Source of the DNA: Leptolyngbyaceae cyanobacterium C42_A2020_001
GTDB taxonomy: Bacteria; Cyanobacteriota; Cyanobacteriia; Leptolyngbyales; Leptolyngbyaceae
Direction of reading: 5' to 3'
NCBI GenBank assembly: GCA_015272515.1
Contig: JACYLN010000115.1
Location: 124,001 to 188,000, forward strand
Length of the DNA: 64,000 nt
A model generated the notes under the pieces. It did no database searches, was not told the DNA's origin, and saw nothing but the letters and a program-made list of their open reading frames with translations. A program made the translations under genes and the position numbers. Below are positions 1 to 64,000 of this stretch, piece by piece (positions within the stretch are counted from its first letter, which is position 1; each line of letters begins with the position of its first letter).

Positions 1-648
1 ATGGCACCCCTACCAGACATGATTGATATTTTGTCGAACTACCCTGATAGTGTGTTGCTGATGGATGAGGCTCACGCATCGGGAGCGATCGGCGCAACTG
101 GACGAGGCATTTACGAATACTTCAACCTCACGCCGCAAGATGCGATTGATCGGGGCGTGGTTCCTCTGATCATGACAACGTTCTCCAAATTTGGCGCATC
201 CGTGGGTGCGGCGATTAGTACTCACGTTCCCGAACTGAAGCCGCTGCTAAACGTATCTCCCACATCGATCGGAACCTGCTCTCTGGCTCCTCCACTCACA
301 GCCGCCGCTTTGCAGAGTTTACGCATTGTGCAGCAACAGCCGGAACTGGTAACTCGTTTGCAGGAGAATACTCGCTATTTGCGATCGCGTCTGGCAGCGC
401 ACGATTTCATGGCGATCGGCGAAACCAACGTTGTTCCCGTGATCTTGCCGTCCGAAGTGAATCCCAAACTGTACGCTAGGGAAATGTTGGACTACGGCAT
501 TTGGGTGTCGCCCATCTGGTTTATCGCCAAGCCACGGATTCGCATCACCGTCAATGCACTCCACACGCGTGAGGAGATGGATCGGCTGGTGGCGGCAATG
601 GTCAAGGTCCGCGATCGCGCCTTCAAACCCACAACCATTAGTGCTTAA
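1..648 (+). CDS. Alpha-oxoamine synthase-like PLP enzyme (8-amino-7-oxononanoate synthase / serine palmitoyltransferase family), 3' part
   Basis: This is the C-terminal part of a fold-type I PLP-dependent acyltransferase; the window opens inside the gene, so the ATG at position 1 is an internal Met and not the start. Seen: the cofactor Asp/His strand LLMDEAHASG (residues 19-28), the Schiff-base lysine in TTFSKFGAS (K63), and a C-terminal small domain with the usual RIRITVNALHT segment. The family condenses an acyl-CoA or acyl-ACP with an amino acid and releases CO2. The 215 residues correspond to about the last half of a 390-420 residue enzyme. The substrate cannot be read from this part: BioF, a KBL-like enzyme and a sphingolipid-type synthase all remain possible. 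Confidence 0.8.
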   Translation: MAPLPDMIDILSNYPDSVLLMDEAHASGAIGATGRGIYEYFNLTPQDAIDRGVVPLIMTTFSKFGASVGAAISTHVPELKPLLNVSPTSIGTCSLAPPLTAAALQSLRIVQQQPELVTRLQENTRYLRSRLAAHDFMAIGETNVVPVILPSEVNPKLYAREMLDYGIWVSPIWFIAKPRIRITVNALHTREEMDRLVAAMVKVRDRAFKPTTISA

Positions 649-1027
649 CGCTTTTTGGGCTTGTTTATAGGGGGCTAGGGAAGGTTAAGGGGATGGAAAA
701 GATAGGGAAGATGAAGAGGATAGAGAGGGCGAGGATGATAAATTCCTTTGACCTCCTCCACTTCCTCACCTGCTCATCTCCTTTACCTTCTCCATCTTCT
801 AACTCCCCCTCCCATAACTTCTGACCTTGCCCTACCTGCATTGACCTTTCACCCATTTGGATGACCAACCCGAATGATGTGATCTGGGGTTGCTCAACCG
901 TATATTAAAAGCATTGAACTCGTTCATCTCAAAGCCAAACGCAACAGAGCCAAGAATGGCAGCGAGACGGAAGTAAGGGTAATCTCCTGAAGGAACGCGC
1001 CTCACTCTTACGCTACATGGAGGCGTT
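649..1027. other. Intergenic region with a purine/pyrimidine palindrome
   Basis: This 379 bp gap holds no convincing gene. About 670-745 is almost pure purine on the + strand, and about 752-835 is almost pure pyrimidine, so the two halves can fold back as a long imperfect hairpin (listed separately as a repeat). The last 150 bases are mixed-composition upstream sequence of the DUF4278 gene. An open frame on the minus strand across the palindrome has strongly biased composition and is not taken as a gene. Confidence 0.6.
670..838. repeat. Purine-rich / pyrimidine-rich imperfect inverted repeat
   Basis: A G/A-rich left arm (about 670-747) is followed by a C/T-rich right arm (about 752-838). 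The reverse complement of the right arm resembles the left arm in segments such as GATGGAGAAGG against GATGGAAAAGA. The left arm core at 692-706 (GATGGAAAAGATAGG) matches 14 of 15 bases in a purine tract inside menE (37627-37641). It may act as a terminator between the flanking + strand genes. Related tracts lie near 30.3, 33.0, 36.3, 37.6 and 52.1 kb. Confidence 0.6.
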
Positions 1028-1477
1028 ATGCAACTAATTTATCGTGGTGTTCGCTACAACTACCAACCAGCCGATGTTGAGATTCAACCTGGGGCGATCG
1101 CGGGCAAATATCGGGGATCTGCTTTGCACTTTCGCAACGCAACTGCAAAGTTAACAGAAGCCCAACCTGCTCTTAGATTGATCTATCGCGGAACTCAATA
1201 CAGTAAAGGTGTGACGCAATCAGCAACTGTTGCTCAACCGATTGCAACTGCTCAAAAACCCTTTGAACTGATCTATCGCGGTGTTCGTTATCAATCTGCT
1301 TCAGCAAAAACTGCTCAAGTAAACCCAATCCAGGATGATGTTCGTGAAGTGGCAATGAAGCAACGCCTCAATCACCAAAAACGTGAACTGGCAGTACTTG
1401 GACGGTTTGAAGATGCGATCGCGGCTCCCACTTCTTCCTGGGTTCACTACAACAACCATCAAGGTTCAATGAGCTAG
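1028..1477 (+). CDS. DUF4278 domain protein with three repeats
   Basis: A small, probably cytosolic cyanobacterial protein of unknown function. Three copies of the DUF4278 signature are visible: LIYRGVRYNYQP at residues 3-14, LIYRGTQYSKG near residue 52 and LIYRGVRYQSA near residue 81. The region after residue 95 is charged and unlike the repeats. The start is well supported, with GGAGG at 1019-1023 just before the ATG. DUF4278 proteins are usually shorter with one or two units, so three units is on the long side. A terminator hairpin follows about 60 bases downstream, suggesting a single-gene transcript. Confidence 0.85.
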   Translation: MQLIYRGVRYNYQPADVEIQPGAIAGKYRGSALHFRNATAKLTEAQPALRLIYRGTQYSKGVTQSATVAQPIATAQKPFELIYRGVRYQSASAKTAQVNPIQDDVREVAMKQRLNHQKRELAVLGRFEDAIAAPTSSWVHYNNHQGSMS

Positions 1478-1863
1478 TGTTTGACTGACAACGCTTAAAC
1501 ACTGAGGTTGAGAGTTCACAACGTAGCTAGTTATGAAGGGCGTTTTCCACAAACGTCCTTTTTCATAGGAAACAATATCCCAGTGGGCAGTGTCCATCTT
1601 ATCAGGTGAGTTCTCTTGTAAAAATCTGCCTGATCTCCTCCCTTATGTACAGAGGTGTTCCCGGTGCTCACTTGTTATCATGGTGCTTGAATATGCATCG
1701 ACTATTTGTAATCTACTGAGTAGCACCACTTCCTTCTAATAGGGGTTGAATCGTGACCTGGCAATGCCTTGCTTTTGGTGGAAAGCTGTTACTGAAACGA
1801 CTATAAGATGCTGCTAAATCAATCAGGGTCACTCACTCTACCATTCTTCATAAGGGTAGTAGC
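1478..1863. other. Intergenic region upstream of the FecR-domain gene
   Basis: This 386 bp gap carries the terminator of the DUF4278 gene near 1536-1563 and presumably the promoter of the FecR-domain gene. I see no open frame with a ribosome-binding site and no recognised RNA motif. Confidence 0.5.
1536..1563 (+). terminator. Rho-independent terminator after the DUF4278 gene
   Basis: GGGCGTTT pairs with AAACGTCC (one G-U pair) around a five-base loop and is followed by a run of T. The hairpin lies 60 bases after the stop codon. Confidence 0.75.
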
Positions 1864-3198
1864 ATGACCATGCCGATTATGTCTCGTAAGTGGACTCTAA
1901 TATTGACAGTGTTGTTTTTAGGCGGCAATCTGGGGTGGGCGATCGATCGCGTAGATGCAGCAACTCCATTGAGTCAAGCGACTGTTCAAGCCATTCGTAA
2001 TTCAGTTCAACTGTTTTTAAAGGAGCGACAACCTCGTCCAGCTAAGGTTAAAGACACGATCGCACCTGGAGATGCGTTGAAGACGGCCCGTGCCTCCATG
2101 GTGGAGTTGCAGTTTAATGATCGCTCTCTGGCCCGCATTGGCGAATACGCTCTATTTCAGTTTGTGCCAAATACCCGCACGCTTCAGCTTAAAAATGGCA
2201 CCATCTTAATGCTAATTCCACCAGGGCAAGGAACTACGCAAATACGTACTCCCAACGCTGCCGCAGGAATTCGGGGGTCTGCCTTGTTTGTTCGCTACAT
2301 CCCCGAAACCGATACGACGATTGTGGGCGCACTGACAAATAGCGGCATTCAAGTTGCAACGGGTGACCAATCGGCCCAGCAGTCGCTGCAAGCGGGACAA
2401 ATGGCAGTGGTTGTGCAAAACCGGATCGAGCGCGTCTACAACTTTGATTTGCGAACCTTTTACCAAACGAGTGACCTGGTGAAAGGCTTAGAGTTGCAGT
2501 CTCGGAAGGAACTGACAACTGAACTAGACCCTGCGATCGCGGCTGTTCGGGAAGAAACCATTGAAGCGCTCGAAACTCAGTCGATCTCCAACACAGCAAC
2601 AACCATTCAAAATCCCAGCTTTTTACGCCGACCGTCCGCATCGATTGATGCCGAGTCTGAGCGTCGTTCGTTTAGTCGTAGTCGTTTCCAGCCTACTCAA
2701 GCCCAAGAACCATCAGCAACGAATCGTTCTGGTGGCAGGGTAAACTTACCTGAGGAGCGTTTGGGCGATCGCCAAAATGCGTTTCCTCCCACTCTTCTAC
2801 CAACCACAATCTCCCCCACCCTTTCGTTACCCAACAGTCCTCTAGTTACAACCTCCCCTGGGCAACCGGGAGTTCTTCCGGGAGTTGCGGGTGGAACTTC
2901 AGGAGGTCGAGGTGGCAATCCGTTTGGCGGACCTCCGGGACGAACGGGCAGTGCTCCGGGTCTTTCGGGTAATACTCCTGGACAGAGTGGCGGTACGGCA
3001 GGTCCTCCAGGGCAAACAGGTGCTGCTCCAGGATTGTCTGGAAATACACCTGGACAAAGCAGTGGTGTCTCAGGTCCTCCGGGACAAACGGGCACCGCTC
3101 CTGGTCTTTCGGGCAACACCCCCGGACAGAGTGGCGGTACGGCAGGTCCTCCAGGGCAAACAGGTGCTGCTCCGGGTCTTTCGGGTGCTACGCCTTAG
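1864..3198 (+). CDS. Secreted FecR-domain protein with a collagen-like Gly/Pro-rich tail
   Basis: An exported protein of unknown role. Residues 1-33 look like a signal peptide (KWTLILTVLFLGGNLGWA, then a probable cut near AATP). Residues about 60-180 match the FecR fold as found in many cyanobacterial proteins: an imposed-property repeat with TARASMVELQFNDRS, LKNGTILMLIPPG and TPNAAAGIRGSALFVR. Residues 215-345 are low-complexity and Ser/Pro-rich. The last 88 residues are four copies of a 24-residue Gly-x-y unit containing PGLSGNTPGQSGG. In ferric-citrate systems FecR is a sigma regulator, but no sigma or TonB gene is nearby, so a cell-surface or ligand-binding role is more likely here (inference). 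Confidence 0.75.
   Translation: MTMPIMSRKWTLILTVLFLGGNLGWAIDRVDAATPLSQATVQAIRNSVQLFLKERQPRPAKVKDTIAPGDALKTARASMVELQFNDRSLARIGEYALFQFVPNTRTLQLKNGTILMLIPPGQGTTQIRTPNAAAGIRGSALFVRYIPETDTTIVGALTNSGIQVATGDQSAQQSLQAGQMAVVVQNRIERVYNFDLRTFYQTSDLVKGLELQSRKELTTELDPAIAAVREETIEALETQSISNTATTIQNPSFLRRPSASIDAESERRSFSRSRFQPTQAQEPSATNRSGGRVNLPEERLGDRQNAFPPTLLPTTISPTLSLPNSPLVTTSPGQPGVLPGVAGGTSGGRGGNPFGGPPGRTGSAPGLSGNTPGQSGGTAGPPGQTGAAPGLSGNTPGQSSGVSGPPGQTGTAPGLSGNTPGQSGGTAGPPGQTGAAPGLSGATP
2932..3195 (+). repeat. 72 bp tandem coding repeat (collagen-like)
   Basis: Three full and one partial copy of a 72 bp unit encode PPGQTGAAPGLSGNTPGQSG-type peptides at the C-terminus of the FecR-domain protein. The copies differ mainly at synonymous positions, which points to expansion followed by drift under selection on the protein. 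Confidence 0.85.
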
Positions 3199-3211
3199 TA
3201 TTGAATCAAAT

Positions 3212-3233
3212 ATTGAGTCACTAGTGACTCAAT
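3212..3233. terminator. Bidirectional terminator-like perfect palindrome
   Basis: ATTGAGTCACT and its exact reverse complement form a 22 bp palindrome between the convergent FecR-domain gene and the response-regulator gene. A short T-rich stretch follows on the + strand. A terminator role is likely; a regulator-binding site is the alternative. Confidence 0.5.
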
Positions 3234-3653
3234 TTACTCAATCGTCGATATGGAGTAATGACTGGACGGTTGCTTGCTTAGCCAGTAGAGCAACTGTTCA
3301 ATGATTGAGAGCAATTCTTCTAAATCAATTGGTTTCCGCACAAATTCGGTAGCACCCACAGCCAATCCCTTAACTCGACAGGCTTCGATCGACGCTGTGA
3401 CCAGCACAATGGGAATTGATCTGAAGTTGCTATCTCGCCGAATTTTCCGAGTTAGCTCATACCCATTGGTTCCGGGCATCATTACGTCCAACAGCACCAG
3501 GTCGGGCGGAGAGATTTGGATACTCTCGAAGGCTGCGATCGCGTTATCCGCAACTTCGACTTCGTACCCTTCTGTTTGTAGAAAGGTTTGAATTAAAAAT
3601 AAATTGTCGGGCACATCATCGACCACTAAAATCCGGCATTTTTTAGAAGACAT
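3234..3653 (-). CDS. Single-domain response regulator (CheY-like)
   Basis: A stand-alone receiver domain of 139 residues with no output domain. Conserved positions are all present: acidic pair D12-D13, phospho-acceptor D56 in LVLLDVMMPG, T86 and K107 in FVRKPID. It presumably relays phosphate or controls a partner kinase by protein contact. No histidine kinase is next to it; the neighbouring minus-strand gene (3688-4002) is a small unknown protein 34 bases upstream and may be co-transcribed. Confidence 0.9.
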   Translation of the reverse strand: MSSKKCRILVVDDVPDNLFLIQTFLQTEGYEVEVADNAIAAFESIQISPPDLVLLDVMMPGTNGYELTRKIRRDSNFRSIPIVLVTASIEACRVKGLAVGATEFVRKPIDLEELLSIIEQLLYWLSKQPSSHYSISTIE

Positions 3654-3687
3654 AATGTATGCCCAGCTTACAAAGTTATATAGAGCA

Positions 3688-4002
3688 TTAACGGCTGCTG
3701 CTGAGTACCGCTAACACCGATTGAACTAGAGAATCTGCGGCTGCGCCGTGTTCCCACTCATCCACAATATCGTAGTCTCTCCATTCATCCAACAGTCTCA
3801 ATAAACTGACAACTGCAAGATCTTGCCGAATCAGTTCCATGACTAATTCCAATGCATCTTGAGCAGAGGGGAAAAATTTAATTTCAATACGCCCCGCTAA
3901 GTGGTGATACCAGACTCCCATCCAACCTAGCTCTGTTTCTAAAACTTCGATTTTTTGTCCTAAGTAGTTCATAATGCTGCGACCTAATGAACCTATCCCC
4001 AT
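3688..4002 (-). CDS. Hypothetical protein, 104 residues
   Basis: I do not recognise a family. The product is soluble and acidic, with a hydrophobic strand pattern (IEVLETELGWMGVWYHHL) followed by helices rich in Leu and Asp. It lies upstream of, and in the same direction as, the single-domain response regulator, so the two may form a small operon. The start is uncertain: the next in-frame Met (residue 11, MNYLGQKIEV) would give a 94-residue protein, and neither start has a clear ribosome-binding site. Confidence 0.6.
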   Translation of the reverse strand: MGIGSLGRSIMNYLGQKIEVLETELGWMGVWYHHLAGRIEIKFFPSAQDALELVMELIRQDLAVVSLLRLLDEWRDYDIVDEWEHGAAADSLVQSVLAVLSSSR

Positions 4003-4143
4003 TAGTGTAGTTGAACGGTTTCAAGCTCCCTATCTACTCTAAGAAGCGTTCTTTCCATGAAAGTTCTCTATCTTAGGTTGGTATATGTGGCTCAATGGGT
4101 GCCTAATCCTGTACTCGCGATCGCATCGCAAAAAATTACATCG

Positions 4144-5253
4144 CTAAAACGTTAACACGGTGCGGATTGCCTCTCCTTTGTGCATTAAATCGAATGCTTC
4201 ATTCACCTGAGCGATCGGCATTACGTTGGTAACCAAGTCATCAATGTTGATTTTGCCATCCATATACCAGTCCACAATTTTTGGCACATCCGTGCGTCCT
4301 CTAGCACCGCCAAATGCACTCCCCTTCCATACACGACCCGTTACTAACTGAAACGGGCGGGTACTAATTTCTTCTCCTGCTCCGGCAACCCCAATGATAA
4401 CGCTGACTCCCCAACCCTTATGGCAGCACTCTAATGCTTGTCGCATGACATGGACATTGCCAATACACTCAAAGCTGTAATCGGCTCCACCTTTTGTTAG
4501 CTCAACTAAGTAAGCAACCAGGTCGCCTTCAACTTCTTTAGGATTGACAAAATGAGTCATCCCTAGCTTTTCTGCAAGTTCCTTTTTCTGTGGATTCAAG
4601 TCTACACCGATGATCATATTGGCTCCTACCATGCGGCATCCTTGAATTACATTGAGTCCAATCCCACCCAAACCAAATACGACAACATTAGCGCCAGGTT
4701 CTACTTTTGCAGTGTAGAGGATGGCTCCAATGCCTGTCGTGACTCCACAGCCGATGTAGCACACTTTGTCAAAGGGCGCATCCTCACGAATTTTGGCGAG
4801 AGCAATTTCAGGCAATACTGTGTAGTTAGCAAAGGTGGAGGTGCCCATGTAGTGATGAATGAGGGTACCTGCTTGAGAAAAGCGACTGGTGCCATCGGGC
4901 ATTAAACCTTTTCCTTGAGTTGCCCGAATTGCCTGACATAAATTTGTTTTACGGCTCAAGCAGTATTCACAATTGCGACACTCTGGCGTGTAAAGCGGAA
5001 TGACATGATCACCGGGTTTGAGATTGGTAACACCAGAGCCAATTTCTACGACTACTCCTGCCCCTTCGTGCCCTAGAATGGTTGGGAATAACCCTTCTGG
5101 ATCGCGCCCAGACAGGGTGTAGGCATCGGTATGACAAACGCCTGTTGCTTTGATTTCAACCAATACTTCTCCCTCTTTGGGACCTTCTAGCTGAACTGTT
5201 TCGATGCTTAAAGGTTTTCCGGGTTCATAGGCCACAGCGGCTTTAATATCCAT
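4144..5253 (-). CDS. frmA: S-(hydroxymethyl)glutathione dehydrogenase / class III alcohol dehydrogenase
   Basis: A zinc- and NAD-dependent medium-chain dehydrogenase that oxidises the glutathione adduct of formaldehyde and can also reduce S-nitrosoglutathione. Visible features: catalytic zinc ligands C40 and H62 (GHEGAGV), structural zinc cysteines C92, C95, C98 and C106, and the NAD-binding turn [12 protein letters not shown] near residue 196. The length of 369 residues is normal for class III ADH. The gene stands alone; no formyl-glutathione hydrolase gene follows in this window. Confidence 0.95.
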
Positions 5254-5293
5254 GGGGTTCTCAGCTAAGAAAGGGTGATTTAATCGTGCTTAT

Positions 5294-5380
5294 TATAGCG
5301 ATGGTGAGTCAGCTTAGGACACGACCACGGTTGGTTAAACCGTGGTCTAAAAAGGTTGACTAACAGCCGATTGTTCTATA
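5294..5380. repeat. MITE-like repeat, copy A
   Basis: The left end (TATAGCGATGGT, then GTCAGCTTAGGACA) and the right end (GGTTGACTAACAGCCG, then TTGTTCTAT) match copy B at 12384-12467 in about 24 of 28 and 22 of 26 positions, while the centres differ. The centre of this copy is a perfect 10 bp stem GACCACGGTT / AACCGTGGTC. There is no coding capacity. Conserved ends with a free middle suggest a small non-autonomous transposable element, although the parent element is not in this window. Confidence 0.5.
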
Positions 5381-5534
5381 AGTCCAACATCAGCTATATC
5401 AATCGCGATCGCAGTCCTGGGGTAGCCATTCAGGTTCTTTTTATCCACACTAGGGCGCAACGTACCGTAACCATAATTCCCCGGATTAGAAATGCAGCGG
5501 TTTGAAAGGGAATGTTACAGCTAGCCGGAGTCAG

Positions 5535-5562
5535 TTGACAAAACCAAATCTCATGCTAAATA
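5535..5562 (+). promoter_or_regulatory. Sigma-70-type promoter
   Basis: TTGACA at 5535-5540 is separated by 16 bases from TAAATA at 5557-5562. Transcription would start near 5569 and run into the possible small ORF at 5650. Confidence 0.5.
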
Positions 5563-5649
5563 TAGAGGCTAATTCTATAGCTTAGGGCATAAGACGCTGG
5601 ATGTAGTGGTGTTTTGTGCTGCGATTACCCACTTCAGAGAGTAAAACTT

Positions 5650-5805
5650 ATGTCTTCCACAACTGCAATCAAAACCACCTGCCAACATCAAAGAGCATTC
5701 TGCGTTCCAGAAGAAGAAAAAGTCACGTTTACCAGAAACCGCTCAAGTTTTGCCATCTCCAGCGCCCCAAGCCGTTTCAAAGCGGCAACGCGAGTGCTTG
5801 AGTGA
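5650..5805 (+). CDS. Possible small protein, 51 residues
   Basis: I do not recognise this peptide (begins MSSTTAIKTTC). In favour of a gene: a -35/-10 promoter about 90 bases upstream and a GAGAG ribosome-binding-like sequence about nine bases before the ATG. Against: ordinary chance length, no known domain, and a competing open frame on the other strand. The product is basic and Ser/Thr-rich with two Cys. A non-coding RNA from the same promoter is an alternative. Confidence 0.3.
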   Translation: MSSTTAIKTTCQHQRAFCVPEEEKVTFTRNRSSFAISSAPSRFKAATRVLE

Positions 5806-5826
5806 CTGGAGCCATGCTTCATAGAT

Positions 5827-6414
5827 TCAGATTCTAATTCGACCAACGAGCTTTGTTGGATTGTTTGGTAAGGGTTGTAGCACAATCATCTCACCCTGTT
5901 GCGGAAAGATGTTAGTGAGTGCAGTGATATTAACTTGATGAGTTACCAGAATAGTGACTCCTTGAGTTTTTTGTTGTTCTATTAAAAAGTTTCTAAGTGC
6001 TCTGGTTTGCCGTTGCTCTGCGCTCGGATTTTGGAAGAATGAGTTTAACGGAGAGAAGGGTTCTACGGGAGCCAGGTTTAGCAATCGCGCTGTATCCAGG
6101 CAGCGGCACCACTGGCTGGAGAGTACTCTAGTCACTCGAATATTGCGGCGACGAAATACTTGCCCAATTGTTATGGCTTGCGATCGCCCCCCTGCCGAAA
6201 GATTTCGCTGGGTGGAGCAATCATTTAACCGAAAGTTTGGTGGATCGCCTGTTCCAGGAGCTTCTGCGTGACGTATGAGCACAACTGCGCCTGACTTTTC
6301 TTGCTGCAAAAATTTCCACGTTGTATCAGTGTTGGAGGCATGGATAGGTTGTTCTTGAGATAGATGCCATATCAATAAAAGAGTGCTGATGCCAGCGACG
6401 ATTGTCCATTTCAT
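5827..6414 (-). CDS. Histidine phosphatase superfamily protein, probably exported
   Basis: A 195-residue branch-1 histidine phosphatase (phosphoglycerate mutase/SixA-like). The RH motif is R48-H49 in VVLIRHAEAPG, and a second His lies in ILVTHQVNITAL. Residues 1-26 form a signal peptide or membrane anchor (IVAGISTLLLIWHL), so the enzyme probably acts in the periplasm. The segment with CSTQRNLSAGGRSQA is typical of the subfamily often annotated as exported histidine phosphatases. The natural substrate is unknown. Confidence 0.8.
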   Translation of the reverse strand: MKWTIVAGISTLLLIWHLSQEQPIHASNTDTTWKFLQQEKSGAVVLIRHAEAPGTGDPPNFRLNDCSTQRNLSAGGRSQAITIGQVFRRRNIRVTRVLSSQWCRCLDTARLLNLAPVEPFSPLNSFFQNPSAEQRQTRALRNFLIEQQKTQGVTILVTHQVNITALTNIFPQQGEMIVLQPLPNNPTKLVGRIRI

Positions 6415-6502
6415 CTTTCACACTTGTGGTAGAGGAGCCTGAATAAATTGTCAGGTAGTATTCATATGTACAGTTTAATTTTTCATAAGAAAGGAGAGCT
6501 TT

Positions 6503-6685
6503 ATGAGTGCAGAAGATAGAGCAAAAGCAACTGCAAAAAACGTAGAAGGAAAAGTTCAAGAGTTTGTTGGTGATGTAACCGGCAATCCTGATCAAAAAGC
6601 AGAAGGAAAAGCAAAGCAAGTAGAAGCAAACGTGCGTCATTCTGTTGAAAATGTCAAGGATGATGTTAAGCGTGCGATTGACTAA
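6503..6685 (+). CDS. CsbD family stress protein
   Basis: A 60-residue, highly charged helical protein matching CsbD (begins MSAEDRAKATAKNVEGK; core VQEFVGDVTGNPDQKAEGKA). In Bacillus CsbD is a general-stress protein; its molecular role is unknown. The start has a strong AAGGAG site seven to twelve bases upstream. A strong terminator follows at 6724-6754, so it is probably transcribed alone. It sits at the head of a group of small stress-type genes (acidic protein, holin-like protein, DUF2382 pair). Confidence 0.9.
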   Translation: MSAEDRAKATAKNVEGKVQEFVGDVTGNPDQKAEGKAKQVEANVRHSVENVKDDVKRAID

Positions 6686-6723
6686 TCGGTTAACTTTGTA
6701 GTTCTTAGGTTTGGTGCAAATGG

Positions 6724-6754
6724 AAGTCTGAAGTGTTCGCTTCAGACTTTTTTC
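6724..6754 (+). terminator. Rho-independent terminator of the csbD-like gene
   Basis: AAGTCTGAAG and CTTCAGACTT form a perfect 10 bp stem around a six-base loop, followed by a T run. Confidence 0.9.
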
Positions 6755-6897
6755 TATTCGCCTTCTTCTACTAAAAATTCTATCTCCTTCCAGCGACAGA
6801 GGAAATCTAAAAAAACAACTACTCGACGGGTAGAAGTAAATTTAAGTGAGGGCTTGCATACTTAGATTATTCATTAAGTTGAGTTCTAAACAAACCT

Positions 6898-7248
6898 ATG
6901 ACAAACAATCCAAGAGTAGAATCTGATGTTTATGATCGTGGCATTGTGCCCGCTGAGACAGCAGCCCGTCAAGAACGTGAAGGCGAAGCCTATAAGCAAA
7001 CCCCACAAACCGAAGGCGATGACCAAATTGATACAGCAGGTGGCTATACTGTTGACCGGGAAGGTTTGTTGAATAACTACGCAGTTGAGCCTGAGATGTA
7101 CTACGAAGTTCCTGGAGATGCTCGTCAGGAAATCGAAGAAGACGTTGAAGAGCGTGCTGAAGAATTGCACGATATCAACGATAACGACGAAACTGGATTG
7201 CTGACTGAAGATGGCGATCGCCGTGGCAAGGGATCAGGCATTATCTAG
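6898..7248 (+). CDS. Acidic hypothetical protein, 116 residues
   Basis: A strongly acidic protein without hydrophobic segments, probably largely disordered (for example EEDVEERAEELHDINDNDE near residues 80-98). I do not recognise a named domain, although similar acidic proteins are common in cyanobacteria. It ends 19 bases before the holin-like membrane protein, and the two probably form an operon that stops at the hairpin near 7683. The genomic setting among CsbD and DUF2382 genes suggests a stress-linked role (inference). Confidence 0.75.
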   Translation: MTNNPRVESDVYDRGIVPAETAARQEREGEAYKQTPQTEGDDQIDTAGGYTVDREGLLNNYAVEPEMYYEVPGDARQEIEEDVEERAEELHDINDNDETGLLTEDGDRRGKGSGII

Positions 7249-7267
7249 ATAACAAAAGGAGCGTGTC

Positions 7268-7642
7268 ATGGTTGGTTTCCTCTTTACAACGTTAGCGACA
7301 GCATTGAGCTTATTAGTTGTTGATTTAGTCGTTCCCGGTGTGGATATTGCCAATTTTCCTGCCGCACTGATTGCAGCGATCGCATTGGGATTTGTTAACT
7401 CTTCCGTGAGACCTGTTTTGTCCACATTGTCGCTGCCTTTAAACTTAGCTACTTTGGGCTTATTCTCCTTAGTGGTCAACGGCATTTGTTTCTGGTTAGC
7501 AGCTTTATTTGTTCCTGGCTTTGCTGTTCATGGTTTATTGGCAATTATTTTAGGTCCTGTTCTTTTGTCGTTTGTAAATACCTTTTTGAGTAAGTACTTC
7601 GCGGAGCGCAATCCTGAAATTAATATCGGCACCGATGCGTAG
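7268..7642 (+). CDS. Phage-holin-family (PF04020-type) membrane protein
   Basis: A 124-residue integral membrane protein with about four transmembrane segments (residues 3-24, 28-50, 58-80, 88-110). The pattern with NSSVRPVLSTLSLPLN in the second loop is typical of the chromosomal 'phage holin family' also found in mycobacteria and cyanobacteria. Despite the name there is no lysis cassette nearby, so a phage function is not implied. The start is supported by AAAGGAG before the ATG. It follows the acidic-protein gene in the same operon. Confidence 0.85.
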   Translation: MVGFLFTTLATALSLLVVDLVVPGVDIANFPAALIAAIALGFVNSSVRPVLSTLSLPLNLATLGLFSLVVNGICFWLAALFVPGFAVHGLLAIILGPVLLSFVNTFLSKYFAERNPEINIGTDA

Positions 7643-7680
7643 TCGAAGCGATTCAGCAAATTCCTCAGACTCTTAAGCGT

Positions 7681-7711
7681 AAGGCACCTGGCAAACGGGT
7701 GTCTTTTTTTT
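7681..7711 (+). terminator. Rho-independent terminator after the holin-like gene
   Basis: GGCACC (7683-7688) pairs with GGTGTC (7698-7703), with one G-U pair, followed by seven or more T. The T run lies only some 15 bases before the next start codon. Confidence 0.85.
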
Positions 7712-7725
7712 GCTAATATGCTGTG

Positions 7726-8580
7726 ATGGCTGAAAAACTTAACTTAACTTCGCAGTCAGGATGGTCTCTTGATCGGCGTAATCCTGCTGTTATTCATTCT
7801 TTAATGCCTGTTTGGGAACTGTTCTATCGTTACTATTTTCGAGTTGAAACAAGCGGTTGGGAGCATATTCCTACCCATCAGAATGGGATGTTAGTTGGCT
7901 CTCATAATGGGGGGATTGCCGCTCCAGATATGTTCATGATGATGTACGACTGGTTTCGACGCTTTGGGCTAGAGCGGGAAGCCTATGGGTTGCTCCATCC
8001 CTCGACTTGGAAGGTGGCTCCTGCGATCGCGGATGTGGCGGCTCAAGTGGGTGCTGTCGTTGCCCATCCCAAAATGGCGATCGCTGCTTTACGTCGCAAA
8101 GCAGATGTCTTAGTTTATCCTGGCGGTGTTAAAGACGTGTTTCGTCCCCATGAGATGCGTCACAAAATTTGCTTGGGGGGAAACCAAGCTTTTGTGCGGC
8201 TAGCACTGGAGTATGAAGTGCCAATAGTGCCATTGATTTCTTACGGTGCTCATGACACCTTAATTATCTTGGCAGACTTCTATAATCAGGTGCGCCAACT
8301 GCATGAGTGGGGAATGCCCTGGCTCTTCAATGTTGACCCGGAGGTTTTTCCAGTTTATCTGGGTTTACCCTGGGGGTTGGCATTAGGCCCACTACCCAAT
8401 ATTCCATTACCCGTCAAAATGTATACGCGTGTGTGTCCACCCATTTACTTTGAACGCTATGGACGAGATGCGACTCGCGATCGCGCATACGTCAATGCTT
8501 GCTACAACCAGGTGTGTGCCCAGATGCAGCACGCAATGAATGATTTGGTTTTAAACGTAGAACAAAATAGAACTCTCTAA
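7726..8580 (+). CDS. Lysophospholipid acyltransferase-like protein
   Basis: A PlsC/DGAT2-superfamily acyltransferase of 284 residues. The expected His-Asp motif appears as SHNGGIAAPD, the variant spacing seen in NHSGG-type members, and the second block is VLVYPGGVKDVF (E/PGG motif). Such enzymes transfer acyl chains from acyl-ACP or acyl-CoA to a lysophospholipid or alcohol at the membrane; the acceptor is unknown. The ATG at 7726 is preferred over an adjacent GTG three bases earlier. It is separated from the preceding operon by a terminator, so its promoter must overlap that hairpin or some read-through occurs. Confidence 0.8.
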   Translation: MAEKLNLTSQSGWSLDRRNPAVIHSLMPVWELFYRYYFRVETSGWEHIPTHQNGMLVGSHNGGIAAPDMFMMMYDWFRRFGLEREAYGLLHPSTWKVAPAIADVAAQVGAVVAHPKMAIAALRRKADVLVYPGGVKDVFRPHEMRHKICLGGNQAFVRLALEYEVPIVPLISYGAHDTLIILADFYNQVRQLHEWGMPWLFNVDPEVFPVYLGLPWGLALGPLPNIPLPVKMYTRVCPPIYFERYGRDATRDRAYVNACYNQVCAQMQHAMNDLVLNVEQNRTL

Positions 8581-8790
8581 GGAGACTTTTGGAAAACAGA
8601 ATACCTGTATGGGCAGGTTTACCATCTGCTACGGTTTTCCTACACTCAGCTTTTGTAGATTGACTTACTTCAGGCAAGCTACAAACATCTGAGCACAATG
8701 AATAATTCAAAATGTCAAATTAAAAGTGACAAAGCCTGACTGAAAAGTACTTTGAACTTTTAACTTTTCATGTTTAATTAATTTTCCTTC

Positions 8791-9687
8791 CTAAGGATGA
8801 GGTTTTGGGATATTTGGCAACTGCGCTTCTCGTTGGGTTGGAGTCAGGTTCCCAATCTCTTGGTTAGTCAAGTCAATTTCTGCAAGTTGTTTTGGTTCAG
8901 CTCCCACTTGCTCCACAATTAATTTTTCTCGTTGAACAGGAACCTCATTAATTTCAGTTTCAATCTCTTTGCGAACTACCACCTCACCAACTTTTTGCTT
9001 TTTATAATCGACCATCACTCGTTCTTCACTTAAGGGGATGACTGCTTCTTGAGCAGCATCAACTGGCATTCGAGTGGGGCTACTGACAGGATGCGGGCGA
9101 TCGCTGGTAGGGGCTGGTGATGATTGGTAGGGTGGAACTGGAGCGTGAGCAACGGGTGGAATTGGAGTATGGGTAACAGGATGGGGAGAAGCAGGAGGGG
9201 ATTGATACACTGACCCTGGGTTGACCACAGGTGGGGAAGTTTCGCCCGGTGTCAGGGGCGGGATGGGAGCATTGGAGACTGCATAACCCTCAAGCGGTGC
9301 TGCTGATTCTAAGGGGGCGCTATCTTCTAGCGATCGCATTTTGTACACTCTTTTGGGCGGTTGCTGCGGTTGAGGTTTAGCAACAGGAGGAGCATTGTAA
9401 GCAGGTGCAGCGATCGCTTGTTGTTGACTTAAACCCGCAATATAAAATCGTTGATTTTGCAAATCAACTTGAGCCTGATTGATCGGCACTAAAATTTGCT
9501 TTCCAGGTGACCAAATAGTAAGCATAATCACAAGAGATTGTAAATTTCCGGCTGCATCCTGTAATCCATCGATAACAGTGCCAATTCGTTCACGGCGATT
9601 GCTGTAAACATCAAAATTACTTAAAGCAAGGTTACCTGAAGCGTTGGGTTGACGGGAGTCAAAATCGTTTGTTTGATGAGGTACCAT
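8791..9687 (-). CDS. PRC-barrel-like plus DUF2382 (YsnF/AvaK) domain protein
   Basis: A 298-residue stress-type protein. The N-terminus (residues 20-85) resembles a PRC-barrel: SNRRERIGTVIDGLQDAAGN, then KQILVPINQAQVDLQNQRFYI. Residues 95-205 are a Pro-rich linker. Residues 210-275 carry the DUF2382 signature IPLSEERVMVDYKKQKVGEV followed by EVPVQREKLIVEQV. DUF2382 proteins are linked to general stress in Bacillus (YsnF) and to akinetes in Anabaena (AvaK). The gene is divergent from a second DUF2382 gene (9971), with a shared 283 bp promoter region. AAGGAAAAGAG precedes the ATG. Confidence 0.85.
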   Translation of the reverse strand: MVPHQTNDFDSRQPNASGNLALSNFDVYSNRRERIGTVIDGLQDAAGNLQSLVIMLTIWSPGKQILVPINQAQVDLQNQRFYIAGLSQQQAIAAPAYNAPPVAKPQPQQPPKRVYKMRSLEDSAPLESAAPLEGYAVSNAPIPPLTPGETSPPVVNPGSVYQSPPASPHPVTHTPIPPVAHAPVPPYQSSPAPTSDRPHPVSSPTRMPVDAAQEAVIPLSEERVMVDYKKQKVGEVVVRKEIETEINEVPVQREKLIVEQVGAEPKQLAEIDLTNQEIGNLTPTQREAQLPNIPKPHP

Positions 9688-9970
9688 TTGCTCTTTTCCT
9701 TAAAAAATTTGGCTTTGAAGTACCTCTAAATTAACTGAGTTATATAAGTGACTCATCTCCCAAATGAGGGACAAAGTTTTAAGCCTCTAACAAAATAAAT
9801 CGTTTAAGTCACTTTAAGAAAAAATCCAGTTGATCTCATCAAAAGATAGAGAGTCTAATCAACGCTTTATCCTTAATCCTCACTCTTTCAGGAGAAGAGT
9901 TGTCCTCACAAAATAACTAAACTTAAACCAACCTAAGTCGGAAAGAATTTTATTTGCAGGAGACTAGTTT

Positions 9971-10921
9971 ATGAGCAAGACAAAGAAAGAGAATCCGCTA
10001 TTTGATCCAAACGATTCTAATCCCGATCCCATTACAGGTGAACCTGGTGCTCATCCCGTTGGTACGGGAATTGGGGCCGCGGGCGCAGGAGCGGTGGGTG
10101 CTGCCATTGGTGGCGTTGTAGGCGGTCCAGTGGGTGCTGCCATTGGTGGCGTTGTTGGAGCGGTAGCAGGTGGGTTAGCAGGCAAAGGTGCCGCAGAAAA
10201 GGTTAATCCAACGGTTGAAGATGAGTATTGGCGGACAAACTACAGTTCTCGCCCCTACATCGATAAGCAAGAGCGCTACGAAGATTATCAGCCAGCCTAC
10301 CAAACAGGTTATGAGGGTTATCGCCTACATGGAGACACGGGCAAAACCTATGCCGAGATTGAACCTGATCTGAAACGGGATTATGAAACTCGTCACGGTG
10401 GAACTGGTTTGGCGTGGGATAAGGCAAAACACGCTGCAAAAGATGCATGGGATCGGGTTGAAGCCGCTTTACCAGGAGAACAAGGCGATTTGCAAGCTGG
10501 TGTAACTAACGATGAGAGGGTGGTTCAATTACATGAAGAACGGTTAGTGGCTGACAAACGCTGTGAAAAAGTCGGTGAGGTAGTTGTGGGTAAGCACGCT
10601 GAAACTGAGACGGCACGGGTTTCAGTTCCAATTGAGAAGGAGCGGGTTGTCGTTGAACACGTTTCTCCTTCAGAGGCTGGTGCGCCTGTTTCTCCCGACA
10701 GGGTGCAGTTTGGTTCAGACGACGTTGCACGAGTTGAAGTTTACGAGGAAACTCCAGACATTCAGAAACAAGCCTTTGTAGCAGAGGAAGTGCAAGTTAA
10801 AAAAGTTGTTGAGCGGGAGATGGTAGACGTAGAAGATCAAATCCGTCGAGAAGAGATTGATGTTGATACTTCCGGTCGGGCGGTGGTTAATCGCCACGAT
10901 TCAGGTCTGAGCGATCGCTAA
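9971..10921 (+). CDS. Glycine-zipper plus DUF2382 (YsnF/AvaK) domain protein
   Basis: A 316-residue protein. Residues 32-75 form a Gly/Ala zipper of membrane-inserting type (GAAIGGVVGGPVGAAIGGVV). Residues 80-160 contain the Tyr-rich stretch DEYWRTNYSSRPYIDKQERY, common beside DUF2382. Residues 175-300 match DUF2382 (VQLHEERLVADKRCEKVGEV, then VSVPIEKERVVVEHV) and a second, related half. It is transcribed away from another DUF2382 gene. The start has GCAGGAG nine bases upstream, and a strong terminator follows. A role in envelope or desiccation stress is plausible but inferred. Confidence 0.85.
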   Translation: MSKTKKENPLFDPNDSNPDPITGEPGAHPVGTGIGAAGAGAVGAAIGGVVGGPVGAAIGGVVGAVAGGLAGKGAAEKVNPTVEDEYWRTNYSSRPYIDKQERYEDYQPAYQTGYEGYRLHGDTGKTYAEIEPDLKRDYETRHGGTGLAWDKAKHAAKDAWDRVEAALPGEQGDLQAGVTNDERVVQLHEERLVADKRCEKVGEVVVGKHAETETARVSVPIEKERVVVEHVSPSEAGAPVSPDRVQFGSDDVARVEVYEETPDIQKQAFVAEEVQVKKVVEREMVDVEDQIRREEIDVDTSGRAVVNRHDSGLSDR

Positions 10922-10944
10922 GCCGATTACCTATCTAACTAAAG

Positions 10945-10971
10945 AGCCAGGGGCATGACCTCTGGCTTTTT
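10945..10971 (+). terminator. Rho-independent terminator after the DUF2382 gene
   Basis: AGCCAGGGG and CCTCTGGCT pair (one G-U) around CATGA, followed by five T. Confidence 0.9.
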
Positions 10972-10998
10972 GCTTAGAGTGAAATGTGAGTCAGACCG

Positions 10999-12099
10999 CT
11001 AGAGATTATCCAAAAACTTTTGTACTTTTCGTGCTAGAAATTGGTGGTCAATTTGTTGGACTAAGTTTTGAGCGTGAATGTAGTGAGATTCAGCGATCGC
11101 TTTCTCATTGAGTTCTGCGTACAAGCTGCCAATATTGAGCAGTAAGGTGGCTTCTCCAGCGCGATCGCCCAATTCCCGGTATAGCAAAATCGCTTGGTCA
11201 TAAAATGCTAAAGCTTCCTGCCGATTGCCTAATAAATTGTAAGTGAAGGCAATGTTGTGTAAAGTGGCAGCTTCTCCGGCGCGATCGTTCAGCGCCTTGC
11301 GGGTTAATAGCACCTGATGGTAGAGCAACAGTGCTTTTTGCGGATGACCCAGGTCGCAATAAGTTGACGCAATATTGTTAAGTGTTGTGGCTTCGGCGGT
11401 GACATTTCTGGTTGCTTTTTGAATTGGCAAGGCCTGTTCAAAATAGCTCAACGCTAGTTCGGGTTGCTCCAGCGCACTGTAGGCAAATCCAATGCTGTTG
11501 AGAGTAATTGCTTCTCCCGAAAAGTCATTCAACAAGCGTCGCATGGGGAGTACTTGATGATGTAAAAGCAAGGCTCGTTTGGGTTGATTCAACCGTGTGT
11601 AGAGCAGGGCAAGGCTATTGAGTGCAGCCATTTCTCCTTGCTGATCGCCCATTTTCTGAAACAGGGGCAATGCTTGATAAAATTGCTCCAATGCTTGGGA
11701 AAGATACCCCAGATGACTGTAAGCATTGCCCAGATTTGTGAAAGTTGCAGCTTCTGCTTGAATGTTTTGAAGTTCTTGAGCAATAAATAATGCTTGATGA
11801 AAGAAATCTAATGCGGCCTGATACTGATAACAGGTTATGCAGGCAGTTCCCACATCATTCAACGCCAATCCCTCTTTTGCTTTGTCGTTCAAGATGCTTG
11901 AGAGTTTCAAATTCTCTTTTGAGAGATCCAAATACTGCTGAAATTCTCTACGATCATAGTGAATTTTTGCCTGGTAACGTCGCTTGTTCCACTCTTCAAC
12001 TAAATCTGAAAGGTGCAGCATCGAGTTTGAATTTAGCAAAGCAAAAGTCCTGTGTTTAAGAAGGAGGTCGCTGATTTCTTGTTCAATAGACATTAGCAT
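10999..12099 (-). CDS. Tetratricopeptide repeat protein
   Basis: A soluble protein built almost wholly of TPR units, with at least seven 40-residue repeats of the TPR_12 type (for example EAATFTNLGNAYSHLGYLSQ and EAITLNSIGFAYSALEQPEL). Such arrays bind partner proteins or peptides; no enzymatic or DNA-binding domain is fused. The start is uncertain: a TTG at 12126, ATG at 12099 and ATG at 12093 are in frame and none has a good ribosome-binding site. No obvious operon partner. Confidence 0.85.
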   Translation of the reverse strand: MLMSIEQEISDLLLKHRTFALLNSNSMLHLSDLVEEWNKRRYQAKIHYDRREFQQYLDLSKENLKLSSILNDKAKEGLALNDVGTACITCYQYQAALDFFHQALFIAQELQNIQAEAATFTNLGNAYSHLGYLSQALEQFYQALPLFQKMGDQQGEMAALNSLALLYTRLNQPKRALLLHHQVLPMRRLLNDFSGEAITLNSIGFAYSALEQPELALSYFEQALPIQKATRNVTAEATTLNNIASTYCDLGHPQKALLLYHQVLLTRKALNDRAGEAATLHNIAFTYNLLGNRQEALAFYDQAILLYRELGDRAGEATLLLNIGSLYAELNEKAIAESHYIHAQNLVQQIDHQFLARKVQKFLDNL

Positions 12100-12312
12100 A
12101 TATTTATGTCTATCGGTAGATGACAACTGCTAACTTTCTTCTCTTCACTTTCTAGTAAAGTTGCAGGACTTGAAGGAATAGGCTTTAGATCAGGATGAGC
12201 GCGATAGAGCTGGGGTTCCTGATAGCTGCATAGGACAAGAAACCATAGATTAAAGAAAATTCTAGATGTCAAATTGTTGCAATCATACTGACTGCTTATT
12301 TTGGTTTCGTCA

Positions 12313-12359
12313 TAAAAAAGCAATTCTATGCCTGCACGAAGCTTTTGCATAGAATTGCT
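12313..12359 (-). terminator. Rho-independent terminator (minus strand)
   Basis: AGCAATTCTATGC and GCATAGAATTGCT form a perfect 13 bp stem around a 15-base loop. Read on the minus strand the hairpin is followed by a T run, so it probably ends the transcript of the membrane-anchored methyltransferase gene. Confidence 0.8.
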
Positions 12360-12383
12360 GCAATATTAAAGCGATCGCTAAAG

Positions 12384-12467
12384 TATAGCGATGGTCTGTC
12401 AACCTAGGACAATAACTGCCGTCTCAACCATTGATTTGGGGAGGCTGACTGACAGCCGTTGTCCTAT
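12384..12467. repeat. MITE-like repeat, copy B
   Basis: Ends match copy A at 5294-5380 (left TATAGCGATGGT, then CTAGGACA; right GGCTGACTGACAGCCGTTGT). TAGGACAA at the left reappears as its reverse complement TTGTCCTA at the right, so this copy has short terminal inverted repeats. The centre differs from copy A. It lies between the methyltransferase stop and its likely terminator. Confidence 0.5.
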
Positions 12468-12525
12468 CAAAGATGGTGGCAACGGCTATAATCTCAGCCT
12501 TAATGGCGGACGAGTTTGAGAGTGT

Positions 12526-13185
12526 TTAGCGTAAATTGGCAGGTGTTTTTTCTGGAACTGTCCAAAGATAAATTGTTCTGCCATTTACCTGCACAACTTT
12601 TTCGGGTTTCCAGTTACCCATATCAAAGGCGTGAGACACGATGCGGGTTCCTGGTTTTAGTTCACTCAGCAGTTTTGGACGCAATCGCAGGTTGATTTGT
12701 GGCAGTAAATACAACGTGACTACAGTGGCATCTTTAAAGTCTGTTTGAAAGAGGTCTTGTTGACGAAATTCAACGCGATCGCTCACTCCTGCCTGCTTCG
12801 CGTTCTCAGTTGCCTCTTTTACCCGTGTTGGGTCAATATCTACCCCAACGCCTGAGATCCCGTACTGCTTAGCGGCTGTAATCACAATCCGCCCATCTCC
12901 ACTGCCTAAGTCGTAAAGCCTATCACTCTGCGTTACTTTTGCCAGGCGCAGCATTTCATCGACCACGGCTTGAGGGGTTGGTACATAGGGAACATCTGGA
13001 CTACGGCTGGGAGATTGAGTGGTGTCGCCCGGTTGAGTTTCTTGGATGGAAGGAACCGCTTGTGAGGTAACGGTGGGCTGTTCTACCTGGGTGCTAGCTT
13101 CTCGAATTTGGCTATAACCAATCAGCCCTAATCCAAGTGAGCCAATGCCTGCTGCAAGAACAATCAGCATTCGTTGGAATGACAT
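12526..13185 (-). CDS. Membrane-anchored or exported class I SAM-dependent methyltransferase
   Basis: A 219-residue protein. Residues 5-26 are a hydrophobic anchor or signal sequence (LIVLAAGIGSLGLGLIGY) and residues 30-65 a Ser/Pro/Thr linker. The methyltransferase core starts near residue 70: motif I is YDLGSGDGRI, with acidic motif VGVDIDP and motif IV-like TVVTLYLLPQ. This pattern resembles small methyltransferases described for lysine methylation (DOT1/KMT-like LPQINLRL), but the substrate is unknown. An AAGGAG site supports the start. It follows the permease gene on the same strand with a 36-base gap, so co-transcription is possible. Confidence 0.8.
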   Translation of the reverse strand: MSFQRMLIVLAAGIGSLGLGLIGYSQIREASTQVEQPTVTSQAVPSIQETQPGDTTQSPSRSPDVPYVPTPQAVVDEMLRLAKVTQSDRLYDLGSGDGRIVITAAKQYGISGVGVDIDPTRVKEATENAKQAGVSDRVEFRQQDLFQTDFKDATVVTLYLLPQINLRLRPKLLSELKPGTRIVSHAFDMGNWKPEKVVQVNGRTIYLWTVPEKTPANLR

Positions 13186-13221
13186 CGTTTAATCTCCTTT
13201 ACGAATGAATACACGGTTTGG

Positions 13222-14562
13222 TTACATTTCAGGCTGGCGACGATTCCATACTAATAACGGAACTCCCAGCCCAACCATGGCAATCCCAGCGATCGCTCCC
13301 AGCCCTGTGTAAGCCAGGCTGGAATAAAACAGATAGCCGCAGACAGCACAAAACAAAAGCGGGATGTAAGGGTAAAGCGGTACTTGAAACGGGCGAACCC
13401 GATCTGGCTCACGACGGCGCAGTACTAGTAATGAAACGCCACTCAGCAGAAAGAAGAACCAGAAAACGGGAGCGGTGTAATCAACCATTGTTTCAAACCC
13501 TTTGCGGGTGATGGTTCCCAACACTACTAATGCCAGGGCAATAGCTCCTTGTAGCAAAAAGGCGGGCGTTGGTGCACTGGGACGAGGTTGCCAGCGTCCC
13601 AAAAAGCCAAACAACGAAAAATCTTGCCCTAGCGCAAAACTGGTGCGCGCCCCTGTAAAAATCGTGGCATTGATTGCGCCGAGCGTTGAGATGGCGATCA
13701 ACAGGCTAATTAACTTTGCGCCGACCTCCCCAAAGGGACGACGCATCAAATCGGCGGCTACGGCGCTTGATTGTGCCATTGCTGCAAAGCCTAAACCCCG
13801 CACGCACGCCAGGTTGATCAGTAAATAAATTACAGTGATGATGCCAATACTCCACAGCAGCGATCGCAAAATGTTGCGTCTGCCATTGCGAATTTCGGCT
13901 GAAATGTAAGCTGCTTCATTCCAACCGCCGTAAGACAGCAACACAAACAACATTGCTAATCCCCAATTTCCGGTGATTGGCTCTCCAGGAGGGGCGGTAT
14001 TAACTGAGGGAGAGACAAGTAATCCAGCCAAAACTACCAAGATTAAACCCAAAACTTTAGCAGCAGTGAGCCAGTTTTGAGTTTGTTTGCCAAACTGCAA
14101 GCCAATGATGTTTAGAGCGCTCAACAGTGCGATCGCCAGCGCTGCATAGATGGAAGCAGAGAAGGGACCTAAGGACACTAGCTGAGCTGCATAATCGCCA
14201 AATACAAACGCTAGCAGCACAATGGAACCCGTTTGAATCACGGTCATCCGTGCCCAGGCAAACAGAAACGCTGTTTCATCGCCAAAGGTACGTTTCAGAT
14301 AGTAATAGTTCCCGCCAACATGAGGATAGGTTGTCGCAAGTTCTGAGTAGCACAACGCACCAATGACCGACACAACCCCACCGACAAACCAGGTAACCAA
14401 TAAAAAGGTGGCATTTCCAGTGTTTGCAGCCACTAATGCAGGAGTTTCAAAAATACCTGCCCCGATGACAACGCCCACAATGAGAGCGATCGCATCAATT
14501 AAGGCGAGTGAAGGTTGCGGTCTTGCTTGTTCTGAAGTGAGCGCAGTTGGCTCTAGTAGCAT
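13222..14562 (-). CDS. APC-family amino acid permease
   Basis: A 446-residue secondary transporter with about 12 membrane segments. The first helix has the family's substrate-binding turn GVVIGAGIFETP, and the intracellular loop EIRNGRRNILRSL follows helix six as in LAT/APC members. It probably imports or exchanges amino acids by proton or antiport coupling; specificity is not readable. The start was moved to the ATG at 14562, which has GGAG a few bases upstream; a TTG 36 bases earlier lacks such a site. The membrane-anchored methyltransferase gene lies downstream. Confidence 0.9.
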   Translation of the reverse strand: MLLEPTALTSEQARPQPSLALIDAIALIVGVVIGAGIFETPALVAANTGNATFLLVTWFVGGVVSVIGALCYSELATTYPHVGGNYYYLKRTFGDETAFLFAWARMTVIQTGSIVLLAFVFGDYAAQLVSLGPFSASIYAALAIALLSALNIIGLQFGKQTQNWLTAAKVLGLILVVLAGLLVSPSVNTAPPGEPITGNWGLAMLFVLLSYGGWNEAAYISAEIRNGRRNILRSLLWSIGIITVIYLLINLACVRGLGFAAMAQSSAVAADLMRRPFGEVGAKLISLLIAISTLGAINATIFTGARTSFALGQDFSLFGFLGRWQPRPSAPTPAFLLQGAIALALVVLGTITRKGFETMVDYTAPVFWFFFLLSGVSLLVLRRREPDRVRPFQVPLYPYIPLLFCAVCGYLFYSSLAYTGLGAIAGIAMVGLGVPLLVWNRRQPEM

Positions 14563-14840
14563 TCGTTCTCCATTTCTAGGCAAAACATGCCCTCCCAAAT
14601 ACGATAGGTTTACTTGGGTCTCTTACTTCCAGGGAATGAACTATCTAGAGAAAACTCGTAAATGGATGCAATAGCTTCCAGCTTGAGTATGAAATTGAGT
14701 GTGAGAATAAAGCAGAGTACAGAATTTCACACTTCTATTGCATCTAGTTGCTCTTTCGGCGAAGGGGAACCGACAAAAGGCTTGAGAGTACAGCCTTAAG
14801 GACTATGCAGGAGTATGAAGGACTTCTTCTAAACTAAAAT

Positions 14841-15350
14841 CTACCTTTGGGTAGGAATCGAGTTGCGATCGCCATTCTTGTTGCCATCTCGCGTTTTGTC
14901 TGGATTCAGCCGATCCATTGTCCACGTTGTGTAGGTGCCAATTGGACTCCAAATCAGGTAAGGCACAAGCAACAAGGCTGCCCAACCAGAAATTGGCAAT
15001 ACCGTTAATGCCAAAATGAATCCCAATACACTACCGATCGCTCCAACAACCGTTCCTGCCTTGAGGCTGTGCGTCCACAGGGTAACGGGAGAGTACAAAA
15101 CAATTGCCACTTCCACCAGGAGATAAAACGCCATCAGCCACCAATTTTGCGTTAGCTCCCACACAATGTAAGCTGACCATGCACCACAGATAAACACAAT
15201 CGTCCAAATGACAGGAATCAATGCTTCAAAGGTGAGCCAACGGGGACGGCGCAAACGTAAAAACCACTTCACGTCTTTGGGTCTCAGCACATTGCTTAAT
15301 AGTGCAACCAAAAACGTCACCGCACCAATCACCATCCACGACTTAATCAT
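14841..15350 (-). CDS. TspO/MBR family protein
   Basis: A 169-residue membrane protein with five transmembrane segments, characteristic of TspO (translocator protein). Family marks include WFLRLRRPRWLTFEALIPVIWT after the first helix and WSPIGTYTTWTMDRLNP at the end of the fifth. Members bind tetrapyrroles and modulate pigment or stress responses in bacteria. The charged tail after residue 150 is extra. There is no obvious operon partner; the permease lies downstream on the same strand after a 278-base gap. Confidence 0.85.
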   Translation of the reverse strand: MIKSWMVIGAVTFLVALLSNVLRPKDVKWFLRLRRPRWLTFEALIPVIWTIVFICGAWSAYIVWELTQNWWLMAFYLLVEVAIVLYSPVTLWTHSLKAGTVVGAIGSVLGFILALTVLPISGWAALLLVPYLIWSPIGTYTTWTMDRLNPDKTRDGNKNGDRNSIPTQR

Positions 15351-15476
15351 GGCGATCTACCTACTTGAATAAATGGCTCAAAAAATTTCTTTCAAGACCA
15401 TTGTCTGGTTAATTCAAAGAATAAAAATCAACCTGAAGCATTAAAGCTGATTTGAACGGGTGATAAAGACAATCGC

Positions 15477-16739
15477 TTAACCAAAAATGCTGCCAAAAAA
15501 GTCAACGGCTTCTTTCAGTGCGGCAATGAAGACATCAATATCTTCTCGCGTGTTGTAAAAGTAAAGGCTGGCACGAGCCGTTGACTGAGCACCGAGATGA
15601 CGATGCAATGGCTGAGTGCAGTGATGCCCAGCGCGGATTGCCACGCCCGCTTGATCCAAGATGGTAGAAAGGTCGTGGGGATGCACATCGCCCGCAGTAA
15701 AGGCTGCCAGAGCTGCTCGTCCACCACCATTCGCATTAGGTTTCGGTCCATAGGTGCGGATCGTTGGCACTTGCTCCAGTTGCTTAAACAGGTAGGCAGT
15801 CAGTTCTTCTTCGTAGGTGTGAATCCTATCCATGCCGATCGCGGTCAGGTAATCAACGGCTGCACCCAGGGCGATCGCTTCAGCAATAGCAGGAGTTCCC
15901 GCTTCAAACTTGTGGGGTAAATCTGCATAAGTTGCGCGATCGAGGAACACATCCGCAATCATTTCACCCCCGCCCAAAAAGGGAGGCATGGAGCGCAGCA
16001 ACTCCAGTTTGCCGTACAAAAACCCAATGCCCGTCGGCGCACACATTTTATGACCGGAAGCCACCAGCCAATCACAATCAATCTGCTGCACATTCAGGGG
16101 CATGTGAGGCGCGCTCTGGCAAGCGTCTATCAACACTTTGGCTCCATAACGATGCGCTTCCGCACAAATCTCTTGCACTGGGTTGATGCAGCCCAGCGTA
16201 TTTGATACGTGAACCACGGAAACGAGTTTTGTTTTGTCAGATAACAAGGATTTGAAGTGGTCAAAGTCAAACTCTTCCGTCTCCGTCAATTCCACAAACT
16301 TGAGAATGGCTCCGGTTCGCTGCGCCACAAACTGCCAGGGAATCAAATTGCTGTGATGCTCCATCACAGTCAGGATAATTTCGTCGCCTGGCTGAAGCGT
16401 GCTCATCGCCCAGGCGTAAGCCACCAAATTAATCGCTTCACTGGCATTGCGAGTAAACACAATCTCTTGCCGAGATGGCGCGTTGACGAAAGCTGCAACC
16501 TTATCGCGTGCTCCTTCGTACCCATCCGTTGCCCGACTGCTTAAGGTATGCACGCCCCGATGCACGTTGGCATTGTCGTTCTCGTAATAATGCTTCAGCG
16601 CTTCCAAAACTGCGATCGGCTTCTGAGACGTGGCAGCATTATCCAAATAGACCAACGGCTTCCCATGAATTTCTTGATGCAGGATCGGGAAGTCGGCACG
16701 AACTTTGAAAGCCAGGGGTTTTTCGGTTGCAATAGTCAT
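15477..16739 (-). CDS. sufS: Cysteine desulfurase SufS
   Basis: The PLP enzyme that takes sulfur from cysteine and delivers it as persulfide to the SUF Fe-S cluster scaffold. Seen: PLP lysine K231 in [12 protein letters not shown], active-site cysteine C374 in RAGHHCTQP, and His in VMEHHSN. The length of 420 residues is normal. It is the last gene of ftrC-sufB-nuclease-like-sufC-sufD-sufS, 58 bases after sufD. No sufE gene is in the window. Confidence 0.97.
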
Positions 16740-16797
16740 GGTTGGGAGGCTGGAATGAGGAACTAGAGACGGGGACTAGACTTGTAAGCGTAAGAAT

Positions 16798-18168
16798 TTA
16801 AGCGATAGAACCATGTTTACGGTGCGGAACACGCACATTAGCGGCAAGGGTGTCTCGCAAAGAAACAATGGGAATCTGGCTAATGACATCGTAGGCAAAG
16901 GCATAGACTAGAAGCTTCCGAGCACTATTTTCGTCAATGCCGCGACTTTGCAGATAAAACACTTCATCGCTTTCTAACTGGCTTACCGTTGCACCGTGAG
17001 CACATTTCACATTATCAGCGGTGATTTCGAGTTGAGGTTTCGTATCTACCCGCGCTTTCGGAGAGACTAACAGGTTTTTACTCAATTGCCGCGCATCGGT
17101 TAACTGCGCCGCTTTCGGTACAAAGATTTTGCCATTGAAAATCGCGTGTGCCCGGTCATCCACAATACATTTGTGAACCTGATTGCTGGTGCCATAGGGC
17201 TGAGTGTAGGAGATCAGACTGTGCGTATCCGCCACCTGTTGATCGGCAATCATCGTCAACCCATTCAAAACGGTATGGGTTTGTTCGCCCGTTTGGTAAA
17301 CCTCCAGGTTATGCCGAGAAAGTGCCGCCCCTAAGCTAATAGCGTTGCAGGTGTAGTGAGAGTCGCGAGCTTGAGATACTGCTGTTTTACCAATGTGAAA
17401 GGCAGTTTGACTATCCCTCTGGATTCTAGTGTGGTTCACTTGAGCGTTCGCTTCCACCCAGACTTCCGTCACAGCGTTGGTAAAATACACACTTGCATCT
17501 AGCGCAATGTAATCTTCAACTAAGGTTAGGCTGCTGCTAGATTCAACGATAACTAAACAACGGGGATGGGTGATGGCAGATGCTTGCCCGGTAGTGGAGA
17601 GAAATAACAGGTGAATTGGAGCCTCTACCACGTGATTTGAGGGAATGTAGAGCACCGCCGCATCGGTCATGCTTGCGGTATTCAATGTGGTGAAGGTTTC
17701 TTCAGCTCCGGGTTGTTTACCTAGCTGGTTGAGGAGGCGATCGCGTAAGGCTGCTTCGCGGTATGCTGCCGTCAAATTCCCAATAAACGCATTCGCAGGC
17801 AGATCTGCCGCTACTGACAACTCAGGCAGGAAAATGCCATCAACAAATACTAAGCGGTTAGCAGCTTCGGGCAGAAGGTATGGCGCGATCGCTGCTTGGC
17901 TGATGGTTGATGGCTCACCACTGACTGCTTTAAATTCAGTTGCCAACAACGACGATAAATCAGTGAATCGCCATTCTTCATCGCGAGTAGAAGGAAGGGC
18001 TAACTCTTGCACTCTTGCGGTGGCGCGATCGCGTACTTCCTGAAGCCATCTCAGGTCATCAGTGAGGGGCGATCGCAGAGACAGGAGATTGGTTAAGTAA
18101 GCGGCGCGATTAATTGTGGTCGCAACTCCTAAATTCCCCACTTCAGAAACAGTAGACACATCAATCAT
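16798..18168 (-). CDS. sufD: Fe-S cluster assembly protein SufD
   Basis: A 456-residue beta-helix scaffold partner in the SufBC2D complex. It shares the SufB/SufD core, with conserved [36 protein letters not shown] and the C-terminal [20 protein letters not shown] segment, including the Cys and nearby His found in SufD. The ATG overlaps the sufC stop codon as ATGA, so translation is coupled. Cytosolic. Confidence 0.97.
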
Positions 18169-18953
18169 CGTGCGATCGCCTCCGCTTCTTCTTCCCGAAT
18201 CCAGTCATAGCCACGCGCCTCCAGTTCCAGCGCCAGATCTTTGCCGCCTGTGGTCACAATCCGCCCACTTTCCATGACGTGGACATAATCTGGAACGATG
18301 TAATTGAGAAGTCGCTGGTAATGGGTAATCAGCACGACCGCATTCTCTGAAGTTCTTAGTTCATTCACACCACCAGCAACAACCTTCAGCGCATCAATAT
18401 CCAGCCCTGAATCTGTTTCGTCTAAAATAGCGAGCTTCGGTTCCAACAACGCCATTTGCAGAATCTCGTTGCGTTTTTTCTCCCCACCAGAGAATCCTTC
18501 ATTGACGCTGCGGTTGAGAAAGGCTGGATTCATCTTGACCACATTTAGCTTGCTCTGCAACAGTTCATCAAAGTCAAAAGCATCCAGTTCCTCTAACCCT
18601 TCGTGTTTACGTTTAGAGTTGTAGGCAATTCGCAAAAAATCGGTGTTGCTCACACCCGGAATTTCAATCGGGTATTGGAACGCCAGAAAAACGCCTGAGC
18701 GCGCCCGATCTTCAGCCTCTATTTCTAACAAGTTTTGCCCCAGATAGGTAATTTCCCCACCCGTGACGGTGTAATCGGGGTGCCCGGCCAAAATTTTGGA
18801 AAAGGTACTTTTTCCTGAACCATTCGGTCCCATAATGGCGTGAATTTCACCCGCTTTCACTTCCAGATTCAATCCTTTAAGGATCTGGGTTCCATCCACA
18901 TCAGCGGTCAAATCCCGCACTGATAAAATTACTTCACTGCCTTCACAAATCAC
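18165..18953 (-). CDS. sufC: Fe-S cluster assembly ATPase SufC
   Basis: The ABC-type ATPase subunit of SufBC2D. Walker A is GPNGSGKST (42-50), the signature is FSGGEKK (154-160), and Walker B is LAILDE (174-179). ATP-driven dimerisation of SufC opens SufB/SufD for cluster assembly. The start is a GTG preceded by AGAGGTG. It is separated from sufB by a nuclease-like gene and overlaps sufD by four bases. Confidence 0.97.
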
Positions 18954-19004
18954 AGATTACACCTCTAGTTACAACGACTTTAGAAAAATGATTAACATAA
19001 TCAA

Positions 19005-19628
19005 TTAAAACTGTGCTAGACGTTTCAAAATTCGCAGGACTTCATATAATTCATTTTCACGTCGATTACGCAGTTTAAATTCATCTGATGTAGCATATTG
19101 AGGGGTTGGAAATCGAACCAGCTTTGTAAACAAAAAATTTCCACCAGCGATGACCAAACCAAATACTGGCTTCTCAGCGTTGGGGCTACTCATCATATAG
19201 GCAAGAAGTTGAGACAAACCTGCTTCTACAGAAAATTCAGCCTGCTTTGACTCAATGACAACAACCCAAAGATCGTTTTTGAGCAAGACACAATCAAGTT
19301 GACCACGGATTATTACGCCATCATCATCTCTAGAAATTTCAACTGACTTCTCAGCTTGAATATGAAACGGTGGCAAAAAGAAACCACCTAAAAATAGTAG
19401 GGGGGATAACAGAGTTACTTGAACGACTTTCTCAAGCAAAGGGGGATACTTTAAGTGATTAAAAAATGCAGCTTTTGCTTGATCTAAAAACCACTTATCT
19501 GTTTCTGATAAATCAGGAAGCTGCGATCGCCATTCCCAGAAAAAGTCGTCATCTTGAACTTCTTGCAGACCAAATTGATCAATCAAGTCGCGAAGGGTTA
19601 CGTTTCTAGCCTGTAGAGTTTGTGCCAT
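19005..19628 (-). CDS. PD-(D/E)xK nuclease-like protein inside the suf operon
   Basis: A 207-residue protein with a probable PD-(D/E)xK core: D112 in RGQLDCVLL, then E126-S-K128 in VVVIESKQ, and Q140 in the following helix (LSQLLAYM). Cyanobacterial relatives are usually labelled 'restriction endonuclease subunit R'. No methylase or specificity subunit is nearby. Its ATG directly follows the sufB stop (TAAATG), so it is probably translated from the suf mRNA; sufC begins 51 bases after its stop. Whether it cuts nucleic acid or has any Fe-S role is unknown. It contains HIP1-type sequence like its neighbours, so it is not obviously recent. Confidence 0.7.
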   Translation of the reverse strand: MAQTLQARNVTLRDLIDQFGLQEVQDDDFFWEWRSQLPDLSETDKWFLDQAKAAFFNHLKYPPLLEKVVQVTLLSPLLFLGGFFLPPFHIQAEKSVEISRDDDGVIIRGQLDCVLLKNDLWVVVIESKQAEFSVEAGLSQLLAYMMSSPNAEKPVFGLVIAGGNFLFTKLVRFPTPQYATSDEFKLRNRRENELYEVLRILKRLAQF

Positions 19629-21065
19629 TTACCCTACACTACCTTCGAGTTTGAGGCTGAGGAGGCGATCGGCTTCTACGGCAAACTCCATCGGCAACTG
19701 GTTAAACACATCCTTACAGAAACCGCTAATCATCATAGAAACCGCATCCTCTGCGGAGATGCCCCGTTGCTGGAAGTAGAACAACTGGTCTTCACCAATT
19801 TTGGAGGTCGATGCTTCGTGTTCCACTCTGCCGGAGTTATTTTGCACCTGGATGTAGGGGAAGGTGTTTGCCTGAGCATTATCGCCAATCAGCATCGAGT
19901 CGCACTGGGAATAGTTGCGGGCACCTATTGCTTTCGGACCAACTTTGACCAAACCGCGATAGCTATTTTTAGACTGACCAGCAGAAATACCTTTCGAGAT
20001 GATGGTGCTGCGAGTATTCTTACCGATGTGTACCATCTTGGTTCCCGTATCGGCTTGCTGATGGTGATTGGTCAGCGCTACTGAGTAGAACTCACCGACG
20101 GAGTTATCGCCCACCAGCACACAACTGGGATACTTCCAGGTAATGGCAGAACCCGTTTCTACCTGAGTCCAGGAGATTTTGGAGTTTTTGCCCTGGCATA
20201 AGCCCCGCTTGGTGACGAAGTTGTAAATGCCACCCTTGCCGTTTTTGTCTCCGGCGTACCAGTTTTGTACAGTGGAGTATTTAATTTCAGCATCATCCAA
20301 TGCCACCAGTTCGACCACTGCCGCGTGAAGTTGGTTGGTGTCATACATGGGTGCGGTGCAGCCTTCCAGATAGCTGACATGGCTGCCTTCTTCTGCCACA
20401 ATCAGCGTTCGTTCAAACTGTCCAGAGTCACCGTTGTTGATGCGGAAGTAAGTAGACAATTCCATTGGGCAGCGAACCCCTTTCGGGATATACACGAAAG
20501 AGCCATCGCTGAAGACGGCTGAGTTCAATGCGGCGAAGTAGTTATCCGCAATGGGAACCACACTTCCCAAGTACTTCTTAACTAGTTCAGGATACTCTTT
20601 GAGTGCTTCTGAGATGGAGCAAAAGATCACGCCGTCTTTCGCCAATTTCTCTTTAAACGTGGTGGCAACCGAAACGCTATCAAAAATTGCGTCTACTGCC
20701 ACGTTTGCCAATCGTTTTTGTTCCGAGAGCGGAATCCCCAGCTTTTCAAACGTTTCTAGCAACTCTGGATCAACTTCGTTGAGACTCTTTTTCTTCTCGC
20801 TAACTTTAGGAGCGGAATAGTAAATGATGTCTTGATAGTCGATCGCGGGATAGGTCGCATTTTGCCAGGTTGGCTCCGTCATTTTGAGCCACTGACGATA
20901 TGCCTTCAAACGAAATTCCAGCATGAACTCAGGTTCGCCTTTCTTTTCAGAAATCAGACGAACAATGTCTTCATTCAGTCCACGGGGAATCGTATCGGAT
21001 TCAATATTGGTAATGAAACCGTACTTGTAGGGTTGGTTGACTAGATTTTGAACGGATGCGCTCAT
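19629..21065 (-). CDS. sufB: Fe-S cluster assembly scaffold SufB
   Basis: The main scaffold of the SUF complex. The 478-residue protein shows the family hallmarks: [20 protein letters not shown], the segment [19 protein letters not shown] near the end, and [20 protein letters not shown]. The start was moved from a TTG to the ATG at 21065, which gives the usual cyanobacterial N-terminus (begins [16 protein letters not shown]). ftrC lies upstream on the same strand (93 bp gap). Confidence 0.97.
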
Positions 21066-21084
21066 GGGTGTTCTTGGGATCGGA

Positions 21085-21157
21085 GGATTTGAGATTGACA
21101 ATTTTGGATTCTGGATTTTGGATGCAATCTAAGATCCAAAATCTCAAATCAAAAAGG
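21085..21157. repeat. ATCCAAAATC-type inverted repeat between ftrC and sufB
   Basis: GATTTGAGATT near the sufB side and AATCTCAAATC near the ftrC side are inverted copies flanking TTTTGGATTCTGGATTTTGG and its partial complement ATCCAAAATC. A compact hairpin could form in the ftrC-sufB transcript and affect the ratio of the two products. Short repeats of this kind are common between cyanobacterial genes. Confidence 0.5.
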
Positions 21158-21158
21158 A

Positions 21159-21521
21159 CTAGTACTGATTGGTCACAGCACGAATCTGCTCAAGTGAAAT
21201 TTCTTGGGCATCGCCTGCAAAGGGGTTGTCGGGAGTTAGAAACAACATACAGTGGCACTCTTTGCGCTCACGCATCGGCACACAGGGACAATTCCAGTAA
21301 GCTGCCTCTGCTTCTGCTGCTTTGTCTTCGTAATGGCGACAGGGACATAGCGGAGACCCAAGCTCATCTTTATGCTTTGCCAGCCCCTCAATTACGACTG
21401 CCGTCACACCTGGGTCAGAGCAAAAATAGGTGCCTGTGTTCTTGGCGTACTTCTCGGAGAAGTGCCGCATAGCTTCAAGGCTTTTTTCGGTAGCTTGAGT
21501 GGGTTGAGTCGGTGTATTCAT
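21159..21521 (-). CDS. ftrC: Ferredoxin-thioredoxin reductase, catalytic subunit
   Basis: The [4Fe-4S] disulfide reductase subunit that passes electrons from ferredoxin to thioredoxin for light-dependent redox control. The cysteine motifs are all present: SPLCPCRHYEDK, WNCPC and KECHC, which provide both the cluster ligands and the redox-active pair. The length of 120 residues is typical. It is the first gene of the transcript that continues into sufB, so its expression is probably under the same SufR-type control as cluster assembly (inference). Cytosolic. Confidence 0.95.
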   Translation of the reverse strand: MNTPTQPTQATEKSLEAMRHFSEKYAKNTGTYFCSDPGVTAVVIEGLAKHKDELGSPLCPCRHYEDKAAEAEAAYWNCPCVPMRERKECHCMLFLTPDNPFAGDAQEISLEQIRAVTNQY

Positions 21522-21578
21522 GAGGCGAGAGCCAGTAATTAACGTTAAAATCCAACAGCTCGGATTGTATAATTAAAA

Positions 21579-21592
21579 CAACACATTTGTTT
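21579..21592. promoter_or_regulatory. SufR operator-like site 1
   Basis: CAAC-N6-GTTT, one base off the SufR operator pattern CAAC-N6-GTTG. It lies between divergent ftrC/sufB and sufR, 40 bases from a perfect match. Confidence 0.55.
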
Positions 21593-21618
21593 CTAAACTT
21601 AATTGTATGATACTTTAA

Positions 21619-21632
21619 CAACAATGTTGTTG
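21619..21632. promoter_or_regulatory. SufR operator-like site 2
   Basis: CAAC-AATGTT-GTTG, an exact match to the pattern CAAC-N6-GTTG reported for SufR, 52 bases before the sufR ATG. Repression of both the ftrC-suf operon and sufR itself is the likely outcome. Confidence 0.7.
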
Positions 21633-21683
21633 CTAAAGTCCCGCTCAAAATTTTATCCTTTTTGGCTATTTCGCTGGACGAGC

Positions 21684-22331
21684 ATGACCGCAACTCAGCA
21701 GCCCTCTACAAAGCAAGACATCCTGCAACACCTTTTGAAGCAGGGGCGGGCAACCGCGCAAGATTTGGCTGAGACGCTGCATATTAGCCCTCAGGCAATT
21801 CGTCGTCACCTCAAAGATTTGGAGGAAGAGGGGTTGATTAACCACCATGCAGAACAAACCGGGATGGGGCGACCGAATCATTTGTATACGCTGAGCCAGG
21901 CTGGAAGAAGTCAGTTTCCCGATCGCTACGATGAGTTTGCCGTTTCCCTGCTAGACACTCTGGCAGAAACCATTGGCAAGGAGCAGGTGGGGTCGATTCT
22001 CCGCAAACAGTGGGAACGCAAAGCGCTGGAGTATCGCGATCTGCTGGGTGCAGGTTCCATCAAAGAACGGGTGGATAAGTTGGTGGAACTGCGCCGAGAG
22101 GAAGGCTACATGACAGAGTGTCACCGAGTTGATGAAACTCAGGATGACCGTTTTGTGTTGACCGAATATAACTGTGCCATCTCCCACATTGCCGAAACCT
22201 TTCCTAGCGTTTGCGGGCATGAACTGGAAATGTTTGGAGCCGCCCTGCCCGACTGCACTGTAGAGCGGACTCACTGGCTCGTCAACGGGGAGCATCGCTG
22301 CGGATATTTGATTCAACCTAAGCACGCCTGA
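21684..22331 (+). CDS. sufR: SufR, Fe-S cluster-sensing repressor of the suf operon
   Basis: A 215-residue DeoR/ArsR-like winged-helix regulator that binds a [4Fe-4S] cluster and represses sufBCDS when the cluster is present. The N-terminal HTH (TAQDLAETLHISPQAIRRHL) and the C-terminal cysteines in EYNCAISHI, PSVCGHELEM, LPDCTVERTH and HRCGYLIQP are intact. The start was moved from an upstream ATG at 21603 to 21684, which gives the family N-terminus MTATQQPSTKQDIL; the longer form would cover the operator-like site at 21619. It is divergent from ftrC-suf. Confidence 0.95.
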   Translation: MTATQQPSTKQDILQHLLKQGRATAQDLAETLHISPQAIRRHLKDLEEEGLINHHAEQTGMGRPNHLYTLSQAGRSQFPDRYDEFAVSLLDTLAETIGKEQVGSILRKQWERKALEYRDLLGAGSIKERVDKLVELRREEGYMTECHRVDETQDDRFVLTEYNCAISHIAETFPSVCGHELEMFGAALPDCTVERTHWLVNGEHRCGYLIQPKHA

Positions 22332-22348
22332 TACAACGAGTACTGTCC

Positions 22349-22843
22349 ATGACTTTTCTGAAACGGCTGGATGCGATCGCGACTGGAGTGATTAAGATCG
22401 CGGCAGGTGGCGCAATTTTGGTATTCGTCTCTGGCTGGTTTTGGGAAAGCTTTGACCAGGCGCAACGACAGCAAGAAGTGATTGGAACAGTGGTGGCGCA
22501 AGAATCGACAAAGGTCTGCCAGCGCAAAGCCGGACGTTTTAACCCCTGGAGCTGTGATCGTCGTATAACCGAGCCGTGCCCCATTGTGCAATATCAGCCC
22601 AAAACGGGTAAGCCGCTGAAGCTCAAAGATTGCTCCCTCAAGCTGAAAACTGGAGAGTCCGTTTTCGTCATGTATGACAGTAAAGCTCCATCAGATGCGA
22701 GGACTTATCTGATGGAAGGCACTCAGTACCATTGGTTTCCAGTGTTGATTGGCGGCGTTCCCATGATGGTGGCTGGGTTGTTGCTGCTGACGGGAGCCAT
22801 CAGCCTCCAAGCAGGCATCAGAAACAGACCGGATTCAGATTAA
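22349..22843 (+). CDS. Hypothetical membrane protein, DUF3592-like topology
   Basis: A 164-residue protein with an N-terminal membrane helix (residues 13-33) and a C-terminal one (residues 130-153) around a loop of about 95 residues with five Cys (VCQRK, WSCDRR, EPCPIV, KDCSLK). The layout recalls DUF3592, but I am not sure of the match. It starts 17 bases after sufR on the same strand and may be co-transcribed with it. It overlaps the convergent DUF697 GTPase gene by four bases. Confidence 0.6.
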   Translation: MTFLKRLDAIATGVIKIAAGGAILVFVSGWFWESFDQAQRQQEVIGTVVAQESTKVCQRKAGRFNPWSCDRRITEPCPIVQYQPKTGKPLKLKDCSLKLKTGESVFVMYDSKAPSDARTYLMEGTQYHWFPVLIGGVPMMVAGLLLLTGAISLQAGIRNRPDSD

Positions 22844-24171
22844 CCAGATTGTTTGAACCGTTGTTGAGCTGCTTTGAATGCTTCTTGCATGGTTGCCTGA
22901 ATCTTTTTGGGGTCTGGTTTCTTGCCACCCACCAAATCCCCAAAGTAAACACAAGCGGCTTCTCCCAGCGCCCAGGTGTAAGCACCGGCCCAGGATGCGG
23001 CGATGACGCTACCAAAACCTGGCACAAATTTGATCAACTCTCGCCCGATCGCCTGCGCCAAAAAACCACCTGCGATCGCACTCACCAATCCGCCTGCCTG
23101 CGAGGGAGATAGGGTTTGTCCATACAGTTGCCCGATCGCACCCACCATCGCCACTTGCAAAGCCGTTAATACGGGCATGGTAGCAAATGGTAAAGGCACG
23201 GCTGCCAGGGTTCCCGCCATGACTGAGAAAGGCAGGATGTAGCGCCGCCCCACATCTCGATACAACTCCCCAATGCGTTTACCAGCGCTGCCTTCTAATA
23301 GTTGATGGATTGTGCGAGCTTCGGCTTCAGGTAGCAACTCAGTCAGCTTGTCGCTAAAGGCTTCTAGCCCGTAAAAAACCGGGGTGTAATTATCTTCTTC
23401 TAGGGTGAAATCGATTAACACTGTGCGATCGCACACATCCTTGAATGTCTCCTGCAATGCCTCAAACGCCCGATCGATATCTGGAAAGGTTGGTGGATAG
23501 TCGGGGTGGTCAATGGTTTTGGGAGGATATAGCTCATGCAGGCAGGTAACTGCCAGCAAGCAGGGAATCTCCGGGTGTTCTGTCCGCAGTTGTTGGGCGA
23601 TTTGCCGCAAGGTATCGGTGGCAAAATCCGTCACCTTGACCGTCAAAATCAAAATTCTGGCGCGATCGCTTTTCACCTCCAGTTCAGCCACCAATTCTTG
23701 AATGATGCTCTGAGTGTTTTGAGTGACATCACCCAGTCCCACCGTATCGGTAAAAATCAACAGCGGTAAATCATCGGTGGGATAGGCATAGCGCTTGGTG
23801 TGTTGCGTATGGGGGCGGAATCCCTGCCCCACAATCTCTGCTGACACGCCCGTTAGCCCCCGAATAATGGAGCTTTTGCCCGCTTGAGGTTTTCCTAACA
23901 ACAGCGCTTCGGTAGTGGGTAACTCAGAACGGACCGTGGCTAAAATTTCGGCAAGTTGCTCGTCGTTAACGCTGAACCACTGCACCAGTGTCTTGGAGAA
24001 CTGATCAATCGGTAAAAGCTGTTTGACGCGATCGCCCAAATAGCCAAACATTCCAGAAACTTTTTCTAAAGGAGAAGCTGCTGGAGAGTTATGCTCATCA
24101 GCCTGAGTCAAAGCAGTATCGGTCTGTTGAACATCAGGTTGTGGCGAATCAGCGTTGGGTGGATGCGTCAT
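22840..24171 (-). CDS. P-loop GTPase with C-terminal DUF697 membrane-associated domain
   Basis: A 443-residue Era/YcjF-like GTPase. P-loop GKPQAGKSS (93-101), switch II DTVGLGD and a predicted base-recognition site where the usual NKxD is replaced by TCLHE, so nucleotide preference may be altered. The last 150 residues are DUF697, with two or three hydrophobic hairpins (VLTALQVAMVGAIGQLYG; FVPGFGSVIAASWAGAYTW) likely to touch a membrane. The ATG at 24171 is preferred; a GTG at 24189 is also possible. Function unknown; an envelope or membrane-dynamics role is an inference. Confidence 0.8.
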   Translation of the reverse strand: MTHPPNADSPQPDVQQTDTALTQADEHNSPAASPLEKVSGMFGYLGDRVKQLLPIDQFSKTLVQWFSVNDEQLAEILATVRSELPTTEALLLGKPQAGKSSIIRGLTGVSAEIVGQGFRPHTQHTKRYAYPTDDLPLLIFTDTVGLGDVTQNTQSIIQELVAELEVKSDRARILILTVKVTDFATDTLRQIAQQLRTEHPEIPCLLAVTCLHELYPPKTIDHPDYPPTFPDIDRAFEALQETFKDVCDRTVLIDFTLEEDNYTPVFYGLEAFSDKLTELLPEAEARTIHQLLEGSAGKRIGELYRDVGRRYILPFSVMAGTLAAVPLPFATMPVLTALQVAMVGAIGQLYGQTLSPSQAGGLVSAIAGGFLAQAIGRELIKFVPGFGSVIAASWAGAYTWALGEAACVYFGDLVGGKKPDPKKIQATMQEAFKAAQQRFKQSG

Positions 24172-24199
24172 CTCTAACACCCCAAACACTTTGCAGTAT

Positions 24200-24520
24200 C
24201 TACGGCTCTTCGCGAGACTCGCTATTCAAGTTAGTGGGACCAGGGGAAGACTCGTACAACGCATCAAGTTGCTCACGTGCATCCTCTACGGTCATCGATC
24301 GCATCACTAACAACGGTTCATTAATTAATTTGCCACTAGCATCCAAAAATTCTGGATGGGGAGGGGTATGCCGTGAAGAGAATGGAGTAGGAGGAGTGTT
24401 CTGATTCGAGTAGGGCCGCTGAGATTCAATCCCCAATGAGATTAAATTACGAATCAAATTGGCGATCGCCAGCACCGCAAGTACGGTAAAAGCAATTATG
24501 TAGAGGAGATGTAATACCAT
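24200..24520 (-). CDS. DUF2973 family protein
   Basis: A 106-residue cyanobacterial protein with one N-terminal transmembrane helix (LLYIIAFTVLAVLAIANLI) and a soluble Pro-rich then acidic tail. The conserved stretch EFLDASGKLINEPLLVMRSM is typical of DUF2973. The start is supported by GAGGAAAG upstream. The gene for DUF2605 lies just upstream on the same strand; these two families tend to be neighbours in cyanobacteria, suggesting a joint but unknown role. Confidence 0.85.
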   Translation of the reverse strand: MVLHLLYIIAFTVLAVLAIANLIRNLISLGIESQRPYSNQNTPPTPFSSRHTPPHPEFLDASGKLINEPLLVMRSMTVEDAREQLDALYESSPGPTNLNSESREEP

Positions 24521-24649
24521 AGTGCTTTCCTCAGGTTAAACAGCTCAATTATTAAAACGATTTCTTTGAGTAGGACAGAATTAGAAAGGTTAACCGCCAA
24601 TCGACATTGCTTCTAAATACTTCTAGATTACAAAAATTTGTTCTACTCG

Positions 24650-24982
24650 TTATCCATCTGCTGAATCAGATGTAGACTCTCGACGAAAGCGACTGGCAAC
24701 TTGCCAACATTCCGAAACGAGGTGATGCCAGGGTGTCAATACAGACACCTCTACCCCAACCTGCCCGCCAGTTACCTTAAACAAGGACTGAGCCGCAGTT
24801 ACTTCCTGCTTTGCCTGAACAACCCTCGCCAGCAAATCGGCTTGCTGCTCCACAGTCATGAACGAAAGCTCGTGAGACTCTAAGAAAGTCAGCGATCGCC
24901 CAAACCAATACTGAAAATCCTCCAGAAGAGGCTCCAAGATTGACCTGAGTAATTCAGAATCAGCCGAGTTCGGAAAAGACAT
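24650..24982 (-). CDS. DUF2605 family protein
   Basis: A 110-residue soluble, mainly helical protein. The core LLRSILEPLLEDFQYWFGRS and HELSFMTVEQQADLLARV matches DUF2605, a family found in cyanobacteria with no assigned function. It is transcribed toward DUF2973 with a 129-base gap, so the pair could be one operon. No strong ribosome-binding site was seen before the ATG. Confidence 0.8.
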   Translation of the reverse strand: MSFPNSADSELLRSILEPLLEDFQYWFGRSLTFLESHELSFMTVEQQADLLARVVQAKQEVTAAQSLFKVTGGQVGVEVSVLTPWHHLVSECWQVASRFRRESTSDSADG

Positions 24983-25076
24983 AAATTTGAAATAAATTTA
25001 CTGCCTACACTGCTTCATCTTACCGCTTTTTAAGGTTCTTAAAGATTCTTTATTTATCTTCGGTAAACTTGCAAGA

Positions 25077-25105
25077 TTGACATATTTGCATCACTCATCT
25101 ATTAA
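25077..25105 (+). promoter_or_regulatory. Sigma-70-type promoter for thrS
   Basis: TTGACA at 25077-25082, a 17-base spacer and TATTAA at 25100-25105. Transcription near 25112 would give a leader of about 220 bases. Confidence 0.55.
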
Positions 25106-25193
25106 CTGTCCTCAAAAAAGGGAATTTATCGGATTGTTCAGTCGCTTCGCCCATACGTTAGACTGAGTAGTTGTTAGCAATTTTTTGGAGTAC

Positions 25194-25265
25194 ATGGTTT
25201 TCTGCACGCTCCGAATTCAGCTTGTTCATCCCTTCGCTGCAATCGCGACTCAGCGAACTAGATAG
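25194..25265 (+). CDS. Possible leader peptide upstream of thrS, 23 residues
   Basis: A short open frame (MVFCTLRIQLVHPFAAIATQ, then RTR) that begins just after GGAG, although the spacing is short. Three of 23 codons are Thr (ACG, ACT, ACT), and its stop codon touches the base of the hairpin at 25265. This layout could allow translation-dependent attenuation, but no proven leader of this sort is known to me in cyanobacteria. Confidence 0.3.
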   Translation: MVFCTLRIQLVHPFAAIATQRTR

Positions 25266-25289
25266 GGGCGCGGTTTTTAGCCCCCTTTT
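25265..25289 (+). terminator. Terminator-like hairpin in the thrS leader
   Basis: GGGGC (25265-25269) pairs with GCCCC (25280-25284), followed by CTTTT. It lies about 45 bases before the thrS start and could stop transcription from upstream or act as an attenuator. Confidence 0.5.
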
Positions 25290-25334
25290 GCGATCGCTGA
25301 TTTGCTATGAGCTTGAAATATTTGGAGTTTAACC

Positions 25335-27152
25335 ATGTCTGCTGCCAAAGAACATTCCCAGTCAGAGAAGATTCATTTGCCTCGCACCAGCGAGTCTGAA
25401 GCACTGAAAAAAATTCGCCACACCACCTCTCATGTCATGGCCATGGCCGTGCAAAAGCTGTTTCCTAAAGCTCAAGTTACGATTGGACCGTGGATTGAGG
25501 ATGGCTTTTATTACGATTTCGATAGTCCCGAACCCTTTGCTGAGAAGGACTTGAAAGCCATTAAAAAAGAAATGGCGAAGATTATTCGACGCAAACTGCC
25601 TGTGATCCGCGAAGAGGTGAGCCGAGACGAAGCCGAGCGTCGTATCAAAGCGATTCAGGAACCTTATAAGTTGGAAATTTTGGAAGGGTTAGAAGACCCA
25701 ATTACCATTTACCACTTGGGAGAAGACTGGTGGGATTTGTGTGCTGGTCCTCATGTTGAAAATACGGCAGAGCTGAACCCCGACGCGATCGACCTTTTGA
25801 GCGTTGCTGGAGCTTACTGGCGCGGAGATGAAACCAAAGCCCAACTTCAGCGCATTTACGGCACCGCATGGGAAAACCCTGAACAACTGGCAGAGTTTAA
25901 GCGGCGTAAAGAAGAAGCCCTACGTCGCGATCACCGTAAGCTGGGCAAAGAACTGGGCTTGTTCATCTTTGCCGATCCGGTGGGACCTGGTCTACCACTG
26001 TGGACTCCGAAGGGAACTGTGCTGCGATCAACCCTGGAAGATTTTCTCAAGCAAGAGCAACTCAAACGCGGTTATCTTCCCGTCGTTACCCCCCACATTG
26101 CCCGCATTGATTTGTTCAAAACCTCCGGGCACTGGCAGAAATATAAGGAAGATATGTTCCCGATGATGGCGGAAGATGAGGAGGCGAAAGCGATTGAGCA
26201 AGGCTTTGTGCTGAAGCCGATGAACTGCCCCTTCCACATCCAGATTTATAAAAGCGAACTGCGATCGTACCGGGAACTACCCATGCGATTAGCAGAGTTT
26301 GGCACGGTCTACCGCTACGAGCAATCAGGTGAATTGGGTGGGTTGACCCGGGTGCGCGGTTTTACAGTGGATGACTCTCACCTGTTCGTCACCCCCGAAC
26401 AGTTAGAACAAGAATTCTTGAACGTAGTGGATTTGATCCTGTCTGTGTTCAAGAGTTTGCAGTTGAAAAACTTCCGTGCCCGCCTCAGCTTCCGTGATCC
26501 AACTTCCGACAAATACATTGGTTCCGATGATGCCTGGGATAAAGCAGAGAGTGCCATTCGTCAAGCGGCAGAAACGCTGGGATTACCCACGTTTGAAGGC
26601 ATTGGGGAAGCCGCCTTCTATGGTCCAAAGTTAGACTTCATCTTTCAGGATGCCCTCGATCGCGAGTGGCAACTTGGCACCGTGCAGGTAGACTACAACC
26701 TACCCGAACGATTTGAACTGGAGTACGTAGCAGAAGACGGAACCCGCCAGCGTCCGGTGATGATCCACCGGGCACCCTTTGGCTCCCTAGAACGGTTAAT
26801 TGGAATTCTAATTGAGGAATATGCGGGTGATTTTCCGCTGTGGCTTGCGCCCACCCAGGTTCGCTTGTTGCCCGTTGGCGAAGAACAGGTGGCGTTTACG
26901 AAGCAAATAGCAGCCCAGCTTCTAGGACTAGGAATCCGCGCAGAAGCCGATACCAGTGGCGAACGGCTCGGTAAACTGATTCGGAACGCCGAAAAAGATA
27001 AAATCCCAGTGATGGCAGTTGTGGGCGCGAAAGAAGTGGAGTCAGATTCTCTGAGTATTCGCACTCGTGCCTCTGGCGAACTTGGTGCCTTACCTGTTGA
27101 AGAGATAATTCAGCGTTTGAAAACCGCGAATCAGGAACATCGCGATTTTTGA
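25335..27152 (+). CDS. thrS: Threonine-tRNA ligase
   Basis: Class II aminoacyl-tRNA synthetase of 605 residues that charges tRNA-Thr. After a short N-terminal region come the editing-domain HxxxH motif (HTTSHVMAMAVQ) and the Cys-containing LCAGPHV. The catalytic motifs follow: motif 2 TVYRYEQSGELGGLTRVRGF, MNCPFHIQIY with the zinc Cys, and motif 3 with HRAPFGSLERLIG. The C-terminal anticodon-binding domain ends the protein. It lacks the TGS domain at the N-terminus, as many cyanobacterial ThrRS do. GGAG precedes the ATG. Confidence 0.97.
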   Translation: MSAAKEHSQSEKIHLPRTSESEALKKIRHTTSHVMAMAVQKLFPKAQVTIGPWIEDGFYYDFDSPEPFAEKDLKAIKKEMAKIIRRKLPVIREEVSRDEAERRIKAIQEPYKLEILEGLEDPITIYHLGEDWWDLCAGPHVENTAELNPDAIDLLSVAGAYWRGDETKAQLQRIYGTAWENPEQLAEFKRRKEEALRRDHRKLGKELGLFIFADPVGPGLPLWTPKGTVLRSTLEDFLKQEQLKRGYLPVVTPHIARIDLFKTSGHWQKYKEDMFPMMAEDEEAKAIEQGFVLKPMNCPFHIQIYKSELRSYRELPMRLAEFGTVYRYEQSGELGGLTRVRGFTVDDSHLFVTPEQLEQEFLNVVDLILSVFKSLQLKNFRARLSFRDPTSDKYIGSDDAWDKAESAIRQAAETLGLPTFEGIGEAAFYGPKLDFIFQDALDREWQLGTVQVDYNLPERFELEYVAEDGTRQRPVMIHRAPFGSLERLIGILIEEYAGDFPLWLAPTQVRLLPVGEEQVAFTKQIAAQLLGLGIRAEADTSGERLGKLIRNAEKDKIPVMAVVGAKEVESDSLSIRTRASGELGALPVEEIIQRLKTANQEHRDF

Positions 27153-27169
27153 GGGGTTTAAATTTGATA

Positions 27170-27200
27170 ATGGGTAATCGATGTTCAGCCTATTACCTAT
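27170..27200. terminator. Convergent hairpin between thrS and the VIPP1 gene
   Basis: ATGGGTAAT and ATTACCTAT pair over nine positions (one G-U) with a 13-base loop. No strong T run follows, so terminator function is only likely. Confidence 0.4.
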
Positions 27201-27210
27201 TCTCAATTCC

Positions 27211-27966
27211 TTAACCTTCTCGAATTTGTTGCCGCAGTTGCTCTAGTTCGGCATCCACTTCTGGTGTATTCAGTTGGCTAGCAGGAAGTTGGGCAGATTG
27301 AGATCCGGGTAGGCTTTGCCCAGATTTCATGGCAGTCAGTTCGGCTTCAATGTCGTCTGCCTGCCCCAGTTGCTCAAATCGTTTCTCCAAATCATCCATA
27401 CCCAGTTCGGCAACAGCTTCTGCCTGCGCCTCCATCTGCATTACCTTTTCTTCCATCCGCTCAAAGGCTTGCATGGCGCTTCCTGTGCCAACATTCCCTA
27501 GCATCTCGTTAATCTGCTGGGTGGCTTTGGCAGAGCGGGCACGGGCAATGTACAGGTCTTTTTTCGTCTTTGCTTCAGAAATTTTGCCTTCCAGCTTCAT
27601 CATGTTTTGCTTGAGCTGGGCAACGACGGTGACTTGCTGGTCAAGCTGCGTTTTCATGGCTGTAGCTGTTTCCTGGTAAGATTTGCGCCGGGTTAAGGCT
27701 TCTCTTGCCAGTGCATCATCCCCCTTTTGAAGGGCTAATTGTGCTCGACGATACCATTCGTCTGCCGTTGTCATTGCCTGGGAGTATTGCCGCTCCGTGC
27801 GTTTTTGGGTTGCGATCGCCTGAGCAACGGCCTGCCGCAACTGGATCAAATCTTCCTGCATATCCAATACGGTCTGCTCCAGAATTTTCTCTGGATCTTC
27901 GGCTCCACTCACTAAACTATTTAAGTTTGCACGAATCACCCGCCAGATTCGGTCAAAAAATCCCAT
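27211..27966 (-). CDS. vipp1: PspA/IM30 family membrane-remodelling protein (VIPP1)
   Basis: A 251-residue coiled-coil protein of the ESCRT-III superfamily, needed for thylakoid biogenesis and membrane protection. The amphipathic helix MGFFDRIWRVIRANLNSLVS is followed by EDPEKILEQTVLDMQEDL and long heptads to about residue 215. The C-terminal extension ending in a short acidic helix (VDAELEQLRQQIREG) marks VIPP1 rather than bacterial PspA. AGGAG supports the start. Peripheral on the inner or thylakoid membrane. Confidence 0.93.
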   Translation of the reverse strand: MGFFDRIWRVIRANLNSLVSGAEDPEKILEQTVLDMQEDLIQLRQAVAQAIATQKRTERQYSQAMTTADEWYRRAQLALQKGDDALAREALTRRKSYQETATAMKTQLDQQVTVVAQLKQNMMKLEGKISEAKTKKDLYIARARSAKATQQINEMLGNVGTGSAMQAFERMEEKVMQMEAQAEAVAELGMDDLEKRFEQLGQADDIEAELTAMKSGQSLPGSQSAQLPASQLNTPEVDAELEQLRQQIREG

Positions 27967-28040
27967 GACGTACTCCTAGTAGGGGTTGGGAAACAACCTT
28001 TTTCCAATACTACCCTACCTTCCCAAAGAATCATCCTGTC

Positions 28041-29480
28041 TCACGGCTTATAGACTTCAGCAGGAATCCCCTGCTTCCGAAGTTCTTCAGCCTGCGATTT
28101 GGCAGTCGCTTCATCCTGGTATGCTCCAAACTGGACTTTAGCTCCATCTGAGTAGTTCTTCACATAGGCATCTGGAACCTTCTGCCTGGCTTCATGCAGG
28201 GCTGAGTCGCTGGTGTATGGGGTTACAACTTTATAGTTGGATGGTTTGCTGGGAGCAGCGTTGACTGTTGAAGAGGGTGGCGGCGGTGTGCGATCGCCCA
28301 GCGAGTTAGACACCGGATTATTAGCTGGAGCCGTCGGCAAGGGTCTAAGACGGGGCGGTGGATTCGATATTCGCACTGGGGGAATGGAGGATTTGACAGG
28401 TGCTTTGTAGCTACGCGAAGGCTGGGGATTATAAGACCGTGACGGAGCTGGGTTGTAAGGGGCAATGGGTGCAGATACGCTACCAGAAGAGGGGGCAAGT
28501 TTGCGAGGGCTGGGCACATCTCCCGCGGGGGGAGCAGGTTCTGCTGCAGGCTCATTCATCTGAGGTGCAGATGGCACCACTGGTCCTGAATTGGCTGAGT
28601 TTGCTCCACCCGCAAGCCTAGAAACTCCCAGGTTGACGGGTTTTGTGACTTTGGAATTGGCGGATGGTTTGGCAGGAGGAGAATGGATGCCTCCAGGAGC
28701 GATCGCGCCTTCATCTAGCGGAATTGATCCCAATGTGCCGAGACTCAACTCTGGAAATTCTTGATCTGCCAGATTGGGTTGGGGCAAATTGGATGAATTT
28801 GCTTCGGGAGCTATGGCAGTGGTGGGGTTCCTCGTGTCTGAACGGTTAAACAAACGGCTGACGCTAGAAGGGTTCATCATCACAAACCCAAACATTGCGC
28901 TCGACATTAACATCAGCAGCATTGAACCAACCCCCAGCGGGGTCAACAGGCTTCGCATAAACCCTTGCTCTGCCTGAACGTTCGCTTCTTCCTGAGATAG
29001 GGCACGCAACAGTTCCTCTGAAGACTCAAGATAGTCATCAGGACCGTTGTGCAGCGCCGCCGCTAAATCAGATTCATCAGCCACCTGCGTGGCATACTGG
29101 CGGGCGAGCTGCTTAAGTTCCGGATAACCGGAGGATTCTAACTCGTTGCTAGAGGCGATCGCAATTTCTGCCAGAGGCGCTACGCTTGCCGTAGGATGAA
29201 ATCCTGAAGAGGATGGAGTTGGAAGCGGTTCAGGTGGTACATCCACAGGCATCAACTCCAGCGCTGTAGATACCTTCTTATAGGCTGGTGGACGAGGTTG
29301 ATAAAATGCTCTGCCCAGTGCTCGCTGCCGTCTGTAACGAACTAATTCATCTTCCAACTGCACATCGCAGTGAGTCAGCGCGTTCTGCAACACTGGATGA
29401 AGAGCGCGTTTCTCAGTAACGCCGTGCGGGGAAGGTTGAGCGGCTTGAGTTGGTGATTGTGCTGTGGAAGATTGACGCAT
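28041..29480 (-). CDS. SPOR-domain protein with one transmembrane segment
   Basis: A 479-residue protein. The N-terminal 180 residues are soluble and look disordered with helical parts. A membrane helix lies near residues 185-205 (GVGSMLLMLMSSAMFGFVMM), then a long Pro/Ser-rich linker, and the last 65 residues resemble SPOR (AYVKNYSDGAKVQFGAYQDE, then TAKSQAEELRKQGIPAEVYK), which binds septal peptidoglycan in other bacteria. A role in cell division or wall processing is inferred. The start is the ATG at 29480 with AGGAG seven bases upstream. Confidence 0.75.
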   Translation of the reverse strand: MRQSSTAQSPTQAAQPSPHGVTEKRALHPVLQNALTHCDVQLEDELVRYRRQRALGRAFYQPRPPAYKKVSTALELMPVDVPPEPLPTPSSSGFHPTASVAPLAEIAIASSNELESSGYPELKQLARQYATQVADESDLAAALHNGPDDYLESSEELLRALSQEEANVQAEQGFMRSLLTPLGVGSMLLMLMSSAMFGFVMMNPSSVSRLFNRSDTRNPTTAIAPEANSSNLPQPNLADQEFPELSLGTLGSIPLDEGAIAPGGIHSPPAKPSANSKVTKPVNLGVSRLAGGANSANSGPVVPSAPQMNEPAAEPAPPAGDVPSPRKLAPSSGSVSAPIAPYNPAPSRSYNPQPSRSYKAPVKSSIPPVRISNPPPRLRPLPTAPANNPVSNSLGDRTPPPPSSTVNAAPSKPSNYKVVTPYTSDSALHEARQKVPDAYVKNYSDGAKVQFGAYQDEATAKSQAEELRKQGIPAEVYKP

Positions 29481-29729
29481 GGTATGACTCCTAACCAATT
29501 CCTCATCCGTTCACCCTGATTCACCACTGCTGGAAGAAAACACTACATCTGGCGCAGCAACCAGGATAAATCAACAATTTAACGCTAATACTGTAGCAAC
29601 TTTTAAAGGACAGTGGTAGATTCCGTTCAGTATTAACCCAACCTGATTAATTTGAGTAGAAGCTGAGCCAAAGTTATACACTTCTTTACTTAGCCTGACG
29701 CAACTTTTTACGGAGTTTTTGAGCTAGCG

Positions 29730-30293
29730 ATGTCCTTCAAATCTCTCCATACAGTTCTTGGCACATTCCATACTCCTCACATTCGTCAAGAGCAACGGCG
29801 ATTCCAGCAATTATTGCAGGTCTGGGAGGATGTGGTCGGTCCAGTGGTGGCTGCACAAACCCGCCCCTTGACTTTGCAACGAGGGGTGTTGAAAGTCGCT
29901 ACGTCTAGTGCTGCCTGGTCACAAAATCTGGTATTTGAGCGGCAACGGATCTTGGACAAGTTGCATCAGGTCTTACCGCTGCCAATTTCTGACATTCGAT
30001 TTTCCCCGGCTCAATGGCATAGTACTCAATCAACGGGTTCCTTTCCGGGGGAGCACTACCAGGCTGAATTGTGGCGATCGCACCCTAGCCGGCTCACCAA
30101 TGCACCTCCTAAAAAACTGCTGCCACAACCTTCAGAGCCAGGAGACGCAGTGGCAGCGTTTCAAAATTGGGCAGTTGTGATGCGATCTCGAGCAGGCTCC
30201 TTACCGCTGTGCCCCGAATGCCAATGTCCAACTCCGATGGGTGAATTAGAGCGTTGGGGTGTTTGTTCATTGTGTGCGGCGAAGCGGTGGTAG
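29730..30293 (+). CDS. DciA-like (DUF721) protein with a C-terminal zinc ribbon
   Basis: A 187-residue protein. Residues 5-100 match DUF721/DciA, the ancestral loader of the replicative helicase DnaB (VWEDVVGPVVAAQTRPLTLQ; LKVATSSAAWSQNLVFERQR). A C-terminal extension has Cys pairs C161/C164 (or C166) and C179/C182, a likely zinc ribbon. The extension separates it from compact proteobacterial DciA. A replication role is inferred from the family. Confidence 0.8.
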   Translation: MSFKSLHTVLGTFHTPHIRQEQRRFQQLLQVWEDVVGPVVAAQTRPLTLQRGVLKVATSSAAWSQNLVFERQRILDKLHQVLPLPISDIRFSPAQWHSTQSTGSFPGEHYQAELWRSHPSRLTNAPPKKLLPQPSEPGDAVAAFQNWAVVMRSRAGSLPLCPECQCPTPMGELERWGVCSLCAAKRW

Positions 30294-30776
30294 AGGGATG
30301 GGGAATCGGGGATAGGGACTGGGATTTGTAATATTTGGAGCTGGGTTGCTGGAATGGGATAGCAATGCTTTGTAGCAACTATTCAGTATTCCTACTAGTT
30401 ATTTGGTTAAGGATTTAAACCTCACAGAAAATCTACTAAAGCCTACGGATACTGTTCCCTACGGATACTGTTCATTAAATCTGAAAGCTACCATTACTTC
30501 AGATGTATTCACTTGAAACATCGCTCTTTGTTTTAATTGATCCCTGCCGATTTTTTGTGGAAAACAATCCTGTTTGAGCGGATCAACTTTTTTGATAACC
30601 ATCTTGAAATGAGTCTTTTGGGGCAAATCCTAAAACAATCTAAAACTAAGTTTTGGGAATGGATCGCTAAGATGTCGGCAACGGGATGAGTTCAGGTGAT
30701 CATGCGTCAAAAGTGGTTGAAAACCGTTGTGGAAAATGGGGATCAGTATGCTGTACCTGGTTTGAGAGATTTTTTT
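30294..30776. other. Intergenic region with a G-rich tract and a 16 bp tandem repeat
   Basis: This 483 bp gap starts with a G-rich tract (30291-30332) of the same kind as the palindromes elsewhere in the window. At 30442-30473 a 16 bp unit (CCTACGGATACTGTTC) occurs twice without interruption. No RNA gene was recognised. The upstream extension of the following Cys-rich ORF to 30696 cannot be excluded. Confidence 0.5.
30442..30473. repeat. 16 bp exact tandem duplication
   Basis: Two adjacent identical copies of CCTACGGATACTGTTC. No associated gene or hairpin was found. Confidence 0.8.
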
Positions 30777-31088
30777 ATGAAAATGAGTTCCTCCTCTATC
30801 TCCTCCTGTTGTCACTGTCAATTTTATTTTCCAGAGGGGCGGCGCGGAGGACATTGTAAGAAATTAAATGTGTCGGTAAAAAGCCGTTGGACTGCTTGTA
30901 ATCTGGCAATTCCTCCGTTTGCTTCCACGTGGAAGGAGCTTGAAAGTCTTGCCCTTTGGAAGCAAAAAGTTTTGTTGCAAGAAGGCGTTGTCTTAGCGGT
31001 TGAGGCAACACTGAACACCGATCTACTGGAGGAAAACTGCCCATCGGTTGTTAGGGTTAACTCAAGATTTAGCTCGTCTTACGTTTAG
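30777..31088 (+). CDS. Cys-rich conserved hypothetical protein
   Basis: A 103-residue protein whose first half has the look of a small metal-binding fold: [20 protein letters not shown], then [11 protein letters not shown] (five or more Cys with Gly-rich turns). Proteins with this CCxC...GGHC...ACxLAxPPF pattern are, to my knowledge, cyanobacterial and unassigned. The start is uncertain: an upstream ATG at 30696 adds 27 residues, but GAGAG lies before 30777. The stop overlaps that of convergent menB by four bases. Confidence 0.6.
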
Positions 31089-31918
31089 GGAAGCCAGGGA
31101 TATTGTCGGAAATTGGGCGATCGCTTTTCTAAAAAGGCTTGCTTTCCTTCCGCCCCTTCTTCTGTCATGTAGTAGAGCATGGTGGCGTTTCCGGCGAGTT
31201 CTTGCAGTCCTGCTTGTCCATCACAATCGGCATTAAAGGCGGCTTTGAGGCAGCGAATCGCGATCGGGCTTTTGTCTAAAATTTCCATCGCCCATTGAAT
31301 CCCTTCTGCCTCAAGCTGTTCCACGGGCACCACACAATTGACCAAACCCATTTCCAGGGCTTGGTCGGCATTGTACTGGCGACACAGGTACCAAATTTCG
31401 CGGGCTTTTTTTTGCCCCACAATTCGGGCAAGATAGCTGGCTCCGAACCCACCATCGAAGCTGCCCACTTTAGGACCTGTTTGCCCAAACACTGCATTGT
31501 CGGCGGCGATTGTCAGGTCGCAGAGGATATGAAGGACATGCCCGCCGCCGATCGCGTAGCCCGCTACCAGGGCAATCACCACTTTGGGCATGGAGCGGAT
31601 CAGCTTTTGCAAGTCCAGCACGTTCAAGCGTGGTACTCCTGCCTCATCGATATAGCCTGCCTGCCCCCGCACACTTTGATCTCCTCCTGCACAAAAGGCA
31701 TATTTCCCGTCGGTATGCGGACCAGCGCCGGTAAACAACACTACCCCAATCTGCCGATCTTCCCGAGCATCACAAAACGCATCATAGAGTTCAACAATGG
31801 TTTTGGGACGGAAGGCATTGCGTTTGTGGGGGCGATTGATCGTAATTTTGGCGATGCCGTCTGCCTTGTGATACAGGATGTCTTCGTAAGATTTGGCGAT
31901 TTGCCAGTTAAGTTGCAT
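31085..31918 (-). CDS. menB: 1,4-dihydroxy-2-naphthoyl-CoA synthase
   Basis: A crotonase-fold enzyme that closes the second ring of O-succinylbenzoyl-CoA to DHNA-CoA in phylloquinone synthesis. Typical segments: [25 protein letters not shown] and [20 protein letters not shown]. The length of 277 residues from ATG 31918 is normal. This ATG lies inside the end of menD (11-base overlap), so the two are probably coupled; a TTG 27 bases earlier is less likely. Last gene of menF-menD-menB. Confidence 0.96.
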
Positions 31919-33710
31919 AGGGATGAATCGAGATAGTTTGAGCAAAGGTACCTAAATGGGCTTGCCGCCAGCGGGCATCTGCCTTGCGATCGCAGCGCAG
32001 TTCCAGCACTCGAATGCCCGCATCCGGTAGGGGATTCAACTGGTTTTCCAGGTCCTCCCAACTAGAGATTACCTGATGCGCTACCCCGTAAGTATGGCAA
32101 AGCGCCGCAAAATCAATGGCTTGGGGTGTGGCAAAAAAGGTTTCAAATGGGGGATTAAATTGGGCGATCGGCAACATTTCAAAAATGCCGCCCCCGTTGT
32201 TGTTAATCAACACGATAGTGAGATGCCCGACAAACTGTTGTCGCAGGAGGAAGCCGTTCGTGTCATGCAACAGTGCCAGATCACCTGTAAGCATCACAGC
32301 AGGCAGTTGACGGTGGGCAATGCCAAGCGCTGTGGAAAGGCTACCATCGATGCCGTTGGCTCCCCGGTTAAAGTAGGGCTGAATTTGCGAGTTGCCCGAT
32401 CGCCAAAAAAATTCCACATCTCGTACTGGAGTACTGCTGCTAATGAACACAGGCGTTTTCGGTGGCAGCAGGTTTGAGAGCAGCCAGGCAGCTTTACCTT
32501 CAAATAACTCATTTGTTTCCTGCATAGTGCGATCTACAACTTGCCGCACCTGAAATTCTGCCCGATTCCACAAGTCCAAATAAGGGCTGATAGGAGCCGG
32601 ATCAGCCGTGAGCCACTCAGATAACGCTTCAACCGTGAGCGGTAAATGGGTGGTTTTGCCGTGCAGCGGGTCGAGGTTGCGATCGCCCGGATCAACAATC
32701 CACTGTTGAGGTTGAGTTGCCGTTAACCAGGTACGGACTTGCTTGCTGGTGGGCATTTCCCCAATCCGCACCACCACTTCAGGCGCAAGTTTTTGAGCCA
32801 GAATTGGGTTCCGCAAAATCAGATCATAGGTGGTGATCAGGTTGGGCACTTGATCGGCATAGTTTCGCAGTGGAGACAGTCCCTCTGCTAATACCGGGAA
32901 GCCCAGCGTTTTAGAAAGATGGGCGATCGCCTCAATATAAGCGTGGGGAGAGGCGGGTTGGGCGGGACCAGCCAGGATGACTCCGTGAGTGGTGGCGGGG
33001 AAAATGGGGAATGGGGAATGGAGGATGGGAGATGGGGAATGGGCTGCCGCCGTGAGCGTCAACCGACTGAGAAGGGGGGATGGGTGAGTTGTGGATGGGA
33101 GAGCGCTGAAGAAGGTGGTTTCGTTAAAGGTGAGGGCTTGAGCTTGAGCTTGAACTTCTGGTAAAGGAGCCAGGGGATCGCGGAAGGGTAAGTTGAGGTG
33201 AACGCAACCCGGAACGGGAAATAATGTGCGGTTCCAGGCATGGAGAATAGTTTGCCGCAGGTAATTCAGCAGTTCAGGTTTGAGGGATGGCAGTGCCAGT
33301 TCGGTATACCAGTTGGGAAAATTGCCGTACAGGTTGTGCTGGTTGATTGCCTGTCCAGCGTTACAGTCTCGCAGTTCGGGGGGACGATCGGCGGTCAAAA
33401 TCAGTAGGGGAACTCGGCTTTCCCGGGCTTCAATCACAGCCGGGTAGAAGTTAGCTCCTGCGGTGCCGGAGGTGCAAATCAATCCCACAGGACGCTTTTG
33501 TTGCCGGGCAAGCCCCAACGCAAAAAAACTGGCGGAGCGTTCATCTAACACCGGAATAGCTTCGATGTGGGAATGGCTGGCAAAGGCGATCGCCAACGGA
33601 GCAGAGCGTGATCCTGGACAGACAACAGCAGTTTTCAGTCCCAGCCGATGCAAGGTTTCCACCAGGATGGAAGTCCAGACCAGGTTTGTATTTGTGAAAT
33701 CAATCGGCAT
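31908..33710 (-). CDS. menD: SEPHCHC synthase MenD with a low-complexity insertion
   Basis: The thiamine-diphosphate enzyme that condenses 2-oxoglutarate and isochorismate. The N-terminal PYR domain has the ThDP glutamate in [16 protein letters not shown] and [14 protein letters not shown]. The C-terminal domain has the PP-domain blocks [17 protein letters not shown] and [14 protein letters not shown]. Residues about 203-239 ([20 protein letters not shown] and the next residues) are a Pro/Ser/His-rich insert at the junction with the central domain, encoded by a G-rich repeat on the + strand. The start was moved to the ATG at 33710, 22 bases after menF. Confidence 0.93.
32994..33103. repeat. 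G-rich repeat tract inside menD
   Basis: On the + strand this is a G/A-rich tract with repeated GGGGAATGGGG- and GATGGGAGA-like words. The same words occur between genes at about 30.3, 36.3 and 52.1 kb. It encodes the Pro/Ser-rich insertion in MenD without breaking the frame. Confidence 0.65.
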
Positions 33711-33732
33711 GAGGGATTGGAGAGTGGAGGTG

Positions 33733-35181
33733 TTAGACAAGGGCAGCCAGTAGCGCTTGCAGTTTCAACTGAACTTCCAACAGTTCTCGTTCTGGGTCAG
33801 ACCCAGCCACAATTCCCGCTCCGGCAAACAAACGAGCACGACAACCATCAATCAACGCAGACCGAATTCCTACTGCAAATTCTCCATCACCTCGATGATT
33901 AATCCAACCAATCGGTGCGGCATAGAGCGATCGCTCAAACGATTCATAACGGCAAATTTCTTCGCAAGTCACCTCACGCGGCATTCCGGCAACCGCAGGG
34001 GTGGGATGGAGTTCTGCCAGGATATCCAGCAAATGGACTGATGCTGGAACCATTGCCCGAATCGGGGTATGCAGATGTTGAATGTTAGAAAGTTGGAGCA
34101 ATCGCAACGGCGAGAGTTCAGGTGTGAGTCCCAGGCTGGTCAATTGGCGCGTAATGAAATCGACCACGATCTGATGTTCGTAATTATCTTTCTCGCTGTT
34201 GAGCAGTGCCTGTGCCTGTACCGCATCCTCACGAACCGTTTGCCCCCGTGGGGCTGACCCAGCCAGCGCATCAGTAACAAGTTGGCGGTTTTGCACACAT
34301 ACTAACCGTTCAGGACTCGCACCCACGAAGGATTGCCCCCGACCATTATTGACTGAAAAAACGTAGCAGTCTGGGTAGAGGCGGCGCAGGTTGTTGAGAG
34401 AATAGGCGGAGTGAAATGGCAACGGAGACCAAACATCCACGGCATGAGCCAGCACAATTTTGTTGAACACATTAGCTTGAATAGACTGTAGCGCTGATTC
34501 AACCGACTGCTTAAATGTGTTAGTTGGGGCAACATCCTGTTTAGATAACAATTCTAAATGCTGCATAGATGGTGCAAAACAGTTGTACTGAATGGCTTGA
34601 ATGTGTTGCAGCGTTTGCCAGAGTATATCAACGGTTGATGGTAGATGAGTCGTGCATTCAAGGATTAGATTGTTAACTACTGTACAGGTTTGATTGTGAC
34701 AAGCAATTTGCCATTTGGGTAAGAAGCAAGTTGCACCAGGAAAGGCTGAATCAACGGTGTGCAGGGAAGTTGCTTGAAAAGTGAAGTTACAAAAAAAGGT
34801 AGGACCTGTAAAGAGTGAGTTTAAATCGCCTGCAACAACGATGCGAGATAGGGTGGATTGGATAAAGCGTTTAATTTGGGTGAATCGCTGAGGACCTTTG
34901 CTATGGAAATGAACGACAGAATCGATCGCGGCGATCGCAGTTCGTTGAGGATGAGCGAAGTAATTCTTTCCAGTTTCTTGCTTTTCAAAATAAAAATTAA
35001 GTTGATTGGTGGCTGCCAATTCATTAAAAATTGCGAGCGGATCAACGGAATGAATTTCAAAGGTCAAGCTAATTAATTGGGAACTCTTTTCTTCAGATAA
35101 ACAACGTTGACACTGGAGGAGAAATTGATAGAGATCGCGTTGTTTTTGAAATCGTTGATTGCAATACTGTGTAACGACCAT
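33733..35181 (-). CDS. menF: Isochorismate synthase
   Basis: Chorismate-binding family enzyme (482 residues) that converts chorismate to isochorismate, first step of phylloquinone synthesis. The catalytic half is clear: ALAGSAPRGQTV, LNSEKDNYEHQIVVDFI, LHPTPAVAGMPREV and FAGAGIVAGSDPERELLEV. The N-terminal 200 residues are divergent, as is usual. Head of menF-menD-menB and divergent from menA. No clear ribosome-binding site at the ATG. Confidence 0.95.
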   Translation of the reverse strand: MVVTQYCNQRFQKQRDLYQFLLQCQRCLSEEKSSQLISLTFEIHSVDPLAIFNELAATNQLNFYFEKQETGKNYFAHPQRTAIAAIDSVVHFHSKGPQRFTQIKRFIQSTLSRIVVAGDLNSLFTGPTFFCNFTFQATSLHTVDSAFPGATCFLPKWQIACHNQTCTVVNNLILECTTHLPSTVDILWQTLQHIQAIQYNCFAPSMQHLELLSKQDVAPTNTFKQSVESALQSIQANVFNKIVLAHAVDVWSPLPFHSAYSLNNLRRLYPDCYVFSVNNGRGQSFVGASPERLVCVQNRQLVTDALAGSAPRGQTVREDAVQAQALLNSEKDNYEHQIVVDFITRQLTSLGLTPELSPLRLLQLSNIQHLHTPIRAMVPASVHLLDILAELHPTPAVAGMPREVTCEEICRYESFERSLYAAPIGWINHRGDGEFAVGIRSALIDGCRARLFAGAGIVAGSDPERELLEVQLKLQALLAALV

Positions 35182-35405
35182 GTAATAGAAGACAACACAA
35201 CTTGATACCCAGTATAGGTCTGTGAATCTCCCTGAGGAAGCTCTTAACAGCAGGTATCCAAAGTAGTTTGACTCATAAATGTAGCAATTGTTAACTATGT
35301 TTCAAAATTTAAACGGTTACGTCTTTGCTCCAGCTTCGGAGCCACATCATCCTAAAATGATGAAGCATCATTGCGCTCATTTATGCTTTTTAACATTTGC
35401 TGAAA

Positions 35406-36308
35406 ATGACCCTGCGAACGGTGGAACGTCCGGTTAACAAAAAGCTGTGGCTGGCAGCGATTAAGCCTCCCATGTATAGCGTTGCAATTATGCCGATTTG
35501 GGTTGGGTCAGCAGTTGCTTATGCTGTATCGGGAACCTTTCATACGGTTGTTTTTTTCACCTTTTTAGTTTCTGCCATCCTCATTCTTGCCTGGGAGAAT
35601 CTGAGTAACGATGTGTTCGACTCGGAAACGGGCGTGGATGTGAATAAGTCCAACTCCGTCGTCAACTTGACTGGCAACAAATCTCTAGTTTTTTGGATCA
35701 GTAACGGGTGTTTGGCGCTGGGCTTGCTGGGCATTGCCGCGATCGCCTTCTGGCAACAAGACTTTACCGTCATTGGGCTGATTCTGCTATGTTGTGCGAT
35801 CGGCTATGTTTACCAGGGACCGCCCTTTCGCCTCAGCTACAAAGGGTTGGGCGAAATCCTTTGCTTCTTTGCCTTCGGACCGATCGCCTTTGCTGCCGTC
35901 TCTTATAGCCAAACCAAGAGTTGGTTGGTTGAAAGCTTCGCTGCCTCTATCGTCATCGGCATCGCCACAAGTTTAATTCTGTTCTGCTCCCACTTCAACC
36001 AGGTCAAGGATGATGCAGAGGTTGGCAAGAAAACCCCTATCGTGCGGCTGGGAACTCAGCGAGCTGCCCAACTGCTCCCCTGGATCTGTGGCAGTGTGTA
36101 CGGGTTAACGGTGGTATTTGTCTTGCTCAAATTGTTTCCTGTGTGGACGTTGCTGGTTTTTGTCAGTCTTCCCTATGCCCGTAAACTTTGCCACTGCGTG
36201 TGGACTCAGCATCACCAGCCAGAAACCTTACTCTATTGTCGCTTTATCGCCGTTGCCTTTCATTTTTGGTCAGGGCTGATGTTGGGCTTGGGATTTGTGG
36301 TGGGGTAG
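35406..36308 (+). CDS. menA: 2-carboxy-1,4-naphthoquinone phytyltransferase
   Basis: A UbiA-family membrane prenyltransferase that adds the phytyl chain to DHNA, the committed step to phylloquinone of photosystem I. About eight or nine membrane helices; Asp-rich motif NLSNDVFDSETGVD near residue 65 and second motif NQVKDDAEVGKKTPIVRLG near residue 200. The ATG at 35406 is preferred over a TTG nine bases upstream. Head of menA-menC-menE. Confidence 0.94.
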   Translation: MTLRTVERPVNKKLWLAAIKPPMYSVAIMPIWVGSAVAYAVSGTFHTVVFFTFLVSAILILAWENLSNDVFDSETGVDVNKSNSVVNLTGNKSLVFWISNGCLALGLLGIAAIAFWQQDFTVIGLILLCCAIGYVYQGPPFRLSYKGLGEILCFFAFGPIAFAAVSYSQTKSWLVESFAASIVIGIATSLILFCSHFNQVKDDAEVGKKTPIVRLGTQRAAQLLPWICGSVYGLTVVFVLLKLFPVWTLLVFVSLPYARKLCHCVWTQHHQPETLLYCRFIAVAFHFWSGLMLGLGFVVG

Positions 36309-36350
36309 GGAATGGGGATGGGAGATAGGGTGTAGGAGATGGGGAACCGC
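36303..36350. repeat. G-rich tract between menA and menC
   Basis: A short tract of GGGGATGGGAGATAGGG-type words immediately after the menA stop and just ahead of menC. It resembles the tracts inside menD and menE. Confidence 0.55.
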
Positions 36351-36358
36351 AGAATTTA

Positions 36359-37300
36359 ATGGGAAACAGGTTTGAGTTTCGTCCCTATATTCGTCCGTTT
36401 CGGCAACCCTTGAAGACGCATTATGGCGAGTGGCGCGATCGCGCTGGCATCCTCTTAAGATTGACGGCTGATGATGAGAGAGTCGGTTATGGTGAAATTG
36501 CGCCTGTGCCCTGGTTTGGCTCCGAGACTTTAGAGCAGGCGTTGGAGTGGTGTCAGCGTTTGCCCACAGAACTCCCTCCAGACACGATTCCTGCCATTTC
36601 TAATTCGCTGCCTGCTTGCCAATTTGGGTTTGAGTCTGCTTGGGAAGCGATGAGCACTGAGATGAATCAACCTCAACTACCCCTTAGCGCCTTGTTGCCT
36701 GCGGGGGCAGCCGCGCTTTCTGCCTGGAAACCATTGTGGAAAGCAGGGTATCGCACCTTCAAGTGGAAGATTGCAGTTGCAACACCCCTGCAAGAATTGA
36801 AGTGGTTTGAGTGTCTCAAGCAACTGTTGCCAGTGGATGCCAAACTGCGCCTGGATGCTAACGGGGGACTGACGCTTGAGCAGGCAACGGAATGGTTAGA
36901 AGCCTGCGATCGCAACACAGTTGAATATCTAGAACAACCTCTGCCACCGCATCAATTCCAGGATTTGCTGAATTTACAAGCAAGTTTTGCGACTACACTC
37001 GCGCTGGATGAATCGGTAGCAACGCTTCAGCAATTACAGCAGTGCTACGAGCAGGGATGGCGGAGTGTGGTAGTGGTCAAACCTGCGATCGCGGGTTCCC
37101 CGGCGCAACTGCGACAATTTTGCCAAACCTATTTGATTGATGCCGTGTTTTCCTCGGTGTTTGAAACCGCGATCGGTCGTCAGGCTGGATTGCGACTGGC
37201 AGCAGAACTGGGTAACCGCGCTCGCGCCGTTGGCTATGGCACCACTCACTGGTTTGAACACGATCTGCAAAAGTTTGATGCTCTATGGCAAACCCTCTAG
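36359..37300 (+). CDS. menC: O-succinylbenzoate synthase
   Basis: An enolase-superfamily dehydratase (313 residues) making o-succinylbenzoate. The expected catalytic residues are visible: KWK in TFKWKIAVAT, metal ligands in LRLDANGG, EYLEQPL and ALDESV, and the second lysine in VVVVKPAIAG. It ends 16 bases inside the start of menE, so translation is likely coupled. Confidence 0.94.
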   Translation: MGNRFEFRPYIRPFRQPLKTHYGEWRDRAGILLRLTADDERVGYGEIAPVPWFGSETLEQALEWCQRLPTELPPDTIPAISNSLPACQFGFESAWEAMSTEMNQPQLPLSALLPAGAAALSAWKPLWKAGYRTFKWKIAVATPLQELKWFECLKQLLPVDAKLRLDANGGLTLEQATEWLEACDRNTVEYLEQPLPPHQFQDLLNLQASFATTLALDESVATLQQLQQCYEQGWRSVVVVKPAIAGSPAQLRQFCQTYLIDAVFSSVFETAIGRQAGLRLAAELGNRARAVGYGTTHWFEHDLQKFDALWQTL

Positions 37301-38811
37301 CGTTATTGCAGCATCGCTCCCAGCAAGACTGGCTGATTGGTTGCAACAGTCAGGAACTTGCCGCGATCGCTCATCAAATTCATCAAACCTTGATTCAGCC
37401 GCAAGCCCAATGCGATCGCCCACTAACTATTTTCCTGGCAGAACCCGATCCTATTCGCTTCCTGGCATCCTTCATCGCTGCCTGTTCCATCCCCTGCCAA
37501 CTGTTCCTCTGTAACCCCAACTGGGCAGAGAGTGAATGGCAGCAGCTTTGGGAGATGGCGTTGCCGGATTTGGTTTTGGGGGAAGGCAGGAGACAGGAGG
37601 GTGAGGGAGGGAAGGAAGATAGAGCAGATGGAGAAGATAGGAGACAGAAGACAGGCTTCCCAGCGCAACATTTGGGAAGCGCTCAACAGGACTCAGCATT
37701 TAATCCTTCTTTCCCATCCAGCCTCTCTTCCCTATCCGCCCCATCTCCCCCCACTTCCCTATCTCCCATTCCCCATCCTCTTATCCTGATTCCCACTGGC
37801 GGTTCCTCTGGCAAACTGCGCTACGCGACTCACACATGGGAAACGCTGACCGCCTCAGTTGAAGGATTTTGCAGTTACTTTGGAGTCGAGCAAGTGAATT
37901 CTCTCTGCGTGTTGCCCTTGTATCACGTCAGCGGGCTGATGCAATTTCTGCGATCGCTACTTTCGGGCGGCAAGTTTGCGATCGCCTCCTTCAAATCCCT
38001 ACAATTCAGCAACCTTCCTCCTCTCTACCCCCCAGATTTCTTCCTCTCCCTCGTCCCCACCCAGCTCCATCGCCTGCTAACTCCTCCCTCCCCCCCTTCC
38101 CCCCTTTCCCCTTTCCAAGCCATCCTCCTCGGTGGTGCTCCTGCCTGGACTGAGTTACTAAACACAGCGCGACAGTATCACCTGCCTGTAGCTCCCACCT
38201 ATGGCATGACGGAAACGGCTTCTCAAATTGCCACGCTCAAACCAGCAGACTTTTTGCGGGGGCGATCGGGGTGTGGTCGGGTGTTGCCCCATGCCGAGGT
38301 AACGATTCAGGATGAAGATGGGCGCAAATTAGCAGCGAAGCAGTTAGGGCGGATTGTGATTCAAGCAAAATCGTTGATGTTGGGGTATTTCCCAAATGTT
38401 GAACAGTCGTCAGAGTTGGTGACGGAGGACTTGGGCTTTCTGGATGAGGAGGGCTACCTGCATGTGATTGGGCGGCGAGATGGCACGATCATCACGGGTG
38501 GTGAGAATGTCTACCCAACCGCAGTAGAGGCTGCAATTTGGCAAACGGGGTTGGTGCAGGATGTCTGCGTGGTTGGATTGCCCGATCGCGATTGGGGAGA
38601 AGTTGTTACAGCGGTCTACGTTCCAACTTCAACGGGCCAGGTGGACGAGTTGAAAGCCGCGATCGCGCCGTTGCTCAGCCGTTATAAACATCCCAAACAC
38701 TGGATCGCGGTCAAGCACCTTCCCCGCAACGCTCAGGGCAAACTTAATCGGTTAGAGGTGATGCGGCTGCTGTCTGATTATCGGCCCAATGATGCAACCA
38801 CTCATGCATGA
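37285..38811 (+). CDS. menE: O-succinylbenzoate-CoA ligase MenE with a palindrome-derived insertion
   Basis: An acyl-activating enzyme that makes the CoA thioester of o-succinylbenzoate. The P-loop-like motif ILIPTGGSSGKLRYA (near residue 171), YGMTETASQIATL and GRRDGTIITGGENVYPT are intact. Residues about 98-168 form an insert that is first Glu/Lys/Arg-rich (EGGKEDRADGEDRRQ) then Ser/Pro-rich (SSLSSLSAPSPPTSLSPI), encoded by a purine/pyrimidine palindrome. A second Pro/Ser-rich stretch (LTPPSPPSPLSPF) lies near residue 268. The 508 residues exceed typical cyanobacterial MenE by about the size of the insert. It converges with the thioesterase gene with a 68-base overlap. Confidence 0.92.
   Translation: MANPLALLQHRSQQDWLIGCNSQELAAIAHQIHQTLIQPQAQCDRPLTIFLAEPDPIRFLASFIAACSIPCQLFLCNPNWAESEWQQLWEMALPDLVLGEGRRQEGEGGKEDRADGEDRRQKTGFPAQHLGSAQQDSAFNPSFPSSLSSLSAPSPPTSLSPIPHPLILIPTGGSSGKLRYATHTWETLTASVEGFCSYFGVEQVNSLCVLPLYHVSGLMQFLRSLLSGGKFAIASFKSLQFSNLPPLYPPDFFLSLVPTQLHRLLTPPSPPSPLSPFQAILLGGAPAWTELLNTARQYHLPVAPTYGMTETASQIATLKPADFLRGRSGCGRVLPHAEVTIQDEDGRKLAAKQLGRIVIQAKSLMLGYFPNVEQSSELVTEDLGFLDEEGYLHVIGRRDGTIITGGENVYPTAVEAAIWQTGLVQDVCVVGLPDRDWGEVVTAVYVPTSTGQVDELKAAIAPLLSRYKHPKHWIAVKHLPRNAQGKLNRLEVMRLLSDYRPNDATTHA
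37577..37787. repeat. Purine/pyrimidine imperfect palindrome inside menE
   Basis: Purine-rich arm about 37577-37652, a 50-base spacer, and pyrimidine-rich arm about 37704-37787. The layout and the core GATGGAGAAGATAGG (37627-37641) match the intergenic palindrome at 670-838. The 211 bp are read in frame as about 70 residues. Confidence 0.65.
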
Positions 38812-39190
38812 AATTGGGTAGGGAATAGCGCGATCGCGTTTTCACCTCAATGCAGACATGACGAGTTACCGCCTGGCTTAGAGCCTTCTCCAGATTGCTG
38901 TCTCCAAATAAACGGTAGTGAATTTCAAATTCGCTAGCTTTGGTTTGCGTGGTGTGCAGGTGAACTGCCAGGAGATCGCCGCAGAACATGGGCTTAAAAA
39001 AATCCACACTGGCATGAACGATGGGAACCGCAATCTCAGAGCCAGAAAAAAAGGTTTTCAGATCGATCCCGGCGGCTGCCAGGGAGGCTTCGTAGGCTTC
39101 GTGGCAGATTGACAGCACATTGGCAAAATACACCACGCCTGCCGCATCGGTATCTTGAAAGCGTATGGTTCGCGAGTAAACAAACGGCAT
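38744..39190 (-). CDS. 1,4-dihydroxy-2-naphthoyl-CoA hydrolase (hotdog thioesterase)
   Basis: A 4HBT-type thioesterase of 148 residues that hydrolyses DHNA-CoA before prenylation. The catalytic Asp is in RFQDTDAAGVVYFANVLS, and the family block HASVDFFKPMFCGDLLAV follows. The correct start is the ATG at 39190, which overlaps the stop of the upstream methyltransferase gene (TAATG). Its 3' end overlaps convergent menE by 68 bases. Known cyanobacterial relatives (Slr0204-type) act in the phylloquinone pathway, in line with its place here. Confidence 0.9.
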   Translation of the reverse strand: MPFVYSRTIRFQDTDAAGVVYFANVLSICHEAYEASLAAAGIDLKTFFSGSEIAVPIVHASVDFFKPMFCGDLLAVHLHTTQTKASEFEIHYRLFGDSNLEKALSQAVTRHVCIEVKTRSRYSLPNFMHEWLHHWADNQTAAASPLTD

Positions 39191-39930
39191 TAGAAACTGA
39201 CCTTCAAAAGCTGAAAGATCTCTCCAGAATGGGTTTTTACCACTTTGCCCCCTGCCCCCTGGATCACCTTCTTCCAATCGGTTAGCGATTCTAAATAAAC
39301 CTCCGCACCCATGTAGGTTTCCAAGATTGCCCAGTTTTCAGCAGTTGCCAGCTCTGAATCCACTACATCAAACACAAAAAATCCACCCGGTTTCAACACC
39401 CGTTTGACTTCTGCCAGCACCAATTTCCAATAATCCAGCGTGTAATAACAGCTCACCCCGGTTGAAATTACCAGATCAAACTGGGCAGGTTCATAGTTCA
39501 ATTGGTGGGCAGGCGCTAGCTGCACGCCTTTAAACAGTTTTGAGTTGAGTTGAGGACCCCGAGAATTTAGTAAATCTCGCGCAATGCCGCTGACTTCTTG
39601 CCCGTAAAAGATGGCATCCCATTCACGCCAGGCATATATTAGAAACCCCACTCCGCAGCCAATATCCAAACAGCGTTGGTTTTTTTGTGGTTTTGCCAGT
39701 TGCCAGAAAGGAGACGTAAGTTTGGCTTGCAGTAGCCCTGCATCTCGTTCCTGATAAATCGGCATGGCTTTAACTTCGTCAGGCAACTCTAGGGAGGTGC
39801 CTGAATATTCTCGATTGAAGCGGGCAGCAACCGTGGCAATTTGGTTGTCCCAATCGGGGCGATCGCGCAACACTCCAAAGCCACTATCGGATGCAGCATT
39901 GGATGACCCACCTGAGCGTTTATTTGCCAT
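39190..39930 (-). CDS. Class I SAM-dependent methyltransferase coupled to the DHNA-CoA thioesterase
   Basis: A 246-residue soluble methyltransferase. Motif I is CLDIGCGVGFLIYAW, an acidic loop follows (YGQEVSG), and motif IV-V read LVISTGVSCYYTLDYW and VKRVLKPGGFFVFDVV. It is not of the UbiE/MenG type that methylates phylloquinone. The one-base overlap of its stop with the start of the thioesterase suggests a joint operon, but the substrate is unknown. Confidence 0.75.
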   Translation of the reverse strand: MANKRSGGSSNAASDSGFGVLRDRPDWDNQIATVAARFNREYSGTSLELPDEVKAMPIYQERDAGLLQAKLTSPFWQLAKPQKNQRCLDIGCGVGFLIYAWREWDAIFYGQEVSGIARDLLNSRGPQLNSKLFKGVQLAPAHQLNYEPAQFDLVISTGVSCYYTLDYWKLVLAEVKRVLKPGGFFVFDVVDSELATAENWAILETYMGAEVYLESLTDWKKVIQGAGGKVVKTHSGEIFQLLKVSF

Positions 39931-39971
39931 GACGGAATGAGTAACCTGCGATCGTGGACAAAGGGAATGAT

Positions 39972-40154
39972 CTACTGACCTCTAAGAATCTTATTAAAGT
40001 TCTGCCGATAGGATTTGTTGGCAATCACCAGCACAGGCCAGAGTAGCGCCAATGGTAAGCGCCCCTGACTGAAATTGGTGCGTCTAAAACCAGTCCAAAA
40101 TTTCCAAACTCCAAAGCCGTAAACCACCAGTGCTACTAAACCCACAATTTCCAT
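39972..40154 (-). CDS. Small membrane protein, 60 residues
   Basis: A single transmembrane helix (VGLVALVVYGFGVWKFWTGF) is followed by a basic tail with LPLALLWPVLVIANKSYRQN, typical of small conserved cyanobacterial membrane proteins of unknown function. Same strand as the methyltransferase-thioesterase pair, 41 bases upstream, so it may be the first gene of that operon. Confidence 0.65.
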   Translation of the reverse strand: MEIVGLVALVVYGFGVWKFWTGFRRTNFSQGRLPLALLWPVLVIANKSYRQNFNKILRGQ

Positions 40155-40175
40155 GATTAACCCTTCAACCTGATA

Positions 40176-40185
40176 AACACGTGTT
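40176..40185. promoter_or_regulatory. Palindromic site AACACGTGTT
   Basis: A perfect 10 bp palindrome in the 244 bp gap between the divergent small membrane protein gene and the GDP-mannose pyrophosphorylase fusion gene. It could be a regulator-binding site; no factor can be assigned. Confidence 0.25.
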
Positions 40186-40398
40186 CACACAAGCGTAACT
40201 GTTCTATCCTACTCACAGAGGTCGGTTAGGCTGCAACCCGCTTGTAACAAGGTGTTTACAGTCACACTCAATTAACGACAGTGCCTCCCAATAGATCACC
40301 AAGTTTCGGTTCTCTCGTCAGAATAGAAGTATCGCTCAGCAATGAGCCATCAATGTCTGAAATTCCTATACATAAGCATCAGGTAAAAGGGAGGATTT

Positions 40399-42942
40399 AT
40401 GCGAGCAGTTTTAATGGCAGGAGGGTCTGGAACCCGGCTCAGACCGCTCACGTGCGATCTCCCAAAGCCTATGGTGCCTGTGCTCAACCGCCCGATCGCG
40501 GAGCACATTATCAACTTGCTGCGGCGCAACGGCATTGATGAAGTGATTGCCACGCTGCATTACTTGCCCGATGTCATGCGCGACTATTTTCAAGATGGTA
40601 GCGAGTTTGGAATTCAAATGACCTACGCCGTGGAAGAAGACCAACCATTGGGAACGGCTGGCTGTGTCAAAAACATTGTGGAACTGCTGGATGACACGTT
40701 TCTGGTGATTAGTGGAGATAGCATTACGGATTTTGACCTGAGAGCGGCGATCGCCTTTCATCGATCGCACAGGTCCAAAGCCACTCTAGTATTGACGCGG
40801 GTTCCCAACCCTCTGGAGTTTGGCGTGGTGATTACAGATGAAAACTACCGCATTCGGCGCTTTTTAGAAAAACCGTCGAGCAGTGAAATTTTCTCCGATA
40901 CGGTTAATACAGGCACCTACATTTTGGAACCGGAAGTGCTGAACTACCTGCCTCCCAATCAGGAAATGGACTTTTCCAAAGATTTATTCCCGCTGCTACT
41001 GGAGGAAGGGGAGCCGATGTTTGGCTACATTGCAGAAGGGTACTGGTGTGATGTGGGACATCTGGATGCCTATCGCGATGCCCAGTACGATGCCCTCTAT
41101 CGCAAAGTCAAGCTGGATGTATTGTACGAAGAACGGATGCCAGGAGTCTGGGTGGGGCAAAACACGTATATTGACCCCAGCGCCCGGATTGAAGCGCCTG
41201 TGATGTTAGGCAACAATTGCCGAATTGGTCCTCGTGTTCACATCGACGGCGGCACCGTGATTGGCGACAACGTCACTGTTGGGTCGGATGCCAACTTGAA
41301 GCGTCCCATCATCTGGAATGGAGCGATCGTGGGAGAAGAAGCCCACCTGCGCGCCTGTGTAATTGCCCGTGGAACGCGGGTCGATCGCCGTGCCCATGTC
41401 CTGGAAGGGGCAGTGGTGGGTCCCCTCTCGTCGATTGGCGAAGAGGCGCAGGTGAGTCCGGGGGTGCGAGTATGGCCCAGCAAGAAGGTTGAACCAGGGG
41501 CAATTCTCAACATCAACCTGATTTGGGGACATGCCGCTCACCGCAACCTGTTTGGGCAACGGGGTGTTTCGGGGTTGGCGAATGTGGATATTACGCCAGA
41601 GTTTGCCGTGAAGTTGGGAGCAGCTTACGGTTCGACATTAAAACCTGGTGCTCAGGTGACGGTTTCTCGTGATCAGCGGACAATTTCACGCATGGTGTCG
41701 CGATCGCTAATTGCGGGGTTGATGTCGGTGGGGGTGAACATTCTCAATCTGGAAGCGACGGCCATTCCCGTGGCGCGATCGCTGGTGCCCTCCCTCTCTA
41801 TTGCAGGTGGCATCCATGTACGGGTGCATCCTGATCGCCCCGACCATATCCTGATTGAATTTTTTGACCACAAAGGCATCAATATTTCTAAGGCACGTGA
41901 GAAGAAAATCGAAGGTGCTTACTTCAAAGAAGATTTTCGCCGTGCTCAGATCCACGAAATTGGCAACGTCGCCTATGCCAACCAACTGTTGGATACTTAC
42001 GGCATTAGCTTTGAACGCCATCTGAATGTAGAGGCGATTCGCCACAGCAGTTCCAAAGTGGTGATCGACTACGTATATGCCGTGTCCGGAGCCGTTTTGC
42101 CGCAAATTCTAGCCAAGTTTGGCTGTGATGCAGTGGTACTCAATGCCAGCTTGAATCAATCGGGACCCAGTAATGCCGATCGCGAAGCTCTCCTGAGTCA
42201 GTTGGGACATGTGGTGGAAGCGGTGAAAGCAACGTTTGGCGTACAGGTGTATGCCAACGGCGAACAACTAATTTTGGTAGACGAAGCTGGCAGCCCAATT
42301 CGAGGGGAAATGCTGACAGCGCTGATGACGGAACTGATGATGACCCAGCATCCTCGTGGCACGATTGTGGTGCCCGTTCATGCCTCTAGCGCGGTGGAGC
42401 AAATTGCCCGTCGCCATGATGGACGGGTGATTCGTACAAAGGTGAACCCCACAGCGTTGATGGAAGCTTGCCAAACCAGTAGCAACGTGGTGCTGGGCGG
42501 CAGCGGCGATATGGGCTTTATCTTTCCGCAACTGCATCCTGGCTTTGATGCCATGTTCTGTATTGCCAAGATTATCGAGCTATTGACCATTCAAGAGCGA
42601 TCGCTGGGACAGATTCGGGCAGATTTGCCCAGAGTCAACCACAAAACCTACACCGTTCGTTGTCCCTGGTCGGCAAAAGGGGCACTGATGCGCCGTTTGG
42701 TAGAAACCCATCCTGTGGAGTGTTTAGAACTGGTGGATGGCGTGAAGATTTTCGATTATCACCACGATGGCTGGGTATTGATTCTGCCCGATGCCGGGGA
42801 ACCGCTCGTCCACATTTTTGCTAACAGCACCGATCGCGGTTGGGTGGATGAAACCTTGCGCGAGTACCGCATTCGGGTTCAAGAATTTGTCGATCAAGAA
42901 CAGGAAACCGAAGAGGTTTACGCCGAAAGTTCCCTGTATTAA
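40399..42942 (+). CDS. Mannose-1-phosphate guanylyltransferase fused to a phosphomannomutase-like region
   Basis: An 847-residue multidomain protein. Residues 1-235 are a nucleotidyltransferase (LMAGGSGTRLRPLTCDLPKP; VISGDSITDF; CDVGHLDAY). Residues 250-375 are left-handed beta-helix hexapeptide repeats. Residues 385-840 are phosphomannomutase-like, but the usual TASHNP phosphoserine loop reads GGIHVRVHPDRPDH and the DGDxDR metal loop reads LVDEAGSPIRG, so this half is probably inactive as a mutase. The enzyme would make GDP-mannose for polysaccharide or glycan synthesis. GGAGG precedes the ATG. Confidence 0.85.
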   Translation: MRAVLMAGGSGTRLRPLTCDLPKPMVPVLNRPIAEHIINLLRRNGIDEVIATLHYLPDVMRDYFQDGSEFGIQMTYAVEEDQPLGTAGCVKNIVELLDDTFLVISGDSITDFDLRAAIAFHRSHRSKATLVLTRVPNPLEFGVVITDENYRIRRFLEKPSSSEIFSDTVNTGTYILEPEVLNYLPPNQEMDFSKDLFPLLLEEGEPMFGYIAEGYWCDVGHLDAYRDAQYDALYRKVKLDVLYEERMPGVWVGQNTYIDPSARIEAPVMLGNNCRIGPRVHIDGGTVIGDNVTVGSDANLKRPIIWNGAIVGEEAHLRACVIARGTRVDRRAHVLEGAVVGPLSSIGEEAQVSPGVRVWPSKKVEPGAILNINLIWGHAAHRNLFGQRGVSGLANVDITPEFAVKLGAAYGSTLKPGAQVTVSRDQRTISRMVSRSLIAGLMSVGVNILNLEATAIPVARSLVPSLSIAGGIHVRVHPDRPDHILIEFFDHKGINISKAREKKIEGAYFKEDFRRAQIHEIGNVAYANQLLDTYGISFERHLNVEAIRHSSSKVVIDYVYAVSGAVLPQILAKFGCDAVVLNASLNQSGPSNADREALLSQLGHVVEAVKATFGVQVYANGEQLILVDEAGSPIRGEMLTALMTELMMTQHPRGTIVVPVHASSAVEQIARRHDGRVIRTKVNPTALMEACQTSSNVVLGGSGDMGFIFPQLHPGFDAMFCIAKIIELLTIQERSLGQIRADLPRVNHKTYTVRCPWSAKGALMRRLVETHPVECLELVDGVKIFDYHHDGWVLILPDAGEPLVHIFANSTDRGWVDETLREYRIRVQEFVDQEQETEEVYAESSLY

Positions 42943-43275
42943 TTAGAATCTGAAGCGACGGGTGAACAGCAGCTTGTAGCCGACGGCGATCGCGCCAAAC
43001 GCTACCAAAAAGTTCCATAGGCTGGTGGGCTTGAGGAAAACGCCACCCGTGAGGAAGACCAGAATCACGCCTGCGGTCAGCAAAATCCAGCCGAATTTGC
43101 CTGTTTGCCGGGGAAACACAATCAAGGAAATAACGCCACCCATAATTGCCAACACCGACCCCATTGCAGGCAGGTTGCGCCAGAAGAAGGGCGAGTAGTA
43201 GGTGGAAAACATGATGTTTTGACCGAGAAAGTAGATTCCTGCGACAAGAAACAAAATGCCTAGCAACTTTTGCAT
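42943..43275 (-). CDS. Hypothetical membrane protein, four transmembrane helices
   Basis: A 110-residue hydrophobic protein with segments near residues 3-22, 36-56, 62-80 and 84-103, and a basic C-terminus (LLFTRRFRF). I do not recognise a family. The gene ends immediately beside the convergent pyrophosphorylase fusion gene (no gap). rsmI lies upstream on the same strand, but a long inverted repeat separates them. Confidence 0.65.
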   Translation of the reverse strand: MQKLLGILFLVAGIYFLGQNIMFSTYYSPFFWRNLPAMGSVLAIMGGVISLIVFPRQTGKFGWILLTAGVILVFLTGGVFLKPTSLWNFLVAFGAIAVGYKLLFTRRFRF

Positions 43276-43395
43276 AAGGGGTGTTAGTGAGATTTACTCA
43301 GTTGAATTGTCTTGCCAGACAACATCAAGCTGAGACAAGGCAATTCCAGAACATACGCGATGCGCGACTTTCTTGAAGTTCCCTTCAATGCTGCC

Positions 43396-43500
43396 TTTGC
43401 CCTCATCCCCAGCCCTTCTCCCAACATTGGGAGCCAGAAAGGGTTTCAACTCCCTCCTCGCCCAGTTTTGGGAGAGGAGGGTTGGGGAGGTGAGGGCGAA
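43396..43500. repeat. Long intergenic inverted repeat (CCCTCA...TGAGGG type)
   Basis: The left arm (43396-43422, CCCTCATCCCCAGCCCTTCT with flanks) and right arm (43470-43500, GGGAGAGGAGGGTTGGGGAG with flanks) are inverted, with small indels, and enclose a 47-base middle with smaller hairpins. Elements of this sequence type are frequent between cyanobacterial genes. It lies after the rsmI stop on the minus strand and may end its transcript. Confidence 0.75.
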
Positions 43501-43520
43501 ATAGTTGCACATTGCGTTGA

Positions 43521-44390
43521 TCACTCTGCCAACGCTGAAATCGATAGGGCTAGCTGATAAATTTGGCGACGGGGTAAAGAGGTTTGTTGCGCTAGTTGAC
43601 GGCTTGCCTGAGATCGAGAAAGCCCCTGTTTCAGCAAATCCTGTAATTCAGCGATCAAAGCGTCTTCCGAAAGAATGGGCTGGCTGAGTTCGGCTCCGGC
43701 AACGACGAGGGTAAATTCGCCTGCGGGTTCGCGTTGGCTATAGTGCACGATCTCCTCTGCCACCGTGCCGCGCCACACTTCCTCGTGCAGTTTGGTGATT
43801 TCGCGTGCCAAAACAATAGCGCGATCGCCGCCAAACACACTGGCAATGTCCTCTAGCGTTTGCCGCAACCGATGGGGCGCTTCGTAAAACACCAGCGTCC
43901 GGCTTTCAGCCTTGAGTTCTTCCAGGCGTTCTCGTCGGCGAGCGGGGCTGTTATTGGGCAAAAAACCTTCAAATACAAAGCGATCACTGGGCAACCCAGA
44001 AACTACCAGAGCAGAAATGGCGGCAGTGGGTCCAGGAATGGGTACGACTGGAATTCCTTCCTCCACGCACACTTTCACCAATTCATAACCAGGGTCGGAA
44101 ATTCCCGGCATTCCAGCATCGGTCACTAATGCGATCGCCTGCCCCTGCTGCAACCGCCGCACCATGTCGGGAATGCGTGACTTCTGGTTGTGCTCGTAGT
44201 AGCTCACCTGCGGCGTTTGGATCTGAAAATGCTGGAGTAGCCTTCCGGTGTGGCGCGTGTCTTCCGCCGCGATCGCATCCACTGCTTGCAAAATCCGCAC
44301 TGCCCGGAAGGTCATATCCTCCAGATTGCCGATGGGCGTACCCACCAAATACAACGTTCCAGGTTTGGGATCAGTCGGTGTGTTTTTCAT
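43521..44390 (-). CDS. rsmI: 16S rRNA (cytidine(1402)-2'-O)-methyltransferase
   Basis: A tetrapyrrole-methylase-fold enzyme that 2'-O-methylates C1402 in the ribosomal P site. Family blocks are clear: LYLVGTPIGNLEDMTFRAVR, AEDTRHTGRLL, LVTDAGMPGISDPGYELV and VVPIPGPTAAISALVVSGLP. The length of 289 residues is normal. It is a single gene here, with the endonuclease/exonuclease-family gene upstream on the same strand after 68 bases. Confidence 0.96.
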   Translation of the reverse strand: MKNTPTDPKPGTLYLVGTPIGNLEDMTFRAVRILQAVDAIAAEDTRHTGRLLQHFQIQTPQVSYYEHNQKSRIPDMVRRLQQGQAIALVTDAGMPGISDPGYELVKVCVEEGIPVVPIPGPTAAISALVVSGLPSDRFVFEGFLPNNSPARRRERLEELKAESRTLVFYEAPHRLRQTLEDIASVFGGDRAIVLAREITKLHEEVWRGTVAEEIVHYSQREPAGEFTLVVAGAELSQPILSEDALIAELQDLLKQGLSRSQASRQLAQQTSLPRRQIYQLALSISALAE

Positions 44391-44458
44391 GCCAGTTTGA
44401 GTTCAAATTGTTGCCCAAATTGAGCAGGTGCCCTTTTCTCCAAACCATAACAGCCGAA

Positions 44459-45442
44459 TCATCCGTTGAACTCAACCAATAACGGCAGATGATCAGAACC
44501 AATGTTAGAGCCAATGCTGCGATCGCGGGTGGCAAAGTCGGGACTGTGCAGGCAATGGTCAATCGGGATTTGCAAAAACGCGGGCAAGCTGGAATGCCAG
44601 GTGGGTTGGATGCCGAAACCGGGTTGAGAGTTGACTAAGCGGCTGTTTGCCAGCAGGGTACGAAACGACAGCGACCAGGGCGTATTGTTGAAATCGCCAA
44701 TCACAATCAGGCTACGCTCTGGCTGTTGCTGGCTCCACTCCGCTAGAGCTGCGAATTCTTGCTGTTGATAGGCAACGGTTCCAGCACTGCGAGGGCGGAT
44801 GGAGTGGAAGCACAACAGCTCAATCGCCCGTCCGGCAACGGCAATTGTCGCTTTCAGTAAGGGGCGATCGCTGCTGGGTGGTAAATGAATCACCTCTGCC
44901 CCCAAGACTTGAATTGGCTGTTGAGGTTTTCGCGCCACAAACCAGGCGCTCCCGTGACTGTTATTACGCGGCTCAGCTTTGATCAATTGATAATGCGTCA
45001 ATTTCGTTTGCAGGATAGGTAACGTTTCCGGGCTAACTTCCAGCAACGAAAGCAGGTCTGTCGTTTGCTGATTAGCGAACTTGACTGTCTGGCTCACATC
45101 CAGATTGTCGCGGTCGAGGGTGATGTGCAGCAGGCGCAGATGGGTTGTGGATGGAGTGGCGATCGCTGCCTTGCCGCTCAGGTTTCCCAGATTCCACGCT
45201 GTCGGCAATACCAAACTCAAATTCACAACCAACGGCACCAGCCACAGCAATGACCATTGTTTTGCTGTCCACGGCTGACGCGATAGCAAACCTACAAACA
45301 CGGCAATCAGCAAAATCAGGCAATATTGAGGACGGGGATGCTCCAAAAAGCTGAAGCCCCACCATATCGATCCGGCAAATCCTAAAAAGGTGGCAACTGT
45401 AACTCCTGCTGCCAGCGTCTTTACCCAAACTGCGATCGCCAA
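44459..45442 (-). CDS. Endonuclease/exonuclease/phosphatase family protein with N-terminal membrane segments
   Basis: A 327-residue protein. The first 90 residues hold two or three hydrophobic helices (VATFLGFAGSIWWGFSFL; YCLILLIAVFVGLL; LLWLVPLVVNLSLVL), and the rest is an EEP fold with VIGDFNNTPWS, PIDHCLHS and GSDHLPLLVEF. The catalytic face probably lies outside the cytoplasm. The start is the TTG at 45442: it has GAGG upstream, an in-frame stop lies just before it, and no internal in-frame Met exists. Substrate unknown. Confidence 0.8.
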   Translation of the reverse strand: MAIAVWVKTLAAGVTVATFLGFAGSIWWGFSFLEHPRPQYCLILLIAVFVGLLSRQPWTAKQWSLLWLVPLVVNLSLVLPTAWNLGNLSGKAAIATPSTTHLRLLHITLDRDNLDVSQTVKFANQQTTDLLSLLEVSPETLPILQTKLTHYQLIKAEPRNNSHGSAWFVARKPQQPIQVLGAEVIHLPPSSDRPLLKATIAVAGRAIELLCFHSIRPRSAGTVAYQQQEFAALAEWSQQQPERSLIVIGDFNNTPWSLSFRTLLANSRLVNSQPGFGIQPTWHSSLPAFLQIPIDHCLHSPDFATRDRSIGSNIGSDHLPLLVEFNG

Positions 45443-45759
45443 AACTGCCCCCTCGTCCTAACCTGTACACCTAGCTCGACTAAGATCCAAACATTTGTGC
45501 CGGGGGACTTCCCCCCGCGCCCCAGCTTTTTGGGGTCCTAACTCCCGTTCGGCTGAGCTCACGTCGAAGCCCAAACCCCCCGAAAAAAAGTCTCTAGAGA
45601 AACCCGTTCGCCGATGGATGAGACGTTGTTGGATGCACTCTGCCAATCTCCAAAAAGGTATTTAGCAAGGCCTCACCTAAACAAAATCAGTAACTAACTC
45701 ATTTCCTGCTTACTCTCCTCTACCTTCCCCATTACCTGTTACCCCCTCACCCCTTCCCC
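45443..45759. other. Intergenic region with a multi-hairpin element
   Basis: This 317 bp gap separates the divergent EEP gene and the PfkB-family gene. It holds a cluster of hairpins (45502-45600) and a C/T-rich tract (about 45712-45757). I take none of the open frames here as a gene. Confidence 0.5.
45502..45600. repeat. Cluster of short palindromes between divergent genes
   Basis: In order: GGGGGA-CT-TCCCCC (45502-45515), CCCCA-loop-TGGGG (45520-45535), a near-palindrome around TGAGCTCA (45548-45568) and TCTCTAGAGA (45591-45600). Such clusters are typical of dispersed cyanobacterial intergenic repeats; a structured RNA is an alternative. Confidence 0.5.
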
Positions 45760-46650
45760 ATGCCCGGACTCTTCATTGGCTTAACTACTCTGGATCTGAT
45801 CTATCGTGCCCCGCAGCCCCCGGCCGCCAATCAGAAGTTGGTTGCCTCGGATTACGCGGTTGCTGCCGGAGGTCCCGCTACCAATGCCGCCGTTGCTTTT
45901 GCGGCTCTGGGCAATGAGGCAACGATTCTGAGTGCAGTTGGGTGTCATCCAATCACTCACCTGATCCTGGCAGATTTGCAGCAGTGTGGAGTTCAGGTGT
46001 GTGATCTGAGTCCGGCAAAGGTAGAACCGCCCCCTGTCTCTTCCATCATCGTGACAGAGGTAACGGGGGAACGGGCTGTGATTTCGATCAATGCGGTGAA
46101 AACGGCGGTTGCGGTTGAATCAATTCCCGCTGGAGTGCTGGATGGCGTGGATGTGGTGTTAATTGACGGACATCAAATGCACGTTGGGCAGGCGATCGCG
46201 CAGCAGGCAAAGGCTCAAACCATCCCGGTTGTGATCGATGGCGGAAGCTGGAAAGATGGCTTTGAACACGTTTTACCGTTGGCCGACTTTGTGATTTGCT
46301 CTGCTAATTTTCATCCCCCTGGTTGCCGTACTGAACCAGACGCGATCGCCTATTTGCAAACGTTGGGTATTCCCCACATCGCCATCACTCATGGAGAAAA
46401 GCCGATTCAGGTGTGCGATCTCGGGCAACTCAGCACCATTCCGGTTCCCCAAATTCGCGCCGTTGATACATTGGGCGCAGGCGACATTTTTCATGGCGCA
46501 TTCTGTCACTACATTCTGCAAACTAGTTTTGTGCAAGCGCTGGAGCAAGCAGCTAACGTCGCGGCGCGATCGTGTCAGCAGTTTGGAACCCGTGCCTGGA
46601 TGCAAGTAATAGGTGACATTAAGGAACGAAAAGACGACCTGCTCCGATGA
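45760..46650 (+). CDS. PfkB-family carbohydrate kinase
   Basis: A 296-residue ribokinase-like sugar or nucleoside kinase. The N-terminal GG motif is in YAVAAGGPATNAAVAFAALG, and the C-terminal anion-hole motif is DTLGAGDIFHGAF with the catalytic Asp. The exact sugar cannot be told. Its 3' end overlaps the convergent PIN-like toxin gene by 32 bases. Confidence 0.88.
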   Translation: MPGLFIGLTTLDLIYRAPQPPAANQKLVASDYAVAAGGPATNAAVAFAALGNEATILSAVGCHPITHLILADLQQCGVQVCDLSPAKVEPPPVSSIIVTEVTGERAVISINAVKTAVAVESIPAGVLDGVDVVLIDGHQMHVGQAIAQQAKAQTIPVVIDGGSWKDGFEHVLPLADFVICSANFHPPGCRTEPDAIAYLQTLGIPHIAITHGEKPIQVCDLGQLSTIPVPQIRAVDTLGAGDIFHGAFCHYILQTSFVQALEQAANVAARSCQQFGTRAWMQVIGDIKERKDDLLR

Positions 46651-47014
46651 AATTTTTAATATCAATCAAGATTTCCAAAATGCGGTCAACCCAGAGATTT
46701 CGGTAAACTCGGTCTTCTAAGAGGCGATCAGGATTACTAATGGTGATAACAGGAAGCGAAGTTGCATAACTTTCCTCGCGCAGAACTTGCTCTAGAGAAT
46801 CCTCGTCTTTCATACTCCGATTAGCGGTAAGCAAAATCATTTGACTGGATTGAGCCACTTGCCAAACCACGCGATCGCTGCTGTTAATCGACAGATTTAT
46901 CTCCTTGAAAGTCACAAAGCGGATTGGAAGTAGTTCTAACCAACCCTGACTCGCGATAGTTCCCAGCAAAATTTCTGCATGTCCTCCTAAATTGTGGTCA
47001 ACGAGGAGAATCAT
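46619..47014 (-). CDS. DUF5615/PIN-like protein, probable toxin of a DUF433 pair
   Basis: A 131-residue protein with the PIN-like start (MILLVDHNLGGHAEILLGTI) and a later acidic stretch ANRSMKDEDSLEQVL, as in DUF5615-type PIN relatives thought to be RNases. It overlaps the upstream DUF433 gene by four bases (ATGA) and is very probably co-translated with it. This two-gene layout is characteristic of toxin-antitoxin-like modules. RNase activity is not demonstrated. Confidence 0.65.
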   Translation of the reverse strand: MILLVDHNLGGHAEILLGTIASQGWLELLPIRFVTFKEINLSINSSDRVVWQVAQSSQMILLTANRSMKDEDSLEQVLREESYATSLPVITISNPDRLLEDRVYRNLWVDRILEILIDIKNFIGAGRLFVP

Positions 47015-47385
47015 CTTTCCGCGCTATGTCTAGCCTTCTGCTCACGAAGTTTTGCCCAAAGAACCTCTCTATCTGGTTTGGGCGGTATCAATGCAATTCG
47101 GGCGAAATGTTCACGATTACGCTCTTCCCAATATTGCCGATTTTCTGCAGCCTGTTGCAAAACTACCTGATATTCTGCTTCGACCTCTGCACGATTTGCT
47201 TCAATATAGGCTAAGGCAACACTCATCTGGGTCTCCGTCAAGTCAAATAAGGAGCCGATAAACTTTGGAGGGTACTGAGACTTGACATAGTCCATCACAT
47301 CGTAGAGGGTGATACGTGTTCCTGAAATAGTCAGCCCACGCTCTGTGCGAATAATTTCTGCTCCCCCAGTTGATGCCAGTGACAT
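47011..47385 (-). CDS. DUF433 protein, probable antitoxin
   Basis: A 124-residue protein. The DUF433 core, a small DNA-binding HTH, is seen as ISGTRITLYDVMDYVKSQYP and LFDLTETQMSVALAYIEANR. The C-terminal 45 residues are charged helix, often the toxin-binding part. First gene of the pair with the PIN-like protein; it probably also autoregulates the operon (inference from the family). Confidence 0.75.
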   Translation of the reverse strand: MSLASTGGAEIIRTERGLTISGTRITLYDVMDYVKSQYPPKFIGSLFDLTETQMSVALAYIEANRAEVEAEYQVVLQQAAENRQYWEERNREHFARIALIPPKPDREVLWAKLREQKARHSAER

Positions 47386-47481
47386 ACCTTTCCGTCTGTA
47401 AGAATGAACCTCTATGATATCCTACGCAAAACAGGAGTAGAGGTCGATCGCTGAAGTCCTGGTTGAGGCAAGGAATAGCGC

Positions 47482-48336
47482 ATGGAAACACGGCAAAAGG
47501 GGCAACTCAAAGAATGGTTAGCGATCGCGCGTGAGGTGGGTTGGGGGGCTGGCGAAATTCTGCTTAAGGCGGAACACGCCGATTTAAACATTCAGGATGA
47601 TGGGGAAGGTCCTGTGACAGCCGCAGATACAGCCGCTAACACCTATATCCTGGAAGGGCTGCAAACCCAGTTGCAAGATCACCATTTTGCCTATCTCACG
47701 GAAGAAACGTTCAAGACTGAGCCAGAAAGTCAGCGTCTGACTGCGCCCTACGTCTGGATTATTGACCCGCTGGATGGCACGAAGGAATTCATTCAGCACA
47801 GCGGGGAATATGCCGTTCACATCGCGCTTGTGCATCAACATCGCCCAATTCTGGCAGTGGTGGTGCGTCCTGCCGTTGAGAGGCTTTATTTTGCGTCTCT
47901 GGGTGGTGGCGCGTTTGTGGAACAACGGGATGGGACGATCGCTCCCGTGCAAGTTTCCCAACGAACTCAGTTGGATGAGTTGATTGTGGTAACTAGCCGC
48001 AGCCATCGCAGCGATCGCCTGAATCACCTCATGCAGCAATTTCCCTGCCAAACGCAGAAATCCGTGGGCAGTCTGGGCGGCAAGTTTGCGGCGATCGCTG
48101 AGCAAGAAGCCGATGTGTACGTGTCAATTTCTGGCAAATCGGCTCCCAAAGATTGGGACTTAGCCGCACCAGAGTTAATTCTGACAGAGGCAGGCGGCAA
48201 ATTTACCCACTTCGACGGCACACCGCTGCTCTACAACCAGGAAGACGTAGCGCAATGGGGCGGCTTGCTCGCCAGTAACGGTCAGCGCCATGCAGAACTG
48301 TGCGCCGCTGCCACCAAGATCTTAGCTGCCTACTGA
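47482..48336 (+). CDS. cysQ: 3'(2'),5'-bisphosphate nucleotidase CysQ
   Basis: An inositol-monophosphatase-fold phosphatase that removes the 3' phosphate from PAP or PAPS, linked to sulfate assimilation and salt tolerance. Metal-site motifs are visible: LTEET, WIIDPLDGTKEFI and KDWDLAAPELILTEAGG. The length of 284 residues fits. It overlaps the convergent methyltransferase gene by seven bases. Confidence 0.9.
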   Translation: METRQKGQLKEWLAIAREVGWGAGEILLKAEHADLNIQDDGEGPVTAADTAANTYILEGLQTQLQDHHFAYLTEETFKTEPESQRLTAPYVWIIDPLDGTKEFIQHSGEYAVHIALVHQHRPILAVVVRPAVERLYFASLGGGAFVEQRDGTIAPVQVSQRTQLDELIVVTSRSHRSDRLNHLMQQFPCQTQKSVGSLGGKFAAIAEQEADVYVSISGKSAPKDWDLAAPELILTEAGGKFTHFDGTPLLYNQEDVAQWGGLLASNGQRHAELCAAATKILAAY

Positions 48337-48977
48337 CGTTGAGCAATGACGGCGTAAAAGGGGTCGCCACCGCCCATTCCCAACCATTGCAGCACGGGGG
48401 GCGTTTGGGCTTGGCGGGCAATTACTTCTGGTTCTGTAAAGCCGGGAATTGCACGGAAATAGCGTTTCACCAACTCGACTCGGCTGGCTTCTGATCCGTC
48501 TCGCCACGCCGCGATCGCCTTCTGAAAAAACATCCGATTCGAAAAGCTGATAATGGCAACTCCACCCGGTTTCAAAATCCGCTGAATCTCCGAAAAAACC
48601 GCCTCTGGATACTGGATATACTGCACCGACACCGTGTTCAGCACCGCCTCAAACGATACATCCTCCAGCGGCAGTTTTGGGTCTTGGTTCAAATTCTGCA
48701 CAAAGTAATGGTTAAAGCGAGGATTGCGTGCCAGTTCTTCTTGATTTAGCCCGTGCCCTTCCACGTGGGCAAATTCGATTTCATCTGGCAAATGCGACAC
48801 CCAACTGCTCATCATGTCGAAAATGCGCGTATCGGGTTTGAGCCGCTCCCGATACAGGTCAGTTAATTGCTGAATAAATCCCTCATCCACATGAGTCACA
48901 AATCGGGGTGATTCATAGAACGCAGAATCATCAGCGGGGTCAAGTTTTTCGCGTTGGGTGGGGTCAAGAATAATCAT
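48330..48977 (-). CDS. Methyltransferase-like protein with altered motif I
   Basis: A 215-residue protein of the class I methyltransferase type. The C-terminal half has FEAVLNTVSVQYIQYPEAVF and RILKPGGVAIISFSNRMFF, as in the Methyltransf_11 group. The N-terminal motif I, normally a Gly-rich loop, reads IFDMMSSWVSHLPDEI, so SAM binding may be changed. I know this variant as typical of a distinct cyanobacterial and plant family with unclear substrate. Start at ATG 48977 is preferred to an upstream in-frame codon at 49004. Confidence 0.7.
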   Translation of the reverse strand: MIILDPTQREKLDPADDSAFYESPRFVTHVDEGFIQQLTDLYRERLKPDTRIFDMMSSWVSHLPDEIEFAHVEGHGLNQEELARNPRFNHYFVQNLNQDPKLPLEDVSFEAVLNTVSVQYIQYPEAVFSEIQRILKPGGVAIISFSNRMFFQKAIAAWRDGSEASRVELVKRYFRAIPGFTEPEVIARQAQTPPVLQWLGMGGGDPFYAVIAQRQ

Positions 48978-49165
48978 GGTGTTCTGCAAGCAGGGTGATT
49001 GCATCTATAAAGTTATGTTAACAAGTCCTAGGGGATTAGAAATTGTGTTCAGTCCCATAACCAAAGTTTGATGAACATCATCGATTCTTGTGTCCTCTGA
49101 CCCTTGCAAAGTGTGTCATCCAGTCTCACACTAATGGTGGGAGACTGGCAGAGTGGAGGTAGTTT

Positions 49166-50461
49166 GTGAAGCAAGTACTATCAATTATCCTGGGAGGCGG
49201 GGCTGGAACACGGCTGTACCCACTCACGAAATTACGTGCGAAACCGGCAGTGCCATTGGCAAGTAAATATCGCTTAATTGATATTCCGGTTAGTAATTGC
49301 ATCAATTCAGAAATCTATAAAATCTATGTTCTAACTCAGTTCAACTCTGCGTCACTAAATCGTCACTTGTCCCGTTCTTATACGTTTTCGGGGTTTAGTG
49401 AAGGATTTGTTGAGGTGTTGGCGGCACAGCAAACCCCGGAGAATCCAAACTGGTTCCAGGGAACTGCTGATGCAGTACGGCAATATCTCTGGTTGTTTTT
49501 GGAATGGGATGTGGATGAGTACTTGATTCTGTCCGGCGATCATTTGTATCGAATGGATTATCGAGAGTTTATTCAACGCCACCGCGATACCAACGCCGAC
49601 ATCACGATTTCGGTTGTTCCAATGGACGATCGCCGCGCGTCAGACTTTGGGTTAATGAAAATTGATGACTCGGGTAGAGTTGTGGATTTCAGTGAAAAGC
49701 CCAAAGGCGATGCCTTAAAAGCGATGCAGGTAGACACAACCGTTTTAGGCTTGTCGCCAGAGGAGGCAAAACAAAACCCCTACATTGCCTCTATGGGCAT
49801 TTACGTGTTCAAGCGGGAAGCCTTGCTGAAACTCCTGAAAGAAGCCCCAGAGCGAACGGACTTTGGTAAGGAAATTATTCCGGCTTCTTCCGAGAAGTAC
49901 AACGTTCAGGCTTACTTGTTTAAAGGGTATTGGGAAGACATTGGAACCATCGAAGCCTTCTATGAGGCAAATATGGCACTGACTCAGCAACCCCGTCCAC
50001 CCTTTAGCTTTTATGACGAAGGTGCACCCATCTACACGCGCCCGCGCTATCTACCACCCACTAAACTGTTAGACTGTACCATCAAGGAATCCATCATTGC
50101 AGAGGGTTGCCTCTTAAAAGATTGCTCAATTACCCATTCGGTGTTGGGAGTCCGCACACGGGTTGAATCAGGTTGTGTGATTGAAGACACGATGATTATG
50201 GGGGCAGACTTTTATCAACCGTTGACTGAGCGAGATTCGGGTTCTGGCTGCACTAGCGATAAAGTGCCGCTGGGTATTGGGAAAGACACGACTATTCGCC
50301 GCGCGATCGTTGATAAAAACGCACGCATTGGCTGCAATGTGCAGATCATCAACAAAGATCACGTTCAAGAAGCTGAACGCGAAAACCTGGGATTTTTCAT
50401 CCGTAGCGGCATTGTGGTGGTAATCAAAGGTGCTACCATTCCCGATGGCATGATTATTTAG
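49166..50461 (+). CDS. glgC: Glucose-1-phosphate adenylyltransferase
   Basis: ADP-glucose pyrophosphorylase, the regulated step of glycogen synthesis (activated by 3-phosphoglycerate and inhibited by phosphate in cyanobacteria). Features: nucleotide-binding [20 protein letters not shown], catalytic GDHLYRMDY, sugar-phosphate site [10 protein letters not shown], activator-site lysine near the C-terminus in [11 protein letters not shown]. 431 residues, as usual. The start is a GTG with a GGAGG site six bases upstream. Confidence 0.98.
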
Positions 50462-50512
50462 AAGAGAATAAACAGTAGAGCTATCTTTCTGCATTTCTCT
50501 TTTTCGTTTGTC

Positions 50513-51025
50513 ATGGCACGTTTGTTGCTGTTAATTGGGTTACCCGGTAGCGGTAAATCAACTCTGGCAAAAGAGCTTATACAAAACTGCCCGGAGCATC
50601 GGCTTATTTCTACCGATGCTATCCGGGCAGAACTGTATGGCGATGAAAATGTTCAAGGTTCCTGGTTGGTAGTTTGGCGGGAGGTGGAGCAACAGTTTTG
50701 CCAGGCGGTGCAGCATATTCGGACAGGAAAAGCGTCCGAGGCAATTTATGACGCAACCAATGTGGTGAGGAAGCAACGACGGCAGGCGATCGCGCTGGCT
50801 CGTGCCTCTGGATTTACTCACATCACTGGACTCTGGTTGAATACCCCCATCTGGTTATGTATAGATCGGAATAGACAACGCGATCGCCAGGTGCCTAAGG
50901 AGGTGATTTACCGGATGAATCGTCGCCTCTGTGGTGCGCCGCCTTCAATGCAGGAGGGGATGGATGAGTTAGTGGTATTGAGTAATGGGTTAATCGCAGG
51001 GAAAAGTTCGGAAATTGCGGATTGA
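50513..51025 (+). CDS. P-loop kinase-like ATPase (AAA_33 / polynucleotide kinase type)
   Basis: A 170-residue protein. Walker A is GLPGSGKST (9-17), followed by LISTDAIRAELYGDE, with a likely substrate-contact Asp, and YDATNVVRKQRRQAIALA, as in the kinase domain of polynucleotide kinase or zeta-like proteins. Substrate unknown. It starts 52 bases after glgC on the same strand. No antitoxin-like partner is next to it, so a zeta-toxin role is unlikely. Confidence 0.8.
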   Translation: MARLLLLIGLPGSGKSTLAKELIQNCPEHRLISTDAIRAELYGDENVQGSWLVVWREVEQQFCQAVQHIRTGKASEAIYDATNVVRKQRRQAIALARASGFTHITGLWLNTPIWLCIDRNRQRDRQVPKEVIYRMNRRLCGAPPSMQEGMDELVVLSNGLIAGKSSEIAD

Positions 51026-51151
51026 AAGTGCTTTGAGCCGAACTGAGGAAGGGAGAAGTTTTTGTTAGTGTTAAATTACGGTCGGTCACAATCTAAGTAG
51101 CTGGAATCGTTAAAGTCGATCGCTTATACAAAAGGTTAGAGGTGAGAGTTA

Positions 51152-52135
51152 ATGGCTGCGACTGATTTTAAGGACTACTACACAATTTTGGGAGTGAGTA
51201 AGTCGGCGGATGCAGATGAGATAAAAAAAGCCTTCCGTAAACTTGCCCGTAAGTATCATCCAGACATGAATCCTGGTGATCGCGCAGCAGAAGCCAAATT
51301 CAAAGAAATTAACGAAGCCTACGAGGTCTTGTCTGACCCAGACAAACGCCGCAAATATGACCAGTTTGGGCAATATTGGCGACAAGCAGATCAGGCGCGA
51401 TCGTCCCCCTTCAACAATTCCAATGTAGACTTCGATGGCTTTGAGTTTGGTCGCTACGGCAGCTTTGAAGATTTCATTAACGAATTGCTGGGTCGAATGG
51501 GCAGCACGCCTGGCGCAGGAACGTCCCAAACTCGCTATCGCACGTCTACATCCACCGATTTCCGCGATCCAGGGTTTGGTTCTACCGCTGCTGCCGGATT
51601 GGACAGTGAAGCGACAATCACGCTGACTCTTTCTGAAGCCTTTAATGGCGTACAAAAACGGCTACAAGTGGGTAGTGAAGTGATTGATGTTCGCATTCCG
51701 CCCGGAGCCAAGCCTGGAAGCCGAATTCGAGTGCGGGGTAAAGGGCGCTTCAGTCCTTACTACACCAGTCAACGGGGAGACTTATATCTCATCGTGGAAA
51801 TTACGCCCCATCCCTTTTTCCAGTTTGAGGGTGACAATTTAGTGTGTGAAATACCAATTACCCCGGATGAAGCCGCTTTGGGTGCTCAGGTGGAAGTTCC
51901 TACACCAGATGGTTCTGTGACGGTCAGCATTCCCCCTGGCATTCGTTCGGGACAATCCTTGCGGTTGCGGGGCAAAGGTTGGAAGAGTCCCAAAGGCGAT
52001 CGCGGTGATCAAATGATAAAAGTGATCATCACAGCTCCCAAAGAACTTACCCCAACGGAGCGAGAGCTATACGAAAAAATTCGGGCAAATCGCAGCTTTA
52101 ATCCGCGATCGCACCTCAAGGGAGTGCGGCTGTAG
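51152..52135 (+). CDS. DnaJ-class chaperone without zinc finger (CbpA-like)
   Basis: A 327-residue Hsp40. The J-domain (residues 5-75) has the HPD motif in [18 protein letters not shown] Gly/Phe-rich region with [20 protein letters not shown] follows, then the two C-terminal substrate-binding beta domains ([38 protein letters not shown]). No zinc-finger Cys repeats, so it belongs to class II. It would stimulate a DnaK ATPase. Confidence 0.92.
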
Positions 52136-52139
52136 AGTA

Positions 52140-52203
52140 GGGGAATGGGGAGGTGAGTAGGTGGATGTTCACTCACTCCTCTACTCATCCACTCCCCCTT
52201 TCC
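52140..52203. terminator. Purine/pyrimidine palindrome, probable bidirectional terminator
   Basis: GGGGAATGGGGAGGTGAGTAGG is followed by CACTCCTCTACTCATCCACTCC and a C/T run, making an imperfect hairpin between the convergent DnaJ and DUF4168 genes. Composition and layout are those of the palindromes at 670 and inside menE. Confidence 0.55.
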
Positions 52204-52608
52204 CTAACGCGGGCATTCCTTCGGCTTTGGGTTTTGCTGACAGTAGCGGGTAATTTCGTTGAATTTGGGAACGGACATCCCATTGCGGGTAATAATGTCG
52301 CGGGAGGTGTTTTCAAAGCGATTGCAGATCTCCTGCACCCGCTGGGGATTGTCTCGGCGCTGGCACACGTTTTCAGGAACGCTACCACCCAAAATTTGTT
52401 TTACTTCAGCATAGTCTTGCATTCGCTGTTGCTCAATCTGGCGGGCAACTCTGGTGTATTGCATCATGTCGCCAGGAGCTTGTGCCCGAACTACTTCAGA
52501 TACCAACACTCCAGATACTAAACCCAGTACAGACAAGCTGCTAACTAGCAGCGATTGAACTCGTGGACGATTAGGGGAAAACCGTAAAGCAATTGAAAAA
52601 TTCATCAT
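52204..52608 (-). CDS. DUF4168 domain protein, exported
   Basis: A 134-residue protein with a signal peptide (LLVSSLSVLGLVSGVLVSEV; cut near VRAQA). The mature part matches DUF4168: YTRVARQIEQQRMQDYAEVK, a Cys in ENVCQRRD, a second in QEICNRFENT and NGMSVPKFNEITRYCQQNP. Probably periplasmic or secreted; function unknown. Confidence 0.8.
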   Translation of the reverse strand: MMNFSIALRFSPNRPRVQSLLVSSLSVLGLVSGVLVSEVVRAQAPGDMMQYTRVARQIEQQRMQDYAEVKQILGGSVPENVCQRRDNPQRVQEICNRFENTSRDIITRNGMSVPKFNEITRYCQQNPKPKECPR

Positions 52609-52767
52609 GGTTGCGGATTTGACGCGAATGTAACTAGCACAACAAGGGTATTTAAAGGATTTGAATTATTTTAAGGGCGATAAGTTCCAGGAATGGAAAT
52701 GTTTTTTGCAGAAAAGGGACTTGTCACTCATCACTTTTTACTATCTATTATTTGGGACTAATCCTTG

Positions 52768-53754
52768 CTACCGCTTCCGGCATAGCTCACATAACTGTAT
52801 AACTTTTGTTTGAAGACTAATCAAATCATCTGCACCCCGCTTCAGATCAGCTTCTAGCTCCAGCAGCATGGGGAGCGTTTGCAGCAGTGAGGAGGATGAC
52901 AAAGACTGAGTTTCCTGTTTTAGAAAATAAAGGCGCTTAGGATTGCCGATTTCTGCCGCTTGAGCGATCGCAGTTTCATCTCGCTCTCCCGACTCCACCA
53001 TTAGTTTGACCCACGTCCAGGTGCGAAACTGCCCTACCAAACTGCTGACAATTCGCAGGGCTGGTTCATTTTGACGCAGCAGTTCAGCCACCAGTTCCAG
53101 CGCTTCTGCCGTCTCCCCCTGCCGAATGGCTGCCCCCAACTTGAAGGAACTTTGGGTACTGGCAGTGACGAGCGCCGCGACATCGGTTTCAGTCAGCGAT
53201 CGCGCAGTTTTACCCGCATACAATCGCAGTTTCTCCAATTCACTGTAAAGCTGTCGGGTGTCGTTCCCCAGCGCTTCTGCTAAAAGATCGATCGCCGCTG
53301 GAGTCAGCTTCACGCCAATCTCTTGAGCAACCTGCCGCACGTTTTTAGCCACCAAATCGGTTTTCCAGGCGGGAATCAGGGCAAACTCGCGAATCTCTGC
53401 ATGTTTCTGCAAGAGCTTGGTCGATTTCAACCGACTATCGGGCTTGCTACTACTGGTCATCAATAGAGTGGTGCTATCGGGTAGAGCGGGCAACGTGCGC
53501 TCCAATTCACTCAGTTGATCTTCAGAACAGCGCTGGCAGAGAGGAGTGTCTACCAACCAAACTAGCCGCCCTCCAGCACCAAAGGGTGGAGTCAGGGCTT
53601 GATTCAACGCTTGAGTAACGGCATCTGGTTGCTCGGCAGCAATTTTGTCGTAATTAAATGACTCCCAGGCAGCATCTAGCACGGTTTGGCGTAGCGCCGT
53701 CACTGCATGGGCGATCGCAAAGTCATCATTTCCCCAATAAATGTAGATTGGCAT
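52768..53754 (-). CDS. holA: DNA polymerase III subunit delta
   Basis: The delta subunit of the clamp loader, which opens the sliding clamp. The 328-residue protein shows the family N-terminus PIYIYWGNDDFAIAHAV, the degenerate AAA+ part and the C-terminal helical collar with SSFKLGAAIRQGETAEALEL. The start was set at ATG 53754, giving this N-terminus, instead of a TTG at 53778. No operon partner; divergent from the 2H phosphoesterase-like gene. Confidence 0.92.
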   Translation of the reverse strand: MPIYIYWGNDDFAIAHAVTALRQTVLDAAWESFNYDKIAAEQPDAVTQALNQALTPPFGAGGRLVWLVDTPLCQRCSEDQLSELERTLPALPDSTTLLMTSSSKPDSRLKSTKLLQKHAEIREFALIPAWKTDLVAKNVRQVAQEIGVKLTPAAIDLLAEALGNDTRQLYSELEKLRLYAGKTARSLTETDVAALVTASTQSSFKLGAAIRQGETAEALELVAELLRQNEPALRIVSSLVGQFRTWTWVKLMVESGERDETAIAQAAEIGNPKRLYFLKQETQSLSSSSLLQTLPMLLELEADLKRGADDLISLQTKVIQLCELCRKR

Positions 53755-53955
53755 CTTAGACAACCGTCTGACCAACAAGGTAATTGTATTGTCCTGTTAA
53801 TCCTGGCAGACTAAAAGTGAAGTCATGGGGATCAGCTAAATTTGGCATGACGACGATGATCCCCAATTTGTTATGGTGTGAGGACACGGATGAAATTCCC
53901 TTTAAGACAATTGCAGTCGTAAGATTGATAAACCTACTTACTGAGGTACTCAAGA

Positions 53956-54741
53956 TTGGACGAGAACTTTCAGACCTACCTGAACCGGGCAATGCGGATG
54001 ACATTGCCGGAAACTTACCGCTCTCAAGTGCAGCATATCCAGGAGTCGCCAAAATATGAGCTGCATCCAGGAAAGGGGCTGGAGGCATTGCCGTTTCCTG
54101 GATACACGATTATTACTCCACCGGGCGGCGAGGATGATGCTGAGAATCAAGGGCTTTTCACGTTCCTGGAAGGATTTCAGCAGCAACTTGTTCAGCATTT
54201 AGGCTCTGAAGTATTTGCACCCGTTCCGTCCTCCAGCTTCCACATCACGCTAGCCGACTTGATCTGGAATGGATCGTTTCGCCACGCGACTGAGGATGCC
54301 TCCTTTGAGGTCCAACTCCGCGATCGCATTCAGCAAATTTTTCAGGAATGTGAACCGCTTAGCGAAGGTAAACCCATTCGGTTCCAGGCATTGGGCTTAA
54401 TGGTAATGACTCGCGCGCTCGCAATTTGTCTTGCTCCTGTTGAGGAATATTCCTACGAGCGAATTCTTAAGTTTCGGCGAGCGATCTATCAAAACCGGGG
54501 GTTGATTGGGCTGGGGATCGAGCAGCAATACTATTTCACCCCACACATTACATTGGGCTACTTCGGTACAGCCCCATCCACAGAACAGCGCCCCCAATTG
54601 GGTGAAATTTTTGTTAATCTCAACCAGCAATGGTTAGACCGGGAACCGCAAATGTATAGCGTCTCTCGTGCAGAACTTCGCAAGTTTGATGATATGACGC
54701 GTTACTACCGGGAACCGGATTGGGCAGTTTTTAAGTTCTGA
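53956..54741 (+). CDS. DUF1868 (2H phosphoesterase-like) protein
   Basis: A 261-residue protein of the 2H/LigT-like fold: the two H-x-T motifs are FHITLADLIW and HITLGYFG, separated by about 110 residues as in the family. Family members act on 2',3'-cyclic or related phosphates; this one's substrate is unknown. The start is a TTG preceded by GAGG; an ATG at residue 13 is possible. cobH follows after 23 bases on the same strand. Confidence 0.75.
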   Translation: MDENFQTYLNRAMRMTLPETYRSQVQHIQESPKYELHPGKGLEALPFPGYTIITPPGGEDDAENQGLFTFLEGFQQQLVQHLGSEVFAPVPSSSFHITLADLIWNGSFRHATEDASFEVQLRDRIQQIFQECEPLSEGKPIRFQALGLMVMTRALAICLAPVEEYSYERILKFRRAIYQNRGLIGLGIEQQYYFTPHITLGYFGTAPSTEQRPQLGEIFVNLNQQWLDREPQMYSVSRAELRKFDDMTRYYREPDWAVFKF

Positions 54742-54764
54742 GAATCAAGTTTTGGTTTACGGAT

Positions 54765-55367
54765 GTGGAGATTCACCCCATCATGGTGCAAAGTTTTGCG
54801 GTGATTGATCGCGAAATTGGTGCACACTCATTTAGTCCAGCCGAGTATGCAGTCGTGCGGCGAGTCATTCACTCCACGGCTGATTTTGAGTTCAAGGATC
54901 TGGTTCGGTTCAGCCCGGGTGCAATTGCAGGCGCGATCGCTGCCTTGAAGCAGCAAACTCCCATTGTGACCGATGTAAGCATGGTGAAACATGGCATCAG
55001 CACTGTAGTAGGGCAGACCTTTCAAAATCCGGTGATCAGCGCAATTGAGCAGGCTAACGTTGCCCTGCCAGGGAAAACCCGCACAGAAACGGGAATTTTA
55101 AAGTGCCTGGAACACTACCCGGAGGCAATTTACGCGATCGGCAACGCACCCACCGCCCTTTTAGCCCTGTGCCAGCAGGTATCGGCAACTTGCCAGCCCG
55201 CATTAGTGATTGGAGCGCCCGTTGGCTTTATTGCAGTTGAAGAATCAAAAGTAGCATTGGCAACCACTTCCATTCCGCAAATCCGGGTAGAGGGGCGCAA
55301 AGGGGGATCAGCCGTTGCCGCAGCAATTGTGAATGCGCTGTTGGTTTTGGCGTGGCAGGAGCCATGA
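54765..55367 (+). CDS. cobH: Precorrin-8X methylmutase
   Basis: CobH/CbiC moves a methyl group in the corrin ring during cobalamin synthesis. Typical blocks: SFAVIDREIGAHSFSPAEYA, VRRVIHSTADFEF, catalytic-loop PIVTDVSMVKHGI and VIGAPVGFIAVEESK. The length of 200 residues is normal. The GTG start is in frame and plausible; an upstream frame stays open. Its stop overlaps cbiET as ATGA. Confidence 0.93.
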   Translation: MEIHPIMVQSFAVIDREIGAHSFSPAEYAVVRRVIHSTADFEFKDLVRFSPGAIAGAIAALKQQTPIVTDVSMVKHGISTVVGQTFQNPVISAIEQANVALPGKTRTETGILKCLEHYPEAIYAIGNAPTALLALCQQVSATCQPALVIGAPVGFIAVEESKVALATTSIPQIRVEGRKGGSAVAAAIVNALLVLAWQEP

Positions 55368-56656
55368 TTCATGTGGTAGGGATTGGGTTAGAGGGAACCA
55401 CTGGACTGACCGAGCCGATTCAGGTGCTGATTGAGCAGGCAACGCTATTAGTTGGCAGTGCTCGTCATCTTAACTACGTTTCAAATCATTCATGCCCGCG
55501 AGTGGTACTGGGCGATTTGGGTGCAGCGATCGAGCAAATTCGCCAACATTTGTCTCTCGATCAAGCATCTTTGCCATCTGCCGCTCAACCCCTGGTAATA
55601 GTTCTAACATCGGGCGATCCCCTATTTTTTGGGTTGGGGCGTTTGCTCCTAGCCGAGTTTCCTGCCGATCAATTAACCTTTCATCCCCACCTTAGTTCCA
55701 TTCAATTAGCCTTTAGTCGAGTCAAACTTCCCTGGCAGGATGCGCGCGTGGTGAGTGCTCACGGACGATCGCCGGAAAATTTGATACACGCCCTGCAACA
55801 AGGGGCAGAGACAATGGCAGTGCTAACAGACGGAACCTCGACTCCTGCAGCGATCGCCCAACTACTGCAAGCGCTGGATTTACCTACACGCTATCGCATC
55901 TGGGTGTGTGAGAACCTGGGCGGAAGCGATGAGCGGGTGACTGAAACGACGGATTGGGCAACTTTGGCAGACCAATCCTTTGCGCCGCTGAATGTGGTGA
56001 TTTTGAAACGGTTAGACGATTCTCCTGCGTTGCGGTTAGACACTTTGCCCTTGATGGGAATTCCCGACCAGGCATTTTTGAGCTTTCGCGATCGCCCTGG
56101 TTTAATGACCAAACGGGAAGTACGGACGTTGGCACTGGGAGAATTGGCGCTGCAACCCGATCAAATTGTTTGGGATATTGGCGCAGGTACCGGGTCAGTG
56201 TCAATTGAAATCGCCCGCCTGTGCCCTGGTTCTACCATTTATGCGATTGAAAAAACAGCCGCAGGGGTGGCACTGATTCAACAAAATTGCCAACGGTTTC
56301 AGGTTGAAAATGTGCAACTCATCCATGGAGCCGCACCAGCCGCCTTAACCTCATTACCTGCTCCTGACCGAGTTTTTATTGGCGGTAGTGGTGGCAATTT
56401 GAACCCTATCTTGAATGCCTGTGCAGAACGATTAGTCAGAAACGGACGCATCGTAATCGCGATCGCCACGATAGAACATTTGACAACTGTCTTTAATTGG
56501 CTGACGACCCACACAACCAGCGGCGATCGATGGAGTCATCACCTTCTACAAGTGAATCTTTCTCGCGCTGTTCCAGTTTCATTATTAACTCGACTGTCAC
56601 CATTGAATCCCGTCACCATCATCACTCTAGAACGCGGCTTACCAAGCAGCATCTAA
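55364..56656 (+). CDS. cobL: Bifunctional precorrin-6Y C5,15-methyltransferase / decarboxylase
   Basis: CbiE and CbiT fused in one chain (CobL). The N-terminal half (1-210) is a tetrapyrrole methylase: IHVVGIGLEGTTGL, LTSGDPLFFGLG and VSAHGRSPENLIHAL. The C-terminal half (230-430) is a class I methyltransferase with KREVRTLALGELAL, VWDIGAGTGSVSIEIARL and VFIGGSGGNLNPIL. It makes precorrin-8X, the substrate of cobH. Start at ATG 55364, inside the cobH stop. Confidence 0.94.
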   Translation: MIHVVGIGLEGTTGLTEPIQVLIEQATLLVGSARHLNYVSNHSCPRVVLGDLGAAIEQIRQHLSLDQASLPSAAQPLVIVLTSGDPLFFGLGRLLLAEFPADQLTFHPHLSSIQLAFSRVKLPWQDARVVSAHGRSPENLIHALQQGAETMAVLTDGTSTPAAIAQLLQALDLPTRYRIWVCENLGGSDERVTETTDWATLADQSFAPLNVVILKRLDDSPALRLDTLPLMGIPDQAFLSFRDRPGLMTKREVRTLALGELALQPDQIVWDIGAGTGSVSIEIARLCPGSTIYAIEKTAAGVALIQQNCQRFQVENVQLIHGAAPAALTSLPAPDRVFIGGSGGNLNPILNACAERLVRNGRIVIAIATIEHLTTVFNWLTTHTTSGDRWSHHLLQVNLSRAVPVSLLTRLSPLNPVTIITLERGLPSSI

Positions 56657-56892
56657 ATGAAAGTGAATCACACATAGAACCCATGAATGCCACCGTTCGA
56701 CTGGCATCATACCGAAGCCACAACGCATCAAACCTTTGAGTAGCACGAATTACACTTTAGCTCAACCATCCGGCAAACCAATCAGATTCCAAAACTCCAA
56801 AATCGATACCAACGCTCTTTTAACAAGCTAAATAATCAGAGTATGGTTCTGTTTTGAAACCACGAAAGGACACAAAAACCGCCCCGCAAACG

Positions 56893-57297
56893 TTATTCCT
56901 CGTCGTCAGAATCATCGTGTTCGCCGCTGCTGCTATCTAGCTGAATTAGACGAATATGTTTATACCCAAGCTTAATCTCAAACTCATCGCCGGGCTTTAA
57001 ACCCATTGCTTGTGTATATGCCGCTCCAATAACGATTTGCCCATTCTTGTGCACACTGACTCGGTAGGTTGGTTCACGTCCGCGCCCATCTTTTGACCCT
57101 TCTGGATCAAGCGGAAGCCCCTTCGCAACCAGCAGCGCATCATAAAAATCTGTGAGATTAACGCGAGTTTGGTTATTTTTGGTAACCGTGTAGTATCCGC
57201 ACCGCTTTGCTGTTTCACGACGGGGTAAGTGCGCCAGTTCTTTTACTTTTTGAAGTAGCGCTTTTCCTGTTAGTGGAGTAGGAGAGGTATCTGCCAT
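56893..57297 (-). CDS. cyAbrB-type transcriptional regulator (cyAbrB1 subgroup)
   Basis: A 134-residue cyanobacterial AbrB regulator. The long conserved N-terminal part (LTGKALLQKVKELAHLPRRE; CGYYTVTKNNQTRVNLTDFY) plus the C-terminal SpoVT-AbrB DNA-binding fold (YRVSVHKNGQIVIGAAYTQA) is the cyAbrB layout, and the wording fits cyAbrB1 (CalA-like) rather than cyAbrB2. These proteins act as abundant global regulators of carbon, nitrogen and cell differentiation genes. The acidic tail (SSGEHDDSDDEE) is variable. Confidence 0.9.
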   Translation of the reverse strand: MADTSPTPLTGKALLQKVKELAHLPRRETAKRCGYYTVTKNNQTRVNLTDFYDALLVAKGLPLDPEGSKDGRGREPTYRVSVHKNGQIVIGAAYTQAMGLKPGDEFEIKLGYKHIRLIQLDSSSGEHDDSDDEE

Positions 57298-57723
57298 CTT
57301 GTTCCCAATTCTTCTGAAAATCTCAGGGAATGAATTATTCCATTCAACGATCTAACACTATAAAAAATATATCCTTAGATCTGGCTGCTTTGGCAATATT
57401 CGATATGTATTTTTAGCATTAATATTTTTTTATTCATGTTTGCTATCCAGAATGGCTTGCATGACTGGTAAAGCGATTTTGAGCAGTTCTTTGGTACTCA
57501 AGCAATCCGTAAAATTGTCTAGCCTGTGAGTTTTCCTATTCAATAAAAGCCATCAAATTGCACACTTCACTGGCTCAAGAGTTTTTGTAAAAGCAGGTTT
57601 GATGACTTGCACATCCCTTCCAGTTTTAGGACAGGACATCTTAAGTTGCCATTTAGTAACAACCGAGTCTGCCAAATTTGAACTATGGTTAAAGAAGCTC
57701 TTCAGTAAGCACTTACAGTAAGA
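57298..57723. other. Intergenic region between cyAbrB1 and sdhB
   Basis: A relatively A/T-rich 426 bp gap between divergent genes. It must hold both promoters. I see no tRNA, riboswitch or repeated element, and no open frame with a ribosome-binding site. Confidence 0.5.
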
Positions 57724-58791
57724 ATGCAAGTTGTTTTCAAGGTTATCAGGCAAGAAATAGAGGCATTTCCTAGAGTCCAGGAATATACCCTAGATGTAGA
57801 GCCGAGCGTGACGATTTTGGACTGTTTAAACCAAATCAAATGGGAGCAGGACGGCACATTAGCTTTCCGAAAAAATTGCCGAAACACCATTTGTGGTAGT
57901 TGTGCAATGCGGATTAATGGTCGGTCTGCGCTGGCTTGTAAAGAAAATGTTGGGAGTGAAATTACTCGCTTAAAGCAGGCATCTGAAGGCAGTGGAAATG
58001 GTGGAATAGCTGGTTTCACGAGCGATGGAATTCCCATCATGACGTTGGCACCGATGGGCAATATGCCTGTGATTAAAGATTTAGTCGTGGATATGGGCAG
58101 CTTTTGGGCAAACCTGAAAGCCGTTGATCCCTATGTAAGTACGGCGGCGCGGCAAATCCCTGAACGGGAGTTTTTGCAAACTCCTGAGGAGCGATCGCAC
58201 CTGAATCAGGTGGGCAACTGTATCCTTTGTGGTGCTTGCTATTCCGAATGCAATGCGCGGGAAGTCAATCCTGAATTTGTGGGGCCTCATGCGTTAGCAA
58301 AGGCGTATCGAATGGTGGCAGATTCTCGCGACCAGGTGTTGGAGGAACGACTTGCAAAGTATAACGAGGGCACAAAGGGCGTTTGGGGCTGTACTCGCTG
58401 TTACTACTGCAATGCGGTTTGTCCAATGGAGGTGGCTCCCATGGATCAAATTGGCAAGATTAAATCAGAAATTTTGGATCAAAAAGAAGTTGAGGCGACT
58501 GTCTTTATTCGGCATCGTAGAACGCTGGTTGATCTGGTGAAGCAGGGGGGGTGGATTGATGAGCGGCAATTTGGCTTGAGAGTGGTTGGTAATTCCTTTC
58601 GAGATCTGCGCGGGCTTTTGAGCATTGCGCCCCTGGGACTGCGTATGATGATGAAAGGCAAATTTCCTCTAACGTTTGAAAAGTCTGAAGGTACTGAACA
58701 GGTGCGATCGCTGATTGAATCTGTCAAACGTCTGGACAAATCTGCCATTGTTGAACCTGTGATCGATACTCCCGAACCTGTGGGTGGCTAA
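57724..58791 (+). CDS. sdhB: Succinate dehydrogenase / fumarate reductase iron-sulfur subunit
   Basis: The electron-transfer subunit linking the flavoprotein to the plastoquinone pool. The three cluster sites are complete: [2Fe-2S] in CRNTICGSCAM and a later C; [4Fe-4S] CILCGACYSEC; and [3Fe-4S] CTRCYYCNAVCP. The 355 residues are longer than the E. coli protein by a C-terminal extension, as seen in cyanobacteria. Membrane-attached. The Hlip gene starts three bases after its stop. Confidence 0.94.
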   Translation: MQVVFKVIRQEIEAFPRVQEYTLDVEPSVTILDCLNQIKWEQDGTLAFRKNCRNTICGSCAMRINGRSALACKENVGSEITRLKQASEGSGNGGIAGFTSDGIPIMTLAPMGNMPVIKDLVVDMGSFWANLKAVDPYVSTAARQIPEREFLQTPEERSHLNQVGNCILCGACYSECNAREVNPEFVGPHALAKAYRMVADSRDQVLEERLAKYNEGTKGVWGCTRCYYCNAVCPMEVAPMDQIGKIKSEILDQKEVEATVFIRHRRTLVDLVKQGGWIDERQFGLRVVGNSFRDLRGLLSIAPLGLRMMMKGKFPLTFEKSEGTEQVRSLIESVKRLDKSAIVEPVIDTPEPVGG

Positions 58792-58794
58792 CCA

Positions 58795-59016
58795 ATGTCT
58801 GAAACACCAAACTCTGAAACTCCAACCCCTGAGACACCAAAATCTGATAAACCTCAGTCTGCTGCGGTTGAATCTTTCAATCGTCCGGTTCCTGCCTTTG
58901 GCTGGACGGCTTATGCAGAGCAGTTCAATGGGCGCTTTGCCATGATCGGCATTGTTGCTCTAATTTTAATTGAATTGTTCTCTGGGCAAGGATTAATTGC
59001 CTGGCTGGGGTTTTAA
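58795..59016 (+). CDS. High-light-inducible (Hlip) / chlorophyll a/b-binding-like protein
   Basis: A 73-residue one-helix protein. The chlorophyll-binding motif is in AEQFNGRFAMIGIVALILIE, followed by SGQG. The first 30 residues are a Pro/Thr/Glu repeat (TPNSETPTPETPKS-like). Hlips bind chlorophyll and carotenoid and protect photosystem assembly under light stress. Here the gene is placed three bases behind sdhB, so it should be on the sdhB mRNA unless it has its own promoter inside it. Confidence 0.9.
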   Translation: MSETPNSETPTPETPKSDKPQSAAVESFNRPVPAFGWTAYAEQFNGRFAMIGIVALILIELFSGQGLIAWLGF

Positions 59017-59019
59017 CCA

Positions 59020-59544
59020 TTAGCGAGGTGGAGTGACACCATTGATTGGTTGTCCCAAGCGATTGTAAATCAAAATATCCCATTGCCCGTTAGCGCTCGA
59101 TTCAAAGGCGATCGCGTTACCATCGGCGCTGATGGTTGGGTTCCGCACCTGTGCTCTTAAATTCTCTGTCAAGTTACGAAGCTGGCGTGTTTCCCGGTCA
59201 TACAAGTAAATGCCGGAACGCCCTTCCCGTGTTCCAGTAAACACAATGTAACGCCCATTGTCTGAAATCGCCGGATTTGCCTCGATCATGTCAATGGCGT
59301 TGAGTCCGGGTGTTTCAATTAAGTTACGGGTAACTGTGTCGTACAGATAAATATCCTGGCTATTGCGGCGATCGGAGGTGAAGACGATATATCGTCCAGC
59401 GATCGCAGGATTTTGTTCAGCAAACTGACTGTTCAAACTGCGTCCGCCGGGGTCGTAAGGAAAGCTGACTAGGCGTGGACCCGTGCAACCACTGAGCATT
59501 CCAGCCGCTACTAAAATGAACCAGGAAACTCTCACGCTACTCAC
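59020..59544 (-). CDS. TolB-like beta-propeller lipoprotein, short
   Basis: A 174-residue protein with a lipoprotein signal (LVAAGMLSGC) and three PD40/WD40-like blades of the type GRYIVFTSDRRNSQDIYLYD, GRYIVFTGTREGRSGIYLYD and GNAIAFESSANGQWDILIYN. Only half a normal six-bladed propeller is present, so it may dimerise or pair with the neighbouring paralogue (59562-60179). No Tol-Pal genes are nearby. Its start is a GTG. Confidence 0.75.
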   Translation of the reverse strand: MSSVRVSWFILVAAGMLSGCTGPRLVSFPYDPGGRSLNSQFAEQNPAIAGRYIVFTSDRRNSQDIYLYDTVTRNLIETPGLNAIDMIEANPAISDNGRYIVFTGTREGRSGIYLYDRETRQLRNLTENLRAQVRNPTISADGNAIAFESSANGQWDILIYNRLGQPINGVTPPR

Positions 59545-59561
59545 CGTTCATGATTAACCAT

Positions 59562-60179
59562 TCAGGGGGAAACCGCTGGATTGGGACGATTTCGCTGGTA
59601 GTCAGGAATATCCAATTCTACGCCTGCACCTCGATCCAACAGTTCAATATCCCACTGCCCGCGACTGCCCGTTTCAAAGACGATATAGCGACCATCGGGG
59701 CTGATTTTGGGATTGCGAAACCAGCCCCGATAACCAATGGTAAGGATTTGAGTTTGTTGAGTGGCGCGATCGTAGAGTTCAATTTCAGGTCGAGCGCTAT
59801 CGCTAGCAATGTAAGCAATGTAGCGTCCGGTGTAGCTGAGGCTGGGGGACTCAGCGATCGCATCTCGGCGATTTAGCCGCGGCAGCATTACATAACGCTT
59901 GTCTCGTAAGTCGTACAACACAATGCCTCGTGTTCCGTCGCGGTTGGAGGCAAAAGCGAGAAAGCGTCCGTTCCCGCTTAAAGCAGGTTGCTCATCATTA
60001 AAGCGGCTTTCTAACTCTACCGGTCCAGTAGGCATTTGAGGTTGTTCACAAGCAACCAGCATAACCACTAACGCAAAGCTGGCACACCATTTAAGGTAGG
60101 GTACCAGTGGAACTTTGCGAGATACCGAAATCACGATTGCGATCGCTCCTTGCCGTTGCCCTGCTTGTTGTTTAGTCAA
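59562..60179 (-). CDS. TolB-like beta-propeller lipoprotein, paralogue
   Basis: A 205-residue protein with a lipobox (ALVVMLVAC) and blades GRFLAFASNRDGTRGIVLYD, GRYIAYIASDSARPEIELYD and GRYIVFETGSRGQWDIELLD. It is clearly a tandem duplicate of the gene 17 bases downstream (59020-59544). The start may be later than the TTG used here: an in-frame GTG about 16 codons in gives a better signal peptide. The three-blade form again suggests a half-propeller. Confidence 0.75.
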   Translation of the reverse strand: MTKQQAGQRQGAIAIVISVSRKVPLVPYLKWCASFALVVMLVACEQPQMPTGPVELESRFNDEQPALSGNGRFLAFASNRDGTRGIVLYDLRDKRYVMLPRLNRRDAIAESPSLSYTGRYIAYIASDSARPEIELYDRATQQTQILTIGYRGWFRNPKISPDGRYIVFETGSRGQWDIELLDRGAGVELDIPDYQRNRPNPAVSP

Positions 60180-60215
60180 GGCAACTCAGATCCATCAAAA
60201 TGTTTGGCTCAATAA

Positions 60216-60977
60216 CTACTCGTCACCCCAATTGTCGGTTTCGTCGTTATCAATTGGACGATAATCCACATATTCAGAAGGCGGTTCTTCCGTCACGGGG
60301 CGACGTTCTCTTGAGCGCACTCCCTCATCTTCTGGACGGGGACGGCGAGTTCTGGAGGCAGGTGGTTGATTACCTGAACGAGTGGGAGCAGTGCTACGAG
60401 GGCGAGAACGGCGTTGCAAGTCATCATCAGCCGCCAAGTCTGCCCCAAAGGATTCCTCATCAGAACGAGGGCGACGACGTGGGCGATCGCCCTGTCCATA
60501 CCGATCATCTAAACTGGCACGGGGAGAAGCAGGACGGCGACGGGTGGTTTCTTCATACTCATCCCGGTTGGGTCGGGCATCCCGACTGCCGCGAATTCTG
60601 CGAGTGGTCGAGCGATCGTCAAATGCGCCAAATTCGTCTAACTCTGCCCGATAAACTTTGCTAACTGGGCGTTCATCGTCCACGATGGGGGCGTTTCGCT
60701 TTGCCTGCTCAGTAGCCGCACCTCGAAGACGAACGCTTTCCACAGCAAAGAAAACTGCGGAAGCCGTAAGGAGAAATTGCCCAAACTGCAAGATAGGATC
60801 CTGTCGCCATCCTTGAAAGAACAAGATACCCCCGCATAGCAGAGCTACGGCTGCGAAGAAAATATCGTGATCTCGCGCTAACTTTGGTCGAAAGGAGCGT
60901 AAGAAGTAGAGAGCTAGCCCTGATACTGCAAGCGCAATGCCGACTAAACTACTCCAACCTAATCCGACATTTACCAT
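60216..60977 (-). CDS. ycf66: Ycf66 family protein
   Basis: A 253-residue membrane protein. Three N-terminal helices (LGWSSLVGIALAVSGLALYF; IFFAAVALLCGGILFF; GQFLLTASAVFFAVESVRLR) are the Ycf66 core, which is also encoded in some plastids. The 160-residue C-terminus is highly charged and Arg/Asp-rich and probably disordered. psbX lies upstream on the same strand, a neighbourhood I consider common in cyanobacteria. Function unknown, associated with photosynthetic membranes by context. Confidence 0.9.
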   Translation of the reverse strand: MVNVGLGWSSLVGIALAVSGLALYFLRSFRPKLARDHDIFFAAVALLCGGILFFQGWRQDPILQFGQFLLTASAVFFAVESVRLRGAATEQAKRNAPIVDDERPVSKVYRAELDEFGAFDDRSTTRRIRGSRDARPNRDEYEETTRRRPASPRASLDDRYGQGDRPRRRPRSDEESFGADLAADDDLQRRSRPRSTAPTRSGNQPPASRTRRPRPEDEGVRSRERRPVTEEPPSEYVDYRPIDNDETDNWGDE

Positions 60978-61150
60978 CGCTAACCCTCTCCTAAGTACAT
61001 CCTATGTTAACGAGTTTCACCCAAAATCTCCACTTTCCAGGCGATCGCACAACTGGGTAAACTCATTGAAGTAAAAAATTTTGTGGGATAGGCATCTTGA
61101 CTGTCATACACAACCGAGACACTTATCCCACCTGATGGAATTCGGACTCT

Positions 61151-61270
61151 TTAGGAGCGCTGAATTTTATCTTTTTGGCTGATAAACACCAGACCAACGG
61201 TTGCTGGAATCAACACAATCACCGCACCTGCCAGAAGACTGAGCAAAAAATTCATTAAGGAAGGAGTCAT
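61151..61270 (-). CDS. psbX: Photosystem II subunit PsbX
   Basis: A 39-residue single-helix protein (begins [15 protein letters not shown]) found by reading the minus strand. The pattern with [20 protein letters not shown] is that of PsbX, a low-molecular-weight subunit near cytochrome b559 in photosystem II. It lies 173 bases upstream of ycf66 and is divergent from yggT. The ATG and stop are unambiguous. Confidence 0.95.
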
Positions 61271-61348
61271 ATTCCCTGCGCCTCTCACATTCAACGATTT
61301 ATTGCTCATTCTATCGGTCTGTTACGCCCTTGAGAAGCTACATCCTTC

Positions 61349-61380
61349 AAGGATTTTGGAAAAAAACGGCCGAAATCCTT
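61349..61380. promoter_or_regulatory. Hairpin between psbX and yggT
   Basis: AAGGATTTTGG pairs with CCGAAATCCTT over 11 positions (one G-U) around a ten-base A-rich loop. Neither side has a T run, so it is not a standard terminator; it would sit in the 5' region of psbX or yggT transcripts. Confidence 0.4.
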
Positions 61381-61463
61381 CAAACAGCGTCCATTGGAAG
61401 CGCAAGAATACCGCTAAGATCATGAGAGAGCATTTACATCCCTTAAATTAAAAATCTTGTGTT

Positions 61464-61757
61464 ATGACGGCTGCTGAAATTACTTCCTGGCTTCTGGGTC
61501 CGTTGCTAGCAGTGATGATTTTTCTGTTCATCTTTCGGATTGTCTTGACCTGGTATCCGCAAGTTAACTTGACTCAGTTTCCGTTTAGCCTTGTGGTTTT
61601 CCCAACGGAACCTTTTTTGGCACCGCTTCGCAAAATCATTCCTCCCCTGGGCGGCGTAGATATCACTCCGATTGTGTGGGTTGGGATTTTGAGCCTGATG
61701 CGAGAAGTGCTCTTAGGGCAGCAAGGTTTGCTAACGATGATGACAAGAACTGGTTAA
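61464..61757 (+). CDS. YggT family protein
   Basis: A 97-residue membrane protein with two hydrophobic helices (LLGPLLAVMIFLFIFRIVL; PIVWVGILSLMREVLL) and the family turn FRIVLTWYPQVNLTQFP followed by EPFLAPLRKIIPPLGGVDI. Cyanobacterial and plastid relatives (YlmG/Ycf19) take part in thylakoid or division-site organisation. Convergent with accC, three bases apart. Confidence 0.9.
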   Translation: MTAAEITSWLLGPLLAVMIFLFIFRIVLTWYPQVNLTQFPFSLVVFPTEPFLAPLRKIIPPLGGVDITPIVWVGILSLMREVLLGQQGLLTMMTRTG

Positions 61758-61760
61758 GGT

Positions 61761-63116
61761 CTACCGATTCTGCGCCATCATCACTTGCTCAACAAAGTTG
61801 GTATAAACGTCACCTGTTTGAAACTCTGGGGTTTCGAGAATGCGTTGATGGAAGTTGATGGTGGTTGGTAGCCCGGTGATAGCACATTCTCGTAGGGCAC
61901 GACGCATTCGCCGAATGGCAGAGGGGCGATCGCTGCCCCAAACAATTAACTTGCCAATGAGGGAATCGTAGTAGGGCGGAATTTCGTAGTCGGTGTAGAC
62001 GTGAGAATCCATCCGAACGCCAGGTCCGCTAGGAGGCAGGTAGCCGCTAATGCGTCCGGGGTTGGGACGGAAGTTTTGATCCGGATCTTCGGCGTTAATC
62101 CGACACTCGATCGCGTGTCCCCGCAGCACAATATCTTCTTGAGTAAAGCTCAACCGCTCGCCCTGGGCAATGCGGATCTGCTCTGCGATCAGGTCTAGCC
62201 CGGTAATCATTTCAGTCACGGGATGTTCTACTTGAATCCGGGTATTCATCTCCATGAAGTAAAAGTTACCTTCCACATCCAGCAAAAACTCCACGGTTCC
62301 TGCACCTACGTAGTCAATTGACTGGGCGGCAGCCACGGCGGCTTTCCCCATTTTGTCGCGTAAGTCTGGGGTCAGGGCAGTGCTGGGGGCTTCTTCTAGC
62401 AGCTTTTGGTGGCGGCGCTGAATGGAGCATTCTCGTTCACCCAGATGCACAACGTTGCCGTAACTGTCTGCCAAAATTTGAAATTCAATGTGGCGCGGTT
62501 TCTGGACAAATTTCTCTAAATACACTCCAGGGTTACCAAAAGCGGCTTCGGCTTCACCCTGGGCAGCCGCAAATAATGGTGCTAATTCGCTATCTTCCTT
62601 CACCAGGCGCATTCCTCGCCCACCGCCGCCTGCGGTTGCTTTGATTAAAACGGGGTAGCCAATGCTGCGGGCGATCGCACGAGCTTCTGCTTCATCTAGC
62701 ACTAACCCCTTACTGCCCGGAACAGTCGGTACTCCCACACGCTGCATTGTTTTTTTAGCTGTTGATTTATCTCCCATCATCCGAATCGCTTCTGGAGTGG
62801 GACCGATAAAGACTAATTGATGATCCGCGCAAATCTCGGCAAAACGGGCATTTTCCGCCAAGAATCCATAACCTGGATGAATCGCTGTTGCGTTGCGGGT
62901 CAGAGCGGCTGCCAGAATGTTTGGAATGTTGAGATAGCTTTTGCTGCTGGGTGGGTCGCCAATACACACGGCTTCATCTGCCAACTGTACGTGTAACGAG
63001 TGGCGATCAATTGTGGAGTGAACTGCAACCGTTGCAATGCCTAGCTCTTCACAGGTGCGGATAATCCGCAGGGCAATTTCTCCTCGGTTAGCAATCAGGA
63101 TTTTTGAAAACTGCAT
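61761..63116 (-). CDS. accC: Acetyl-CoA carboxylase, biotin carboxylase subunit
   Basis: The ATP-dependent enzyme that carboxylates biotin on the carrier protein, first half of malonyl-CoA formation. ATP-grasp features: [57 protein letters not shown] and [14 protein letters not shown]. 451 residues, full length. The partner subunits (accA, accB, accD) are not in this window, as is usual for cyanobacteria. Confidence 0.97.
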
Positions 63117-63191
63117 CTTTTAATCATTGATTCCGTATTCAGTAGAATAGACGGTTCCGGAGACACGCCGAAAGAACTTGGCAGGTGAATT

Positions 63192-63896
63192 TTAGTGTGC
63201 ACACTGACATCCATTCCGCAGATGAAACATCACGGGTTGGGCAAGACCACCCCAGAGGGGTGTATTGACGTTGGCGGCGCGGAGTCCGTTTGCTGTCCAG
63301 GAGTTACAGGTGTTGAGGATGGAATAATAGCCATTGGCGGCGTAGAAACTGCTTTGCTGGTCTTGCCCACTGGCAATGCGTTGTTTTTGTCCGCGATCGC
63401 CTACCTCAAACGAGTCTTCAATAAACTGCATGAGCGCAAGATAGTCGGTTTTGTCCAGCTTTAAACATTTCATCTGCTCATTGGGAATATCCGGCAAGTC
63501 GGGATGTCCTTTCACGAATAAAGCAGAAGTGTTGTGCCAGTAGAAGAGGGCACGCAGGGCGTTGGTCGGTTCAATCTGATCCCAGGAAGGTGTCTGGATG
63601 TAGAAGATGCGATCGCCCCAACCAAACTGCAAGTATTGATAACTCTGCCCTGGTTGATTTGCCAGTTCATCCAGGTTCAACCGAGTGCGCCAGTTGAAGA
63701 CGGGGGTTTCAACGGGGACAAAGAAGTTGGTATGAAACCCATCACTGGAGATGTATAGCTTAAATTCGCAGGCATAGTTGGTGGGGAAGCTCCATTTGCG
63801 CGGTATAAAGGCAGCGATCGCCAGCAAGGCCGCACATCCCATCAGGGTTATCGCCCCATAGAAAAACACTCTCCTGAATAAAAGGTTACAGCTCAT
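63192..63896 (-). CDS. DUF2459 / TIGR02117 family protein
   Basis: A 234-residue membrane-anchored or exported protein with an N-terminal helix (VFFYGAITLMGCAALLAIAA). The conserved blocks are LYISSDGFHTNFFVPV, FGWGDRIFYIQTPSW, FVKGHPDLPDIP and the C-terminal SILNTCNSWTANGLRAANV, which carries a possible catalytic Cys. The family is often found near urease genes in other bacteria, but none are here. Start at ATG 63896 preferred to a GTG 12 bases earlier. Confidence 0.8.
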   Translation of the reverse strand: MSCNLLFRRVFFYGAITLMGCAALLAIAAFIPRKWSFPTNYACEFKLYISSDGFHTNFFVPVETPVFNWRTRLNLDELANQPGQSYQYLQFGWGDRIFYIQTPSWDQIEPTNALRALFYWHNTSALFVKGHPDLPDIPNEQMKCLKLDKTDYLALMQFIEDSFEVGDRGQKQRIASGQDQQSSFYAANGYYSILNTCNSWTANGLRAANVNTPLWGGLAQPVMFHLRNGCQCAH

Positions 63897-63935
63897 GCAA
63901 ATTGCCACTTCGATTAACTAATTTATTCATAATGA

Positions 63936-63958
63936 AAAATAGAGGGTGTTGAACCCTC
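63936..63958 (-). terminator. Minus-strand terminator at the window edge
   Basis: GAGGGT (63942-63947) and ACCCTC (63953-63958) form a stem; read on the minus strand it is followed by a T-rich run. It would end the transcript of a gene beyond the right edge of the window. Confidence 0.6.
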
Positions 63959-64000
63959 ATCCGGAAATTCTCAACATAACTACTTACAGCGATTCTCACT

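What the first reader, a model, noticed from the sequence alone, without database searches (positions are those of the whole stretch)
19005..19628. A nuclease-fold gene abutting sufB inside the suf operon
The gene for a PD-(D/E)xK-like protein (D112, E126, K128, Q140) begins exactly at the sufB stop codon and precedes sufC on the same strand. The usual order in cyanobacteria is sufB-sufC-sufD-sufS without it. It would be made with the Fe-S machinery and under SufR control, which is unexpected for a restriction-like protein; it may be a passenger that uses the operon, or have a role tied to iron-sulfur or oxidative stress.
Basis: partly seen in the sequence, partly recalled or inferred. Interest (0 to 1): 0.6.

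Follow-up and report, generated by a model that had tools for sequence, protein, structure and literature searches.

The report
Swappable nuclease gene inside suf operon
Many cyanobacteria carry a small DNA-cutting-type enzyme gene wedged into the operon that builds iron-sulfur clusters; it seems not to be part of that machinery but a gene that is repeatedly swapped between lineages and lost, at this one spot, and why that spot is chosen can be tested.

Summary
A 207-aa gene (19005-19628, minus strand) starts at the base after the sufB stop and is followed by sufC. It has a PD-(D/E)xK core: D112/E126/K128/Q140 kept in 26 of 28 slot copies, same D-E-K spacing as EcoR124I HsdR, fold supported by an AlphaFold2 model. 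A SufR-type box lies in front of the operon; no terminator was found between the genes.

It is not a one-off insertion. Of 84 genomes whose sufB-sufC slot I could see, 27 hold this gene: 17 intact, 2 with a ruined active site, 8 remnants, all on the suf strand. Slot copies form one clade (99/91), apart from copies elsewhere, including five in the same genome. Yet their tree is not the tree of the Suf proteins (AU p 2e-51), and near-identical operons carry different alleles (SufB 99-100%, nuclease 66-68%). The slot can also hold a retropepsin-like gene and a 342-aa family found nowhere else.

Best reading: a passenger nuclease docked in the suf operon, exchanged allele by allele between lineages and often decaying; probably a genetic-conflict gene (restriction-like, or spreading by homing), not Fe-S machinery. 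Cleavage, target and co-transcription are untested.

The parts
19005..19628 (-). Stand-alone PD-(D/E)xK (HsdR-N-like) nuclease gene, 207 aa ('NUC'); catalytic D112, E126, K128, Q140 and Y144 (QxxxY)
19626..19631 (-). sufB stop codon (TAA) directly followed by the NUC start codon (ATG)
18954..19004 (-). 51-bp NUC-sufC spacer; weak AT hairpin plus T-run, folding no better than shuffled sequence; no terminator called
19629..21101 (-). sufB (ORF from TTG; the family match begins at residue 13, so the true start is probably later)
18165..18953 (-). sufC
16798..18168 (-). sufD
15477..16739 (-). sufS
21159..21521 (-). first gene of the operon in this genome, named here ferredoxin-thioredoxin reductase catalytic chain (name by recall)
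   Evidence: same place in most relatives
21684..22331 (+). sufR, divergent (ORF listed from 21603; likely ATG at 21684)
21619..21632 (.). SufR-type palindrome CAAC-N6-GTTG between sufR and the operon (motif identity recalled; its conservation tested)

Best explanation
The gene is a passenger: a single-domain, HsdR-N-like PD-(D/E)xK nuclease docked between sufB and sufC and expressed with the suf genes, but not part of Fe-S assembly. Shown by sequence: an intact active site under purifying selection, one origin of all slot copies, a history that departs from that of the neighbouring Suf proteins, allele replacement confined to the gene, and frequent decay. Inferred: it is read from the SufR-controlled transcript and translated at the sufB stop; it cuts DNA; it belongs to the class of genetic-conflict genes (a restriction-like nuclease without its motor, or a nuclease that promotes its own spread), which explains turnover at a fixed place. 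An essential operon is a good dock: always expressed, hard to delete, and with conserved flanks through which alleles can be exchanged by homologous recombination.
For: One clade: 28 of 28 slot copies on one side of one branch among 115 rows (FastTree, support 88, shuffled mean 25 changes); IQ-TREE with 26 slot and 36 other copies, 99/91. Fixed place and strand: 27 of 27 slot hits on the suf strand. Lateral exchange: Suf topology rejected for NUC (22 taxa, delta lnL 297, AU p 1.7e-51); 5 of 8 well-supported NUC splits conflict with well-supported Suf splits. Allele replacement: L173 against L169/L170 has NUC at 66% DNA identity, sufB 89-91%, sufC 90-92%, gene A 81-85%, with the drop at the gene's edges, whereas L169-L170 NUC is 85%; the L173 copy is not fast-evolving (identity to outgroup copies 0.55-0.61, as L169/L170). 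L162-L167 likewise: NUC 70%, A 88%, sufB 88%. Decay: 2 ruined active sites and 8 remnants in 84 visible slots, one in the same genus (first 94 codons only). Purifying selection: dN/dS 0.06-0.09 in the 4 pairs where dS could be computed, of 11. G+C 38-43% against 47-52% for neighbouring suf genes, in the window and 5 relatives. Some relatives elsewhere sit beside Hma or DUF1156-methylase defence genes (4 loci) and on cyanobacterial plasmids (28 records).
Against: No experiment shows cleavage, a target or co-transcription. NUC identity still correlates with SufB/SufC identity (r 0.66, 325 pairs), so much of its descent is vertical. Old tandem copies with differential loss (G010 has two copies at 54%) could explain part of the tree conflict without transfer. 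No methylase or motor partner lies in the slot. Low dN/dS would also fit an ordinary cellular function.
Confidence: 0.62

Rival explanations
1. Homing-type selfish nuclease (a specific form of the passenger reading): the protein cuts the sufB-sufC junction (or flanking suf sequence) of genomes that lack it and is copied in by repair, then decays when the site is saturated.
For: Fixed slot, single clade, lateral history, many remnants beside intact copies; no slot-clade copy found elsewhere among 87 non-slot rows; a second slot-only family with a PD...ETK motif (gene B). Free-standing homing genes are known, and in phages they cluster near essential genes (PMC3984707, passages; PMC10448857, abstract).
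Against: Exchange between two occupied slots (L169/L170/L173) is not classical homing; HsdR-N-like enzymes are not known as site-specific homing enzymes (recall); the parent family is scattered at many loci; no cut site could be tested; no clear co-conversion tract is recognisable at these divergences.
Confidence: 0.22
2. Stand-alone restriction-like defence nuclease that uses the suf operon for steady expression (the other specific form of the passenger reading).
For: Structure matches to HsdR, DrdV, McrC and SduA; four relatives of 87 beside Hma/DUF1156 methylase genes; plasmid carriage; allele turnover.
Against: No motor, specificity or methylase partner in the slot; no strong PADLOC model (best E 9e-4).
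Confidence: 0.38
3. A working part of the Fe-S or oxidative-stress response (for example DNA clean-up when SufR is relieved).
For: Same operon, SufR-type box conserved, purifying selection.
Against: No trace in 57 of 84 visible slots; lost within a genus; history differs from Suf proteins.
Confidence: 0.07
4. Chance insertion of a member of a proliferating family, no meaning in the place.
For: Family is multi-copy: 6 places in this genome, 177 in 33 of 42 genomes of the family.
Against: Slot copies are one clade and the place is kept in several taxonomic families; gene B occurs only there (7 of 7 genomes).
Confidence: 0.08

Closest known systems
Type I restriction HsdR N-terminal nuclease domain (Pfam HSDR_N, PF04313; EcoR124I HsdR)
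   Same: PD-(D/E)xK fold; identical spacing D-14-E-2-K (D112/E126/K128 against D151/E165/K167 of EcoR124I, PMC2602864 passages) and a QxxxY motif; structure match Z 6.3
   Different: 207 aa, no helicase motor, no HsdM/HsdS beside it; Pfam score 21.7, under the 25.1 cut-off
Cyanobacterial family annotated 'type I restriction endonuclease subunit R / HsdR N-terminal domain-containing protein' (plasmid hits H2, H8, H14)
   Same: Same length and near full-length alignment, 42-53% identity
   Different: Those copies lie at varied loci; the suf copies are a separate clade in one fixed slot
Free-standing homing endonuclease genes
   Same: Small nuclease gene between essential genes, lateral spread at a fixed site, gain and decay
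   Different: Different nuclease family as far as I know; no target site shown; replacement of occupied alleles
Mammalian mitoribosomal proteins mL37 / mL65 (chain names by recall)
   Same: Best structural match over the whole chain (Z 13.6, rmsd 3.5, 185 residues); described as repurposed endonucleases (PMC8998825 passages)
   Different: 8-13% identity; structural proteins of the mitoribosome

Membership tests
PD-(D/E)xK nuclease superfamily | Catalytic D...(D/E)xK conserved | tested here: met
   52 of 53 (D112) and 53 of 53 (E126, K128, Q140, Y144) in A2; all four of D112, E126, K128 and Q140 in 26 of 28 slot copies
PD-(D/E)xK nuclease superfamily | Core fold | tested here: met
   AF2 model pLDDT 82.9, pTM 0.83; D112 on one strand, E-x-K at the end of the next, Q140 on the following helix; matches to DrdV Z 8.4, HsdR 6.3, McrC 5.2
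PD-(D/E)xK nuclease superfamily | Nuclease activity | not testable with these tools
   needs purified protein
Pfam HSDR_N (PF04313) | Score above the gathering cut-off | tested here: not met
   21.7 bits against 25.1; 7 of 16 slot copies match at E <= 0.01, best 1.5e-4
Type I restriction R subunit | Helicase motor fused to the nuclease, HsdM and HsdS partners | tested here: not met
   207 aa; neighbours are suf genes
Free-standing homing endonuclease | Lateral spread at a fixed site | tested here: met
Free-standing homing endonuclease | Cuts the unoccupied allele at the insertion site | not testable with these tools
   needs a cleavage assay
SUF operon component | Conserved with the suf genes and co-inherited | tested here: not met
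   no trace in 57 of 84 visible slots; Suf topology rejected
SufR regulon | SufR-type operator in front of the transcription unit | tested here: met
   box at 21619-21632; exact box in 80 of 86 relatives, 0.2 expected; binding and co-transcription not tested

The most novel reading that the evidence does not exclude
The sufB-sufC junction is a dedicated docking site for a self-spreading nuclease cassette of cyanobacterial chromosomes: up to three slot genes (retropepsin-like A, slot-exclusive PD...ETK protein B, HsdR-N-like nuclease C) that home into an essential operon, replace one another allele by allele and then decay. This would be a chromosomal counterpart of phage intronless homing, with a nuclease class not known for it.
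Probability: 0.18. Interest if true: 0.82.

Novelty: new variant of a known kind. Interest (0 to 1): 0.57.

Why it matters
Essential operons are thought of as closed. Here one of the most constrained, the Fe-S assembly operon of oxygenic phototrophs, has carried an exchangeable nuclease cassette at one junction across several cyanobacterial families. If the nuclease drives its own exchange, this is a selfish drive element in a chromosomal essential operon; if it is a defence gene, it shows conflict genes put under iron/redox control. Either way the many intact, dead and empty slots, including three operons with near-identical SufB and different alleles, give ready material for testing.

Tried and rejected
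Chance scatter: rejected by the single clade of slot copies. Known family names: no NCBIfam hit, PADLOC only weak, PHROGs none below E 0.1, PDB sequence search only a chance hit. Phage origin: no match in 50,697 phage records and none in viral contigs. Gene B as a nuclease: the fold prediction failed (pLDDT 43.9 with 2 sequences), so only the motif IPDG...IETK speaks for it; not claimed. B was absent from all of 386 genomes of an even draw of the phylum, but that draw held few close relatives. A wider draw for the nuclease: 26 of 386 genomes have a match at E <= 1e-60; of the 29 loci then fetched besides the window's own (44 matches listed), 2 lie in the suf slot. So the slot copy is a minority trait of the phylum. 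My first NUC-against-Suf correlation (r 0.34) was spoiled: in short contigs (L173, L218) the sufD query hit sufB; the corrected figure, without the two dead copies, is 0.66. The 22-taxon test left out those two contigs, the two dead copies, L161 and one of the G010 tandem copies. The map of presence on the Suf tree (patchy, 13 changes) counted the 4 remnants found later by HMM (G024, G009, G078, G025) as absent. dN/dS: 11 pairs tried, 7 saturated and not used; a G006/G007 fragment comparison in the same call was misframed and is discarded. Co-conversion in flanks: no clear gradient. Terminators: 7 terminator-like sites against 3.6 expected, none in the two junctions, one inside the gene. The Foldseek search itself gave only the mitoribosomal proteins below E 0.001. 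Literature: five searches around a nuclease or insert in the cyanobacterial suf operon, the nuclease family or gene A listed no paper on it that I recognised; only open-access papers are held.

Full report
Observation. On the minus strand the window holds ftrC (name recalled), sufB, a 207-aa gene, sufC, sufD and sufS, with sufR divergent. The 207-aa gene begins at the base after the sufB TAA and ends 51 bp before sufC. Neither junction holds a terminator-like site, and the weak hairpin after the gene folds no better than shuffled sequence. A CAAC-N6-GTTG box (a SufR site by recall) lies between sufR and the operon at 21619-21632; an exact box lies in the same interval in 80 of 86 relatives, 0.2 being expected. 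Control by SufR and a common transcript are therefore likely but not shown.

What the protein is. Pfam HSDR_N is hit below its cut-off (21.7 against 25.1 bits). In 53 aligned family members E126, K128, Q140 and Y144 are invariant and D112 is kept in 52. The spacing D-14-E-2-K equals D151/E165/K167 of EcoR124I HsdR (PMC2602864, passages). The AlphaFold2 model is good (pLDDT 82.9, pTM 0.83). The second-look structural alignment ranks mitoribosomal proteins first (chains that I take to be mL37 and mL65; Z 13.6 over 185 residues), then DrdV (8.4), EcoR124I HsdR (6.3), McrC (5.2) and, lower, SduA (3.8). mL37 and mL65 are themselves described as repurposed endonucleases (PMC8998825, passages), so the list is coherent. 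Z values under 8 alone would prove little; motif and fold together carry the claim.

How it is distributed. This genome has six family members. In the taxonomic family, 33 of 42 genomes have at least one, 177 copies in all. I fetched the suf region of 94 relatives. sufC is seen downstream of sufB in 83; with the window, 84 slots are visible. They hold 17 intact copies, 2 full-length copies without the active site (G005, G049) and 8 remnants (4 by tblastn, 4 by HMM): 27 of 84. One further contig (G036) ends inside a broken copy. In the window's family it is 20 of 38; outside it 7 of 46. All 27 tblastn hits in slots are on the suf strand. The same-genus genome G012 keeps only the first 94 codons. 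In an even draw of 386 genomes of the phylum, 26 have a close match, and 2 of the 29 loci fetched from them besides the window's own are in the slot. Among 80 named loci 18 are in the slot, for example Tildeniella nuda, Phormidesmis priestleyi, Zarconia navalis, Drouetiella hepatica and Petrachloros mirabilis.

One clade. Of 115 family members, the 28 slot copies lie on one side of one branch (500 shuffles, none as low). A careful tree with 26 slot and 36 other copies gives 99/91; there I left out the two dead copies and five long rows, and thinned the others at 75% identity. So the slot was entered once or very few times.

But not a plain vertical history. For 22 taxa the Suf tree is rejected by the nuclease alignment (delta lnL 297, AU p 1.7e-51) and the reverse too. 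Only 4 of 19 splits are shared, and 5 of 8 well-supported nuclease splits conflict with well-supported Suf splits. Three related operons show it directly: L169, L170 and L173 have SufB 99-100% identical. L169-L170 nuclease is 90% identical, but L173 is 66-68% to both. At DNA level the drop is confined to the gene: 66%, against 81-85% in gene A and 89-92% in sufB and sufC. The L173 copy is no faster than the others, so this looks like replacement, not acceleration. G034 and G038, of one genus, have gene A at 92% and the nuclease at 74%. Identity of A and nuclease is unrelated across 66 pairs (r 0.08). On the other side, NUC and SufB/SufC identity correlate at 0.66, so vertical descent is a large part, and tandem copies with differential loss (G010) may explain some of the conflict.

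The slot holds more. Gene A is a retropepsin-like protein of 144 aa (Pfam Asp_protease_2). In the window's family, 10 of the 12 full-length places with 50% or more identity are in this slot (exceptions G014 C1:4014039 and G005 C211:15053; two pieces of a broken slot copy in G027 not counted). Gene B, 342 aa, has no Pfam match and no PADLOC match; it occurs in 7 of 97 relatives and in all 7 it is in this slot, one of them as a fragment. Four genomes carry A-B-C in a row (G015, G034, G041, G001); others carry A-C, C alone, or eroded ends of A, B and C. The window keeps C alone.

Selection and composition. dN/dS is 0.06-0.09 in the four pairs of 11 where dS could be computed. The nuclease has 38-43% G+C, its suf neighbours 47-52%.

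Relatives elsewhere. The 87 non-slot rows lie beside varied genes. Two (L175, L228) lie between HmaB and HmaC defence genes, one (L191) follows HmaB, one (L202) precedes a DUF1156 methylase. 28 plasmid records carry a relative; phage and viral collections none.

Mechanism. Shown: intact and selected active site, fixed place, one origin, exchange at the scale of single genes, decay. Inferred: DNA cutting, co-expression with suf, and a conflict role. Defence (0.38) and homing (0.22) are the two detailed readings; they share the general claim of a passenger nuclease (0.62). A Fe-S role is unlikely (0.07).

Novelty. The protein is of a known kind. An exchangeable nuclease cassette in the sufB-sufC junction did not appear in the papers listed by my searches; the review PMC7058544 (passages) gives sufBCDS without it.

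Noticed in passing
L069:5540-6565 (-), L162:4980-5996, and the suf slots of G005, G006, G001, G041: Gene B: a family of about 340 aa without database match, found in 7 of 97 relatives and only between sufB and sufC.
   Followed up: partly
L081, L087, L090, L091, L097, L102, L134 between sufB and sufC: Gene A: retropepsin-like protein (DSGA motif, lost in G001 and G011) in the same slot; its alleles vary independently of the nuclease.
   Followed up: partly
model m9499fdb2e8fa (window 19005-19628): The whole 207-aa fold matches mitoribosomal mL37/mL65 better than any restriction enzyme (Z 13.6), hinting at the bacterial kin of these repurposed endonucleases.
   Followed up: no
L117, L120, L122: mscL lies between sufB and sufC in genomes G082, G069 and G045: the junction accepts other genes too.
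   Followed up: no
L227, L229, L231, L238: Close relatives of the nuclease (50-52% identity) in Thiomargarita and Parabeggiatoa, giant sulfur bacteria: transfer between phyla, or contamination in bins.
   Followed up: no
L175, L228, L191, L202: Family members inside or beside Hma / DUF1156 methylase defence loci.
   Followed up: partly
L106 (G057): A GNAT acetyltransferase gene sits between gene A and the nuclease in the suf slot.
   Followed up: no

Follow-up and report, generated by a model that had tools for sequence, protein, structure and literature searches.

The window analysed here, a stretch of 64,000 nucleotides from Leptolyngbyaceae cyanobacterium C42_A2020_001, carries on its forward strand (37285..38811) the menE gene for o-succinylbenzoate--CoA ligase (508 aa), identified by ORF, Pfam, PDB and structure matches. 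The protein gives the Pfam domains AMP-binding (6e-30) and AMP-binding_C, it matches MenE 5x8f in the PDB (E=9e-43), the invariant motif columns are present in an alignment with 37 homologues and, insert aside, it has the ANL adenylate-forming fold with its conserved motifs. The insert comprises ~68 residues (~98-165) and is located between the N-terminal ..PDLVLGE and the ATP-binding motif ILIPTGGSS, where the initial annotation had counted about 70 extra residues; in the shortest homologues this slot takes just 23-30 aa. At the DNA level a purine-rich arm (37577..37644, forward strand, 40-nt windows at least 90% purine), which covers residues ~98-120 and reads EGRRQEGEGGKEDRADGEDRR, is followed by a spacer and then by a pyrimidine-rich arm (37713..37787, forward strand, assigned from sequence), which reads PSSLSSLSAPSPPTSLSPIPHPL and holds inexact direct repeats (37713-37736 and 37740-37763). 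The whole insert is free of stops in the menE frame, as had been stated for both arms, and one of its peptide stretches reads GFPAQHLGSAQQDSAFNPSFPSS. The units of the purine arm are degenerate (periods 7 and 9, 3.2-3.3 copies, ~80% matches), and a perfect tandem array of the STRR type was not seen. A second pyrimidine-rich stretch of menE (38013..38130, forward strand, residues ~243-282) falls in a second variable slot, in which G005-group relatives have repeat-like inserts of ~14-55 aa.

The AlphaFold2 model of MenE (37 sequences) reaches a mean pLDDT of 85 and superimposes on B. subtilis MenE (Z=35.1 over 443 aligned residues, with an rmsd of 3.2). Residues 106-155, located between two strands of the confident fold, fall below 50 pLDDT, the flanking blocks being mostly above 83. 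Since these residues are predicted to be disordered inside a confident fold, the insert is expected to form a floppy loop, with the rest of the fold intact.

The description of the insert as a palindrome held for the layout and failed for the pairing. The same order of purine arm, spacer and pyrimidine arm is present, as had been noted, in an intergenic element at 670..838, recognised by sequence and given no strand. Pairing of the menE arms scores 46 by Smith-Waterman alignment vs 37.5 +/- 5 for shuffled sequences (p=0.058), and folding against shuffles gives z=-0.8 for DNA and z=-2.0 for RNA; a strong hairpin in the menE insert was rejected. A scan of the window with Rfam returned no RNA family at the menE insert; the sole match was a glutamine riboswitch aptamer (RF01739, 49 bits, 919-1001, forward strand), which lies close behind the intergenic element and directly upstream of a small ORF starting at ~1029.

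It had further been proposed that the insert is an intergenic-type repeat that entered coding DNA and is tolerated as a linker, and this proposal is partly supported, tolerance as a linker being probable, by evidence other than that originally offered: the spacer module, the related in-frame modules in ~20 other genes and the predicted disorder. The match of 14 out of 15 bases between the core of menE (GATGGAGAAGATAGG) and that of the intergenic element (GATGGAAAAGATAGG) is literally true; at least 14 matches are, however, reached by 15 of 500 dinucleotide-shuffled tract pairs, so that it lies within chance for purine tracts and was dropped as proof of homology. The arms alone are likewise unspecific, and the similarity of purine tracts is partly compositional. 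The informative part, overlooked by the initial annotation, is the spacer, in which positions 37646..37685 (forward strand, reading QKTGFPAQHLGSAQ) are a diverged version of a 67-bp module (AGGAGTCAGGCTTCCCAGAGCGACATTCGGCGAGCGCTCAGT...) that is dispersed in the genome. In the own-genome search these 40 bp align with it at 83% identity (E=9.1e-5), a modest match of a diverged copy, which counts against the reading preferred below. The search of the genome for the element, which had been recommended, thus yielded six other copies of the module at 96-100% identity and several partial ones, and complete copies occupy both intergenic and genic positions. In MenE the peptide QKTGFPAQHLGSAQQDS shares the reading frame of QESGFPERHSASAQSSRQP, which occurs in two other ORFs. 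No match of the module was found in the two other genomes of the genus (G001 and G002) at E<=0.001, its sole strong match outside the own genome being that in G011 (94%).

Across the genome the purine-spacer-pyrimidine layout is commoner than chance would give. Within 845 kb of own-genome sequence, adjacent opposite tracts within 200 bp occur in the order purine-pyrimidine 24-28 times and in the reverse order 1-4 times (24:1 to 28:4 according to the threshold used, with p from 1e-5 to 1e-6), whereas an order-4 Markov control gives 0-1 of each; G002 has the same preference (14-19 vs 3). Since tracts are 3.4x denser between genes (19.7 vs 5.8 per 100 kb in these 845 kb, the gene calls being those of a simple script based on codon scores), this class is mainly intergenic by density, yet it is not excluded from genes. 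Among the longer ORFs of the own genome, one of 2447 aa, TPR-like by eye (contig C127:1872-9215, L135), harbours, besides several purine-pyrimidine elements, one complete in-frame copy of the 67-bp module, and another of 1287 aa, MetH-like by eye (C89:117794-121657, L125 and L126), contains two intragenic purine-pyrimidine elements.

Related modules are found in frame in ~20 other protein genes of the own genome. The consensus insert peptide GEIQNSKFGSADSPEAKIPFGSTQGEQNSPTPQSPI occurs 24 times there, three times in G007 and not at all in G001 and G002; DnaX, RecJ and PyrB have a SADSPEAK stretch in common. Its hosts named by Pfam comprise DnaX, RecJ, MutM, a SIS protein, an ABC transporter, an IPMS/HMGL-like enzyme (hereafter IPMS-like) and GH116; the hosts named for related modules are PyrD, MutS2 and GNAT ORFs, and histidine kinases are also among the Pfam-named insert hosts. 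PyrB and LysA were identified from sequence and confirmed by ortholog alignments, and a CbiA/CobB-like host was identified from sequence alone. The inserts interrupt recognised domains: the N-terminal domain of MutM and domain V of MutS2 are each broken into two stretches, and the PyrD domain of 290 positions is stretched across 380 residues (Pfam). MutS2 (C119, L306) has two inserts, one of them immediately before the Walker B stretch LVLLDEVGAGTDP. Repeated modules are present inside single inserts, e.g., in PyrB, MutM and PyrD. Most insert folds lie near z 0, and within the own-genome family a strong hairpin was seen in the inserts of PyrB (z -2.6) and PyrD (z -3.1) alone.

Comparison with relatives reveals the presence or absence of individual copies. 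The second LysA insert (~81 residues) is absent from G002 (..GLENSE|SLLFPT..), the IPMS-like insert, which consists almost of the core module alone, is absent from G002 and G011, where the slot is short, and the PyrB insert is replaced in G002 by a different, shorter one. Since the element at 670-838 is missing in G002 behind the same upstream gene, intergenic copies turn over as well. No clean target-site duplication was detected vs G002 at the LysA, IPMS-like and PyrB sites, where a DNA identity of ~80% could hide a short one, and the own-genome family has neither fixed ends nor defined terminal repeats. A fresh insertion with exact borders in menE, which had been envisaged along with such duplications, does not agree with the slot being occupied in each of the three same-genus genomes (the own genome, G001 and G002). 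The pyrimidine arm of menE aligns with that of MenE in G002, the nearer relative (SSSLSSLPPPSPIPHPL), and in G001 the middle of the insert is related (QESGFDVSAQPN). Because the slot is filled across the genus and the arm can be aligned with G002, the MenE insertion probably predates most of the family and was rebuilt internally.

Among ~48 relatives the length of the MenE slot is variable and its content is often made of lineage-specific repeats, some relatives having inserts at two further places. One more MenE slot, the third, lies at ~residue 372; the long inserts that occupy it in G005, G021, G037 and G039 (L061, L062, L066 and L067) have a GGLGELGPQ peptide in common and are apparently another dispersed repeat. 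In G036 the MenE slot is occupied by a true palindrome of ~130 bp with fixed ends (DNA fold z -6.6), which has ~40 copies of ~80% identity in that genome; of 21 copies inspected, the three that lie in frame belong to MenE, CbiD and an aldehyde-dehydrogenase-like protein and share the peptide LNPPFW..SKSP..GGLRGQKP. In G007 the slot contains AAAATTC-type repeats with 44 matches in the genome. Slots with both tract types at >=85% follow the purine-pyrimidine order in 12 of 12 cases (80 other loci, mostly from Nostocales and Oscillatoriales, and the window); in a first set of relatives, with tracts at 80%, the ratio was 10 vs 4, and the exceptions belong to other palindrome families. The slots of PyrB and the IPMS-like enzyme behave like that of MenE. 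Judged from these alignments, the MenE slot has repeatedly served as a sink, in which many lineages carry different repeats. Its content differs among relatives; an insert conserved in distant cyanobacteria had been named as the finding that would speak for an old protein feature.

The length of the MenE slot varies in nearly all cyanobacteria, in many of them without clear repeats, and the arms show short tandem units. Both observations would also suit an ordinary, fast-evolving disordered linker, grown by slippage of low-complexity codons, in which the purine/pyrimidine look is coincidental. This explanation is improbable, as the menE spacer matches a dispersed module that is not tandem, that module sequence recurs in unrelated genes of one genome, unrelated proteins carry the same peptides, the order of the tracts is near-exclusive and the G036 slot contains a defined element of ~130 bp in ~40 copies. 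Slippage may well contribute within the arms, which could still be its products.

A dispersed repeat could also have been retained for what it adds, and the orientation and location of the copies are the observations to be weighed here. The PyrB insert, used as a frame-blind DNA query, gave 56 matches in the own genome; among the best 30, all have the same orientation and 26 lie within ORFs of >=200 aa. The core modules, scanned in the 845 kb without regard to frame, are genic in nearly every case, and the one core site called intergenic falls within an ORF of 387 aa that has an NQR2/RnfD domain. This preference for coding sequence in one orientation, together with the presence of DNA-repair and biosynthetic enzymes among the hosts, might indicate that the inserts have been selected for a regulatory or other function, acting in mRNA structure or protein interaction, and are not tolerated repeats. 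However, in all 18 inserts measured the host frame has 0 stops, whereas the other frames total 10, 45, 76, 64 and 37. Because the other five frames hold these 10-76 stops, the orientation and frame bias is mostly explained by purifying selection, although the coding preference of the core modules may, in this small sample, exceed the effect of selection alone. As the slot content varies between relatives, and the MenE insert has no predicted fold and only weak RNA/DNA structure, selected additions are very unlikely. Also very unlikely is that the insert is removed post-transcription or skipped by the ribosome, as in the bypassed palindromes of some yeast mitochondria (a precedent cited in PMC6649704), which would give a protein without the loop and would suit inserts within essential enzymes and even catalytic domains, but would need no open frame.

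The preferred reading, to which a probability of roughly 85% is given, is that menE has taken up what is now a decayed copy of a dispersed, composite repeat, translated as a tolerated unstructured linker, in a slot of the kind that is hit repeatedly by unrelated families. The composite would consist of a purine arm, core modules and a pyrimidine arm, with one reliably stop-free frame, in which it could be read in menE and the ~20 other protein genes. Its spread may have been selfish or due to passive copying, and it may have grown through insertion of one repeat into another, as the repeated modules in several inserts suggest. Copies would survive where the host protein offers a permissive surface loop; translated as an unstructured linker that the enzyme presumably tolerates, they would leave the fold intact. 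Other filamentous cyanobacteria have repeatedly received unrelated repeat families in the same slots. No mobilising enzyme could be linked to the repeat family by a search for Y1 transposases in five genomes: the REP-type (Y1) transposase was considered as the driver and rejected, being present in 5/5 genomes, yet with a copy pattern that shows no link. In the own genome the four good copies each contain an internal TGA and two others are divergent or partial, and G036 has just one; 42 matches, mostly of identical scores, were found in G002.

Mobile repeats thus appear to add floppy loops to essential enzymes. A broader proposal, that filamentous cyanobacteria harbour frame-locked coding repeats, almost confined to coding sequence in sense orientation, which have invaded housekeeping enzymes in waves after the species split and reuse permissive loops across genera, so that mobile DNA would regularly supply the phylum with new protein loops, is tentative and stands at somewhat less than even odds. 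If the preferred reading is right, a photosynthetic bacterium shows repeats of the kind of the Rickettsia palindromic elements (RPEs) in genes of DNA replication, repair, and pyrimidine, lysine and quinone synthesis. Relatives refilling the same loops independently would allow comparative tests of how well enzymes tolerate repeat insertions, and the inserts would serve as natural maps of permissive insertion sites, useful in protein engineering. For annotation they are a warning, as such inserts may pass for ordinary linkers.

Several classes of small repeats invite comparison. Filamentous cyanobacteria have very small, high-copy and nested dispersed repeats, and heptanucleotide STRR repeats of cyanobacteria have reportedly been described in connection with RNase P RNA by Vioque (1997). 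The arms resemble STRR and G-rich heptamers in their 7-9 nt units, G/A-rich or AAAATTC, and in a notable genic fraction. GGGGA(C/T)T heptamers in Nostoc PCC 7120 are 68% intergenic and about a third lie within genes, with few inverted pairs, and the accessible part of that report does not describe in-frame insertion as a class (Rehm, 2015; PMC4692102). Unlike those repeats, the arms here are paired in purine-pyrimidine order, flank a core and are in frame in named enzymes. MITEs (Correia, ERIC, Nezha) are small and non-autonomous and may fuse to genes in frame. The own-genome family differs from them in having no defined terminal repeats and no target-site duplication seen, whereas the G036 element, a true palindrome with fixed ends, is nearer to them.

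In the full-text literature outside subscription papers no account of repeats invading cyanobacterial enzymes in frame was found, and such invasion may be new. The nearest precedent, likened by description, would be the RPEs (Ogata, 2000, 2002; reviewed in PMC10969869 and PMC2229807) together with the protein-coding repeats of Wolbachia (Ogata, 2005, as cited in PMC2229807), which were reported after the title of Ogata (2002) had termed protein-coding palindromes unique to Rickettsia. Like these, the cyanobacterial repeats are ~100-250 bp long, dispersed and also intergenic, and they lie in frame in many unrelated conserved genes with one open frame and a recognisable common peptide, as the 24 peptide copies and ~20 genes illustrate. 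A strong stem-loop of the RPE type is present in the G036 element (z -6.6) and, PyrB and PyrD apart, absent from the own-genome family (menE z -0.8). Unlike RPEs, the cyanobacterial family is made of degenerate purine/pyrimidine arms around core modules with a weak hairpin, and the protein slots that it occupies are reused across genera by unrelated families.
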